This document shows, piece after piece, positions 1-48,950 of a stretch of DNA of 48,950 bases. Every line of letters begins with the position of its first letter. Position 1 is the first letter of the stretch. Origin of the DNA: Klebsiella pneumoniae (lineage in GTDB: Bacteria > Pseudomonadota > Gammaproteobacteria > Burkholderiales > UBA3065); assembly GCA_945897555.1 (NCBI GenBank), contig CAMDGF010000010.1, forward strand, positions 1-48,950, written 5' to 3'. Made by a program: the position numbers and the translations under genes. The notes under the pieces were generated by a model, which did no database searches, was not told the origin of the DNA, and worked only from the letters and a program-made list of their open reading frames with translations.

Positions 1-989
1 GCCACGTCGCAGTCGCGGTCCTCGGGCGCCAGTTGAGCCAGCACAGCCTCCGATTCCGGCCCCCGGCCGGCGCGCGCCAGTGCCGCGCCCAACGATCGGA
101 TGACGTTGGCATCTGCGGGCGAGATGGCCTGCGCCTTCTGCAGGCTGGCAATGGCCTCGTCGGTCTTGCCGCCGCGCAACAGCGCCTGGCCGTGACTCAG
201 CCATGCATCGAAGTTATCCGGCTCGGCCGTGGTCCAGGCAGTGGTGTGGCGGAGTGCTCCAGCCCAGTCACTGGCTTCGGCGAGGCGCTGCATCTGCAGG
301 AAGGGCGGCTGCTCCGGCACTGGCAGCTCCCAGACCGCTTGCCCGGCGAGCGGACCCAGCGGCTCAGCCGGCTTGCGGCGCAACTCGTCGAGCCAGTCGG
401 CCGGCATGGCGTAGTAGTAACCCGAATGCCCGGCAGAGAGGAAGGTGGTGATGCCGACCACCGCCCCGTCGCGATCAAAAAGGCCGCCACCGCTGGCACC
501 GAGGCCAAAACCAGCCGAAGTCTCGATGACGCGGCTGCCAAGATAGGGGTGCAGCGAGCTGACCCTGCCCTCGGTAAAGAACGCCTCGATACCCCCCGGG
601 TAGCCATAGAAGAACACGCTCTCGCCGGTCGCAAGGCTGCCGGTCGCACGCACCGGGGTTGGCGTGAAAGGCATGTCGTCGGTGATCAGCAGACAGAGGT
701 CGCGGTGAAGATCGGCCTTCTGGGAATAGGCGTTGTAGCGCAACGAGCCCTTCAGCGCGACGATCTGCTCGCTGTTGCGCGTGACATGGCAATTGGTCAG
801 CACCTCGTTGCGGCCCACCACCACACCGCTGCCTGAAAAGGTCTTGTTGCCCGGGGCGCTTGCCGAGATCTTGAGCACCGAGGTGGACAACCGTGTAATG
901 AAACCGGCATCAAAGTCTGCCGCGAGAGCGGCGGGCGCAGTGAACAGGCCGATCGACACAAAAGCAAGAGGGGTCAGAAGGTTACGCAT
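1..989 (-). CDS. Exported trypsin-like serine protease with TPR-like tail (3' end beyond window)
   Basis: The frame reads leftwards from the ATG at 989 and is still open at base 1, so the C-terminus is missing. Residues 1-23 form a signal peptide ending in A-L-A before A-D, so the protein should act in the periplasm or outside. The S1-type triad is visible: His68 in T-N-C-H-V, Asp97 in L-H-R-D-L and Ser166 in G-A-S-G-G-G. From about residue 230 the sequence becomes helical with TPR-like spacing (W-L-S-H-G-Q-A-L-L, then D-E-A-I-A-S-L-Q-K-A). It is the family of small exported trypsin-like proteases without a PDZ domain in the visible part. The substrate is unknown. No clear ribosome binding site precedes 989. 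Confidence 0.85.
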   Translation of the reverse strand, partial: MRNLLTPLAFVSIGLFTAPAALAADFDAGFITRLSTSVLKISASAPGNKTFSGSGVVVGRNEVLTNCHVTRNSEQIVALKGSLRYNAYSQKADLHRDLCLLITDDMPFTPTPVRATGSLATGESVFFYGYPGGIEAFFTEGRVSSLHPYLGSRVIETSAGFGLGASGGGLFDRDGAVVGITTFLSAGHSGYYYAMPADWLDELRRKPAEPLGPLAGQAVWELPVPEQPPFLQMQRLAEASDWAGALRHTTAWTTAEPDNFDAWLSHGQALLRGGKTDEAIASLQKAQAISPADANVIRSLGAALARAGRGPESEAVLAQLAPEDRDCDV

Positions 990-1180
990 CGGTGTGCCAT
1001 AAAAGAGCGGGTCTGCGATAGGCAGGAGCCATGGCGGAAAGTTCAGCGCCCTGCCTTCCCTTGAATGTTGCAATGCAACGAATTTGTCGTAAACCTTGTT
1101 CTATTTATTGTCGATGTGCTCATTCAAGCATTGAATAAGGCCGGGCCAAAGAATTTGTTGCGCTGCCGCAAAAATACCTT

Positions 1181-1247
1181 AGCATTAGCTCGTCGACTGA
1201 TTCCTCCTCCTTCAGCGACTTTTGGGCCCCATGTGGGCCCTTTTTTT
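1181..1247 (+). ncRNA. Candidate anti-Shine-Dalgarno small RNA
   Basis: A short stretch after the third inverted repeat carries CCTCCTCC at 1203-1210 directly before a terminator hairpin and T-run at 1224-1247, with no open frame inside. Small RNAs with CCUCCUCC loops that pair with Shine-Dalgarno sequences are known in Proteobacteria. The 5' end is a guess placed just downstream of the 1159-1172 dyad. It could instead be the tail of a lost gene. Confidence 0.35.
1224..1247 (+). terminator. Rho-independent terminator
   Basis: GGGCCC (1224-1229), a 5-base loop and GGGCCC (1235-1240) are followed by seven T (1241-1247). On the other strand no T-run follows, so it acts on plus-strand transcripts. 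No gene in the window ends here, which implies a short transcript from the preceding gap. Confidence 0.85.
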
Positions 1248-1320
1248 GCACCCAAGCGACCTGCGCCGAGGCGCCCGACCCCGACCTATACTCTGCATCC
1301 CCGCCCCCATCGGAGCCGCG

Positions 1321-1593
1321 ATGTCTCGCACCGTCCTCTGCGTCAAACTCGGCCACGAAGCCGAAGGCCTTGATTTCCCGCCCTATCCCGGAGAACTGGG
1401 CAAACGCATCTTTGACAGCGTCTCCAAAGAAGCATGGCAAGGGTGGCTCAAGCACCAGACCATGCTGGTCAACGAGAACCGCCTTAGCTTGGCCGACCCG
1501 CGCGCCAGAAAATACCTGGCTGACCAGATGGAAAGCCATTTCTTTGGCGGCGGGGCCGACGCGGTCGAAGGGTTCGTGCCTCCGCAGCGATGA
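1321..1593 (+). CDS. yggX: Probable Fe(2+)-trafficking protein
   Basis: A 90-residue protein with the family opening [10 protein letters not shown] and the invariant Cys7. Further family blocks are [13 protein letters not shown][14 protein letters not shown] and Y-L-x-x-Q-M-E-x-x-F-F. YggX proteins protect iron-sulfur clusters and help handle labile ferrous iron in the cytoplasm. GGAG six bases before the ATG at 1321 fixes the start. Open frame continues upstream but has no family similarity. ppk1 follows 69 bases later on the same strand, so the two may be cotranscribed. Confidence 0.95.
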
Positions 1594-1662
1594 TGTCTGC
1601 TGTATTTGCGCCGCCAACCACTGGTTGATGCGCGGCACCTCTCATCACGGCTCACCAAAACC

Positions 1663-3801
1663 ATGGAACTGCGCTCACCCCCCGCCGACACCGGCGTCGC
1701 CACCCTGCCCGCCAAGCCGTCCGGCCCCCGCGAGGCCGGCCACTTTCTCAACCGCGAACTCGGCCTGCTGGCCTTTAACCGCCGTGTACAAGAGAAAGCG
1801 GAGAACTCCGAGACGCCCCTTCTGGAGAGACTGCGCTACCTGTGCATCACCACCAGCAACCTCGACGAGTTCTTTGAGGTGCGGATCGGTTCGCTCAAAA
1901 AGCAACTGGAGGAACGCAAGCCGCAGCCCGGCCCCGATGGCATGTCACCCCGGCAGACGCTGGAGCGTGTCTCGCGCGAGGCGCACGAACTGGTGGCCCG
2001 GCAATATCGCTTGTTCAACGAGGTGCTGATACCGGCACTGGCCGCCGAGGGCATCGTTTTTTTGCGCCGCTCGCTATGGAACGACGAGCAACGAGCTTGG
2101 GTCGCCGGATTCTTCGAGCGCGAGGTGGCGCCCGTGCTCACCCCGATCGTGCTCGACCCGGCGCATCCGTTCCCGCGCTTGCTCAACAAGAGCCTCAACT
2201 TTGCTGTGACGCTCGAAGGCACCGATGCCTTCGGCCGCAAGCCTACGCTCGCCATCGTGCAGGCGCCGCGGGTGCTGCCCCGCGTCATACGCATGCCAGA
2301 CGAGGTGAGCGGGCATCCCGACGGGCTGGTGTTCTTGTCCTCGGTGATCCATGCCCAGGTCGCCGATCTGTTTCCGGGCATGACGATCACCGGCTGTTAC
2401 CAGTTTCGCGTCACTCGCAACGCAGAGCTGCAGTTCGACGAGGACGAGGTAGCGAATCTGCGCACCGCGCTTCAGGGCGGCCTGCCGCAAAGGCGCTTCG
2501 CCGATGCGGTGCGACTGGAGGTGGTGGATACCTGCCCGGCCGGACTCAGCGATTTTTTGCTGCAGGAGTTCGGCCTCGCCAGAGCCGACCTCTACAAAGT
2601 CGATGGCCCGGTGAATCTGGTGCGGCTCATGCAGGTGCCGGATATGGTCGAAAGGCCCGACCTCAAGTTCCCGCCGTTCACGCCGGGGGTGCCCAAGGCG
2701 CTGCGCAAGCAGACGGACATGTTCTCGCTGATCCGCCAACGCGATCTGCTGCTGCATCATCCGTTCGAGAGCTTTCAGCCGGTCATCGACTTCATCGAGC
2801 AGGCCGCCAGCGACCCCAACGTGGTCGCCATCAAGCAGACGGTCTACCGTACCGGACACGATTCGGCCCTGATGGAGGCCCTTCTCAGCGCGGCACAAAG
2901 GGGCAAGGAAGTCACCGTGGTGGTGGAGCTGCTGGCGCGCTTCGACGAAGAGACCAACATCGGCTGGGCGCAGCGTTTTGAGGATGCTGGCGCACACGTG
3001 GTCTATGGCGTGTTCGGCTTCAAGACGCACGCCAAGATGGCGCTTGTCATTCGGCGTGAACAGGGCGAGCTGTGCCGCTACGTCCATCTGGGCACGGGCA
3101 ACTATCACGCCCGTACCGCTCGCCTCTACACCGACTTTGGCCTGTTCTCTTGCGAGCCTTCGCTCACACGCGATGTCACGGGCATCTTCAGCCAGCTCAC
3201 TGGGACAGGGCGCCCGATGCCCAACCGGCTCATCTGGCAAGCACCGTTCGATCTGCACAGCAACGTGATCCGCGCCATCGATCGTGAGGCCGATCACGCG
3301 CAAGCGGGCCGCCCGGCGCACATCATCGCCAAGATGAACTCGCTGTTGGAGCCGGAGGCCATCGAGGCGCTCTACCGCGCCAGCCAAGCGGGTGTCCGTA
3401 TCGATCTCATCGTGCGCGGTGTCTGCGCCCTGCGGCCGGGCGTGCCCGGACTCTCCGACAATATTCGTGTGCGCTCGGTGATCGGCCGCTTCTTGGAGCA
3501 CAGCCGAATCTTCTATTTCCGCAACCACCGCGACCCCGACCTCTACTTGTCGTCGGCCGATTGGATGGACCGCAATTTCTTCCGTCGCGTCGAGGTCTGC
3601 TTCCCTGTACTCGACCGCCGGCTCAAGGAGCGGGTGTTGCGCGAAGGCTTGCGCCCGTACCTCAACGACAACAGCCAAGCCTGGTTGATGGACGGCGACG
3701 GCCACTATCACCTGCGGTCGGCTCGTCGCGGCGCACGACGCGTCGCCGCGCAGAGCGACCTTCTGCAGAAACTGGGCGAAGACATTGGTGCGGGCAAATA
3801 A
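1663..3801 (+). CDS. ppk1: Polyphosphate kinase 1
   Basis: PPK1 reversibly transfers the gamma phosphate of ATP to polyphosphate through a phosphohistidine intermediate. The 712-residue length fits the family. The N-terminal block F-L-N-R-E-L-G-L-L-A-F-N, the region L-R-Y-L-C-I-T-T-S-N-L-D-E-F-F and the C-terminal phospholipase-D-like domains are visible. The catalytic histidine is His456 in F-K-T-H-A-K-M and the second conserved one is His613 in E-H-S-R-I. I chose the ATG at 1663; an in-frame TTG at 1606 would add 19 residues without family similarity. A CYTH-CHAD protein and a SixA-type phosphatase follow on the same strand, forming a polyphosphate gene set. Confidence 0.96.
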   Translation: MELRSPPADTGVATLPAKPSGPREAGHFLNRELGLLAFNRRVQEKAENSETPLLERLRYLCITTSNLDEFFEVRIGSLKKQLEERKPQPGPDGMSPRQTLERVSREAHELVARQYRLFNEVLIPALAAEGIVFLRRSLWNDEQRAWVAGFFEREVAPVLTPIVLDPAHPFPRLLNKSLNFAVTLEGTDAFGRKPTLAIVQAPRVLPRVIRMPDEVSGHPDGLVFLSSVIHAQVADLFPGMTITGCYQFRVTRNAELQFDEDEVANLRTALQGGLPQRRFADAVRLEVVDTCPAGLSDFLLQEFGLARADLYKVDGPVNLVRLMQVPDMVERPDLKFPPFTPGVPKALRKQTDMFSLIRQRDLLLHHPFESFQPVIDFIEQAASDPNVVAIKQTVYRTGHDSALMEALLSAAQRGKEVTVVVELLARFDEETNIGWAQRFEDAGAHVVYGVFGFKTHAKMALVIRREQGELCRYVHLGTGNYHARTARLYTDFGLFSCEPSLTRDVTGIFSQLTGTGRPMPNRLIWQAPFDLHSNVIRAIDREADHAQAGRPAHIIAKMNSLLEPEAIEALYRASQAGVRIDLIVRGVCALRPGVPGLSDNIRVRSVIGRFLEHSRIFYFRNHRDPDLYLSSADWMDRNFFRRVEVCFPVLDRRLKERVLREGLRPYLNDNSQAWLMDGDGHYHLRSARRGARRVAAQSDLLQKLGEDIGAGK

Positions 3802-3897
3802 GATCAAAAAGCGAATGGCGTGTCATCTTCCCTTCACATCGAGCTGAGTGAGTTGACGCAACGTTCGGCCTCGATGCACCGGTATAGTGCTGAAGGG

Positions 3898-5397
3898 ATG
3901 GAGACCGAACTCAAGTTGGCGATGACGCCGTCATCGCTCCGCCGTCTCATGCACAGCCCGCTGTGGTCTGTGTGGCGGACCTCCGATGCGAAGCAACGCC
4001 TGCGCACGCTCTACTTCGACACGCCCGACGGCGCGCTGGCTCGCGACGGCGTCGCGTTGCGCGTCCGACGCGTGGGCCTGCAGTGGGTCCAGACCGTCAA
4101 GGGCAGTGGCGGCGCCGTGGGCGGACTGCATCGGCGCGATGAATCCGAAGCCCCCGTGGGCGGGCCCAGACCGGAGTTCGCCAAGGTCCCGGCCGACTTG
4201 CTGGGCGGTGCGATAGGCCTGAGCGCGACATGGGAGCGCCTTGACGTGGTGTTCGAGACGCGCTTCGACCGGCTTGCGCGCACCGTGCATCTGCCGAGTG
4301 GCACCACCATTGAGGTGGCATTCGATCGCGGCAGCGTCAGCGCAGGCCATCAAGATGCACCCATCTGTGAGGTCGAGCTCGAACTCAAAGCCGGTGCAAC
4401 CACTGAACTGCTTGCGCTGGCCCGCGCCGTAGTGCGTGAAGGCGGCTGGCTCGACGACACCAGCAAGGCCGCGCGCGGTTATCGCCTGGCATGGCCGGAG
4501 CGGGCATCGCCCATCGCGCCGGTGAGCGCGCCGCCGCTGGCGCACGCCGTGCCGGAGAGCTGGCATGACCTTGTGGTCGACGCCGTCGGTAGCGGCATCG
4601 GACACCTTCATGGCAATGCCGCGGGGGTGCGCGACAACGACCCCGACATCGAATACATCCATCAGATGAGGGTGGCCACGCGTCGTCTGCGTACCATGCT
4701 CTCGATCGCCCGTCGCAGGACAGACCACCCCTTGACCACCCACCTCCTGATCGAGACCGGATGGCTCGGCCGCGCGCTCGGCCCTGCGCGCGACTGGGAT
4801 GTGCTGGTGGAGGAGACTTTGCCCGGCTATCTCACGACGCGCGGCACACCGCCGGGCTACACGCGCCTGCTCGCCGATGCATCCGAAGCGCGCCGTGCGG
4901 CCCGTCAAGTGGCCACGGCCGCAGTAGGTTCGCCACGTTATGGCGAGCTCATCATCGATCTGCTGGCCTGGCTCGAACTGCCGCCGCCACCCGGCCGCAA
5001 AGGTGCCGCCGCCTCTGCGCGCGAGCAACTCGACCGCAGGCATCGCAGCGTGCTGCGCATGGGTCAACCAGAGATGCTGGTTGACGACGAGGCGCGCCAC
5101 CAGCTCCGGCTCGCCTGCAAGAAGTTGCGCTATGCCGCCGACTCGCTTGCACCGGCATTCGGGCCGCGCGCCGGGTCACGCTACCTGGCCGCGCTGGCAC
5201 AGATGCAGAAATCGCTCGGCGGCCTCAACGACGCCGCAGTCGCCTCCCTGCGACTCGACAGCCTGCCCGCCGGACGGGCAGAGCGGGCCCGCCGGGCGAT
5301 CAAAGCCCATCTGCGCAGCCTCGCTGCCGATCGCCTGGGCTCACTGGCTGCCCAGTGGGATACCTTTCGCGGCATCAAGCCGTTCTGGAACAAATAG
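3898..5397 (+). CDS. CYTH and CHAD domain protein
   Basis: A 499-residue two-domain protein. Residues 1-200 are a CYTH (triphosphate tunnel metalloenzyme) domain that begins with the signature E-T-E-L-K at residues 2-6, the reason for choosing the ATG at 3898 over a GTG at 3820. Acidic and basic strand motifs follow (L-R-T-L-Y-F-D-T-P-D, L-R-V-R-R, E-V-E-L-E-L-K). Residues 220-499 are a CHAD domain with helices rich in His, Arg and Lys (H-Q-M-R-V-A-T-R-R-L-R-T and K-K-L-R-Y-A-A-D). CYTH enzymes hydrolyse triphosphate or tripolyphosphate, and CHAD domains bind polyphosphate. Position after ppk1 supports a polyphosphate role. Exact substrate is unknown. Confidence 0.92.
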   Translation: METELKLAMTPSSLRRLMHSPLWSVWRTSDAKQRLRTLYFDTPDGALARDGVALRVRRVGLQWVQTVKGSGGAVGGLHRRDESEAPVGGPRPEFAKVPADLLGGAIGLSATWERLDVVFETRFDRLARTVHLPSGTTIEVAFDRGSVSAGHQDAPICEVELELKAGATTELLALARAVVREGGWLDDTSKAARGYRLAWPERASPIAPVSAPPLAHAVPESWHDLVVDAVGSGIGHLHGNAAGVRDNDPDIEYIHQMRVATRRLRTMLSIARRRTDHPLTTHLLIETGWLGRALGPARDWDVLVEETLPGYLTTRGTPPGYTRLLADASEARRAARQVATAAVGSPRYGELIIDLLAWLELPPPPGRKGAAASAREQLDRRHRSVLRMGQPEMLVDDEARHQLRLACKKLRYAADSLAPAFGPRAGSRYLAALAQMQKSLGGLNDAAVASLRLDSLPAGRAERARRAIKAHLRSLAADRLGSLAAQWDTFRGIKPFWNK

Positions 5398-5398
5398 T

Positions 5399-5863
5399 GT
5401 GGACCTGATCCTGTGGCGTCACGCCGAAGCCGAATATGGCCCCCCCGACATGGAGCGGGCACTCACACCGCATGGTGAACGTCAGGCTGCCAACATGGCG
5501 GCTTGGCTGCGCGATCACCTGCCAGAGGATGCGCGGATACTGGTCAGTCCGGCCAAGCGGGCCCAGCAAACGGCGAGGGCACTCTCCAGTCATTTCGAGA
5601 CTGTTGCCGCGCTGAGTCCGGGTGCCAGCGTCAACGAGGTCCTTGAGGCCTGCGCTTGGTCTGGCCCAGCCCAGGGTTGCGCTCTGGTGGTGGGGCACCA
5701 GCCGACCTTGGGTGAGGTGGCCGCCCGCTTGCTGGGCATCCAGGGCACGGTGGCGGTCCGTAAAGGCGCGATCTGGTGGCTGACGGGACGCAGCCGCGAG
5801 GGCAGCCCGGTGGTGCTCACGGCCTGCCTGCCGCCGGCCATGCTGATCCAAACGCCCCGCTGA
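5399..5863 (+). CDS. sixA: SixA-type phosphohistidine phosphatase
   Basis: A 154-residue histidine phosphatase of the SixA branch. The RHG motif appears as L-W-R-H-A-E-A-E with the nucleophile His8, followed by R-A-L-T-P-H-G-E-R-Q-A, S-P-A-K-R-A-Q-Q-T-A and the second conserved His in V-V-G-H-Q-P-T-L. SixA removes phosphate from phosphohistidine proteins such as HPt domains. The GTG start at 5399 lies one base after the stop of the CYTH-CHAD gene, implying translational coupling. Its partner here is not known; the nearest phosphohistidine enzyme is PPK1. Confidence 0.9.
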   Translation: MDLILWRHAEAEYGPPDMERALTPHGERQAANMAAWLRDHLPEDARILVSPAKRAQQTARALSSHFETVAALSPGASVNEVLEACAWSGPAQGCALVVGHQPTLGEVAARLLGIQGTVAVRKGAIWWLTGRSREGSPVVLTACLPPAMLIQTPR

Positions 5864-5868
5864 CGCGG

Positions 5869-7368
5869 TCAAGCGCTGCGCCGCAGACCCGGGGTGTCGT
5901 GCAGTTGCAGCTCGCAGCCCACCAGCTGCCACTGACGCACCTCTTCGGCGAGTGCCGCTTGTGTCAGCGGATGCGTCTCGAGCCAGGCTGAGTCCAGGGA
6001 GACGCGGATCGAGCTCTGATCGCAATCGAGCAAACGCAGAGGCACCGTGTCGAGTGGGTGCCGAGACCGGTGCAACAGCGCAGCCAAGCGCAGAGCAACG
6101 ATCTGGGCCCGACGCAGGTCGTGGCGCAGGCAGGTAGCAACCTTCCCCAGCTTGCCGCGATGGCCCAGCACCAGATTGGCGAGCGCCTCCTGTTCGGCAC
6201 GCGAGAAGCCCGGCATGTCGGCGTTGCGCAGGATGTACGACGAGTGCTTGTGATAGCCGGAATGCTCGACGGAGAGGCCGAGTTCATGCAGGTCAGCCGC
6301 CCAGCGCAGTTGCTGGCGGATGCTCTCATCGCCACCATCCAGATCGCCAAGGATCGCCAACGCGGTCTGCTCAACCGCCGTGGCCTGCGCCACATCCACC
6401 TGATAGCGACGCTGGAACTGGCTCACAGTGACGCCTCGCAGATCCTTCTCGCCCGACCGGCCGAGCATGTCGTAGAGGATGCCTTGGCGCATGGCACCTT
6501 CGGCCGGCATCATCCGCTCGATGCCAAAAGCCTCGAACACCGAGCACATGATGGCAAGGCCAGCAGCCAGCACCTGAACGCGGTCGGGCCGCACCTGCGG
6601 GAAATCGCGCGTATCGAAGCCACCACTACGGACGCCGCGCCGGACAAGACCCTCAAGGCCCTCCAGCGTGATCACGCCCTCATCAAGGCCGCTCGACTCA
6701 CCGATGATCTGCGAGAGCGCCCGCGCAGAGCCTGAAGAGCCGACCGCCTGCGACCAATCGGCTGGACTGAACTCGTGGGCCACCACTTCGAGTTCGGTGA
6801 GCGCAGCCAACCTCGCACGCTGCATCGCATCGGCAGTGACGGTGCCGTCTGGGAAGTAACGCAGCGTGTAGCTGACGCAGCCCATGTACAGGCTCTCAAG
6901 CCGGATCGGGCGATAGGACTGGCCGATGATGCACTCGGTCGACCCGCCGCCGATGTCCACCACCAGCCGCCGCGCCCGCGAAGGCGGCAGGCTGTGTGCC
7001 ACACCCAGGTAGATCAGGCGCGCTTCTTCGCGCCCCGCCACCACCTCGATAGGGAAGCCCAACGCAGCCTCGGCAGCCGGCACGAAAGCATCGATGTTCT
7101 TGGCGATGCGGAAGGTGTTGGTGCCCACTGCCCGCACGTCATCGGGTGCGAGACCGCGCAAGCGCTGGCCAAAGCGGGCCAGACAATCAAGCGCCCTCTG
7201 CTGCGACTCGGCACTCAGGATCTTGTCGGCACTCAGTCCGGCACCCAGCCGGACCGGCTCGCGCAGAGCGTCGAGCGGAAAGATCTGGCCGTCGACCACG
7301 CGGGCGACCTGCAGATGAAAGCTGTTGGAGCCAAGGTCGACGGACGCGAGCGTCCTCGGCGAAGTCAA
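5869..7368 (-). CDS. ppx: Exopolyphosphatase (Ppx/GppA family)
   Basis: A 499-residue member of the ASKHA-fold Ppx/GppA family, which removes terminal phosphates from polyphosphate or the 5' phosphate of pppGpp. The phosphate-1 loop is S-V-D-L-G-S-N-S-F-H near residue 9, and phosphate-2 is V-V-D-I-G-G-G-S-T-E near residue 140. The C-terminal part has the HD-like helical domain with D-L-H-E-L-G and H-K-H-S-S-Y-I-L-R-N. It lies 78 bases after phoU on the same strand and converges on the ppk1 gene set, so synthesis and degradation genes sit tail to tail. Ppx and GppA cannot be separated with certainty from sequence alone; context favours Ppx. Confidence 0.93.
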   Translation of the reverse strand: MTSPRTLASVDLGSNSFHLQVARVVDGQIFPLDALREPVRLGAGLSADKILSAESQQRALDCLARFGQRLRGLAPDDVRAVGTNTFRIAKNIDAFVPAAEAALGFPIEVVAGREEARLIYLGVAHSLPPSRARRLVVDIGGGSTECIIGQSYRPIRLESLYMGCVSYTLRYFPDGTVTADAMQRARLAALTELEVVAHEFSPADWSQAVGSSGSARALSQIIGESSGLDEGVITLEGLEGLVRRGVRSGGFDTRDFPQVRPDRVQVLAAGLAIMCSVFEAFGIERMMPAEGAMRQGILYDMLGRSGEKDLRGVTVSQFQRRYQVDVAQATAVEQTALAILGDLDGGDESIRQQLRWAADLHELGLSVEHSGYHKHSSYILRNADMPGFSRAEQEALANLVLGHRGKLGKVATCLRHDLRRAQIVALRLAALLHRSRHPLDTVPLRLLDCDQSSIRVSLDSAWLETHPLTQAALAEEVRQWQLVGCELQLHDTPGLRRSA

Positions 7369-7446
7369 GGCAGGTGTTCCTCAGACAAGATCATGCACGG
7401 GCGGGAAGCCCGCAAGGCTCCAAGTGTAATGCGGCCAGGTGCGCGA

Positions 7447-8151
7447 TCAGGCGCCGCCGCTCACCTTCACGAGCGTCTCCGGCGTGACGTGGCGCACGTC
7501 ACGCCCTTGGACCATGTAGACCACGTACTCGGTCATGTTGGTGGCGTGGTCGCCGATGCGTTCGATCGCCTTGGCAACGAACAGGATGTCGAGCGCCGCC
7601 GAGATATTGCGCGGATTCTCCATCATGTGCGTGATGAGTTGGCGGGTGATGCCGTCGAACTCGAGGTCGACCGCCTTATCGGCTGTCGCCACCGCCGGCG
7701 CCAGCGACGGGTCGAGGCGGGCATAGGAATCCAGGGCTTGGCGCACCATCACCATCACCTTGTCGAGCATCGAGCGCAGCTCGACAAAGCGGGTCACCTG
7801 CAAACCGCCATCGAGCGCGATGGCGTGTGCCTTGCGAGCAATCTTCTCGGCCTTGTCGCCGATGCGCTCAAGATCCGTGATGGACTTGACCGTCGCCATG
7901 ACCAGGCGCAGGTCGTTGGCAACCGGTTGACGCGTCGCGATCAGATGCGTGCAGAGCTCGTCGATCTCCACTTCCAGCGCATTGATCTGGTAATCGCTGG
8001 TCATCACCGTCTCGAAATCGCCGATGTTGTTGGTGGCGAGCGCGCTGGCCAGCCGGCTCAGCTGAGCCTCGACCAGCCCGCCCATGTAAGCGACGCGGCC
8101 ACGCATGCCCTCGAGGTCGGAGTCGAAACTGCTGCTGGTGTGCTCGTTCAT
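7447..8151 (-). CDS. phoU: Phosphate signalling protein PhoU
   Basis: A 234-residue all-helical protein with the two PhoU repeats. Repeat 1 contains D-Y-Q-I-N-A-L-E-V-E-I-D and D-L-R-L-V-M-A-T-V-K, and repeat 2 contains D-K-A-V-D-L-E-F-D-G-I-T-R-Q-L and I-E-R-I-G-D-H-A-T-N-M-T-E-Y-V-V-Y. PhoU links the PstSCAB phosphate transporter to the PhoR-PhoB two-component system and represses Pho genes when phosphate is plentiful. AGGAG lies six bases before the ATG. A 13-of-14 Pho box lies upstream at 8203-8220. The usual pst and phoB/R partners are not in the window; here phoU heads a unit with ppx. Confidence 0.96.
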   Translation of the reverse strand: MNEHTSSSFDSDLEGMRGRVAYMGGLVEAQLSRLASALATNNIGDFETVMTSDYQINALEVEIDELCTHLIATRQPVANDLRLVMATVKSITDLERIGDKAEKIARKAHAIALDGGLQVTRFVELRSMLDKVMVMVRQALDSYARLDPSLAPAVATADKAVDLEFDGITRQLITHMMENPRNISAALDILFVAKAIERIGDHATNMTEYVVYMVQGRDVRHVTPETLVKVSGGA

Positions 8152-8202
8152 GGCTGCTCCTGAGGGCGACGCTGGACTAAATGCAAAATGGCTTCGTAGT
8201 CT

Positions 8203-8220
8203 ATGAGAGGAATATGACAG
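8203..8220 (-). promoter_or_regulatory. Pho box upstream of phoU
   Basis: Read on the minus strand this is CTGTCAT-ATTC-CTCTCAT, two 7-base direct repeats 4 bases apart that match the PhoB consensus CTGTCAT-N4-CTGTCAY at 13 of 14 positions. It lies about 50 bases upstream of the phoU ATG in the gap after rpiA, and is oriented towards phoU. PhoB control of phoU-ppx under phosphate limitation is inferred. Confidence 0.7.
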
Positions 8221-8238
8221 AACGAATGCGACGATTGC

Positions 8239-8919
8239 TCAAGCCCTCGCCTCGACCCGGCGCACGCCCTGCGCCGCTCCGATGAGAGCGACGTCCGCTG
8301 GCCGGCGGGCGAACAGGCCCACAGTCACCACACCGGCGATCTGGTTGATCTCGCGCTCCAACTCGATGGGATTGAGGATCTCGAGGCCGTGTACGTCGAG
8401 GATGCAGTTGCCGTTGTCGGTGGTGAAACCGATGCGCAGATCGGGAGCGCCACCGAGCCGCACCAGCTCGCGGGCCACAAAGGCGCGCGCCATGGGAATG
8501 ACCTCCACTGGCAAGGGAAAGCGGCCGAGGATGTCGACGCACTTGCTTTCATCGGCGATGCAGACGAACTGGCGCGCCACCGCCGCGACGACCTTCTCGC
8601 GCGTGAGCGCGCCGCCGCCACCCTTGATCAGATGAAGGTCGGGGCTGATCTCGTCAGCGCCGTCCACATACACCGGCAGGTCGTTGACCGAGTTGAGGTC
8701 GAGCACCTCGATACCCACCTTCCTGAGCCGCTGCGCGGTGGCCTCGGAACTGGCGACAGCGCCGACGATCTGCTGACGCAGGTCGCCGAGCAGGTCGATG
8801 AAGAAGTTGGCGGTGGACCCGGTGCCGACACCGATCACGCCACCGCGCGGCACGTAGGCCAGCGCTGCCTCAGCGACAGCGCGCTTGGCTTGGTCGGCGG
8901 ACGAAGCAAAAAGGCCCAT
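8239..8919 (-). CDS. rpiA: Ribose-5-phosphate isomerase A
   Basis: A 226-residue RpiA, which interconverts ribose 5-phosphate and ribulose 5-phosphate in the pentose phosphate pathway. Diagnostic blocks are [11 protein letters not shown] near residue 29, the active-site region D-G-A-D-E-I near residue 86 and [13 protein letters not shown] near residue 97. The catalytic Glu follows in A-L-T-R-E-K. It is divergent from ilvA with about 190 bases between the starts. phoU follows downstream, but the Pho box in between suggests phoU has its own promoter. Confidence 0.97.
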
Positions 8920-9108
8920 GGAGCGCTCTCCGGCAGTTTCGGAGGCAACGAGAATAGCCCAAAGGGCAGCGCTACGCGGCCCGCGAGGATGCGCTCTGAT
9001 AACCTTGACGGCCTTGCCAGTCGCGTTCTTTGGCCCTGCGCCAGCCTCGCCCCTGCCCGTCGCTACAGCTGTAAACCTGCACCCGCCACTTCAGCATCCG
9101 CCACCGTC

Positions 9109-10635
9109 GTGTCATCCATCCGCCCGAGCCCCGCCGACTACCTGCAGCGCATCCGTGACGCGCGCGTCTACGACGTTGCTGTGCGCACCGATCTGGGCTT
9201 CGCGCCGGCGCTGTCGGAGCGGGTCGGCAATCGGGTGTTCTTCAAGCGCGAGGACCAGCAGCCGGTGTTCAGCTTCAAGCTGCGAGGCGCCTACAACCGC
9301 ATCGCCCACCTCACGCCGGAGCAGTTGGCCAAGGGCGTGATCTGCGCCTCGGCCGGCAACCACGCGCAGGGTGTGGCGCTGTCGGCGGCGAAGATCGGCT
9401 GCCGCGCGGTCATCGTCATGCCCACCACCACGCCAGCCATCAAGGTCGATGCGGTGCGCCGGCGCGGCGGCGAGGTGGTGCTGCACGGTATGAGCTACGA
9501 CGAGGCCTACGCTCACGCCCGCGAGCTTGAACAGCGCGAGGGGATGACCTTCGTCCACCCCTTCGACGACCCCGACGTGATCGCCGGCCAGGGCACCGTC
9601 GGGCTGGAGATCCTTGAGCAACATCCGGGCCCGATCGATGCGGTGTTCTGCTGTGTGGGTGGCGGCGGTCTGCTGGCCGGCGTAGCAGCGGCCATCAAGG
9701 CGTTGCGGCCAGAGATCAAGGTGTTCGGAGTGGAAGCTGCCGATGCCGACGCCATGGCGCAATCGCTGGCCGCCGGCAAACGCATCGAGCTGGAGCAGGT
9801 CGGGCTGTTCGCCGACGGCGCGGCGGTCAAGCTCGTCGGCGAGGAGACCTTCCGCCTATGCAAGGACCTCTGCGACGGCATCGTCCGCGTCGACAACGAC
9901 GCCATCTGCGCGGCCATCAAGGATGTGTTCGAAGACACCCGCAGCATCCTCGAGCCGGCCGGCGCGCTCGGCGTGGCCGGGGCCAAGGCTTGGTTGGCCA
10001 AGAACAAGCTCGCCGGCAAGACGGTGGTGACGATCGCCTCGGGCGCCAACATGAACTTCGACCGCTTGCGCTTTGTGGCCGAGCGCGCTGAAGTGGGCGA
10101 GCAGCGCGAGGCCGTGCTGGCGGTGACCATCCCTGAGCAGCCGGGCGCCTTTAAGGCTTTTTGCGCTCAGATCGGCAATCGCAACATCACCGAGTTCAAC
10201 TACCGCTATGCCGACCCCAAGGCGGCGCACATCTTTGTTGGCGTGAGCGTGGCGAGCCGGGAGGAAGGGCGCAAACTCGCCGCCAACCTCGCCGCGCAGG
10301 GTCTCCCTACGCTCGACCTCACCGACGACGAGATGGCCAAGAGCCACCTGCGGCACATGGTCGGGGGACGCGCCGATGCCCTCGACGAGACCCTCTACCG
10401 CTTTACTTTCCCGGAGCGCCCCGGTGCACTGCTCAACTTCCTGACGCAGATGCCGCAGGGCTGGAACATCTCGCTGTTCCATTACCGCAACCACGGCGCC
10501 GACTACGGCCGCGTGCTTGTGGGTATCCAGGTGCCGCCCCAAGACAAGCTCCGTTTTCAGGGCTTCCTCGATGCGCTCGGCTACCCCTTCGTCGAGGAGA
10601 CGGACAACCCGGCATACCGGCTGTTCCTGAGGTGA
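9109..10635 (+). CDS. ilvA: Threonine ammonia-lyase, biosynthetic
   Basis: IlvA deaminates threonine to 2-oxobutyrate, the first step of isoleucine synthesis. The 508-residue length fits the long, isoleucine-inhibited form. The N-terminal PLP fold has the lysine motif F-S-F-K-L-R-G-A-Y-N, the phosphate loop S-A-G-N-H-A-Q-G-V-A and the Gly-rich C-V-G-G-G-G-L-L-A-G. The C-terminal third carries two ACT-like regulatory domains, beginning near E-A-V-L-A-V-T-I-P-E-Q-P-G-A-F and Y-R-F-T-F-P-E-R-P-G-A-L. I use the GTG at 9109 because homology begins just after it; open frame runs further upstream without similarity. dgkA overlaps the stop codon by four bases. Confidence 0.95.
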   Translation: MSSIRPSPADYLQRIRDARVYDVAVRTDLGFAPALSERVGNRVFFKREDQQPVFSFKLRGAYNRIAHLTPEQLAKGVICASAGNHAQGVALSAAKIGCRAVIVMPTTTPAIKVDAVRRRGGEVVLHGMSYDEAYAHARELEQREGMTFVHPFDDPDVIAGQGTVGLEILEQHPGPIDAVFCCVGGGGLLAGVAAAIKALRPEIKVFGVEAADADAMAQSLAAGKRIELEQVGLFADGAAVKLVGEETFRLCKDLCDGIVRVDNDAICAAIKDVFEDTRSILEPAGALGVAGAKAWLAKNKLAGKTVVTIASGANMNFDRLRFVAERAEVGEQREAVLAVTIPEQPGAFKAFCAQIGNRNITEFNYRYADPKAAHIFVGVSVASREEGRKLAANLAAQGLPTLDLTDDEMAKSHLRHMVGGRADALDETLYRFTFPERPGALLNFLTQMPQGWNISLFHYRNHGADYGRVLVGIQVPPQDKLRFQGFLDALGYPFVEETDNPAYRLFLR

Positions 10636-10997
10636 ATGTGCGCCCCAAAAAGACCGGCATCCCCCGCATCATCGACGCCGGCCGGCATTCCATCGATGGC
10701 TTGGCAAGCACCTGGCGGGAGGAGGCTGCCTTCCGTCAAGAATGTGCGCTCGGCCTGCTGTTCCTGGCAGCGTTGCCATTCCTCGACCGCAGTGGCCTTG
10801 AGAACGCCGTGATGGTGGGCAGCCTCGTTCTCGTGCTCATGGCCGAGTTGCTCAACACCGGTATCGAGAAGGCCATCGATCGAGTGGGCTACGACGACCA
10901 CCCACTGAGCAAGTTCGCCAAAGATGCCGGCTCCGCTGGGGTCTTTGTGGCGTTGGTGAATGTGCCCGTGACCTGGGCTCTGATACTGCTCGACTAG
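10632..10997 (+). CDS. dgkA: Diacylglycerol kinase
   Basis: A 121-residue integral membrane protein with three predicted membrane helices (about 35-52, 56-70 and 98-118). The family signature [14 protein letters not shown] contains the catalytic glutamates. DgkA phosphorylates diacylglycerol to phosphatidic acid in the inner membrane and recycles diacylglycerol. The GTG at 10632 overlaps the ilvA stop by four bases; a second GTG at 10638 is possible. Diacylglycerol would also be produced by the PlcP-like enzyme at 35636-36535, so the two may compete for the same pool. Confidence 0.95.
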
Positions 10998-11118
10998 CAC
11001 GTGCCACCTTGATCGCCCACCGGGACATCGCGAGCCGAGAACAAAAGACTCTCCAGGGGTACCATCGTCCACCGGAGCCGGCGCGCCACCCCGCGCTTGC
11101 ACATCGAGGACCCGCGTC

Positions 11119-11709
<591 letters not shown>

Positions 11710-11719
11710 GCACCGCGCC

Positions 11720-12736
11720 ATGATGTTCAAGGACACCCTCAACCGCTTGCTCGCTGGCGAAGACCTGCCGCGCGAGGAGATGCTCGCGCTGATGCGTGCG
11801 CTGATGGGCGGAGCGCTCGAGCCGGCGCAGATCGCGGCGGCAGTCGTCGCTCTGCGCTGCAAAGGCGAGACAGTGACCGAGATCGCGGCCGCCGCAGAAG
11901 TGATGCGCGAGCTCTCGGCCAAGGTGGCGGTGGCCGATCGCAGCCACCTTGTAGACACCTGTGGCACTGGCGGCGATTCGCTCCACACTTTCAACATCTC
12001 GACCACAGCGGCCTTTGTGGCCGCGGCGTGTGGTGCGCGCGTTGCCAAGCATGGGGGCCGGGCGGTGAGTTCGGGCAGTGGCAGTGCCGATGTGCTCGAA
12101 TACTTGGGCGTGAATCTCGACATCGGAGTGGAGCGGGTCGGGAAGCTGATCGACACGGTCGGTTTGGGTTTTCTCTTTGCCCCGAACCATCACAGCGCCA
12201 TGCGGCACGCGGCACCGGTGCGCAAAGCGCTGGGCGTGCGGACGATCTTTAACCTGCTCGGTCCACTCACCAACCCGGCTGCGGCACCCAACCAGCTGCT
12301 CGGCGTATTCAGCCGGCCACTCACACGCACCATGGCCGAGGTGCTGCGCGAACTTGGCAGCCGGCATGTCATGGTGGTGCACGGCGCGGATGGCCTCGAC
12401 GAGATCACCATCAGCGGGGAGACCCACGTCGCCGAGCTGCGCGATGGCATGATCAGCGAGTACACGATCACGCCCGAGGCTCTGGGTATCCCGCGGGCAG
12501 AACTCGCCACGATCCGGGTCGAAGGTGTCGCGCAATCGGCTCAGATGCTGCGCGACGTGCTCGCCGGGCAATCAAGCCCGGCAGCGGACATTGTCGTGCT
12601 GAACGCTGGCGCGGCCACCTACGTGGCTGGTGTTGCTGGCTCGCTGGCGGATGGCGTGGCGCAAGCGCGTCAAGCGCTGGCAGACGGCAGCGCCATGGGC
12701 CGGCTCGCAGCCTTGGCCAGCGGATCGGCAGACTGA
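11720..12736 (+). CDS. trpD: Anthranilate phosphoribosyltransferase
   Basis: A 338-residue TrpD, which joins anthranilate to phosphoribosyl pyrophosphate in the second dedicated step of tryptophan synthesis. The PRPP-binding motif C-G-T-G-G-D-S-L-H-T-F-N-I-S lies near residue 80. V-A-K-H-G-G-R-A-V-S-S-G-S-G-S-A-D follows near 106, with N-L-L-G-P-L-T-N-P near 180. It is 10 bases after trpG. trpC, the usual next gene, is absent: after the stop the sequence goes straight into the tRNA-Lys promoter. Confidence 0.96.
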   Translation: MMFKDTLNRLLAGEDLPREEMLALMRALMGGALEPAQIAAAVVALRCKGETVTEIAAAAEVMRELSAKVAVADRSHLVDTCGTGGDSLHTFNISTTAAFVAAACGARVAKHGGRAVSSGSGSADVLEYLGVNLDIGVERVGKLIDTVGLGFLFAPNHHSAMRHAAPVRKALGVRTIFNLLGPLTNPAAAPNQLLGVFSRPLTRTMAEVLRELGSRHVMVVHGADGLDEITISGETHVAELRDGMISEYTITPEALGIPRAELATIRVEGVAQSAQMLRDVLAGQSSPAADIVVLNAGAATYVAGVAGSLADGVAQARQALADGSAMGRLAALASGSAD

Positions 12737-12792
12737 AAGACTCACGGGCATCGCCGCAGCGAGGCTCGGCATCCACTTTTCCCCCAGCTGCG

Positions 12793-12821
12793 TTGACCTT
12801 GGCATCCGCCCCGACTATCAT
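12793..12821 (+). promoter_or_regulatory. Sigma-70 promoter for the tRNA-Lys pair
   Basis: TTGACC (12793-12798), a 17-base spacer and TATCAT (12816-12821) form a good sigma-70 promoter. The first tRNA begins 12 bases after the -10 box, so transcription would start very close to the mature 5' end. Confidence 0.85.
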
Positions 12822-12833
12822 CCGCGGTCCTGC

Positions 12834-12909
12834 GGGTCGTTAGCTCAGTCGGTAGAGCAGCGGACTTTTAATCCGTTGGTCGTGCGTTCGAGTCGCACAC
12901 GACCCACCA
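12834..12909 (+). tRNA. tRNA-Lys(UUU)
   Basis: A 76-base cloverleaf. The acceptor stem GGGTCGT (12834-12840) pairs with ACGACCC (12899-12905), and the CCA end is encoded at 12907-12909. The anticodon loop CTTTTAA puts anticodon TTT at 12867-12869. D-loop and T-loop (GTTCGAG) are normal. Confidence 0.98.
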
Positions 12910-12932
12910 ACGGCCTCCGCGGGCAGGTTTCC

Positions 12933-13008
12933 GGGTTGTTAGCTCAGTTGGTAGAGCAGCGGACTCTTAATCCGTAGGTCGAAGGTTCGAATCCTTCACA
13001 ACCCACCA
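12933..13008 (+). tRNA. tRNA-Lys(CUU)
   Basis: A 76-base cloverleaf. The acceptor stem GGGTTGT (12933-12939) pairs with ACAACCC (12998-13004), and CCA is encoded at 13006-13008. The anticodon loop CTCTTAA gives anticodon CTT at 12966-12968. It lies 23 bases after the UUU isoacceptor and shares its promoter and terminator. Its close similarity to the first copy suggests tandem duplication followed by anticodon change. Confidence 0.98.
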
Positions 13009-13012
13009 GACA

Positions 13013-13045
13013 TCGCGGCCCGCCGAGTGCGGGCCGTTTTGCTTT
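13013..13045 (+). repeat. Direct repeat, copy 1 (terminator segment)
   Basis: This 33-base segment after the tRNA-Lys genes recurs at 14040-14072. Both copies share a 12-base left arm, the 8-base right arm GCGGGCCG and a T-rich end with GCTTT; only the loop and one T differ. The two copies bracket the carbonic anhydrase gene. Confidence 0.75.
13016..13040 (+). terminator. Terminator of the tRNA-Lys operon
   Basis: An 8-bp stem CGGCCCGC / GCGGGCCG with a 5-base loop is followed by TTTT. It begins 8 bases after the second tRNA. It is almost identical to the terminator at 14043-14067. Confidence 0.9.
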
Positions 13046-13140
13046 GGGGCGGTCTAGCGCCCGGGAGTCTGGGAGACTTTTGCACATCGAGATGCAATCG
13101 GGCGCACAGTCTGTCTTTCCGACATTTTGAGGTGGGTGGC

Positions 13141-13992
13141 ATGAGAGCAATCAGGCATCTAGCGTGGGTTCACCTGATCTTCGTTGGCTTGGCCCAAGCA
13201 CATGAGCCGGCCGAACAGGTTGATGCTTCTGTGGCCGCAGCGCAGAACGCCTCCCTCGTGCGAACGTCCGAAGGCAAAGGATTCGGCCCGCAATCGCCCC
13301 GAGACCTGACCGACAAGAGGGGCTCGAACAAGCGGGTCTTCGGGTCTGCGCCCCCGATCGCACAGATGAACCTGTGCAATATCCACTTCCACAAAAATGC
13401 CGAACACAAAGGTGGCGAATTCGTCACTTTTGCGGGCTTTGGAGATGGCCGTGGCTACGGAACAGGCTACAAGTTCTCCGGGCAACTAAGCGCTGCCGAG
13501 TCTCGACCATTGGACGTCGAGATTTGCCCCAGCGAGCACGGCGGTCTCCAAGCAGGCGACACGATTGAAGTCCACTTTGTGCATAGCTCTGCGCGGGTGG
13601 GTCCGGGACCCACCCTGAACGCCTGCCTGGACGAATCCATCGCCAACCCACAGCTGCGGGTTGAGGCCCGAGTATTCGTGTTGGTCAGTGACGCGCGCGC
13701 AGCCGATTTCGTCGATTTGACCGCGCTGGGTGAGGTCAACGGCTACCACCAGGCGCTCAATATCCCAGGTGATGCCAGCGGTACGATCGACTACCAAGGC
13801 TCGACCACAGGGCCTGCATACAACGAAAAGGCGTCGCCTCTTCAAGCGTCGTGGAGCGTTGGCCCGCAGGTAACCAAGGTAAATGCCGAATCTGTCGGCA
13901 GGTGGTGCAATGGAAACGTCTTCAAAGAAGACCACGCTCACGGAGTTCGAAACCTTGTCGTGGACGAACGATGGCTCTCCCGCATGGAGTAA
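13141..13992 (+). CDS. Delta-class carbonic anhydrase, exported
   Basis: I read this 283-residue protein as a delta-class carbonic anhydrase, which hydrates CO2 to bicarbonate with a His-bound metal. A signal peptide ends in A-Q-A before H-E near residue 21, placing the enzyme in the periplasm. Candidate zinc ligands are in C-N-I-H-F-H-K-N-A-E-H (near residue 79) and I-E-V-H-F-V-H-S-S (near 143), and conserved cysteines may form disulfides. AGGTGG lies upstream of the ATG at 13141. Its base use looks less G+C-rich than its neighbours and terminator repeats flank it, which suggests acquisition by transfer. Family assignment is from motif recall, not a search. Confidence 0.75.
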   Translation: MRAIRHLAWVHLIFVGLAQAHEPAEQVDASVAAAQNASLVRTSEGKGFGPQSPRDLTDKRGSNKRVFGSAPPIAQMNLCNIHFHKNAEHKGGEFVTFAGFGDGRGYGTGYKFSGQLSAAESRPLDVEICPSEHGGLQAGDTIEVHFVHSSARVGPGPTLNACLDESIANPQLRVEARVFVLVSDARAADFVDLTALGEVNGYHQALNIPGDASGTIDYQGSTTGPAYNEKASPLQASWSVGPQVTKVNAESVGRWCNGNVFKEDHAHGVRNLVVDERWLSRME

Positions 13993-14039
13993 TGCGCCAA
14001 AGGCCCGTCCACGTGTGGGACGGTCTGAGGTTGCCCTTG

Positions 14040-14072
14040 TCGCGGCCCGCCAGTGTGCGGGCCGTTTGCTTT
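14040..14072 (+). repeat. Direct repeat, copy 2 (terminator segment)
   Basis: Second copy of the 33-base segment at 13013-13045, lying after the carbonic anhydrase gene. The unit between the copies is about 1 kb and holds only that gene. Confidence 0.75.
14043..14067 (+). terminator. Terminator after the carbonic anhydrase gene
   Basis: An 8-bp stem CGGCCCGC / GCGGGCCG with a 6-base loop is followed by TTT-G-C-TTT. The T-run is weaker than in the copy after the tRNA genes. Confidence 0.8.
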
Positions 14073-14083
14073 AAATTCGGACC

Positions 14084-14488
14084 ATGCCGACCCTAACACT
14101 GCCTGCCGCCCCCATTGCAGCCATCACGGCATCTGCACTCAGCGTCTTGTATATCCGCCTCGCTTTCGGGGTGATAGCCCTGCGGCGCAAGCACGGAGTG
14201 CGCCTCGGCACGGGCCAACACGACGAGCTCGAGGCGGCTGTCCGCGCCCACGCCAACTTCGCCGAGTACGTCCCGCTCACGCTGCTGATGATCGCCATCG
14301 CCGAGTTCAACCATGGCGCCTGGCCGATCACCCTGCTTGCTGCGGCGCTGCTGATATTCGGGCGGCTGACCCACGCGCAAGCGCTCTCGCGCGACGACAT
14401 CCCGCTGCGCGTGCGTGGCATGAAAGCCACCTTCGCCGCCATCGCCACGGCAGTGGCGGCAAACCTCAGTGCCTTCGTCAGCATCTAG
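14084..14488 (+). CDS. MAPEG family membrane protein
   Basis: A 134-residue protein with four predicted membrane helices, the size of MAPEG proteins (membrane-associated eicosanoid and glutathione metabolism family). The family region R-A-H-A-N-F-A-E-Y-V-P-L-T-L-L lies near residue 54, and G-R-L-T-H-A-Q-A lies near 92. Some relatives are glutathione transferases or peroxidases in the inner membrane; the bacterial members are mostly uncharacterised. The ATG at 14084 comes 12 bases after the upstream terminator repeat, so the promoter may lie within or before that repeat. Confidence 0.88.
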   Translation: MPTLTLPAAPIAAITASALSVLYIRLAFGVIALRRKHGVRLGTGQHDELEAAVRAHANFAEYVPLTLLMIAIAEFNHGAWPITLLAAALLIFGRLTHAQALSRDDIPLRVRGMKATFAAIATAVAANLSAFVSI

Positions 14489-14678
14489 GAACGCGACAGG
14501 ACCCAGCCGCCCCTCACCACCGGCCCGACAACAGGGTGCCGCCAAAAAACCGGCTCCGGGGTCGCCGCTCGCCAACGCCGGGTCGATGACCTCCACCAGT
14601 CGCAGATACTCGCGCCTACTGGACAGGATCTTGCTCTAACCTGCCGTAACGCTTGGATGACGTTCGGAGGGGTTGGCA

Positions 14679-14927
14679 ATGAATGCCTACATTTGGCTTT
14701 TCCTGCTGTTCGGCGCTTGTTTCGGGGTTGCGACATTCAGCAACCGCCACCTTTTCAGCGAAGGCCCCCGCAAAGTCGATGACCCACCCGGCGGACCTAC
14801 CGTGGCGAGCCGCCTATTCTGGATCTCGTTGTGCACGCTGCTTTGGCCGATCATGGCGCTGACTGGTGTCAACACCGCCCTGATCCTCGCCAAGCGCAGG
14901 CGCCGCACAGCGCGGGTCGATCGCTGA
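14679..14927 (+). CDS. Small membrane protein, function unknown
   Basis: An 82-residue protein with two predicted membrane segments (about 3-20 and 48-68), separated by a polar stretch with D-D-P-P-G-G-P-T, and a very basic tail A-K-R-R-R-R-T-A-R. The positive tail suggests both ends are cytoplasmic. I do not recognise the family. GGAGGGG about six bases before the ATG at 14679 supports the start and argues that it is a real gene. It stands alone between the MAPEG gene and a convergent chemoreceptor gene. Confidence 0.7.
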   Translation: MNAYIWLFLLFGACFGVATFSNRHLFSEGPRKVDDPPGGPTVASRLFWISLCTLLWPIMALTGVNTALILAKRRRRTARVDR

Positions 14928-14959
14928 GCAGACAGCCCGCAGCACCGCGCGCGAACGCC

Positions 14960-16051
14960 TCAGCGGGAATCAGCCAACCTGCCGAGCGATGCGGCGAGCT
15001 CGTCGATGCGCTCCTTGGTGGTCTCGATCAGGCCACCGATCTCTTGAGCAGCATCGGCCGAGCGGCTCGACAAAGTCCGCACCTCCTCAGCCACCACCGC
15101 AAAACCGCGCCCGGCACGCCCCGCGTGCGCGGCCTCGATCGCCGCATTGAGCGACAACAGCTGCGTCTGGATCGCGATGCCGTTGATGGTGCCAACGATG
15201 TTGCCGATCTGGTTGCTCACCTCGAGCACCTGCCGCATGAGCAAGTTGGTCTCCTCGACGGTCTTCTTGCGCGCGGTCACGTCGGTGCCGAACAGCATGA
15301 TCTTGGTGATGTCGCCCGATGCGTTGCGGGCCGGGCTCAAGTGCGCCAGCAGCCAGTGCTCATTGCCGCTGCCGTCGGTGATCATCGACTCGGTGGTGAC
15401 ATTGCCCCCACGCATCAGCTGCGCCATCTCCTCAGGGGTGATGATCCAGCCGAGCAAGCCAGCGGGTGCATCGGCAGCGGCGCCCACCTCGCTGTGTCCG
15501 AGCATCCGCCAGACCATGAGGTTTGCGTCGACGAGGTCGCCGGCTGGTGTGAACTCCGCTACGGCGCTGGTGGCCCGCATGGCACCGATGCGGACGTCGT
15601 TTTCCAGGGCCCGCTCGCGTGTGGCGGTGATATCGGCCGCCATCTTGACCACGCGACATACCTTGCCCGACTCATCGAACACCGGCATGTAACTCGCTTC
15701 GAGCCACAACGTGGAGCCATCCTTGCGCCGCCGAAGGTGGATGCCGCCAATGTTCTTGCCATGCCGAAGCGACTCCCAGAGCTCCTGATATTCGCGCGAT
15801 TCGGCAAAGCCCGGCGCGCAGAACATGCGGTGATGACGGCCCACCAGCTCATGCTCGTGGTACCCCACTGCGTGGCAGAAGTTGCGGTTGGCGCGGGTGA
15901 TGGTGCCGTCTGGCTTGAATTCGATGACCGCCCACGCACCGGAGATGGCATCGAGTAGTTGTGCATCGGCCTGCGCGCGATCGTCGGCCCCTTCAGCAGG
16001 GTCCGTGGCCTCATCAAACTCGTGAGCGGGTTTTCGAACGGCTCTGCCCAT
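14960..16051 (-). CDS. Soluble PAS-PAS methyl-accepting chemotaxis protein
   Basis: A 363-residue receptor with no membrane helix. The first PAS domain (about 35-150) contains F-C-H-A-V-G-Y and the PAC strand [15 protein letters not shown] second, weaker PAS follows (about 155-265). The C-terminus has a chemoreceptor hairpin tip ([17 protein letters not shown] and [12 protein letters not shown]), which contacts CheA and CheW. Only about 90 residues remain for this domain, so the adaptation helices are nearly absent. AGAGGTG before the ATG at 16051 sets the start. The AT-rich stretch 16085-16150 is probably its promoter region. Redox or ligand sensing through PAS is likely. Confidence 0.88.
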
Positions 16052-16144
16052 GACGCACCTCTTGCACGTATCCGCGACGATCAAAGAGTCGAGACACTAC
16101 AACATGCATCAACATTCTAGTTGCGATTTTTTAATTCATTTATC

Positions 16145-17164
16145 TTATTTGACGGTCGCAGCGAGCGGCCTTGCGATGACCCGATCGGCGATCTCACGTC
16201 CCGAACCGCCACCTCGCGTCGACAGGTACTCACCCACATAACCGGCCCACTTGCGCAAAGCGCGCAGGTGCGGTGCAAGCGAGGCGTAGTGCCGCAACCG
16301 TGTATGCGCCGCCAGAGCCTTGGCGACTCGCTCGGCGTTGTCGGGCATCCGGCAGTCGGTGCCAGAAGCTTCAGGTTCGACCCGCCGAAACACCACATTG
16401 ATGTGCGCTGTCTCCGGCTGCAAACGAACGTCGGCCGGCACGAGTCCGCGACAGCGGGCGAGGCGCAAGAGGTTATCCGGATTGAAGTTATAGAGATGGC
16501 CGATGTGGAAACGCTTCTCAGGCGCGTGCCAGCGGGATTCGATGTTGGGCACCTCCACCACGAGGACACCTTGCGGCTTGAGCCAAGTGCGCAGGATGGC
16601 CAAAGCCGCACCCGGATCCGGCAGATGCTCAAGCACATGGTTCAGTGTGATGAGGTCGAAAGGCTCGGCGCAAAAGTCGAAGTCCTGCAAGAAACCGCTG
16701 CGGACATCCACCCCAAAAGTCTCACAGCCCCATCGGCAAAAGCCCGCGTTGGGCTCGATGCCGCAGACGTCTACTCCATGGGATTGCAGAACATAGGGAA
16801 AGAACCCCGCACCCGCGCCGACATCGAGCACCCTTGCCCCCGGCCTCAGCAAGGGTTGGATGCGCTCGTAACGTGCCAGCGCACGGCGAGACTCGCGCAA
16901 GGCATGTTTGCGCTTGGGCGTGGGCGTGGCCTTGTAACTCAGGCGGTAATCCTCGGCATAGAAGCGGCGGTTCGCCGCGTCATCGGGCCGCGGGTCGGTC
17001 CAGACCAAGCCACAACATTCGCACATCACCGTGCGCAAGGGCGCGCCATCGCGATCGCGATCGGCGATCTGACGCACATGGGAGGAGCCACACAGATTGC
17101 AGGGGATGCTGCAGTTCGTCGGGTCAACCAAGGCCACCTCCGAGGGGCTATCGGGCACAAACAA
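16145..17164 (-). CDS. Class I SAM-dependent methyltransferase with N-terminal zinc ribbon
   Basis: A 339-residue protein. Residues 20-55 hold two Cys pairs (C-N-L-C and C-E-C-C) typical of a zinc ribbon. The Rossmann methyltransferase domain follows with motif I V-L-D-V-G-A-G-A-G-F-F near residue 112, the acidic motif II C-G-I-E-P-N-A-G-F, and L-I-T-L-N-H-V-L-E-H-L-P-D-P near 173. This architecture is common in methyltransferases of polysaccharide or small-molecule metabolism. The substrate cannot be told. It stands alone between the chemoreceptor and the response regulator, all on the minus strand. Confidence 0.85.
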   Translation of the reverse strand: MFVPDSPSEVALVDPTNCSIPCNLCGSSHVRQIADRDRDGAPLRTVMCECCGLVWTDPRPDDAANRRFYAEDYRLSYKATPTPKRKHALRESRRALARYERIQPLLRPGARVLDVGAGAGFFPYVLQSHGVDVCGIEPNAGFCRWGCETFGVDVRSGFLQDFDFCAEPFDLITLNHVLEHLPDPGAALAILRTWLKPQGVLVVEVPNIESRWHAPEKRFHIGHLYNFNPDNLLRLARCRGLVPADVRLQPETAHINVVFRRVEPEASGTDCRMPDNAERVAKALAAHTRLRHYASLAPHLRALRKWAGYVGEYLSTRGGGSGREIADRVIARPLAATVK

Positions 17165-17209
17165 AGTAGGCCGCTCTAGAACCAGAGACTGACGCCCCGG
17201 GATTCAGGC

Positions 17210-17707
17210 TCAGGCGTCTTGCCCCGGAGCGGAGGCGGCCGCTGGCGGTGGCGGTGGCGGTGGCGGCGCCAGCGGGACGATGCCTACGCCAGGCGCCTTG
17301 CCCGTCTCCTGCATCTTGAACCACACCGCCTTGAGCTTCTCTTCGAGCACGGCGGGGCTGATCGGCTTGATCAGGTAGCTCGACACGCCTCCCTGAATAG
17401 CCGCAAGGATCTGTTCGCGTTGCCCCTCGGCGGTGATCATGATGAAAGGCAGGTGTGCGTACTGTTCGGTGGTGCGCACCACTTCCAGGAACTCGATGCC
17501 GGTCATGCCCGGCATCTGCCAGTCGGACAGAATCACCTCCACCGGCTTGCCGATGAGAAAGGTCTTCTCAAGCACCTGAAGGCCTTGCTGCCCACTGGAG
17601 GCCTCGAGCACGTTGAGGTAGCCGAGATTCTTGAGCATGGCGCGCACCACACGACGCAGCGGCTCCATGTCATCGACGACCATGAACAGGGTGGTCTGGG
17701 GAAACAT
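17210..17707 (-). CDS. Single-domain response regulator with proline-rich tail
   Basis: A 165-residue CheY-like receiver. The acidic pair is V-V-D-D near residue 11, the phosphoacceptor is Asp61 in L-S-D-W-Q-M-P-G, followed by M-I-T-A-E and the conserved Lys in L-I-K-P-I-S. No output domain is present; the last 30 residues are a run of about nine prolines and alanines encoded by a GC-rich microsatellite. The ATG shares its A with the TGA stop of the kinase gene upstream, so the two are coupled and probably form one phosphorelay. Confidence 0.92.
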   Translation of the reverse strand: MFPQTTLFMVVDDMEPLRRVVRAMLKNLGYLNVLEASSGQQGLQVLEKTFLIGKPVEVILSDWQMPGMTGIEFLEVVRTTEQYAHLPFIMITAEGQREQILAAIQGGVSSYLIKPISPAVLEEKLKAVWFKMQETGKAPGVGIVPLAPPPPPPPPAAASAPGQDA

Positions 17708-19605
17708 CAGCGGCTCCCGGGTCGGCTGTTGTTCTGGACCAGAGGCGTCGGCACGGTAAGCGGGACCTTGATGCTGAGCCTGAAATCCTGCCCGGGCGTG
17801 CTGTCGATGCCGATCTCGCCGCCCAGCTCGGCGACCCCCGAAGCCACCGCGTCCAAGCCCACGCCACGGCCAGACAGGTCGCTCAGTGATTCGGCCGTGC
17901 TAAAACCCGGCATCAGCAGCACACGCCAAGGTTCTCCCGCGTCCACCGCCGCATCCACGAGGCGCTGATCGAGCGCAGGGTTGGCACGTGCGCTGGCCAC
18001 CGCCGAGGAGAAGTCGCTGCCGCGCCCGTCGTCGGCGATCTCGATGGCCAGCGCATCTGCACCCACCTCGACCATCACCGAGACAAGGCCTTCGGGCTCC
18101 TTTTCGGCGCAGATGCGCGTCTCTTCGTCCTCAAGACCATGGTCCATGGCGTTGTTAAGGGCGTGCACCAGCACCCGATCCAGCGCAATGAATATGGACT
18201 TGGGTACCAGGCCACCAGAACCATAGATCTCGAGCCGCGCAGCTTTGCGCAGCTGGCTGCAGAGCCGCTCGATATCATGGGGCCAGCAGGCGAACAGCTG
18301 TTTGACCTCGACCGACTCCGCTGCCTGAAGGATGGCGCTGGCTGCGGCCACATCGCTGGCAGCGAGCGCTGCCCGCATGGCCTCGAACTGATCGGGCACC
18401 AGCACCACGCCCTCCAGACGCCTCACCAGGCTCGGATCGATCATCGCCTTGAGCGCGCGCCCCTCTTCGGCGCTCGCCTGCAGTCGCTCAAAGGCTGCTG
18501 CAAGAGCTTCGAGCGCGGCGGCATCAGCGCCTGCGCCGCTGGCCACACATCGGCCAATCTCGGACTCGAGCCCGTGAACCGAAGCGCGCAGACCCGCGAG
18601 ACCAAAATTACCCGCGAAGCCCTTGAGCGAGTGGAGTTCGCGCATGAGCCGCGCCAAAGTCTCGGAGCTCGCGGCGACCCCTGCCGCTTGGCTTGCCGCG
18701 AGCGTCGAGGCGACCAGTGCCTCGACCTCGTCGATCAGTCGAAGCAAGCTGAAGAAAGAGTCCGGGTTCTGGTAGATCTTGCCCAGCGTGACCTGCCGGC
18801 CACGCTCTACCGCACTGGCGCGCTCCAGCTCCCGCTCCTGGGTCACATCCTCGATACCGACGTCCACGGCGACCACCTTGCGCCGCTCATCGTAGATGGG
18901 GTGGAACTGCAACCGCAGATCGCGCCAGACCCCGTTGGCCTGGACCCTGGCCTCCGGTGTGAGCAGCTCAAACAGATCGCTCAGCGGCACGCCTACGTCT
19001 TCGAACACCATGCTGAACACCGACTGCCACGAAGCAACAGCGGCGGGGTCGTCGGGGGTTATGAATTCAGGCAGGCAGAAGCCCGAGAGCGGGTTGTTGC
19101 CAAGATACTCGATGGCCTTGGCCGAATACTCGTTGGTGATGTGGGCGTGCCGATCGAGCTTGAGAAAGCCCTGCGGAGAGTGCTCCAGCACTTCAGAGAG
19201 GCGCTTGTTGGCCCGCTTGAGGCGCTCACTCATCTGCGCAAACATCGACCGCCACAGCTTGGGCACCTGCTCTGCCACGGCGAGCAGGTCGTCTCGGCCG
19301 ACCCGAAAGACCCGGCTTCTGGATTCTGTCAGGACGGTCGCCGTGACCGGCGTGCCAGGCAACAGGCAAGAGATCTCACCAAAACAAGCCACCGTATCGA
19401 CCACGCCCAGGATCTCGCCGCGGCTGAGGATGCGCAGGCGGCCATGCTCGAGCACATACATGAAATCAGCCGCTTGCCCCTCGTTGAGGAGTGCGGCTCC
19501 AGCCTCGACCTCAAAGACCTCCATGCGCGAGGCCAGCAGAAGTCGCTCATCGTCTGTCCAGTCACTGAGGATCGCGAGATCCTTCAGCGTATCAACCGCT
19601 GACAT
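17707..19605 (-). CDS. CheA-like histidine kinase with cyclic-nucleotide-binding and PAS domains
   Basis: A 632-residue soluble kinase. Residues 1-125 form a cyclic-nucleotide-binding-like domain (C-F-G-E-I-S-C-L-L-P-G-T-P), and 135-265 a PAS domain ending in V-D-V-G-I-E-D-V-T. A histidine phosphotransfer segment near 325 reads L-H-S-L-K-G-F-A-G-N-F-G. The ATPase domain (about 460-620) carries the N box H-A-L-N-N-A-M-D-H-G-L-E and the glycine boxes D-D-G-R-G and G-R-G-V-G-L-D-A-V. The layout resembles CheA but has no CheW-like end domain. AAGGA before the ATG at 19605 decides the start. Its stop overlaps the response regulator gene. The signal sensed is unknown. Confidence 0.88.
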   Translation of the reverse strand: MSAVDTLKDLAILSDWTDDERLLLASRMEVFEVEAGAALLNEGQAADFMYVLEHGRLRILSRGEILGVVDTVACFGEISCLLPGTPVTATVLTESRSRVFRVGRDDLLAVAEQVPKLWRSMFAQMSERLKRANKRLSEVLEHSPQGFLKLDRHAHITNEYSAKAIEYLGNNPLSGFCLPEFITPDDPAAVASWQSVFSMVFEDVGVPLSDLFELLTPEARVQANGVWRDLRLQFHPIYDERRKVVAVDVGIEDVTQERELERASAVERGRQVTLGKIYQNPDSFFSLLRLIDEVEALVASTLAASQAAGVAASSETLARLMRELHSLKGFAGNFGLAGLRASVHGLESEIGRCVASGAGADAAALEALAAAFERLQASAEEGRALKAMIDPSLVRRLEGVVLVPDQFEAMRAALAASDVAAASAILQAAESVEVKQLFACWPHDIERLCSQLRKAARLEIYGSGGLVPKSIFIALDRVLVHALNNAMDHGLEDEETRICAEKEPEGLVSVMVEVGADALAIEIADDGRGSDFSSAVASARANPALDQRLVDAAVDAGEPWRVLLMPGFSTAESLSDLSGRGVGLDAVASGVAELGGEIGIDSTPGQDFRLSIKVPLTVPTPLVQNNSRPGSR

Positions 19606-19662
19606 GTGGGTCCTTGTCGATGCCGTTGGTACGCAGTTTAGCGCGCACAAAGGCTCGCTGAA

Positions 19663-20265
19663 TCACGTCAGGGGTTCGAGATATCCCGATAGACGCTGCA
19701 AACGCTCGAACGCATCGTCAGTCGCCAACAGGCCGGCCTTGAGTTCGCCTGGCAAGGGCAGCAATTCGGTCCAGCGATTGGCCACCCAGCCGCATTCGTC
19801 GAGGCGATAGGGGGCCAGAAGCGGTATCTCGTCAAGCCGGCCAGCTTGCTGGGCACCACGAATGAGCCGCCCCAACTGGTCGGCGAGCGGTTGCAGTTCG
19901 GGGGGGATGTCGACCGGCTGGTCGTCGGGAAGCATCTCGACGTCGCCGTACCAGACGCCGTAGGGCCCAGCCTCGTGCGTTGCTAGCCGGAAGCGCTGCA
20001 GACCCCTGCACACCACGCGCAGCACGGCGGGCTGCACCTCCTCGACCTCGACGACCTCGACCATACAGCCGACCGGGTGAAGGTGAGGCACATGGCCTGG
20101 CACCTGCACCTCATGCCCCTCGGCCAGCCAGGGCACTCCGAACGGCGCGCCTTCACGCTGGCTGCGGCGAATGAGGTCCAAGTAGCGCACCTCAAAGATG
20201 TTGAGGAGCAGCAGGCCGTCCGGGAACACCCCATGCGAGAGCGGGAACAGTGGCGTGCGCATCAT
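19663..20265 (-). CDS. LON substrate-binding domain protein
   Basis: A 200-residue protein equal to the N-terminal domain of Lon protease alone. It starts with the family block L-F-P-L-S-H-G-V-F-P-D-G-L-L-L-L-N-I-F-E-V-R-Y, and the C-terminal helical part ends with L-L-A-T-D-D-A-F-E-R-L-Q-R-L. No AAA or peptidase domain is present. Such stand-alone proteins are widespread and of uncertain role, perhaps protein binding. It precedes the kinase gene by 57 bases on the same strand. Confidence 0.92.
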   Translation of the reverse strand: MMRTPLFPLSHGVFPDGLLLLNIFEVRYLDLIRRSQREGAPFGVPWLAEGHEVQVPGHVPHLHPVGCMVEVVEVEEVQPAVLRVVCRGLQRFRLATHEAGPYGVWYGDVEMLPDDQPVDIPPELQPLADQLGRLIRGAQQAGRLDEIPLLAPYRLDECGWVANRWTELLPLPGELKAGLLATDDAFERLQRLSGYLEPLT

Positions 20266-20424
20266 GCCCCCGGCAGCGCGAGTGATGTGGCGAGGGCGCG
20301 ACGCCTGCGAATCGCGTCGGGCGCACCGTGCGAAGGCCAGACGGCACCCGGCTCGGGGGCGGTCACGGCTGAGGACAAATGGTCACGCATACGGGGCTCC
20401 GCAAATGGATCCGGCGCTGGCGGA

Positions 20425-21441
20425 TCAGGCCATGAGCGCAGCCACGTGAGTGGCCACGCCGCTGGCGATACCCTCGAAGTTATAGCCGCCCTCAAGCACC
20501 GATACCACCCTGTCGCCGCAATGTCGGCGCGCAATGGCACGTACGCGGTCGGTCATCTGCCGGTAACCGTCGTCGGTGATGCCGAAGCAGCCGAGCTTGT
20601 CCTCCATGCGGCTGTCGAAGCCGGCCGAGACGAGCACGAAGTCGGGCTTGAAGGCATCAGCGGCGGGCATCAGACGCTCGTCGTATGCGGCGAGCATCTG
20701 CGCATCGGTGGCACCGCACGGCAGATCGACGTTGATCTTGGTGCCCACCGCCTGCCCGGCGCCGCGCCGAGCGGGGTCGCCGGTGCGTGGATAGGCACGC
20801 CAATCGTGGGTGTCGAAGAACAGCACCGAAGGGTCATCGTAAAAGAAGTGCTCGGTGCCATCACCGTGGTGATAGTCCCAGTCGACGATGAGGATGCGCT
20901 TGTAGCCAAGCCTGCGCTGCAGGTAGCGGGCAGCGATGGCGACGTTGTTGTACAAACAAAAGCCGACCTCCTCGCCGTCGTTGCGCGCGTGGTGGCCTGG
21001 CGGCCGCGAGCAGGCGAAGGCATTGCGCACCTTGCGCGCATGCACCGCGTCGCAGGCGGCCAGTGCGGCGCCCACCCCTGCGCGGCCGAGCCGATCGATG
21101 GTCTCGCCGTGTCTGGCGCGGATGCCCGCCATGTGTGCATCGGTGTGGATGAGCCGCAGCTCGTCCTCAGCCACCGCACGGATCGGCAGGCTGACGAGGT
21201 CCCGCTGGAGCCCACGCGCCGCGACCGTACGGCGGATCGCCGCCACCCGCTCCGGTTGCTCGGGATGAGTGGGCGAAAACAAGGGCGTGAGGAAGATGTC
21301 GTCCCAGACCCAGCCGGTGCTGCCAGGCTGCATCGGCTTGCCCCATGCCCGGGTCGCAAAGGCGCCTGCACCCAGCCCGCTTGTTGCGATGCCGGCCAGC
21401 ATGAGCGCGGCGGCACGACCCACCAGAACCCGACGTTGCAA
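20425..21441 (-). CDS. Exported histone-deacetylase-like amidohydrolase
   Basis: A 338-residue protein of the arginase/deacetylase fold. Zinc and catalytic motifs are intact: R-P-P-G-H-H-A, D-W-D-Y-H-H-G-D-G-T, F-F-D-T-H-D-W and A-G-F-D-S-R, ending with L-E-G-G-Y-N. The N-terminus M-Q-R-R-V-L-V-G-R-A-A-A-L-M-L-A-G looks like a Tat-type signal, which is unusual because most bacterial relatives (acetoin utilisation or acetylpolyamine hydrolases) are cytoplasmic. AGGAGG six bases upstream points to a TTG start at 21441. The substrate is likely an acetylated amine or sugar rather than histone. A 12-bp palindrome AGCCCGCGGGCT lies upstream at 21471-21482. Confidence 0.88.
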   Translation of the reverse strand: MQRRVLVGRAAALMLAGIATSGLGAGAFATRAWGKPMQPGSTGWVWDDIFLTPLFSPTHPEQPERVAAIRRTVAARGLQRDLVSLPIRAVAEDELRLIHTDAHMAGIRARHGETIDRLGRAGVGAALAACDAVHARKVRNAFACSRPPGHHARNDGEEVGFCLYNNVAIAARYLQRRLGYKRILIVDWDYHHGDGTEHFFYDDPSVLFFDTHDWRAYPRTGDPARRGAGQAVGTKINVDLPCGATDAQMLAAYDERLMPAADAFKPDFVLVSAGFDSRMEDKLGCFGITDDGYRQMTDRVRAIARRHCGDRVVSVLEGGYNFEGIASGVATHVAALMA

Positions 21442-21595
21442 ATCACACCTCCTGTCGACAGTCGCCTCACAGCCCGCGGGCTACCGCGTGGGGATCGGCC
21501 CTGCCAAACCGACAGACCCGATGACATCCGTCCGGGAATGGCGGCCAAGGCCGAATGCGCCTATGGTATGAGCACGCCCGGATGGGTAACAGCAT

Positions 21596-21612
21596 GAAAG
21601 GAGGTGATCCAG
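21596..21612 (+). promoter_or_regulatory. Extended Shine-Dalgarno sequence
   Basis: GAAAGGAGGTGATCCAG matches over 17 bases the reverse complement of the conserved 3' tail of betaproteobacterial 16S rRNA as I remember it. Its last G is the first base of the GTG start at 21612. Ordinary ribosome binding sites in this window show 4 to 6 matching bases. Confidence 0.8.
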
Positions 21613-21854
21613 TGAATCTCGCGAAATCGTTTCTGATGGCGGTTCTGGTGTCGTTCAGCGGTGCTGCGCTTGCGCACAACTGCCCCAACGAGATGAAGCA
21701 GATCGACGCTGCGCTGAAGGTCAGCAAGGTGGAGGCGTCCAAGCTCGAAGAGGCCAAGAAGCTGCGCGCCGAGGGAGAAGCCCACCACGCGGCCGGAAAT
21801 CACGACGCCTCCATGGCATCGCTGAAGAAGGCCAAGGCGGCACTCGGCATCTGA
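21612..21854 (+). CDS. Small exported protein, function unknown
   Basis: An 80-residue protein with a signal peptide (L-A-K-S-F-L-M-A-V-L-V-S-F-S-G-A-A-L-A, cleavage before H-N-C near residue 20). The mature 60 residues are one or two helices rich in Lys, Glu and Ala (S-K-V-E-A-S-K-L-E-E-A-K-K-L-R-A-E-G), with His residues in E-A-H-H-A-A-G-N-H. I do not recognise a function; the periplasm is likely. The GTG at 21612 has an exceptional ribosome binding site directly upstream, and a strong terminator follows 22 bases after the stop. It therefore looks like a highly translated monocistronic gene. Confidence 0.85.
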   Translation: MNLAKSFLMAVLVSFSGAALAHNCPNEMKQIDAALKVSKVEASKLEEAKKLRAEGEAHHAAGNHDASMASLKKAKAALGI

Positions 21855-21875
21855 CCCGCTTGGTTTCGTGTCCCG

Positions 21876-21902
21876 GGGCCGGCGTCAGCCGGCCCTTTTT
21901 TT
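21876..21902 (+). terminator. Rho-independent terminator of the small exported protein gene
   Basis: A perfect 8-bp stem GGGCCGGC / GCCGGCCC with a 4-base loop (21876-21895) is followed by seven T (21896-21902). Confidence 0.95.
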
Positions 21903-21905
21903 CGG

Positions 21906-22661
21906 CTAGAAGAGGGGGTTGCTGATCAAGCGCAAACCGATGGTGAACCAGCGCAACGCGGTCCCATCGTCAAAGCGGTCGCCATACGTGGCATCCATCT
22001 GCACATGGCCAGGCACCAGCCAACGCCGCACCCCGATCTGAAAGAATGGCTTGCCCGCTTGATGATCGAAGACCTCGCCCATCAACCAGGTGCGCCCGCT
22101 GCCAGCGATGTCCCACTCCGCGCCGACGCCGCCGATGCCGCGCAGGCGCTCGGCGCCGCTGGGCTCCGTCGCACCGATGTTGGTGTGGATGACCAAGCGA
22201 TCGCCCAACAGCGAACGGCTGATCGGCAGGTAGAAATAGCGCTGCACGTTCGACGTGTCCTCGACGCCTGCACCGATGTGTCGCGCCCGACCGATGGCAA
22301 ACCCATAACCCCAGCCGTCGACCTCCAGCGGCTTGAACAAGGTCTTGACCTGCGTCACCGTGTCAGCGTGATAGACGCCGCGGGAATCGGCAAACGCCCC
22401 GCCCAGCGTGATCTCCAGATTGCCGCCCGGGTTACACGCTGGCAGCGCCCAGTATTCGGTGCTCGAGCGATTGAAACGGAACCAGGTCTCGACCTGACAA
22501 GCGCCCGCATCGGTCAGGCGCGCGTCGTCGGTCACCATGGGGCGAGCCGCCCAGGTCGCTACGGGAGTCAGCGAGGCGGTGGCCAGCAGCAGCGCGGCTG
22601 CATGGCAACGGAGGCCGCTCAAGGGCCCGGCAAAATCTGCGGTGCGCAAGCTCGGCATCAT
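21906..22661 (-). CDS. Putative outer-membrane protein, function unknown
   Basis: A 251-residue protein with an N-terminal hydrophobic stretch (A-A-A-L-L-L-A-T-A-S-L-T-P-V-A-T-W-A) that fits a signal peptide ending near residue 35. The rest alternates polar and aromatic residues (V-E-T-W-F-R-F, G-W-G-Y-G-F-A-I-G, V-Q-R-Y-F-Y-L-P-I-S-R) and ends in L-R-L-I-S-N-P-L-F. A C-terminal Phe and this pattern are typical of outer-membrane beta barrels. I do not recognise the family. Start is the ATG at 22661 or the adjacent one at 22658. It is convergent with the small exported protein gene, sharing the terminator region. Confidence 0.75.
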   Translation of the reverse strand: MMPSLRTADFAGPLSGLRCHAAALLLATASLTPVATWAARPMVTDDARLTDAGACQVETWFRFNRSSTEYWALPACNPGGNLEITLGGAFADSRGVYHADTVTQVKTLFKPLEVDGWGYGFAIGRARHIGAGVEDTSNVQRYFYLPISRSLLGDRLVIHTNIGATEPSGAERLRGIGGVGAEWDIAGSGRTWLMGEVFDHQAGKPFFQIGVRRWLVPGHVQMDATYGDRFDDGTALRWFTIGLRLISNPLF

Positions 22662-22719
22662 GATGCGATTGTGCGCGACGCGCGTGACGCTACGGTTGCA
22701 GCCAACCCCGCAGACCCGA

Positions 22720-23076
22720 TCAAGCGCGGCGCCAGCTCCGGCGAACGCGCAGGAACACCGTGTAAGCCATGTCGAGCAAGTGCCGGATACCGGGCGCTGC
22801 CGCGATACGGCCAGCCAGCGCCAGGCCCGGGTAGCGCTGCCAGAGCAGCGCAAAAGCCTGCGCGCCGCGCACCAGACGGCCACCCGCACAGCGCACATGA
22901 AAGACGCGCAGCGCGTCGGCGCGACACAGGTCGCCCGCCGGGTCGCAGGTGCTGGTGCTCACATCCACCCAGTCAATAGGCGTGCGGGATGGCCGCGAGC
23001 GGTACCAGTCGATCTCACGCCGACACACCGGACAGCCGCCGTCGAAATAGACGTGGGTAACAATGTGAGTGCTCAC
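22720..23076 (-). CDS. DCC family (DUF393) thiol-disulfide oxidoreductase-like protein
   Basis: A 118-residue protein of the DUF393 family, named after its D-x-x-C-x-x-C motif, seen here as Y-F-D-G-G-C-P-V-C-R-R-E near residue 10. The family is predicted to be thioredoxin-like; its function is not established. A second conserved region is A-G-G-R-L-V-R-G-A-Q-A-F-A-L-L-W. The GTG start at 23076 overlaps the stop of the HNH gene by four bases, so the two are translated together. Confidence 0.87.
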   Translation of the reverse strand: MSTHIVTHVYFDGGCPVCRREIDWYRSRPSRTPIDWVDVSTSTCDPAGDLCRADALRVFHVRCAGGRLVRGAQAFALLWQRYPGLALAGRIAAAPGIRHLLDMAYTVFLRVRRSWRRA

Positions 23077-23399
23077 TTCTTCCCCTTGTGACGACGCACT
23101 GATTCATAGAAATCATCGGGCTTGGTCGAGACCCAATCGACGAACTTACGCACCTCGGGGTGGGCCAGCAAGGCATCGGCGCTGGCGTAACGTCGGGCCA
23201 GTTCGCCCTCATGGAACAAAGCATGCACCTGTCGATGGCAGATCCGATGCATCGGAGCCGTTTCCCGGCCACCCTTGAGCTTTGGGACCAGGTGATGCCA
23301 ATCGAGTTGCTGCGGCGGCACCGCACGTCCGCACAGGATGCAGCGCACGGGTGCATTGGCCAGCGATTCCGGCGGGTCGACACGGCGGATGCGTCGCAT
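23073..23399 (-). CDS. HNH endonuclease-like protein
   Basis: A 108-residue protein with an HNH nuclease core: C-I-L-C, then L-D-W-H-H-L-V-P-K-L-K-G-G, then H-R-I-C-H-R-Q-V-H-A-L-F. The paired cysteines should bind a structural zinc, and the two His stretches the catalytic metal. Small stand-alone HNH proteins of this type are common in Proteobacteria with no known role. The start is the ATG at 23399 or a GTG at 23417. Overlap with the DCC gene suggests a two-gene operon. No phage or restriction genes are nearby. Confidence 0.85.
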   Translation of the reverse strand: MRRIRRVDPPESLANAPVRCILCGRAVPPQQLDWHHLVPKLKGGRETAPMHRICHRQVHALFHEGELARRYASADALLAHPEVRKFVDWVSTKPDDFYESVRRHKGKK

Positions 23400-23447
23400 C
23401 AGCGCGCTGCCTTGCACGGAGCCGTCGGCGCATCCAACGCAACACCG

Positions 23448-23465
23448 ATGTCAAAAAACAGTCTC
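23448..23465 (+). promoter_or_regulatory. Weak Pho-box-like repeat upstream of the PhoX gene
   Basis: ATGTCAA-AAAA-CAGTCTC matches CTGTCAT-N4-CTGTCAY at 10 of 14 positions. It lies 70 bases before the GTG of the PhoX-family gene. This would fit Pho control, but the match is weak enough to be chance. Confidence 0.3.
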
Positions 23466-23535
23466 AATCTTCGCTTTTCCGTCCCGCCGCTTTGGCGCCG
23501 CGGCTCATAGCCCTGAACCCGAACATCCGACCATC

Positions 23536-25410
23536 GTGAAAAAGATCCAACTCCCCAGCTCCAACCCGAGGCTTACCGGCGACACACCTCTGCTGCCCTC
23601 CCGTCGTGCCGTGTTGCAAGCCGCGGGCGCGCTGGCATTGCTGCGGGCGATGCCGGCTTGGAGCCGGGCGCCTGGCCCCGCACCCTTTGGCTTTGGCAGT
23701 GTGTCGCTCTCGGAGCAGTCGGATACCGTGGTGGTTCCGCGCGGCTACCGCTGGCGTGTCATGGCAGCGTGGGGCGACCGCCTCGATGGTTCGGGCGCCG
23801 GGATGCCGGGCGACGCGAGCCACGCCGCGGCCCGACAAGCCGAGCTCTTTGGCATGCATCACGATGGCTGCGCGCTTTTCACCGCGCCGGGCACGCCCGA
23901 CCGCGGTCTCTGGGTCACCAATCATGAGTATCTGGACGATGGCCTCTTGCATGCCGACGGCGCAGCCACCTGGTCTGCCGACAAAGTGTCCAAATCGCAA
24001 GCTGCGGTCGGCGTCTCGATCTGCCACGTCGAGCAGCAGACAGGCGGCTGGGCGGTGGCCCCCGGGCCGCTGGCCAGACGCATCACGGCCAGCACGCCGT
24101 GTGCGGTCGGTGGTCCGGCCGCTGGGCACATGCTGCTGCGCACCGCAGCAGACCCCACCGGGGTGCGCATCCTCGGTACCTTGGCCAACTGTGCGATGGG
24201 TGTCACGCCGTGGGGAACCTTCCTCAGCTGCGAAGAGAACTTCGACCGCTACTTCCACAAAGCCGGGGCACGCTCCGCGGTCGAATCGCGCATCGGCCTC
24301 GATGATCGATCGATGTTCCATTGGCATGCCTACGACCCCCGCTTTGACGCCGATGCCCATCCGCACGAACCCAACCGATTCGGCTGGGTCGTTGAGATCG
24401 ACCCGCACGACACCGGGGCCACGCCCGTCAAGCGCACGGCACTCGGACGCTTCAAGCACGAGGGCGCGATGGTGCGCCTGGCTCGGGATGGCCGCGTCGC
24501 CGTTTACTCTGGCGATGACCAGCGCGGTGAATACCTCTACAAATTCATCAGCCGCGACAGCTACGACCCGCGCCTCAGGGTCGCCCGCAGCCACTGGAGC
24601 CGGCTGCTCGACGAGGGCACCCTGTGCGTCGCGCGCATCGATGAGGATGGCGCCGGAGAGTGGCTGCCTCTGGTGTGGGGCGAGCGTGGGTTGACCCCGG
24701 ACAAGGGCTTCGCCGACCAAGCCGCAGTGCTCATCCATGCGCGCATGGCCGCTGACGCGGTGGGGGCTACACCCCTCGACCGTCCGGAATGGGTCGCCGC
24801 CCATCCGATGAGTGGTGAGGTCTACGTGTCGCTCACCAACAACACCGACCGCGGCAAGAAGCATGCCGTGAACAGCAGCAATCCGCGTCCGAACAATGCC
24901 ATGGGCCACATCCTTCGCATCGTCGAACACAACGGCGATGCAGGATCGACCCGGTTTCGCTGCGACGTGTTCGCCCAAGGCGGAGACCCGCAGGCCGAAG
25001 CGCCCGAGCACCGAGGCGACATCAAGGGCGACTGGTTCGGCTCCCCCGACGGGCTCTGGTTCGACCCGCGCGGCATCCTCTGGACACAGACCGATGTGTC
25101 CACCGACAAGCTTGGCAAGGGCCCCTATGCGCGCATGAGCAACAACATGATGTTCGCTTGCGATGTGGCGACAGGCGAGTTTCGGCGCTTCCTGATCGGG
25201 CCGCGGGGCTCGGAGATCACCGGCATCGATATCAGCCCAGACCTGCGTACGCTGTTCATCAATATCCAGCACCCGGGCGAGAGTCCGCGCGAGCGATCCG
25301 ACCCAGCCAAACCGATGGCCGTGTCATCGTGGCCAGACCCCGCCTTCGGGCGACCGCGCTCGGCGACCATCTGCATCTGGCGCGAGGACGGTCGCGAGAT
25401 CGGCGTCTGA
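23536..25410 (+). CDS. phoX: PhoX-family alkaline phosphatase (DUF839), Tat-exported
   Basis: A 624-residue protein of the PhoX/DUF839 family, calcium- and iron-dependent phosphatases that release phosphate from monoesters outside the inner membrane. The N-terminus carries a twin-arginine signal (L-P-S-R-R-A-V-L-Q-A-A-G-A-L-A-L-L). Family blocks include L-F-G-M-H-H-D-G-C-A-L-F, W-V-T-N-H-E-Y, G-T-F-L-S-C-E-E-N-F-D, R-F-K-H-E-G-A-M, Y-S-G-D-D-Q-R-G-E-Y-L-Y-K-F and N-R-x-P-N-N-like N-P-R-P-N-N-A-M-G-H-I. The GTG at 23536 is chosen because the signal peptide follows it. Together with phoU and the PlcP pair it supports a phosphate-scavenging theme. Confidence 0.88.
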   Translation: MKKIQLPSSNPRLTGDTPLLPSRRAVLQAAGALALLRAMPAWSRAPGPAPFGFGSVSLSEQSDTVVVPRGYRWRVMAAWGDRLDGSGAGMPGDASHAAARQAELFGMHHDGCALFTAPGTPDRGLWVTNHEYLDDGLLHADGAATWSADKVSKSQAAVGVSICHVEQQTGGWAVAPGPLARRITASTPCAVGGPAAGHMLLRTAADPTGVRILGTLANCAMGVTPWGTFLSCEENFDRYFHKAGARSAVESRIGLDDRSMFHWHAYDPRFDADAHPHEPNRFGWVVEIDPHDTGATPVKRTALGRFKHEGAMVRLARDGRVAVYSGDDQRGEYLYKFISRDSYDPRLRVARSHWSRLLDEGTLCVARIDEDGAGEWLPLVWGERGLTPDKGFADQAAVLIHARMAADAVGATPLDRPEWVAAHPMSGEVYVSLTNNTDRGKKHAVNSSNPRPNNAMGHILRIVEHNGDAGSTRFRCDVFAQGGDPQAEAPEHRGDIKGDWFGSPDGLWFDPRGILWTQTDVSTDKLGKGPYARMSNNMMFACDVATGEFRRFLIGPRGSEITGIDISPDLRTLFINIQHPGESPRERSDPAKPMAVSSWPDPAFGRPRSATICIWREDGREIGV

Positions 25411-25496
25411 CCTGCCCACCCGAGAGACGCACGTTTGCGCGGCGGATCTGATCGCCAGCGCGGTGTGCTGCAGCAGTCGCGGTAGAGTGGCGAGCC

Positions 25497-26438
25497 ATGA
25501 TGCCCGCCGAGCCCCCGCCCACCGATCCGCTGCGCCCCAGCCTTGCGCAAGCCATCGCCCTGCTCCGCGCCGGCGACATCGTCGGCATGCCGACCGAGAC
25601 GGTCTACGGTCTGGCCGCCGATGCCTACAACGCCGCTGCGGTCGCCCGCGTGTTCGAACGCAAGCAGCGCCCGCTCGACCACCCGCTCATCGTCCACCTG
25701 GCTACGCCAGCCGCCATGGACCGCTGGGCGGCGAGCGTTCCGGAAACGGCACAGCGCTTCGCCGCAGCGGCATGGCCGGGGCCACTCACATTGGTCCTTG
25801 CCGCCCGTGATGATGTGCCGCGCCAGATCACCGGTGGGCAGAACACCGTCGCCCTTCGCGTGCCCGATCATCCGCTGGCTCGGGCGCTGATCGAGGGCGC
25901 CGGCGGGGCGCTGGTGGCGCCCTCGGCCAACCGTTTCGGGCAACTCAGCCCCAGTCGCGCCGACCACGTGCTCGAGGGATTCGGCGATGCACCGCCACCG
26001 GTCCTCGACGGTGGGCCGTGCCGGGTCGGCATCGAATCGACCGTGGTGTTTGTTGACGATGCAGGTTGGCAGATCCTGCGGCCAGGACACTGGACGCTTG
26101 AGGCGCTCACCGGCATCGCCGGGGTGCCGCCGCGGCCGGCCACGTCTGCAACGCCGCGCGCGCCGGGGCAACTCGCCGCGCACTATGCGCCGCGCACGCC
26201 ACTCCGGCTGTTCGCGAGCCATGACGAGTTGGAAGCCGCTAAAAGCGACGGCGATTCGGTGCTCGCGCTACCCGCCGATCCAGCGGCGGCCGCCGCGGCT
26301 CTTTACGACATCCTTCACCGACTGGACGCCTCCGGCGCCCACCGCATCCTCGCCAAGTTGCCGCCGGACACAGCCGAATGGGCGGCGGTCCGCGACCGTC
26401 TGACGCGCGCGGCAACACCCGCCGGCGCGGGCGAATGA
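25497..26438 (+). CDS. L-threonylcarbamoyladenylate synthase
   Basis: A 313-residue Sua5/YwlC/YrdC-type enzyme, which makes threonylcarbamoyl-AMP from threonine, bicarbonate and ATP for the t6A37 modification of tRNAs that read ANN codons. The YrdC core has the entry block G-D-I-V-G-M-P-T-E-T-V-Y-G-L near residue 27, K-Q-R-P-L-D-H-P-L near 56, P-G-P-L-T-L-V-L near 93 and S-A-N-R-F-G-Q-L-S-P near 142. A C-terminal Sua5 domain follows the typical linker with H-Y-A-P-R-T-P. ATG codons at 25497 and 25500 are both possible starts. Confidence 0.94.
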   Translation: MMPAEPPPTDPLRPSLAQAIALLRAGDIVGMPTETVYGLAADAYNAAAVARVFERKQRPLDHPLIVHLATPAAMDRWAASVPETAQRFAAAAWPGPLTLVLAARDDVPRQITGGQNTVALRVPDHPLARALIEGAGGALVAPSANRFGQLSPSRADHVLEGFGDAPPPVLDGGPCRVGIESTVVFVDDAGWQILRPGHWTLEALTGIAGVPPRPATSATPRAPGQLAAHYAPRTPLRLFASHDELEAAKSDGDSVLALPADPAAAAAALYDILHRLDASGAHRILAKLPPDTAEWAAVRDRLTRAATPAGAGE

Positions 26439-26565
26439 ACGGCCCCTGCGGCGTCTGCTCAGCGGTCTGCAACACCCGGCCCAACGCCGCCAGCTGATCG
26501 GCGCGCAGGAAACTGCCACAGCCTTGCGCAGTCCGATGAACTGAACCCACTGCTGGAGCAAAACC

Positions 26566-27111
26566 ATGTTGCACACCCTCCGCCGCTTCCTCGCACCCGC
26601 CGCGCTGGCTGCGCTCACCTTCATCGCTGGCTGCAGCAGCGTGGCGCCGGCCAACTACGCGCAGCAGGGCCCCAAATTCTCCTTCCGTGACTACTTCAAC
26701 GGCACGGTGGACGCATGGGGCATGTTCCAGACACGCAACGGTGAGGCCATCAAGCGCTTCAAAGTCACACTCACCGGCACCTGGGACGGCCCCAACGGCA
26801 CTCTGGACGAGCAGTTCGTCTATGCCGACGGCACCACCGAGCATCGCATCTGGAAGATCCGCCAGATCGCGCCGGGCCGCTATAGCGCGACCGCAGGCGA
26901 CATCGTCGGGGAGGCGATCGGCGACGAGACTGGCCCCGTCATTCGCTTCGCTTACACCATGGCTGTCCCGGTGAGCGGCACCACGTACCAGTTCCAGTTC
27001 GATGACTGGATGTACCAGATCGACGACGAAGTGGTACTCAACCGCGCCGCCATGAGCAAGTTCGGTGTGAAGGTGGGCGAGGTGACGCTGAGCTTCCGCA
27101 AGCGCCGTTAA
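26566..27111 (+). CDS. DUF3833 family lipoprotein
   Basis: A 181-residue protein with a lipoprotein signal, F-I-A-G-C-S-S with the lipidated Cys near residue 23. The mature part matches the DUF3833 pattern: F-R-D-Y-F-N-G-T-V-D-A-W-G-M-F-Q, L-T-G-T-W-D-G-P-N-G-T-L-D-E-Q-F-V-Y-A-D-G and D-D-W-M-Y-Q-I-D-D-E-V-V-L-N-R. Function is unknown; these proteins are anchored in the envelope and resemble lipocalin-like beta structures. It stands alone after a 127-base gap. Confidence 0.88.
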   Translation: MLHTLRRFLAPAALAALTFIAGCSSVAPANYAQQGPKFSFRDYFNGTVDAWGMFQTRNGEAIKRFKVTLTGTWDGPNGTLDEQFVYADGTTEHRIWKIRQIAPGRYSATAGDIVGEAIGDETGPVIRFAYTMAVPVSGTTYQFQFDDWMYQIDDEVVLNRAAMSKFGVKVGEVTLSFRKRR

Positions 27112-27205
27112 ACAGAGTCGCCCGGGTGTCGGCTGCGGCGGTGCTCGCCACGTGCAAGGGGCGGCCGACCCTCTCGATGAATGTCCCGGCCTGCAGCGGG
27201 CAGCG

Positions 27206-27682
27206 CTAGAGGAAGCGCTCGAGGAACTTCCGGCTGGCGCGATCGAGCGCCGTGATGTCGCGGACCAGGTAGTGGACGCCTGCTGCATCGGCCACCAGCA
27301 GACTGCACGCGCCAACCCGCTGCAGGGCTTCTTCGCCCGGCAGCAGAAGGTCGGTGATGCCGCGGTCGGTGCGCACCGTCCAGCGGCTCGGTGTCGAGAC
27401 GCTACTGATGTGCAGGATGGCTTCGATCACGGGTGTGAACTCGCGGCTGTTCAGAGCCGAGCGCAGGCGCTCGCGGCGGTCTTCCTCGAGCCCCGCAAGG
27501 CTATCGATCCAGAGCAACTCATGGCCATCACTGTCGAGCACACAGACCGCCTCATCGGGCGCACTGATCGGATAAGCGCGCACCACTGCGACCCGCTCGT
27601 ACCGCACGCCATCGGCCTCAAGGCACCAATGGCCGGCGGGGTGGTGGAACAAGGCCCAGTGCATGCTCGTCGGTGCGTTCAA
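27206..27682 (-). CDS. DUF1854 protein of the cyanophycin locus
   Basis: A 158-residue DUF1854 protein. The family is repeatedly found next to cyanophycin synthetase genes together with an ABC transporter; its biochemical role is unknown. Visible blocks are G-V-R-Y-E-R-V-A-V-V-R-A-Y-P-I-S-A-P near residue 25, L-W-I-D-S-L and F-T-P-V-I-E-A-I-L-H-I-S-S-V-S-T-P-S-R-W-T-V. No signal or membrane helix is seen. The TTG at 27682 overlaps the stop of the ABC transporter gene as TTGA, so the pair is coupled; an ATG at 27664 is an alternative start. Confidence 0.85.
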   Translation of the reverse strand: MNAPTSMHWALFHHPAGHWCLEADGVRYERVAVVRAYPISAPDEAVCVLDSDGHELLWIDSLAGLEEDRRERLRSALNSREFTPVIEAILHISSVSTPSRWTVRTDRGITDLLLPGEEALQRVGACSLLVADAAGVHYLVRDITALDRASRKFLERFL

Positions 27683-29949
27683 GCCGCAGCTCCAGCCACG
27701 ACATCACTGCGCCGGCCGTCTTCAAGCAGCGTCTCGGCCTGACGCGCCTGCGCCTGATGGAGCGCGAAATAGGCGCCATGACGGGCCATCAGCTCATCGT
27801 GGGTACCGGTCTCGACCATCTCGCCGCGATCGAGCACGATCAGCCGGTCGGCACGGCGCAGTGTCGACAGACGGTGGGCGATGGCGATGGTGGTGCGGCC
27901 GCGCACCAGGTTGTCGAGCGCGGCCTGGATCGCTTTCTCGGTGGTCGAATCCACCGAGGATGTCGCCTCGTCGAGGATGAGGATGCGCGGGTCGATCAGC
28001 AGCGCCCGCGCGATGCTGATGCGCTGCCGCTCGCCGCCGGATAGCGACTGTCCGCGCTCGCCGACCAAGGAATCGTAAGCGTGCGGCAAGCGCATGATGA
28101 ACTCGTGGGCGTTGGCCGCGCGCGCTGCGGCCACGATCTCGGCGCGCGACGCGTCCGGCCGGCCGTAGGCGATGTTCTCGGCGATGGTGCCAAAGAAAAG
28201 GAATGGCTCCTGCAGCACCAGCCCGATGTGACGGCGGTAATCGGCCACGGCGAATTCGCGCAGATCGACGCCATCCACGCGGATCGCACCCTCGCTCACG
28301 TCATGAAAGCGGCAGACCAGGTTGACCAGCGTGCTCTTGCCCGAACCGCTGTGCCCGACCACGCCGATCATCTCACCCGGCCGGATGTCGAGGTCGAGCC
28401 GCCGGATGACTTGCCGATTGCCGTAGCGGAAGCTGACGCCCTCGAATTCGATGCGCCCCTCGATGCGAGCCAGCGGACGCGGATGCTCTGGCTCCGGCAC
28501 ATTGCTCACGTGGTCGAGGATATCGAAGATGCGCTTGGCACCGGCGGCCGCCTTCTGCGTGTGCGAGACGATCCGGCTCATGGTGTCGAGCCGCGTGTAG
28601 AAGCGCCCGATATAGGCGATGAAGGCGGTCAGCACGCCCACCGTGATCTCGTCGTTGGAGACCTGCCAGATGCCGAAGGCCCACACCACCAGCAAGCCGA
28701 TCTCGGTGAGCAGCGTGATGGTCGGCGCGAACAGCGACCAGACCTTGTTGACGCGATCGTTGACCTCGAGGTTATGGCGGTTGGCCGCGCGGAAACGGTC
28801 GGCCTCGCGGCCCTCCTGAGCAAACGCCTTGACCACGCGGATGCCGGGGATGGTGTCGGCCAGCACATTGGTCACCTCGGACCAGATGCGGTCGGCACGC
28901 TCGAAACCGCGACGCAAGCGATCGCGCACCACATGGATGAGATAGCCGATGACCGGCAGCGGCAACAAGGTGACCAGCGCCAGCCAGGGGTTGATGCTGA
29001 ACAGCACCACAGCGGTCATGCCGATCATCAGCACATCGGTGGCGAAATCGAGCAGGTGCAAGGACAGGAACAGGTTGATGCGCTCGGTCTCGGCGCCGAT
29101 GCGTGCCATCAGGTCGCCGGTGCGCTTGCTGCCAAAATAGCCCACCGACTGGTTGAGCAGGTGCTCGAAGGTGGCGGTGCGCAAGTCGGCACCGATGCGC
29201 TCGGAGACGCGCGCCAGCACGTAGGTGCGCGCCCAGCCGAGCAGCCAGCCGATCAGCGCGGCGGCCAACAGGCCCAGCATGTAGAGGCTCACCAGCCGCT
29301 TGTCCAGATCCTGACCGTTCTGGTAGGGGATCAGCAACTTGTCCATCAGCGGCATGGTCAGGTAGGGCGGCACCAGCGTCGCTGCCGTGGCCGCCAGCGT
29401 CAGGCAGAAACCCAGCAGCAAACGCGACCGGTATGGGCGAGCGAAGCGCCACAAGCGCAACAAGGTGAGCGTAGACGGTGGACGCTCGTCGTCGGCGCAG
29501 GCCTCGCACAGCGACACGCCCACCGACACTGGCGCGCCGCAGCCACGACATGGGGCCGAACGCGTGGCGTGATCGCCCTCGCGCCAGCGCAGCCAGGCAT
29601 CCACCAAGGTCTGCGCCGCCGGCTGCAAGCCAAGGCGGAACTCCCAGCGCGCCTGCAGTGCATCGCCACAGCGCCAATCGAGGCTGGCCACGCCGGCATG
29701 GTCGCCAAGCACCAGCGTGCCCTCTCGCAGCGACCACTCGCCGACCACTCGGATGCGCCGCTCGACCAGTGCCAGCGACAGCAGCCTCGAGGTGGTGAGC
29801 ACCACAGCACCCGGTGCGAAGCGCCGATCGGTGTCGAGGTCGGTCTCGGCGATGGCAAGCAAGGCTTCGTCGGGCGACAGCAACGCCTGCGCCGCCCGTG
29901 ACCAGGCGTCGACATCCGTGCTGGTGTGGGAAGGCCCAGCCGAGTTCAT
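27679..29949 (-). CDS. Cyanophycin-associated ABC transporter, fused permease and ATPase
   Basis: A 756-residue half-transporter. Residues 1-125 are a soluble domain of unknown function. A zinc ribbon follows with Cys134, Cys137, Cys148 and Cys151, then a six-helix exporter-type membrane domain (about 170-450). The nucleotide-binding domain has Walker A G-H-S-G-S-G-K-S-T, signature L-S-G-G-E-R-Q and Walker B I-L-I-L-D-E-A-T. Exporters of this type work as homodimers. Linkage to DUF1854 and cyanophycin synthetases suggests it moves a related compound or peptide, but the substrate is unknown. I chose ATG 29949 because a GTG at 30006 would place the conserved dyad inside the gene. Confidence 0.9.
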   Translation of the reverse strand: MNSAGPSHTSTDVDAWSRAAQALLSPDEALLAIAETDLDTDRRFAPGAVVLTTSRLLSLALVERRIRVVGEWSLREGTLVLGDHAGVASLDWRCGDALQARWEFRLGLQPAAQTLVDAWLRWREGDHATRSAPCRGCGAPVSVGVSLCEACADDERPPSTLTLLRLWRFARPYRSRLLLGFCLTLAATAATLVPPYLTMPLMDKLLIPYQNGQDLDKRLVSLYMLGLLAAALIGWLLGWARTYVLARVSERIGADLRTATFEHLLNQSVGYFGSKRTGDLMARIGAETERINLFLSLHLLDFATDVLMIGMTAVVLFSINPWLALVTLLPLPVIGYLIHVVRDRLRRGFERADRIWSEVTNVLADTIPGIRVVKAFAQEGREADRFRAANRHNLEVNDRVNKVWSLFAPTITLLTEIGLLVVWAFGIWQVSNDEITVGVLTAFIAYIGRFYTRLDTMSRIVSHTQKAAAGAKRIFDILDHVSNVPEPEHPRPLARIEGRIEFEGVSFRYGNRQVIRRLDLDIRPGEMIGVVGHSGSGKSTLVNLVCRFHDVSEGAIRVDGVDLREFAVADYRRHIGLVLQEPFLFFGTIAENIAYGRPDASRAEIVAAARAANAHEFIMRLPHAYDSLVGERGQSLSGGERQRISIARALLIDPRILILDEATSSVDSTTEKAIQAALDNLVRGRTTIAIAHRLSTLRRADRLIVLDRGEMVETGTHDELMARHGAYFALHQAQARQAETLLEDGRRSDVVAGAAA

Positions 29950-29973
29950 GGCGAGATTGTGCCGTGCATCGTT

Positions 29974-30005
29974 TGTCAACGCAGTGGCTCGGCCATGCGT
30001 TGACA
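29974..30005. promoter_or_regulatory. 32-bp dyad between divergent ABC transporter and cyanophycin synthetase genes
   Basis: The left arm TGTCAACGCA (29974-29983) pairs perfectly with TGCGTTGACA (29996-30005). Inside, TGGC (29985-29988) pairs with GCCA (29992-29995) around a 3-base centre, with one bulged G at 29984. It lies midway in the 87-base divergent gap, as expected for an operator shared by both directions. A hairpin role in RNA is also possible. Confidence 0.65.
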
Positions 30006-30036
30006 CAGCACGTCATTGCGAGCCCCAACCACCGAC

Positions 30037-32223
30037 ATGGAAAAGCCCGAACACCCTCGCCGCCCCGCCCGTTTCAGCCTCGAGTTCCTCGACATGCGCT
30101 TTATGGCTGGCCCCAACGTGTGGACCGTCGAGTATCACCCAGTGCTTGAGGCCGTCGTCGACATCGGGGCGCTCGAAGACTTCCCGTCCGACCTTCTGCC
30201 TGGCCTGCCGCAGCGTCTCGAAACGTGGCTGCCCGGCCTGGTCGAGCACCGTTGCAGCGTCGGCGAGCGCGGCGGCTTCCTGCAACGCCTCGAGCGCGGC
30301 ACCTGGGCCGGACACATCCTCGAACATGTCAGCCTCGAGCTGCAATCCATGTCCGGCTTCGAAGGCGGCTTCGGCCGCGCCCGCGAGATGTCTCGCCGAG
30401 GGGTCTACAAGGTCGCCATCAGCGTGCAGCACGAGGCCGTCGGCCGTCATGCCATGGCCGCCGCGCGCGAACTGGTGCTTGCTGCCATCCACGACGAGCC
30501 CTTCGATGTGGCTGCCGCGGTCGAGACCTTGCGCGACATGGCCGATTCCCTCTGCCTGGGACCGAGCACAGCGCATATCGTGGCTGCGGCCAAGGCCCGG
30601 CGCATCCCCTGGATGCGTCTCAACAGCGGCAATCTGGTGCAGATCGGCCATGGCGCTGCGCAACGTCGTATCTGGACCGCCGAGACCGACCGCACCAGTG
30701 CCATCGCAGAGGGCATCTCACGCGACAAGCAACTCACCCGGCAACTGCTGTCGGCGTGCGGCGTCGCTGTCTCGCAAGGCCGTCGGGTCGACAGCCTCGC
30801 AGACGCCTGGGATGCCGCCGAAGAGCTCGGTCTGCCGGTGGTGGTCAAGCCGCTCGATGGTAACCATGGCCGCGGTGTCTTCACCCACCTCACGACCCGC
30901 CAAGAGGTCGAGGCGGCCTATGTGGTGGCCATCGACGAGGGCAGCGGCGTGCTGGTCGAGCGCTTCATCGAGGGCCTTGAACATCGACTGCTTGTGGTCG
31001 GTGGCCGGCTGGTGGCTGCTGCCCGGGGCGACATCGCCCGCGTCATCGGCGACGGCCGCTCGACCCTCCTCGAACTCATCGAGACACAACTTAATAGCGA
31101 CCCGCGCCGCGGCCATGGCGAAGACCAACCCCTCAACCGTGTCCGGCTCGATTCCGCTGCCATCCTCGAGATCCGCCATCAGGGCTATGCCGACGGCGAT
31201 GCCATCCCGGCCGAAGGTGCCGAAGTCGTCATCCAGCGCAATGGCAACGTCGCCATCGACTGCACCGCGAAGGTGCACCCAGAGGTGGCGGCGCAAGCCT
31301 GTCTCGCCGCACGCATCGTCGGCCTCGACATCGCTGGCATCGACATCGTCAGCACCGACATCGGCCAGCCTTTCGCCGAGACCGGCGGTGCCATCGTCGA
31401 GGTCAACGCCGGACCGGGCCTGCTCATGCACATCAAGCCGGCAGAGGGTCCGCCGCAGGCCGTGGGTGCTGCCATCGTCGGCCACCTGTTCCCCGACGGC
31501 GCCAACGGGCGCATCCCATTGGTCGGTGTCAGCGGTAGCCACGGCAGCGCGCTCGCGGCCCAGCTCATCGCACGCATCCTCTCCTTTCACCCTTGGCGCA
31601 CCGGCCTCGTCTGCGCCATGCCCACCGAGGCCCCCGGCATCCTTTCCGCCTCGCGTCGCGACACGGTGTTCGAGCAAGGCCGCAAGGTGCTCATGAACCC
31701 GGCCGTAGAGGCCGCGGTGATCGAGACGCCGATGCGCGAACTGCTCGACGAGGGCACCAGCTACGACATCTGCGCCGTCGGTGTGGTGACCGGCCTCGAC
31801 ACCGCCACCACCTTTCCCGACCGCGACATGGAGACGCCCGAGCAACTGCACACCATCCTGCGCACGCAGGTGGATGTCGTGCCCCCTTGGGGGGTCGCAG
31901 TGCTCAACGCCGAAGATGAGATCGTCGCCGGCATGGCGGCACTCTGCGAGGGTGAGGTCGTGTACTTCTCCCGGCATGCAGACCATCCGGTGATCGCCGC
32001 ACACCTCTCCGCGGAGGGTCGTGCCGTGGTCATCTGCGAGGGTGAACTGCAGTTGCGCCGTGGCAGCCGCATCGAGGTGCTCTGCCAGACAGACGACCTC
32101 CCGGGCGGTTGCCCCGATACCCCCGGCTGCCGCGCACACCTAGCCGCCATCGCGGCAGCTTGGGCGTTGGGCGTCGACCGCGAGCAGATCCGCGCTGCGA
32201 CGCTCCATCCTGTTCCCGCTTGA
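30037..32223 (+). CDS. Cyanophycin synthetase paralogue with degenerate Mur-ligase P-loop
   Basis: A 728-residue relative of CphA, the enzyme that builds cyanophycin (poly-aspartate with arginine side chains). The N-terminal domain, with R-F-M-A-G-P-N-V-W and H-I-L-E-H-V-S-L-E-L-Q, and the ATP-grasp domain, with V-V-V-K-P-L-D-G-N-H-G-R-G-V and E-V-N-A-G-P-G, look intact. In the Mur-ligase-like domain the P-loop reads G-S-H-G-S-A at residues 500-505, lacking the essential Lys-Thr, and the protein is about 125 residues shorter than its neighbour. One ligase activity is therefore probably lost, as in CphA2 of cyanobacteria, which uses Asp-Arg dipeptides. ATG 30037 is preferred to a TTG at 30016. 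Confidence 0.88.
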   Translation: MEKPEHPRRPARFSLEFLDMRFMAGPNVWTVEYHPVLEAVVDIGALEDFPSDLLPGLPQRLETWLPGLVEHRCSVGERGGFLQRLERGTWAGHILEHVSLELQSMSGFEGGFGRAREMSRRGVYKVAISVQHEAVGRHAMAAARELVLAAIHDEPFDVAAAVETLRDMADSLCLGPSTAHIVAAAKARRIPWMRLNSGNLVQIGHGAAQRRIWTAETDRTSAIAEGISRDKQLTRQLLSACGVAVSQGRRVDSLADAWDAAEELGLPVVVKPLDGNHGRGVFTHLTTRQEVEAAYVVAIDEGSGVLVERFIEGLEHRLLVVGGRLVAAARGDIARVIGDGRSTLLELIETQLNSDPRRGHGEDQPLNRVRLDSAAILEIRHQGYADGDAIPAEGAEVVIQRNGNVAIDCTAKVHPEVAAQACLAARIVGLDIAGIDIVSTDIGQPFAETGGAIVEVNAGPGLLMHIKPAEGPPQAVGAAIVGHLFPDGANGRIPLVGVSGSHGSALAAQLIARILSFHPWRTGLVCAMPTEAPGILSASRRDTVFEQGRKVLMNPAVEAAVIETPMRELLDEGTSYDICAVGVVTGLDTATTFPDRDMETPEQLHTILRTQVDVVPPWGVAVLNAEDEIVAGMAALCEGEVVYFSRHADHPVIAAHLSAEGRAVVICEGELQLRRGSRIEVLCQTDDLPGGCPDTPGCRAHLAAIAAAWALGVDREQIRAATLHPVPA

Positions 32224-32234
32224 GCACGGCCTCC

Positions 32235-34799
32235 ATGAACATCTCACGCATCCGGGCTTTGCGCGGCCCCAACCTCTGGACACGCGAAACAGCCATCGAA
32301 GCGATCGTCGCTCTGTCGCCAGAGCACACCAGCCTGCAAGGGATGCCCGGCTTCGAGTCGCACCTGCGCGAGCGCCTGCCGCTCATCGGCCAGATCAGAT
32401 CCGTGAGCCACGACCTGACCACCCTCGCACACGCGCTGGAGGCGGTGGCCTTGGCCCTGCAGACGGCGATCGGCTGTCCGGTCAGCTTCAGTCGCACCGT
32501 CCACGCCGTCCACGACAACGTCTATCAAGTGGTGGTGCAATACAGCGAGGAGGCGGTCGGCCGGTTGGCGCTCACCTTCGCCGAATCGCTCTGCCGGGCT
32601 ACGCTTGAGGGGTCGCCCTTCGACCTCGACGCAGCACTCAGCGAGCTCCGCCGGATCGACGAGGACGTGCGCCTCGGGCCGAGCACGGGGGCCATCGTTC
32701 AGGCTGCGATGGCGCGCGGCATACCCTACCGCCGCCTGACTGAGGGCAGCCTTGTCCAGTTCGGCTGGGGGGCGCGACAAAGGCGCATCCAGGCTGCCGA
32801 GACCAGCCATACCAGCGCGATCGCCGAAGCCATCGCGCAGGACAAGACGCTAACCAAGGATCTGTTGCACGCTGCCGGTGTCCCCGTGCCATTGGGCCGT
32901 ACCGCTTGCGATGCGCGCGATGCCTGGGCCGTGGCCCAAGTCATCGGCTTGCCGGTGGTGGTCAAGCCGCGCGATGGCAACCAGGGCAAGGGCGTGGCGG
33001 TGAATCTGAGCAGTCGCGCAGCGGTCGAGGCCGCTTACGAGGTCGCCGCATCGTTTGGCGATGCGGTCATGGTCGAGCGCTATCTGCCCGGAAACGACTT
33101 CCGACTGCTGGTGGTGGGCGATCGCGTGGTCGCAGCCGCTCGGCGCGACCCGCCCTTGGTGACGGGCGATGGCATCCACACCGTCAGCCAACTGGTCGAC
33201 CAGGTCAACCTGGACCCGCTGCGTGGCGAAGGCCATGCCACCGCACTCACCCGCATCCGCATCGACGAGATCGCGCTTGCCACGCTGGCGAGCGGCGGTC
33301 TGACGCCGGCCAGCGTCCCCGACCGTGGCCAGCGGGTGGTCTTGCGCAACAACGCAAACCTGAGCACTGGTGGCACCGCCACCGACGTCACCGACCACGT
33401 CCACCCCAAAGTGGCCCAACGTGCGGTGCAGGCGGCCCAGATGGTCGGCCTCGACATCTGTGGCGTAGACCTCGTCTGCGAGGGCGTGCACCGCCCCCTC
33501 GAGGAGACCGGCGGCGGCGTCGTCGAGGTCAATGCGGCGCCCGGCCTGCGCATGCATCTCGCCCCCTCCTACGGCAAGCCTCGTGCGGTCGCCGAAGCCA
33601 TCGTCGACCTGATGTTCTCGGCAGGAGACGATGGGCGCATACCGGTCGTCGCGGTGTCCGGCACCAACGGCAAGACCACCACCGTACGTCTCGTCGCGCA
33701 GATGCTGCGCCACGCCGGCTTGCGCACCGGCATGACCACGACCGATGGCGTTTACATCGGCGAGCAGTTGATCGATGACGGTGACTGCAGCGGCCCAAAA
33801 AGCGCTCGCAATGTACTGTTGCACCCCGATGTCGACGCCGCGGTGTTCGAGACCGCGCGCGGCGGCATCCTGCGCGAGGGCCTCGGTTTCGACCGCTGCG
33901 ACGTTGCCGTAGTGACCAACATCGGCGTCGGCGATCACCTCGGGCTGAATTACATCAACACGGTCGAGGACCTCTCGGTGGTCAAGCGGGTGGTGGTGCA
34001 GAACGTCCGCCCGGGCGGCATGGCCGTGCTCAATGTCAGCGACCCCCTGGTCGCGCGGATGGCCGACGCATGCCCGGGTCGCGTGACGCTGTTTGGACGC
34101 GACCCGCGTCACGCTGCCCTGATCTCAAACAGGGTGCGGGGCGAACGCGTCGTCACGGTCGAGGATGATGCGATCGTCTGCATCGAGCGTGGCGAGCTGG
34201 CCCGTCTGCCGCTCAAAAACATTCCGATCACGCTGGGCGGCACCGTGGGTTTTCAGGTCGAGAACGTGCTGGCGGCAGTGGGTGCAGGCTGGGGCCTCGG
34301 CATCGGCTTCAACACCATGGCTGTCGCACTGGCCGGTTTCGAGGGCGATATCGATGCCACCCCCGGACGCTTTAACCGGCTCGATCACCGCGGTGCCACG
34401 GTCATCGCCGACTACGGCCACAACCCCGATGCGATGCTCGCTCTAGCCGAGGCCATCGACCGCATCGCCACCGGCAAGCGCGTGGTCGTCATCAGCGGCG
34501 CAGGCGACAGGCGCGACGAGGACATCCGCCGCCAGACCGAGATCCTCGGCGGCTGCTTTGACGAGGTCATCCTCTATCAGGACGCCTGCCAGCGCGGCCG
34601 CGCAAGCGGCGAGGTCACCCGCTTGCTGCGCGAGGGTCTGTCGGGTGCGACACGCGTGCGCCACGTCGAGACCCTCGATGGCGAGTTCGCCGCCATCGAC
34701 CGTAGTCTCGAGCGGCTTGCCCCCGGCGACGTCTGCCTCATCCTCATCGATCAGGTGCAGGAGGCGCTGGCGCACCTGCAACGCCGCTGCACCCGCTAG
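32235..34799 (+). CDS. cphA: Cyanophycin synthetase
   Basis: An 854-residue CphA that adds aspartate and then arginine to the growing cyanophycin chain at the cost of ATP. The N-terminal domain is followed by ATP-grasp (V-V-V-K-P-R-D-G-N-Q-G-K-G-V and E-V-N-A-A-P-G-L-R-M-H) and a full Mur-ligase domain with the P-loop G-T-N-G-K-T-T at residues 476-482, then D-Y-G-H-N-P-D-A and G-A-G-D-R-R-D-E-D near the end. It starts 12 bases after the stop of the paralogue, so both are in one operon. Its last four bases overlap the convergent lipoprotein gene. Cyanophycinase is not in the window. Confidence 0.95.
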   Translation: MNISRIRALRGPNLWTRETAIEAIVALSPEHTSLQGMPGFESHLRERLPLIGQIRSVSHDLTTLAHALEAVALALQTAIGCPVSFSRTVHAVHDNVYQVVVQYSEEAVGRLALTFAESLCRATLEGSPFDLDAALSELRRIDEDVRLGPSTGAIVQAAMARGIPYRRLTEGSLVQFGWGARQRRIQAAETSHTSAIAEAIAQDKTLTKDLLHAAGVPVPLGRTACDARDAWAVAQVIGLPVVVKPRDGNQGKGVAVNLSSRAAVEAAYEVAASFGDAVMVERYLPGNDFRLLVVGDRVVAAARRDPPLVTGDGIHTVSQLVDQVNLDPLRGEGHATALTRIRIDEIALATLASGGLTPASVPDRGQRVVLRNNANLSTGGTATDVTDHVHPKVAQRAVQAAQMVGLDICGVDLVCEGVHRPLEETGGGVVEVNAAPGLRMHLAPSYGKPRAVAEAIVDLMFSAGDDGRIPVVAVSGTNGKTTTVRLVAQMLRHAGLRTGMTTTDGVYIGEQLIDDGDCSGPKSARNVLLHPDVDAAVFETARGGILREGLGFDRCDVAVVTNIGVGDHLGLNYINTVEDLSVVKRVVVQNVRPGGMAVLNVSDPLVARMADACPGRVTLFGRDPRHAALISNRVRGERVVTVEDDAIVCIERGELARLPLKNIPITLGGTVGFQVENVLAAVGAGWGLGIGFNTMAVALAGFEGDIDATPGRFNRLDHRGATVIADYGHNPDAMLALAEAIDRIATGKRVVVISGAGDRRDEDIRRQTEILGGCFDEVILYQDACQRGRASGEVTRLLREGLSGATRVRHVETLDGEFAAIDRSLERLAPGDVCLILIDQVQEALAHLQRRCTR

Positions 34800-35509
34800 G
34801 GTCGCACCGACTCGAGTTCCCAGATCAGCCAATCTTCGCGCAGGATCTCGCCGCCGCCACGGCGAGTGCGGGTCCACGGCGGGCGAACGTAGGTGCCAGT
34901 GACCTGGCGCTTGACCCAGAAGCCGAGTTCGGGCGCATACCAGAGCACCTCTCGGCGGTCGGTGCGCCAGCGAAAAGGGTCATCGTTAAAGAACGAGATG
35001 AAGCGCTCATAACGGGCTGCGCGGAACGTGCCAGCTGGCACCGTGACCTCCTCCATACCCGCCGCGCGGATCAGTACGGTCCATGCCTCGGCGCGTGACG
35101 CCGGCGGCCGGATGACATCGGAGCGGTGCCATTCGCGCCCACCGTCAGGCGGACCGTCAAACAGAGGGAGGCCCTGTTCATAGCGCAGCGGACGGTAATA
35201 GAAAGCATCTTCAAGCACTCTCCAGCCACTTGCATAGCGCTGTATCTGCCCACTGCGCAGCCCGCTGAGCGGTTGCCCGGAAACCTCGACCGAAAGCTCG
35301 AAGCCCGCCTCATCGGCCCGCCTGACGGTGAACTCGACACCGGCAACAGGGGCGCCGCTGAAACCGTCGAGTTCGCGAAACTGCAACACCGTGCCCGCGC
35401 CGGGCGTCGGCAGCTGGACCGCGGGGCGGCCTGACATCTGATGCGCGCAGCCGCCGAGTAGCGTCGCCAGCGATGCAAAGAGCATCAGGATAGGGATCAG
35501 CCGGACCAT
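34796..35509 (-). CDS. Putative lipoprotein, function unknown
   Basis: A 237-residue protein with a lipoprotein signal (L-I-P-I-L-M-L-F-A-S-L-A-T-L-L-G-G-C-A-H, lipidated Cys near residue 21). The mature part has no motif I recognise; it is rich in Trp and Tyr (A-F-Y-Y-R-P-L-R-Y, W-R-T-D-R-R-E-V-L-W-Y-A-P-E-L-G-F-W-V-K-R), suggesting a beta-rich envelope protein. GGAG eight bases before ATG 35509 selects this start over one at 35551. It overlaps cphA tail to tail by four bases and is divergent from the PlcP-like gene. Confidence 0.8.
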   Translation of the reverse strand: MVRLIPILMLFASLATLLGGCAHQMSGRPAVQLPTPGAGTVLQFRELDGFSGAPVAGVEFTVRRADEAGFELSVEVSGQPLSGLRSGQIQRYASGWRVLEDAFYYRPLRYEQGLPLFDGPPDGGREWHRSDVIRPPASRAEAWTVLIRAAGMEEVTVPAGTFRAARYERFISFFNDDPFRWRTDRREVLWYAPELGFWVKRQVTGTYVRPPWTRTRRGGGEILREDWLIWELESVRP

Positions 35510-35594
35510 GTGCGTCACTCCGATCGTCGGGCAGTCAATGAAACCCGACACGTCAAGAAGACAGCTTACCGATGCCCGGGTTCTGTCCGCATGA

Positions 35595-35612
35595 TTGTCA
35601 TGTTGCCGTCAC
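35595..35612 (+). promoter_or_regulatory. Candidate Pho box upstream of the plcP-agt pair
   Basis: TTGTCAT-GTTG-CCGTCAC matches the PhoB direct-repeat consensus CTGTCAT-N4-CTGTCAY at 12 of 14 positions and is oriented towards the phosphoesterase gene. A -10-like CATGTT follows about 10 bases downstream (35623-35628). If functional, the ATG codons upstream of it cannot be the start of the gene. Confidence 0.55.
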
Positions 35613-35635
35613 GAAGTACAGGCATGTTGCGCGCC

Positions 35636-36535
35636 ATGCATGCGCAGGCCGCCCCGGTCGACAACGCACCCGACGAAGGGGGCGAAGGGAAGCGATTCCG
35701 CGCCATCTGGATCTCCGACATCCACCTCGGCACCCCCGGCTGCCAGGCTGAGTGCCTGCTGGACTTTTTGCGTCACCACGAATCCGATGTGCTCTACCTG
35801 GTCGGCGACATCGTCGATGGCTGGCAGCTGCGCAAGGGTTGGTATTGGCCGCAATCGCACAACGATGTGGTGCAGAAGGTGCTGCGCAAGGCTCGCAAAG
35901 GGACACGGGTGGTCTACGTGGCCGGCAACCACGACGAAGTGGCACGGCAGTTTCTCGGCATGCGCTTTGGCGATATCGAGATCGTCAACGAGATCGTGCA
36001 TCCGCTGCTCGACGGCCGGAAGCTCTGGGTCATCCATGGCGACATGTTCGACGGCGTGCTGCAGCATGCCCGCTGGCTCGCCTTGCTCGGAGACAGCGCC
36101 TACACGCTGATCCTCAAACTCAACCAGTGGTTCAACGCCGTCCGTCACCGCCTCGGCTTCTCCTACTGGTCGCTCTCTCAATACCTCAAACAGAAGGTCA
36201 AGAAAGCCGTGAACTTCATCACCGAGTTTGAACATGCGGTGGTGAACGAGGCTCGCCGCCGGGGTTATCAAGGCGTGGTCTGCGGACACATTCACAAGGC
36301 CGAGATCCGCGACGTCGAGGGTCTCCTCTACTGCAATGACGGCGACTGGGTGGAGAGCCTCACGGCCCTGGTCGAGACGACCGAAGGTGACCTTGAGCTG
36401 ATCCATTGGCCCTGGCGCGGCAATGCGCGCCCGCAAAAAGACCCGGTGGCGGTCGCTACGGCCCCTGAACCCTCTTGGTCGGAAGGCAGTCTGGCAATGG
36501 CGAACATCAGATCGACCGCGCGGACCGCGCGATGA
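35636..36535 (+). CDS. plcP: PlcP-like phospholipase C (calcineurin-type metallophosphoesterase)
   Basis: A protein of about 299 residues, in the group often labelled UDP-2,3-diacylglucosamine hydrolase. Metal motifs are W-I-S-D-I-H-L-G-T, V-G-D-I-V-D-G-W, A-G-N-H-D-E, I-H-G-D-M-F-D and C-G-H-I-H-K-A-E. The blocks G-W-Y-W-P-Q-S-H-N-D-V-V-Q-K and F-S-Y-W-S-L-S-Q match what I recall of PlcP, which splits phospholipids into diacylglycerol and phospho-headgroups under phosphate starvation. An Agt-like glycosyltransferase overlaps its stop, which fits that pathway better than LpxH. ATG 35636 is used because a candidate Pho box lies just upstream; ATGs at 35591 and 35624 are alternatives. Confidence 0.8.
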   Translation: MHAQAAPVDNAPDEGGEGKRFRAIWISDIHLGTPGCQAECLLDFLRHHESDVLYLVGDIVDGWQLRKGWYWPQSHNDVVQKVLRKARKGTRVVYVAGNHDEVARQFLGMRFGDIEIVNEIVHPLLDGRKLWVIHGDMFDGVLQHARWLALLGDSAYTLILKLNQWFNAVRHRLGFSYWSLSQYLKQKVKKAVNFITEFEHAVVNEARRRGYQGVVCGHIHKAEIRDVEGLLYCNDGDWVESLTALVETTEGDLELIHWPWRGNARPQKDPVAVATAPEPSWSEGSLAMANIRSTARTAR

Positions 36536-37539
36536 TGAAGCGCATCCTCATCGTCACCGACGCCTGGCTTCCCCAAGTCAACGGCGTGGTGAAGACCCTG
36601 CAGAACACGGCCGCCGAGCTGCAGGGACAGGGGTTCGCCGTCGGCTTCGTGACACCGCAAGCGTTTCGTACCCTCCCGTGCCCGACCTACCCCGATATCC
36701 GACTCTCGTTGTGTACAAAGGCGATGGTCGCCCGCCAGATCGACGAGTTCGCCCCGGATGCCCTGCACATCTCCACCGAAGGACCGCTGGGTTGGGCGGC
36801 GCGGGCGATAGCTCTTGACCGTGGCTGGCAGTTCACCACCGCCTACCACACGCGTTTCCCGGAATACGTCGCCAGCCGATCGCCAGTCCCCGTCGCCTGG
36901 GCCTATCGGCTTTTGCGCCGCTTCCACGCGCCGTCCGCGGCGGTGATGGCACCCACCGGTTCCATCATCCGTGACCTCGAGGCGCGGCGCTTTGCCAACG
37001 TCGTGCACTGGTCGCGGGGTGTCGACCACAGTGTGTTCCGACCCGACCCGCCGGCCGAACGTCGCCATGCCGGACCGCCAGTCTTCCTCTACGCCGGACG
37101 GGTCTCGGTAGAAAAGAACATCGAAGCCTTCCTGCAGCTCGATCTGCCCGGCGAGAAATGGGTGGCTGGCGATGGCCCAGCCCTTGCAACCCTGCGCAAA
37201 CGCTACCCCGACGCTCGATTCCTCGGCATGAAGACCCACGCCGAGCTCGCCGACATCTACCGGCAGGCGCGGGTCTTTGTGTTCCCCAGCCGCACCGACA
37301 CCTTCGGCCTCGTGCTGGTGGAGGCCATGGCTTGTGGCCTGCCAGTGGCAGCCTACCCGGTGCCAGGGCCGGTGGATGTCGTGGGCAATGGTGTCGCTGG
37401 CGCACTCGACGACGACCTCGGTGCGGCTTGCCGGCGCGCTCTCATCCTGCGCCCCGAGGATGCCATCGAGCAGGCCGCGCGCTTCACCTGGGAAACCGCC
37501 ACCGGCCAGTTCAGCAAGGCCTTGGTGCCCACGCGATAG
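36532..37539 (+). CDS. Agt-like glycosyltransferase (GT4 family)
   Basis: A 335-residue GT-B glycosyltransferase. The N-terminal half opens with [16 protein letters not shown] and contains [12 protein letters not shown] and [10 protein letters not shown]. The donor half has [14 protein letters not shown] and the E-x7-E-like [22 protein letters not shown]. These resemble Agt, which transfers sugars to diacylglycerol to make glycolipids in phosphate-starved bacteria. ATG codons at 36532 and 36535 overlap the stop of the PlcP-like gene, so diacylglycerol production and glycosylation appear coupled. Sugar donor is not predictable. Confidence 0.85.
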
Positions 37540-37614
37540 GGCTACCGCTGCGAGAAGCCGCCGGGGCGCTGAACGGCTACACTTGCGCCCTTCGCAAGCC
37601 CGATCGCAGCCTCC

Positions 37615-38719
37615 ATGGACGCCGAACACCTCAACGCCCTTGCCAACCTCATCAGCGACCTCGCCAATCGTGGCGACGAGCTGCGGAGGTATCTTTGACT
37701 ACGACGCCAAGCATGAGCGCCTCGAGGAACTGGTCCGCCTGAGCGAGGCCCCCGAATTCTGGGATGACCCCAAGCGGGCCCAGGACATGGGCCGCGAGCA
37801 GAAATCGTTGGAGACGGTGGTCGGCGCACTCGACCGCATCCGCGAGGGTCTGACCGATGCCGCTGAACTGCTCGATATGGCGCGTGGCGAAGACGATTGG
37901 GACACTGTCGCAGCGGTAGAGACCGACGTCGGTCATCTGCAGCAAGCGGTTGAGCAACTCGAGTTCCGCCGCATGTTCAGCAACCCGATGGACCCCAACA
38001 ACTGCTTCATCGACATCCAATCCGGGGCGGGTGGCACCGAAGCCCAGGATTGGGCAGGCATGCTCATGCGCATGTATGTGCGCTTTTGCGAGCGCAAGGG
38101 TTTTCAGGTGGAGGTGTTGGAGGAGTCCGACGGTGAGGTGGCAGGCATCACCAGCTGCACGCTCAAGATCGGCGGCGACCACGCCTACGGCCACCTGCGT
38201 ACCGAGACCGGCGTACACCGGCTGGTACGCGTCTCGCCGTTCGACAGCAACGCGCGCCGCCACACCAGCTTCTGCAGCGTGTTCATCTACCCCGAAGTGG
38301 ATGACAGCATCGAGATCGAGATCAACCCGGCCGACCTGCGCGTCGATACATACCGGGCAAGTGGCGCGGGCGGCCAGCACATCAACAAGACCGACTCGGC
38401 CGTGCGCATCACACACGCGCCCTCGGGCATCGTCGTACAGTGCCAGAATGACCGCAGCCAGCATCGCAACCGCGAAGAGGCGATGCAGATGCTGCGCGCC
38501 AAGCTCTTTGAAGCCGAACTGCGCAAGCGCATGGAGGCACAGCAGGCGCTCGAGGCGGGAAAAAGCGACATCGGTTGGGGCCACCAGATCCGCTCGTACG
38601 TGTTCGACCAGAGCCGCGTCAAGGATCTGCGCACCAATGTGGAGGTCGGCAATGTGAAGGGCGTGATGGACGGCGACCTCGACATCTTCATCCAAGCCAG
38701 CCTCAAGCAAGGGGTTTGA
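37615..38719 (+). CDS. prfB: Peptide chain release factor 2 with programmed +1 frameshift
   Basis: RF2 ends translation at UGA and UAA. The first 27 codons (37615-37695) end at an in-frame TGA at 37696-37698. The site CTT-TGA-C is preceded by GGAGG at 37685-37689, the usual stimulator of the +1 shift; translation resumes at GAC 37697 and runs to 38719, giving about 367 residues. The RF2 recognition motif S-P-F lies in V-R-V-S-P-F-D-S-N, and the catalytic G-G-Q in [11 protein letters not shown]. The frameshift makes RF2 control its own level. Confidence 0.97.
37685..37699 (+). promoter_or_regulatory. RF2 programmed frameshift site
   Basis: GGAGG, then TAT, then CTTTGAC. The layout equals the conserved RF2 autoregulatory site, with an internal Shine-Dalgarno-like element three bases before the CTT slip codon and a C after the UGA. 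Confidence 0.95.
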
Positions 38720-38825
38720 CCCTCACCAGTGCCCAGCGGGGCCAGCGGCGACCCAGAGTTCTTGCGCTGCCTCAATTATTTGCGTTATGTTCGGCGAACT
38801 TTGCTGAAGAAACGCCGACAACCGC

Positions 38826-39608
38826 ATGCACATCGGCACCGAGGTTCAGGCTCCGCTGCGTTACGAGTTCCCGCTCACCGAGCGGGTGCGCTTGCTGTTG
38901 CGCCTCGAAGACACCGCTGCCCGCATCCGCGAACAAGCGGCAGCAGCGTCGCCCGAATCACATCGCTACGCATTGGCAGCGCTCTGCGAGCTGATGGAGC
39001 TGACAACCCGCATCGACCTCAATAGCGAGATCCGCATCGAGGCCGATCGCCAACGCACGCTGCTGCGCAACTTGCGCCATTTGGCGGCAGTCGACTCCGA
39101 GACGCTGGATGGCGTGCTGTCTGAGCTCGAGGCCATCATCCGCACCCTCGACGCCTACTCGGACCGAGCCGGATCGCGCTGCCGGGAGGACGGCTGGCTC
39201 GCCATGGTGCGCGCTCGCATGGCACTGCCCGGCGGGCTGACCCGATTCGACACGCCCAGTTTCTACTGCTGGTCGGCGATCGATGCGTCCGCTCGGCGCG
39301 ACCGCCTGCTCGAGTGGCTGTCGGACTTTGCCTGCGCCACCGACAGTGCCGCGATACTACTGGGTTTGCTGCGGCGTTCCGCCGAGACCGAATCGCAGCG
39401 AGCACCCGGTGGGCAGTTCATGCGGACGCTCTCCCGGCAGCCCCTACTGGTGACCATAGACACCGAGAGAGGCTCGATGCTGGTCCCCGAGATCAGTGCC
39501 AACCGGTCTTCTCTGCTGGTGAGATTCATGCACTTCAGTCCGACCGGCCGACCCCGCCCCTGCGAAGATGCGGTCGAATTCGGGCTTGCCGTGACCTACT
39601 GCGGCTGA
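38826..39608 (+). CDS. zapD: Cell division protein ZapD
   Basis: A 260-residue ZapD, which binds the FtsZ C-terminal tail and bundles Z-ring filaments. Family blocks are Y-E-F-P-L-T-E-R-V-R-L-L-L-R-L-E near residue 12, the helical region D-L-N-S-E-I-R-I-E-A-D-R-Q-R, and G-G-Q-F-M-R-T-L near 195, with C-terminal beta strands ending F-G-L-A-V-T-Y-C. It lies 106 bases after prfB and 8 bases before yacG on the same strand, the common zapD-yacG arrangement. Confidence 0.94.
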   Translation: MHIGTEVQAPLRYEFPLTERVRLLLRLEDTAARIREQAAAASPESHRYALAALCELMELTTRIDLNSEIRIEADRQRTLLRNLRHLAAVDSETLDGVLSELEAIIRTLDAYSDRAGSRCREDGWLAMVRARMALPGGLTRFDTPSFYCWSAIDASARRDRLLEWLSDFACATDSAAILLGLLRRSAETESQRAPGGQFMRTLSRQPLLVTIDTERGSMLVPEISANRSSLLVRFMHFSPTGRPRPCEDAVEFGLAVTYCG

Positions 39609-39616
39609 ACACGCCC

Positions 39617-39814
39617 GTGACAAAGCACAAGCAGCGGATGGTTCTGTGCCCGCAGTGCGGCGCCGAATGCGCCTTCGACTCGGTCAACCCGTTCCGGCCC
39701 TTCTGCAGCGAGCGCTGTCGCACCATCGACCTCGGCGCGTGGGCGAACGAGTCCTATCGAGTGCCCGTGAGCGAAGAGCCCGACCCCGGGGACACCGGCG
39801 TCAGCCCGCTCTGA
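39617..39814 (+). CDS. yacG: DNA gyrase inhibitor YacG
   Basis: A 65-residue zinc protein with four cysteines, C-P-Q-C-G-A-E-C and F-C-S-E-R-C-R-T-I-D-L-G-A-W, the YacG signature. YacG binds GyrB and blocks its DNA binding. The GTG at 39617 or the ATG at 39638 could be the start. Its last 61 bases overlap the 3' end of the convergent waaA gene. Confidence 0.93.
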   Translation: MTKHKQRMVLCPQCGAECAFDSVNPFRPFCSERCRTIDLGAWANESYRVPVSEEPDPGDTGVSPL

Positions 39815-41115
39815 GGCAACAGGTCGACGAGCGCAACAAGCGTCCGCTCAAGACTGCCACGATGGCGTTGCCGGAGCTCCAGCGCGAGATGCCCCATGGC
39901 TGAACGCCGCGCACCGTCGCCAAGCAGCTGCGCGAGCGCATCACCCAGAGACTGGCCATCCGACACGCGGAGCGCCGCACCCGTTTCTACGGCCTCCCGC
40001 GTGAGCTCCATGAAATTGAAGGTGTGCGGGCCGACGAGCACCGGCTTGCCCAGAGCGAGCGGTTCCAGCAAGTTCTGCCCGCCAAGCTCCGCCAGCGATC
40101 CGCCCATGAAAACCACATCCGCGGCGCTGATGTAAGCCGCGAGTTCGCCCAGCGAATCGCCGATCCACACCGCCGTTCCGGGCGCCGGCGCGGTGGTAAG
40201 GCTGCGGCGACTGTGCGTGAGTCCAGCGGCGTCGAGCAGACGTTCGATGTCGGCGACGCGGTGCGGATGGCGTGGCACCCAGACCAACAAGGCCCCCGGT
40301 GTCAACGCAGCGAGGTGTCGGCACGCTTCGATGACCGGGCCATCCTCGCCCTCTCGGGTGCTTGCCGCCAGCCAGATGAGCCGCGGCTCGACACCCGCCT
40401 GCGCATCCGCCGCATGCCAAGCAGCCCGCCAGCTGGCGCCAAGGGCCATCTGTTGCGGATCCGGATCGGCATCCGACTTGAGGTTGCCAACGATGCGCAC
40501 ATCTCGCGCACCGAGGCCCGACAGGCGCTCTGCGTCAGCGACGGTCTGGGCGACCACCCGCGCCAGCCCGGCAAAGGCGGGCTCAGCAAGCGCTCGCAGT
40601 CTGGCGTAACCTCGTCGGGAGCGCTCCGAGAGCCTCGCATTGACGAGGCACAGCGGAACCCCTCGTGCCAGACAGCCAGCCACCAGATTGGGCCAGACCT
40701 CGGTCTCGATCAGCAGACCCAAGGCCGGGCGCTGACGATCAAGAAAGGCCGCGACCGCCCATGGCAGGTCATAGGGCAGATAGCCTCGCGCGACGCGGTC
40801 ACCGAACAAAGCCACTCCCATCTCACGTCCCGTGGGTGTGCCGTGGGTGAGCAGGATGCGTAGATCGGGCCTTTGCGCAAGAAGCGCCTCGACCAGCGGC
40901 TGCGCCGCTCGCGTCTCTCCGACCGAAACGGCATGGATCCAGATCAGCGGGCGCTCAGCCGACGCGGCTTGAGACGCAGGCAGCGCGCCGGCAAAACGCT
41001 CCGCCCAATGCCGCCGGTAACCCGTGTGTCTGCGGCTTCGCCACAGCAGGAACAGCGCGGCCAGTGGTGTTGCCGCGACAAGCAGCAGCGTGTATAGCAG
41101 TCGGGCGACAGGCAT
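39754..41115 (-). CDS. waaA: 3-deoxy-D-manno-octulosonic acid (Kdo) transferase
   Basis: WaaA attaches Kdo residues to lipid IV-A in lipopolysaccharide synthesis at the inner membrane. The 453-residue protein has an N-terminal anchor helix (L-L-Y-T-L-L-L-V-A-A-T-P-L-A-A-L-F-L-L), the GT30 blocks W-I-H-A-V-S-V-G-E-T, I-E-T-E-V-W-P-N-L and V-N-A-R-L-S-E-R-S, and the donor-side G-G-S-L-A-E-L-G-G-Q-N-L-L-E-P. I start at ATG 41115. It is divergent from lpxL and overlaps yacG by 61 bases at its 3' end. The last 15 residues, rich in Ser and Gly, may be a recent extension. Confidence 0.95.
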   Translation of the reverse strand: MPVARLLYTLLLVAATPLAALFLLWRSRRHTGYRRHWAERFAGALPASQAASAERPLIWIHAVSVGETRAAQPLVEALLAQRPDLRILLTHGTPTGREMGVALFGDRVARGYLPYDLPWAVAAFLDRQRPALGLLIETEVWPNLVAGCLARGVPLCLVNARLSERSRRGYARLRALAEPAFAGLARVVAQTVADAERLSGLGARDVRIVGNLKSDADPDPQQMALGASWRAAWHAADAQAGVEPRLIWLAASTREGEDGPVIEACRHLAALTPGALLVWVPRHPHRVADIERLLDAAGLTHSRRSLTTAPAPGTAVWIGDSLGELAAYISAADVVFMGGSLAELGGQNLLEPLALGKPVLVGPHTFNFMELTREAVETGAALRVSDGQSLGDALAQLLGDGARRSAMGHLALELRQRHRGSLERTLVALVDLLPQSGLTPVSPGSGSSLTGTR

Positions 41116-41183
41116 GTGTGCGGCAGTGTAGCATCGGCGCCGGCCTGTCTTTCCGCGCGGGCGCGCGTTGTCCGGAGTGCTGT

Positions 41184-42110
41184 TTGGCGATCCGCCTTCT
41201 CCCCCTCGTGAGATCTGCAAGACTGCTGCCGCGATATTGGGCCGCGTGGTCGAGCCTGATCGGATTGCGCCTGCTGTCGCTCTTGCCCTATCGGCTCCTG
41301 CTGATGGTCGGCCACCTGCTGGGGTGGGTTCTGTACCGGGCCTCCCCGGATCGCCGCGAGATCGCGCGCATCAACCTGCGGTTGTGCTTTCCGCAGATGC
41401 ACGACGATGAGCGGGAACGGTTGCTCCGCGCCAACTTTGAGTCGCTTGGCATCGCCGTATGCGAGACCGCCATGGCCTTCTTCTGGAGCGACCACCGCCT
41501 CGCGCCGCTGTCGCACGTCGAGGGCCTTGAGCACCTCGAGCAGGCACTGGCCCGCGGCAAGGGCGTGATCCTGCTCACCTGTCACATGACTCATCTGGAG
41601 GTGAGCGGTCACCTGCTCGCACTGCACGAGAAGATCAGCCTGATGTACCGCGAGCACAAGAACCCGCTGATGGACCAGGCGATCCGCGAATCACGCGCGG
41701 CGCGGGCGCACGACACGGTCGAACGCAACGATGTACGGGCCATGGTCCGCGAGCTGCGCAAGGGGCACGCGGTCTGGTACGCGCCCGATCAGAACTATGG
41801 CGGCACCACGCAAGTGGTGTTCGTGCCGTTCTTTGGGGTGCCGGCACTCACCGTCACCACGACCGCCCGCCTCGCGCAGATGACCGGCGCGGCGGTGGTG
41901 CCGTTCTTCCCCATCCGCCTGCGCGACGGCTCAGGCTATCGCATCCGTTTGCTACCGGCGCTCGCGGATTTCCCGCAAGGCAATGACGTCGTCGACACGG
42001 TGCGCGTCAACCAGATGGTCGAGCAGGCCATACTCGAGGCGCCCGAGCAATATCTGTGGGTGCATCGGCGGTTCAAGACGCGGCCCACTGCTGAGAGCAG
42101 GATCTACTGA
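41184..42110 (+). CDS. LpxL-type lipid A acyltransferase
   Basis: A 308-residue lysophospholipid acyltransferase-family protein that adds a secondary acyl chain to Kdo2-lipid IV-A. An N-terminal membrane segment (L-L-S-L-L-P-Y-R-L-L-L-M-V-G-H-L-L) is followed by the active-site motif L-L-T-C-H-M-T-H-L-E-V, with His and acidic residue four apart, and by Y-A-P-D-Q-N-Y-G. A TTG start at 41184 has GGAG six bases upstream; a GTG at 41208 is the alternative. Its stop shares a base with the next ATG, so both genes belong to one operon. Confidence 0.9.
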   Translation: MAIRLLPLVRSARLLPRYWAAWSSLIGLRLLSLLPYRLLLMVGHLLGWVLYRASPDRREIARINLRLCFPQMHDDERERLLRANFESLGIAVCETAMAFFWSDHRLAPLSHVEGLEHLEQALARGKGVILLTCHMTHLEVSGHLLALHEKISLMYREHKNPLMDQAIRESRAARAHDTVERNDVRAMVRELRKGHAVWYAPDQNYGGTTQVVFVPFFGVPALTVTTTARLAQMTGAAVVPFFPIRLRDGSGYRIRLLPALADFPQGNDVVDTVRVNQMVEQAILEAPEQYLWVHRRFKTRPTAESRIY

Positions 42111-43711
42111 TGCGCCCACTACCCATCTCCGTCTTCATCATCGCAAAAAACGAAGCCGACCGGATCCCGTTGGCGATCCGGTCTGTGCGCGACTGGGTCG
42201 AGGAAATCATCGTCATCGATTCCGGCAGCGAGGATGCGACCCTAAGCGTAAGCGAGGCGCTGGGCGCCCGCACGGTCTACCGCGCTTGGGAAGGCTATGG
42301 CCCGCAGAAGGTGTTTGGCGAGGGGCTTTGCCGCAACGACTGGATCCTCAACATCGATGCTGATGAAGAGGTCTCACCTGCACTTCGGGCGGACATCGAG
42401 CACCTGTTCTCACCGCTTCCCCAGCCCGGCTTGACCGGCTTTCGATTGCCAGTGCTCCCGCTCTATCCATTCCAGACGCGCGGCAATCCGGCAACGATCA
42501 CGAACTCGCCGATCCGCCTCTACAAGCGTTCTTGCGCGGGATTCAGTGACTCGACCGTGCATGATTCGGTAATGGTGCGTGAAGGCAACGTGCACAAGTT
42601 AAAGGGGCACCTTATTCACCGCTCGTTCCGGTCACTTTCGCATCACTTTGCCAAGATCAACGATTACACCTCGGCGCAAAGTGATGACTGGCTGGCCCGC
42701 AAACCCCCGCCTTACGGCGTTGAACTCCTGCTGACTCCACCCCTGTCTTTCGTTAAATCCTTCCTGTTCAGACGTGAGGTCGTCAACGGCCTCGATGGCA
42801 TGGTGGTGAGCTATATGTACGCTGTGCAGCGCTTCATGCGGATCGCCAAAGCGCGCGAGGCATTCTTGCTGGCGCGGAACATGCCCGACAGCGCCAGAGC
42901 CACCTGGGGCGCATTCCGTCTGCAGCGGACGGGCGAATTCATCCGCCGGATCAGCCACCGGATGCCCCCCAACTGGCTCGGGCGCCGTCTGGCTCTGCTG
43001 TCGAGACGGCTTGCGCTGGCTGGCGCAGGGCCGTGGATCGATGGCGAGAGCGAGGGCATCCGTCTGCGCGTCGCGCGGCGTGGGAACGTCTCAGACCGCA
43101 AGTTCCTCTTCATGCCGCAGTTCGTTGACCGGATCGAACGCGAACTGCTGCGGCAACAAGCCACCGCAGGGGGATACTTTCTCGATATCGGCGCCAACGC
43201 CGGGGTCTATTCGCTCACTCTGGCGCAACGTTATGCAGCACTCGGCGATGGTCGTGTGTTCGCCTTCGAGCCCAACCCCAGCATGGCTGATCGCCTGCGG
43301 AGCAACGCCGCTTTCAACGACTTCGGCAGGCTCATCCAGGTCCAACAGTGGGCCTTGGCCGATCGTGACGGTCGGATGCAACTTGCGCTCGACGCCTCGA
43401 ACCTCGGTCAGAGCAGCCTCACGGGGGACACCGCGAGCAACACGATCGAAGTGCAGACACGCACCCTGGTCGGCTTTATCGCCGAACGCGGTCTCGGTCA
43501 GGCGGACGGCCTCAAGATCGATGTCGAAGGCGCCGAGGACAGGGTGCTGGGCCCCTTCATGCGTGAAGCGGGGCAGCACTTGCTGCCCCGCTGCATCGTT
43601 ATCGAGAACTCCGAGGCGCTCTGGTCGGAGGACCTGTACGCCTTGTTCGCATCGCGTGGCTACCGCCTACTTCGCCGCACGCGCATGAACGCTGTATTCA
43701 AGCTCACTTGA
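42110..43711 (+). CDS. Fusion of GT2 glycosyltransferase and FkbM-type methyltransferase
   Basis: A 533-residue protein with two enzymes. Residues 1-250 are a GT-A glycosyltransferase of the WaaE/KdtX type (I-S-V-F-I-I-A-K-N-E-A-D-R-I, then V-I-D-S-G-S-E-D, N-I-D-A-D-E-E-V and H-D-S-V-M-V). Residues 330-533 match FkbM methyltransferases (F-L-D-I-G-A-N-A-G-V-Y-S-L-T-L, F-A-F-E-P-N-P, K-I-D-V-E-G-A-E). The arrangement with waaA and lpxL suggests modification of lipopolysaccharide core, with one polypeptide adding a sugar and a methyl group. The ATG shares its A with the lpxL stop. Confidence 0.88.
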   Translation: MRPLPISVFIIAKNEADRIPLAIRSVRDWVEEIIVIDSGSEDATLSVSEALGARTVYRAWEGYGPQKVFGEGLCRNDWILNIDADEEVSPALRADIEHLFSPLPQPGLTGFRLPVLPLYPFQTRGNPATITNSPIRLYKRSCAGFSDSTVHDSVMVREGNVHKLKGHLIHRSFRSLSHHFAKINDYTSAQSDDWLARKPPPYGVELLLTPPLSFVKSFLFRREVVNGLDGMVVSYMYAVQRFMRIAKAREAFLLARNMPDSARATWGAFRLQRTGEFIRRISHRMPPNWLGRRLALLSRRLALAGAGPWIDGESEGIRLRVARRGNVSDRKFLFMPQFVDRIERELLRQQATAGGYFLDIGANAGVYSLTLAQRYAALGDGRVFAFEPNPSMADRLRSNAAFNDFGRLIQVQQWALADRDGRMQLALDASNLGQSSLTGDTASNTIEVQTRTLVGFIAERGLGQADGLKIDVEGAEDRVLGPFMREAGQHLLPRCIVIENSEALWSEDLYALFASRGYRLLRRTRMNAVFKLT

Positions 43712-44306
43712 GCCCGGCCAGATACTCGGATACAGCCTTCATCTCGCTGTCGGTCAAGCGGTTGGCCACACCGTTCATCATGATGTGGTTGCGCTCGTAA
43801 GCGGAGAAGGCTTTGAGCTGGGAATACAGGTAGTCAGCGTGCTGGCCGGCCAGGCGCGGATACTGGTCGGGGATGCCGGCACCGTTCGGGGCATGGCAGC
43901 CGGAACAGGAAGGCAGGCCCTTGGAGGCGTTGCCGTAGCGATAGATCGCCTCCCCGGCCTTCGCCAGCTCTGCGTTGCTGCCGGCCGGAGGGGGGGGCGT
44001 CTGCTTGGCGTAATAAGCGGCCACGCTGACCATGTCCTCTGGGCTCAGGATCGCGGCCATGCCGCCCATGATGGCGTTCTGCCGCACACCCGCCTTGAAG
44101 TTGGCGAGTTGCTTGGCGATGTAGGCGGGGTGCTGACCGGCCAGATGCGGGTTGGTTGGCGCCAAGCTCATGCCGTTGGCACCATGGCACGCGGCACACA
44201 CGTTGGTGACGATCTGCTCGGCCTTGGCGAGGTCGGGCTTTGGCGTCTCGGCAGATGCGGAACTGGCGACGGCAGCGAGGATGAGCGTGGATAGGTACCG
44301 CTTCAT
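43704..44306 (-). CDS. Cytochrome c4-type diheme protein
   Basis: A 200-residue exported protein with signal peptide L-S-T-L-I-L-A-A-V-A-S-S-A-S-A. Two class I haem domains are visible, each with C-x-x-C-H: C-A-A-C-H near residue 38 and C-S-G-C-H near 135, with methionine ligands likely in N-A-I-M-G-G-M and N-H-I-M-M-N-G. Cytochromes c4 carry electrons to terminal oxidases in the periplasm. GGAG before ATG 44306 decides the start. Its 3' end overlaps the GT2-FkbM gene by 8 bases; it is divergent from engB, a common proteobacterial arrangement. Confidence 0.95.
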   Translation of the reverse strand: MKRYLSTLILAAVASSASAETPKPDLAKAEQIVTNVCAACHGANGMSLAPTNPHLAGQHPAYIAKQLANFKAGVRQNAIMGGMAAILSPEDMVSVAAYYAKQTPPPPAGSNAELAKAGEAIYRYGNASKGLPSCSGCHAPNGAGIPDQYPRLAGQHADYLYSQLKAFSAYERNHIMMNGVANRLTDSEMKAVSEYLAGLK

Positions 44307-44422
44307 GACAACTCCGGGGTGTAAAGTCCTAAGGGTTGCACGGATTCTAGTCCATCCGGCGCGTTCCGGTGGCCACCGCGGCCGCCGTCTGCGGCCATCG
44401 TCCATCTGATCCCTGAGCCCGC

Positions 44423-45094
44423 ATGGCCGTCATCCACGACATCCACTTCGTCACCTCCTTCGACAAGCTGCACGACCTCCCACCCGCGGGGCCGCCCGAG
44501 GTCGCCTTCGTCGGTCGGTCGAATGCCGGCAAGTCGAGCGCCATCAACGCCATGGCCAACCGCAGGCGTCTGGCGTACGTGTCGCGCACGCCCGGTCGCA
44601 CGCAGCTCATCAACTTCTTCGCTTGGGGCGGCCGCGGCATCCTCGTCGACTTGCCCGGTTATGGCTTTGCCAAGGTGCCGGAAGCCATGCGCCGCAACTG
44701 GAACGCCCTGGTTGGCGGCTATATCGAGAAACGCGAGCCGCTCGCAGGCTTGGTGGTCATCATGGACGCACGCCACCCCATGAAACAGCTCGACGAGGAG
44801 ATGCTCGACTGGATCACACCGCGGCAGATCCCGGTCCATATCTTGCTGTCCAAAGCTGACAAACTGTCTCGCAACGAGGCTATCCAGACCCTCGCCAAGG
44901 TCAAGCGCGCGGTGGGTGAGAGACCGCTGGCCAGCAGTGTTCAACTGTTCTCGAGCCTCAACCGTCAGGGTGTTGATGAGGCGATCGGCGTGATCAGCCG
45001 AATGCTGGCTGGTGCAGGCTCCCTACCTGTGGTGACCTCGCCGGCGGAGAAGCTTTCAGGGGCACCAGAGTCAACCGTCGGCCAACTCGACTGA
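44423..45094 (+). CDS. engB: Ribosome biogenesis GTP-binding protein EngB/YsxC
   Basis: A 223-residue small GTPase needed for large-subunit assembly. The P-loop is F-V-G-R-S-N-A-G-K-S-S near residue 30, followed by R-T-P-G-R-T-Q, the G3 motif D-L-P-G-Y-G-F-A-K-V and the G4 motif L-S-K-A-D-K-L. The last 25 residues extend beyond the usual domain. It is divergent from the cytochrome c4 gene and precedes hemB by 105 bases. Confidence 0.97.
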   Translation: MAVIHDIHFVTSFDKLHDLPPAGPPEVAFVGRSNAGKSSAINAMANRRRLAYVSRTPGRTQLINFFAWGGRGILVDLPGYGFAKVPEAMRRNWNALVGGYIEKREPLAGLVVIMDARHPMKQLDEEMLDWITPRQIPVHILLSKADKLSRNEAIQTLAKVKRAVGERPLASSVQLFSSLNRQGVDEAIGVISRMLAGAGSLPVVTSPAEKLSGAPESTVGQLD

Positions 45095-46210
<1,116 letters not shown>

Positions 46211-46274
46211 GACCGCTCAGATCGAGGGTCTGCTTTCAAGGCCCCGACTCGCATCTAGGCGCATAAAAACGTTT

Positions 46275-47195
46275 TTAACCGGCTTTGGCGCCACCCGGCT
46301 TGCCACCGGGGCCGCCACCTTTCGGCGGGCCACCGGCCCCACGCCCACCGCCCTTGGCCCCGCCCAGCCCAAACAGCGGCGCATAGGCTTGCTCGCGCGA
46401 AAAACGCCAAGCGCTCAGCGCAAACGCCAGCAAGGTGAAACCGGCCAGAACGGCCAGATCGAGCGTCCACGCAAAGTCGCTGCCGCGGCCGGTCGCTTGC
46501 GGCAAGGCGTGCTTGAGCAGATCTACGCCATAGGTGTACGGGTTCAGGTGCGCGGCGATGCCCAGCAACCCTGGCAGGTTGCCGACCGGGTAAAGCGACC
46601 CCGACAGGAAGAACACCGGGAAGATGACGAAATTCATGATCGCGGCAAAGTTGTCGAGCGTCTTGGAGAAGGCCGCAACCAGCATACCGATGCCGGCACA
46701 AGCATAGGCAGTGGCGAAGATCCCGAGCGCCAGCAGCCCCCAGCGCGTGCTCGCCGGCAGATCGCCGAGCACCGCAAGGATGACGAGTAGCAGCAGCGCC
46801 TGGAACACCGCCGAGATGGCGGCCGCCTGCATCTTGGCGAACACGATCCAATGGTGCGCAAAGGGCGCGATGACCAGCATCCGCATCACCCCCGACTCTT
46901 TCTCGTAGACGGTCGAGAGCGCGCCCAGCAGGGCGCCGAACAGGATCGCCATGCCCATCACGCCCGGCACCAGGAAGCTGCGGTAGCTGCCGCCAGCGCC
47001 ACCCACAGTGGCCTCGAAGCCGGCGCCAATGACGAACAGCCAGATCAAAGGCCGCACCAAAGCCGACAGCAGCCGGCCCTTCTGCCGCCAGAGCTTGACC
47101 AGGTCGCGCTCGACCACCGCATAGACCGGGCGCCACAGGCCGGGGCGGGCGCGTGGCTGGTCCGCCACGCTCGGGGTTGGCTGCGGCGCGCTCAC
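46275..47195 (-). CDS. ABC-2 type transporter permease with Gly-rich tail
   Basis: A 306-residue permease with six predicted membrane helices and the ABC-2 signature L-N-P-Y-T-Y-G-V-D-L-L-K-H-A-L-P. Its GTG start at 47195 overlaps the ATPase stop as GTGA; a GTG at 47207 is also possible. The last 30 residues are almost only Gly, Lys, Pro, Ala and Arg, an unusual flexible basic tail in the cytoplasm. With the ATPase it forms a DrrAB-like exporter. Position after pqqE suggests a link to PQQ-dependent oxidation, where similar ABC pairs occur, but the substrate is unknown. A palindrome TAAAAACGTTTTTA (46264-46277) covers the stop codon. Confidence 0.9.
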   Translation of the reverse strand: MSAPQPTPSVADQPRARPGLWRPVYAVVERDLVKLWRQKGRLLSALVRPLIWLFVIGAGFEATVGGAGGSYRSFLVPGVMGMAILFGALLGALSTVYEKESGVMRMLVIAPFAHHWIVFAKMQAAAISAVFQALLLLVILAVLGDLPASTRWGLLALGIFATAYACAGIGMLVAAFSKTLDNFAAIMNFVIFPVFFLSGSLYPVGNLPGLLGIAAHLNPYTYGVDLLKHALPQATGRGSDFAWTLDLAVLAGFTLLAFALSAWRFSREQAYAPLFGLGGAKGGGRGAGGPPKGGGPGGKPGGAKAG

Positions 47196-48100
47196 TGGTT
47201 CACCCACATGAAGACATCGTTGAGGTTGGGGCGCCGCACCACCACGCTGCGCACTCGGTCACCGAGCGACTCCGTGAGCGCAGCCAGCCGTGCAGCATCG
47301 TGCTGCGGCGGGCGGAACGAGAGCGTCTCGAACTCGATTCGCGCCGGGCCGAGCAAGGCCTCCAACTCGGCGCGTACAGCGTCCGGTTGGTGAGCGTTCA
47401 CTTCCACGATGTCGATGCCGAGGTCGGCCACCAGGGCTTGAGGCTCGCCCTGCAGGACGATGCGCCCGCCGCGGATGAAGGCCACACGATCGCAATCCGC
47501 AGCTTCCTCAAGGTAGTGCGTGGTCAGCAGCACGGTCATGCCGGTCTCGGCGCGCAGTTGGGCGATGAAGCGCCAGATGCGGCGCCGGCTCGGCAGGTCC
47601 AACCCGATCGTCGGCTCGTCGAGGAACAGCACCTCGGGGCGGTGCAGCACGCCGCGGGCGATGTCGAGCGCGCGGCGCTGGCCACCGGAGAGCGAGCCGA
47701 CCGGCTTGTCGCGCTTCTCCTCCAGCCCGAACAGGCGGATCAGATGCTCGGCGCGCGCTTGGGTCTCGGCCAGCGGCAGATCGTAGAGCAGGCCGGAGAA
47801 GCGCAGGTTCTCCCAGACCGAGAGCTGCCGGTCGAGTGCCGAATCCTGGAACACCAGCCCGATGCGCTGACGCACCGCAACCGGATCGGTCTGCGTGTCG
47901 ATACCACACACCATCGCGTGGCCCGCGCTCGGCTGCACCAGTGAGGAGAGCATGTGGATGCTTGTGGACTTGCCCGCCCCGTTGGGGCCGAGCAAGCCAA
48001 AGAACTCACCGCGCCCGATCTCGAGGTCGAGGCTGGCAACGGCGGTGAAGTCGCCGTAGCGCTTGACCAAGCCCTCGGCGCGAACGGCAGGGGCGCTCAC
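47192..48100 (-). CDS. ABC transporter ATP-binding protein (DrrA-like)
   Basis: A 302-residue ATPase. Walker A is G-P-N-G-A-G-K-S-T near residue 38, followed by the Q-loop V-F-Q-D-S, the signature L-S-G-G-Q-R-R, Walker B V-L-F-L-D-E-P-T and the switch His in T-T-H-Y-L-E-E-A. The C-terminal 80 residues are the regulatory extension typical of DrrA/NatA proteins. It drives export by the permease encoded immediately downstream. It lies 124 bases after pqqE with a long imperfect hairpin in the gap. Confidence 0.95.
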   Translation of the reverse strand: MSAPAVRAEGLVKRYGDFTAVASLDLEIGRGEFFGLLGPNGAGKSTSIHMLSSLVQPSAGHAMVCGIDTQTDPVAVRQRIGLVFQDSALDRQLSVWENLRFSGLLYDLPLAETQARAEHLIRLFGLEEKRDKPVGSLSGGQRRALDIARGVLHRPEVLFLDEPTIGLDLPSRRRIWRFIAQLRAETGMTVLLTTHYLEEAADCDRVAFIRGGRIVLQGEPQALVADLGIDIVEVNAHQPDAVRAELEALLGPARIEFETLSFRPPQHDAARLAALTESLGDRVRSVVVRRPNLNDVFMWVNQ

Positions 48101-48124
48101 CGTCTACCGTCCCGGGCGACCAGT

Positions 48125-48189
48125 GCACGCGACCCTTTTCGAAGCGACCTTCGAGCGCAGCGAGCGCGAGCGAGAAAAGTGGTCGGTGC
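48125..48189. repeat. Long imperfect inverted repeat between pqqE and the ABC ATPase gene
   Basis: GCAC (48125-48128), CGACC (48130-48134) and CTTTTC (48135-48140) pair with GAAAAG (48174-48179), GGTCG (48181-48185) and GTGC (48186-48189), leaving single bulges at 48129 and 48180. This gives a 15-bp stem with a 33-base loop. No T-run follows on the minus strand, so it is not a standard terminator. Confidence 0.6.
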
Positions 48190-48224
48190 GATGGTCGCCA
48201 AGTCCACTGGCCGGCTCGGGCTCG

Positions 48225-48950
48225 CTACTGGCCGATGCGGCTGTTGTCCGCCGACGGCACCGAGCCGCACTCGAACAGGCGGCGATGCTCCTCGGTCAGG
48301 GCGCCACCCTCACGCTGCTTCATCAGTTCGCGCGAATCCTTGTCGGTGCGGAAGACGATCGGCTTGGCCTGGGCAGTGGCCTTGAGCGAATCCGCCACCG
48401 CTTCGGCAAGCTTGTGGTGGTGCGGACTCTTGCTGCAAACCGGGTCGGCGTTGGTCGCATCGCCCGTGAGCATGTACGCCTGGCAGCGGCAGCCGCCAAG
48501 GTCATTTTCCTTCTCGTCGCAGGTCTTGCAGAGGTCGTTCATCCAGCCATCGCCGCGATAGGTGTTGAAGGCCGGCGAGTCGTACCAGATCCAGTCCATG
48601 CTCTTGTCACGGGCGTTCGGGAACTCGATGCCCGGCAGCATGCTGGCCACATGGCAGGGCAGCATGGTTCCATCGGCCTGCACGGTGATGAACACGTTAC
48701 CCCAACCGTTCATGCACTTCTTCGGGCGCTCGGAGTAGTAGTCCGGCATGACGAAGAACAGCTTCATCTTGCCCTTCACCTTCTCGCGGAAGGCGTCGGT
48801 GATCTGCTCGGCACGAACCAGTTGCTCCTTGGTCGGCAGCAGCTGGTCGCGGTTGAGGAAGGCCCAGCTGTAGAACTGGCTGTTGGCCAGCTCGACGTAG
48901 TCCGCCTCCATGCGCTCGGCCATCTCGAGGATCTCGCCGACGTGGTCGAT
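48225..48950 (-). CDS. pqqE: PQQ biosynthesis radical SAM protein PqqE (N-terminal part beyond window)
   Basis: The frame is open to the window edge and covers about 241 C-terminal residues. PqqE crosslinks Glu and Tyr of the PqqA peptide using radical SAM chemistry. Visible are Y-V-E-L-A-N-S-Q-F-Y-S-W-A, F-F-V-M-P-D-Y-Y and the SPASM iron-sulfur region with P-C-H-V-A, C-K-T-C and G-G-C-R-C-Q-A-Y. The radical SAM cysteines lie outside the window. The other pqq genes are expected upstream. Presence implies PQQ-dependent dehydrogenases. Confidence 0.95.
   Translation of the reverse strand: MDHVGEILEMAERMEADYVELANSQFYSWAFLNRDQLLPTKEQLVRAEQITDAFREKVKGKMKLFFVMPDYYSERPKKCMNGWGNVFITVQADGTMLPCHVASMLPGIEFPNARDKSMDWIWYDSPAFNTYRGDGWMNDLCKTCDEKENDLGGCRCQAYMLTGDATNADPVCSKSPHHHKLAEAVADSLKATAQAKPIVFRTDKDSRELMKQREGGALTEEHRRLFECGSVPSADNSRIGQ

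Follow-up and report, generated by a model that had tools for sequence, protein, structure and literature searches.

A proposed division of cyanophycin synthetase between two adjacent genes in Burkholderiales

In the 48,950-nucleotide stretch of DNA analysed here (contig CAMDGF010000010.1, hereafter the window), two adjacent genes, cphA' and cphA, encode related proteins, and each protein keeps catalytic sites that the other has lost. Comparison of the sequences indicates that the pair is probably a cyanophycin synthetase that was split by duplication and complementary loss, in which CphA' would prime a primer-dependent CphA. The reciprocal pattern of sites between the two paralogues is not a matter of chance; it recurs in every pair that we fetched. 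The split also appears, from the predicted proteins, to be the arrangement in most of the sampled Burkholderiales that carry cyanophycin genes. The observations behind this reading are the reciprocal sites, the descent of each paralogue from one origin, the conserved gene order and the signs of purifying selection.

The cphA' gene (30037–32223, plus strand) is an open frame of 728 amino acids, whose product consists of the N domain, the ATP-grasp (G) domain and the core of the Mur domain, without the Mur C-terminal lobe. It scored 914 bits with the NCBIfam model NF010623 of the cyanophycin synthetase subfamily (cut-off 877), and its 655 bits with the CphA1 equivalog TIGR02068 lay below the cut-off of 850. 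The AlphaFold2 model of the protein was well folded, with a pLDDT of 90. The preliminary description had placed an intact CphA gene directly downstream, and it is indeed there: cphA (32235–34799, plus strand) starts 11 bases after the cphA' stop codon. Its 854-aa product, which passes the cut-offs of NF010623 and TIGR02068 alike, has a complete Mur domain (GTNGKT, DHLG and the C-terminal lobe) and the aspartate-binding loop, and has Gln in place of His267.

The N domain of many CphA1 enzymes has been shown to house a third catalytic site, marked by the motif Cx19HxxEH. This zinc endo-cyanophycinase cleaves cyanophycin to give short primers and is able to work in trans on a primer-dependent CphA1 (PMC9262961). 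In vitro, a CphA1 lacking this site was made primer-independent by an isolated N domain or by a CphA1 with dead G and M sites; the known activity of the domain is slow, and its products are tetramers, not dipeptides (PMC9262961). We found that the N-terminal domain of the window CphA' is complete, as had been proposed earlier, and that it also carries the hydrolase motif, which had been overlooked. The site spans residues 71–101 (30247–30339, plus strand), with an exact Cx19HxxEH match from C73, and H71, C73, F81, R84, H93, E96, H97 and E101 are identical to H57, C59, F67, R70, H79, E82, H83 and E87 of SuCphA1. Only a remnant of the site is present in CphA (32382–32456, plus strand), where the loop with C59, F67 and R70 is deleted and H83 and E87 are replaced by Ala (AHALEAVALAL); a scan of the window CphA for HxxEH gave no match, and the cysteine-bearing loop was missing as well. 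That the motif denotes an endo-cyanophycinase which makes primers and acts in trans is taken from the published relatives; the activity of CphA', cyanophycin as its substrate and its cooperation with CphA are inferred.

The same division was seen throughout the collected loci. After alignment to SuCphA1 with MAFFT, C59, H79, E82 and H83 were found in all 74 CphA' proteins that include the N region, whereas the motif was present in none of the 70 partner CphAs. R70 and Y110, the residues of this site that bind cyanophycin, were likewise invariant among the CphA' proteins. Three pairs of entries in the collection are the same loci (L032/L061, L033/L062 and L034/L063), and the counts were redone, with the same outcome, on 33 non-redundant CphA' and 31 non-redundant CphA sequences. 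Among the 33, seven of the eight site residues fell within the 24 most conserved of the 146 N-domain columns (p about 1e-5), the mean identity of the domain being only 64%; the site loop was lost in all 31 CphAs. Identity within the N-site segment was higher in CphA' than in CphA (0.74 and 0.57), while in the Mur core it was lower (0.47 and 0.73). Single-gene CphA1 proteins kept every site, both in other Gammaproteobacteria (8/8) and in the Burkholderiales loci that we read (6/6).

The ATP-grasp site of CphA' had been regarded as complete, which holds for one half of it: the residues for ATP and the acyl phosphate (SuCphA1 K261, H267 and R309) are present, but the aspartate-acceptor half, retained by the partner CphA, is gone. 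In the alignment, G331 (31027–31029, plus strand) replaces Arg323 and L463 (31423–31425, plus strand) replaces Arg458 of the aspartate alpha-carboxylate site; both arginines have aspartate-binding roles in the G domain of CphA1 (PMC9427784). The large loop of the G-omega module (31246–31257, plus strand) has a deletion of five residues (RNGNV/AID compared with NLSTGG) that removes S396, the N394 side of the deletion being uncertain in the alignment. The window CphA' thus departs from CphA1 at the whole acceptor set of R323, the N394/S396 loop and R458. Across the aligned non-redundant CphA' proteins, K261 and R309 were invariant and H267 was found in 31 of 33, and in several lineages (L003, L096, L097 and L115) the G site was wrecked or altered.

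The P-loop of the Mur domain in the window CphA' is ruined (GSHGSA, residues 500–505; 31534–31551, plus strand), with S504 at the position of the P-loop lysine. The loss had been recognised before and was confirmed by the comparison of SGSHGSA with GTNGKT of both the neighbouring CphA and SuCphA1. TATT stands where CphA1 has the D585–H586 pair, a Pfam search of the window CphA' matched neither Mur domain, and the C-terminal lobe, or lid, is absent. With all three of these features of CphA1 missing, the earlier expectation that the protein would not attach free arginine is well supported by its predicted sequence. A full Mur domain with GTNGKT and the C-terminal lobe was seen in the CphA' proteins of Cupriavidus (L064–L070, L091, L098, L100 and L101), with DHLG observed in L064. 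Because these proteins retain a complete-looking Mur domain, its loss is lineage-specific, and the ruined Mur site is not the defining trait of the CphA' family.

Many partner CphAs are cut at the ends of the loci, and the Mur site was scored in the full-length ones only; it was complete in 10 of 11 that were non-redundant. Gln replaced the catalytic His267 (DGNQGKG) in 29 of the 31 non-redundant CphA proteins, which counts against a split synthetase. Alanine at this position inactivates SuCphA1. The histidine is kept by two partner CphAs, and in the full set L003 and L097 are among those keeping it. In Cupriavidus sp. UYMMa02A (L082) cphA' and cphA alike appear to contain frameshifts, which may be a sequencing error.

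Upstream of the pair in the window, divergent from it and tightly linked, lie two genes on the minus strand, and this synteny is common to the pair loci. One encodes an ABC exporter (27679–30006) that matched NF052233, 'cyanophycin metabolism-associated ABC transporter', with 1284 bits (cut-off 880), and the other (27206–27682) matched NF052234, 'cyanophycin metabolism-associated DUF1854 family protein', with 177 bits (cut-off 150). The window protein displays the traits of the CphA' family, namely an intact N site, a deleted G-omega loop, the loss of R323, a CphA without the N site downstream, and ABC and DUF1854 neighbours. When 399 Burkholderiales genomes were searched, 146 gave a CphA-like match, about 131 of them with the pair, 11 with a single CphA1 and 4 with partial or other arrangements. 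Counted by hand, the DUF1854 gene was present in 131 of 134 pair-bearing genomes (the pairs together with three genomes in which one member was found) and in 0 of the 11 single-CphA1 genomes.

The distribution of cyanophycinase was the opposite. Matches above the cut-off were found in 11/11 single-CphA1 genomes and in only 10 of about 131 pair genomes of the Burkholderiales, and of these ten, five were strong and the other five scored 136–172 bits. In the four strong-match loci that were read fully, the cyanophycinase adjoins an additional CphA: G539, G328, G568 and G650 (L119–L122; L118 in G624 is partial) have a second CphA cluster next to a true cyanophycinase, and the extra CphA also lacks the N-site motif. 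The two contrasts were large (Fisher tests, 4e-11 and 4e-14), with the 11 single-CphA1 genomes coming from two genera only, so that neither contrast is phylogenetically independent. In the host genome, which is 98.5% complete, we detected no cyanophycinase, IaaA, IadA or hydrolase of the AstE/AspA type. A cyanophycinase was reported in 2.8% of the beta-proteobacterial genomes with CphA1, which was termed unanticipated (PMC10206079).

In all 70 loci with both genes, the two are co-oriented and cphA' is the upstream one. In a G-domain tree built by maximum likelihood, CphA' formed one clade and the partner CphA another, each with support of 100/97. As the partner CphAs form one clade, the loss of their N site was probably one old event; species are then not independent tests of the loss, and what they do test is the retention of the site in CphA'. 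Near the split in the tree lies L093, an unpaired gene that retains every site and is found within the ABC/DUF1854 neighbourhood typical of pairs, a context as expected of the unsplit form. Pairwise dN/dS of CphA' was 0.14–0.23 and no domain looked neutral, the dead Mur core included. Such purifying selection excludes a pseudogene, and from it the remaining domains can be expected to have a structural role; together with the invariance of K261 and R309, the constraint on the dead Mur core suggests that CphA' does more than hold the N domain, which counts against a role in priming alone.

Several loci depart from the usual arrangement. In G091 (L115) both the G and M sites of CphA' are wrecked, and the N site (HCFRHEHE) is perfect. 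In G673 the CphA' that adjoins CphA is without the motif, and a second, unlinked CphA' has it, with Ala at E87; G674 has two CphA' copies in the same arrangement (the loci of these two genomes are L129, L130 and L132). In a metagenome-assembled genome labelled Verrucomicrobiaceae, cphA' and cphA are on separate contigs, and their sites are still complementary; such labels may be wrong through mis-binning. In G367 (L113), of the same genus as the host, the pair was not found, and part of a protein of 1154 aa is ATP-grasp/Mur-like and falls in the cyanophycin synthetase superfamily.

CphA' shares with CphA1 (SuCphA1, 7lg5 and 7txv; TeCphA1, 7wac) the N-G-M order of domains, the fold and the identical residues of the N site. 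CphA1, however, has three sites in one protein, whereas CphA' is without the determinants for aspartate and arginine ligation and the partner CphA is without the N site. CphA1 gave the closest match to the model of CphA' (7wae, 36% identity, Z 44.1 with an rmsd of 3.9 across 710 residues), and the match to CphA2 was poorer (7ta5, Z 27.9; 8fxh, Z 23.9; 23–24% identity). Cyanobacterial CphA2 (7ta5, 8fxh) has lost the Mur P-loop and lid (PMC9427784), as has the window CphA', but it lacks the N-site motif (PMC9262961), of which the window protein has an exact copy. The acceptor loop, deleted in CphA', is apparently full-length in CphA2, to judge from alignment offsets with 8fxh alone; the comparison with CphA2 as a whole is based on published statements, such offsets and structural Z scores. 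On these likenesses and differences CphA' is assignable to neither CphA1 nor CphA2. The partner CphA resembles the primer-dependent TmCphA1 (7lgn), which also lacks the N-site motif but keeps H267, and for which no CphA' partner has been described. CphA1 enzymes without the N site, TmCphA1 among them, get by with no known partner, which counts against CphA' as a source of primers. Cyanophycinase CphB (TIGR02069), which cleaves the backbone of cyanophycin, may overlap with CphA' in function, but it is of an unrelated family, is exo-acting, yields dipeptides and is absent from the host.

The gene pair itself was known before. Activated-sludge bacteria were described with two cphA copies and an ABC gene but no cphB, both copies being evenly expressed in Accumulibacter (PMC10687191), and a Sideroxydans pair was annotated as 'CphA1, CphA2' (PMC5178258). 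These and the Cupriavidus necator genes are the same pair, usually without cyanophycinase. According to two reviews citing Adames 2013, the two genes of C. necator yielded cyanophycin neither in their own host nor in E. coli (PMC8560796, PMC11362209). None of the openly available texts that we read describes how the active sites are shared out between cphA' and cphA; subscription papers could not be searched, and the priority of this point is uncertain.

Other roles for CphA' were considered. It could be the missing betaproteobacterial cyanophycinase, breaking down stored polymer rather than, or besides, making primers. Such a role would fit because cyanophycinase is absent; the host has none of the four types of hydrolase sought, and the enzyme is rare both in the pair genomes and in the published survey, although the genomic count is phylogenetically dependent, its single-CphA1 side coming from just two genera. 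The slow activity known for the N domain, with tetramers as products, and the common orientation of cphA' with a synthetase gene speak against it, and we regard it as possible but doubtful. A related proposal, in which CphA' would be a dedicated endo-cyanophycinase serving as depolymerase and length trimmer, and would form with CphA, the ABC exporter and the DUF1854 protein a four-gene system unlike CphA1–CphB, seems unlikely. The near-constant DUF1854 gene of the pair-bearing genomes, missing from those with a single CphA1, and the divergent exporter beside it would also suit a pair that makes a non-classical polymer or oligomer, possibly exported by the linked transporter, with CphA' trimming its length; the H267Q replacement in CphA and the failure to find cyanophycin with the C. 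necator genes point the same way. We consider this distinctly unlikely, as CphA retains a complete Mur site as well as the aspartate-binding loop, the cyanophycin-binding R70 and Y110 are invariant in CphA', and any substrate of the transporter is conjectural.

A non-catalytic or mainly structural CphA' that stabilises or regulates CphA would be consistent with the constraint on all of its domains and with the confident model. It is quite improbable, however, given that the metal ligands, the general base, R70 and Y110 are invariant in so variable a domain, and that the N site persisted in L115 after both other sites had been lost. The suggestion in the preliminary description that CphA' is a regulatory partner of CphA was right in direction, although the observations favour a partner with a catalytic role, that of a hydrolase, over one that only regulates. 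Its other suggestion was that the ATP-grasp domain of CphA' polymerises beta-Asp-Arg dipeptides, as in CphA2. The missing Mur P-loop and lid and the retained K261, H267 and R309 agree with this, and the loss of the acceptor residues might reflect a change of acceptor. The idea nevertheless fared badly: the N motif, absent from CphA2, is present, the acceptor loop, apparently full-length in CphA2, is deleted, sequence and model are nearer to CphA1, no cyanophycinase that could make the dipeptides was recognised in the host, the G site is wrecked or altered in several CphA' lineages and the Mur domain of the Cupriavidus proteins looks complete. We therefore hold it to be highly improbable. The ruined Mur site and the missing lobe might also suggest that CphA' arose by tandem duplication and is now a pseudogene in decay; this, or a sequencing error, was ruled out by the dN/dS values, by the occurrence of the pair in about 131 of the 399 genomes searched and by the old single clade of CphA'.

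Under the preferred explanation, a synthetase split by duplication, CphA would retain the two ligations, addition of aspartate by the G domain and of arginine by the M domain, and, without the zinc hydrolase of the N domain, should need primers. CphA' would have lost both ligations and kept the endo-cyanophycinase site. It would cut early chains in trans into short (beta-Asp-Arg)n pieces, which CphA would then extend. The two proteins are probably co-expressed and perhaps co-assembled, and CphA' may mobilise the polymer as well.

If this is true, the experiment that led to the discovery of the primer-making site has been done by evolution in more than 100 of the sampled genomes, with the hydrolase placed on a separate protein, and the balance between cutting and extending would become open to regulation. 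The lack of cyanophycin from the Cupriavidus genes may also become easier to understand, provided that they were tested singly. CphA' would be a candidate for the cyanophycinase that Betaproteobacteria seem to lack, and co-expression of the pair would suggest itself as a simple route to better cyanophycin production.
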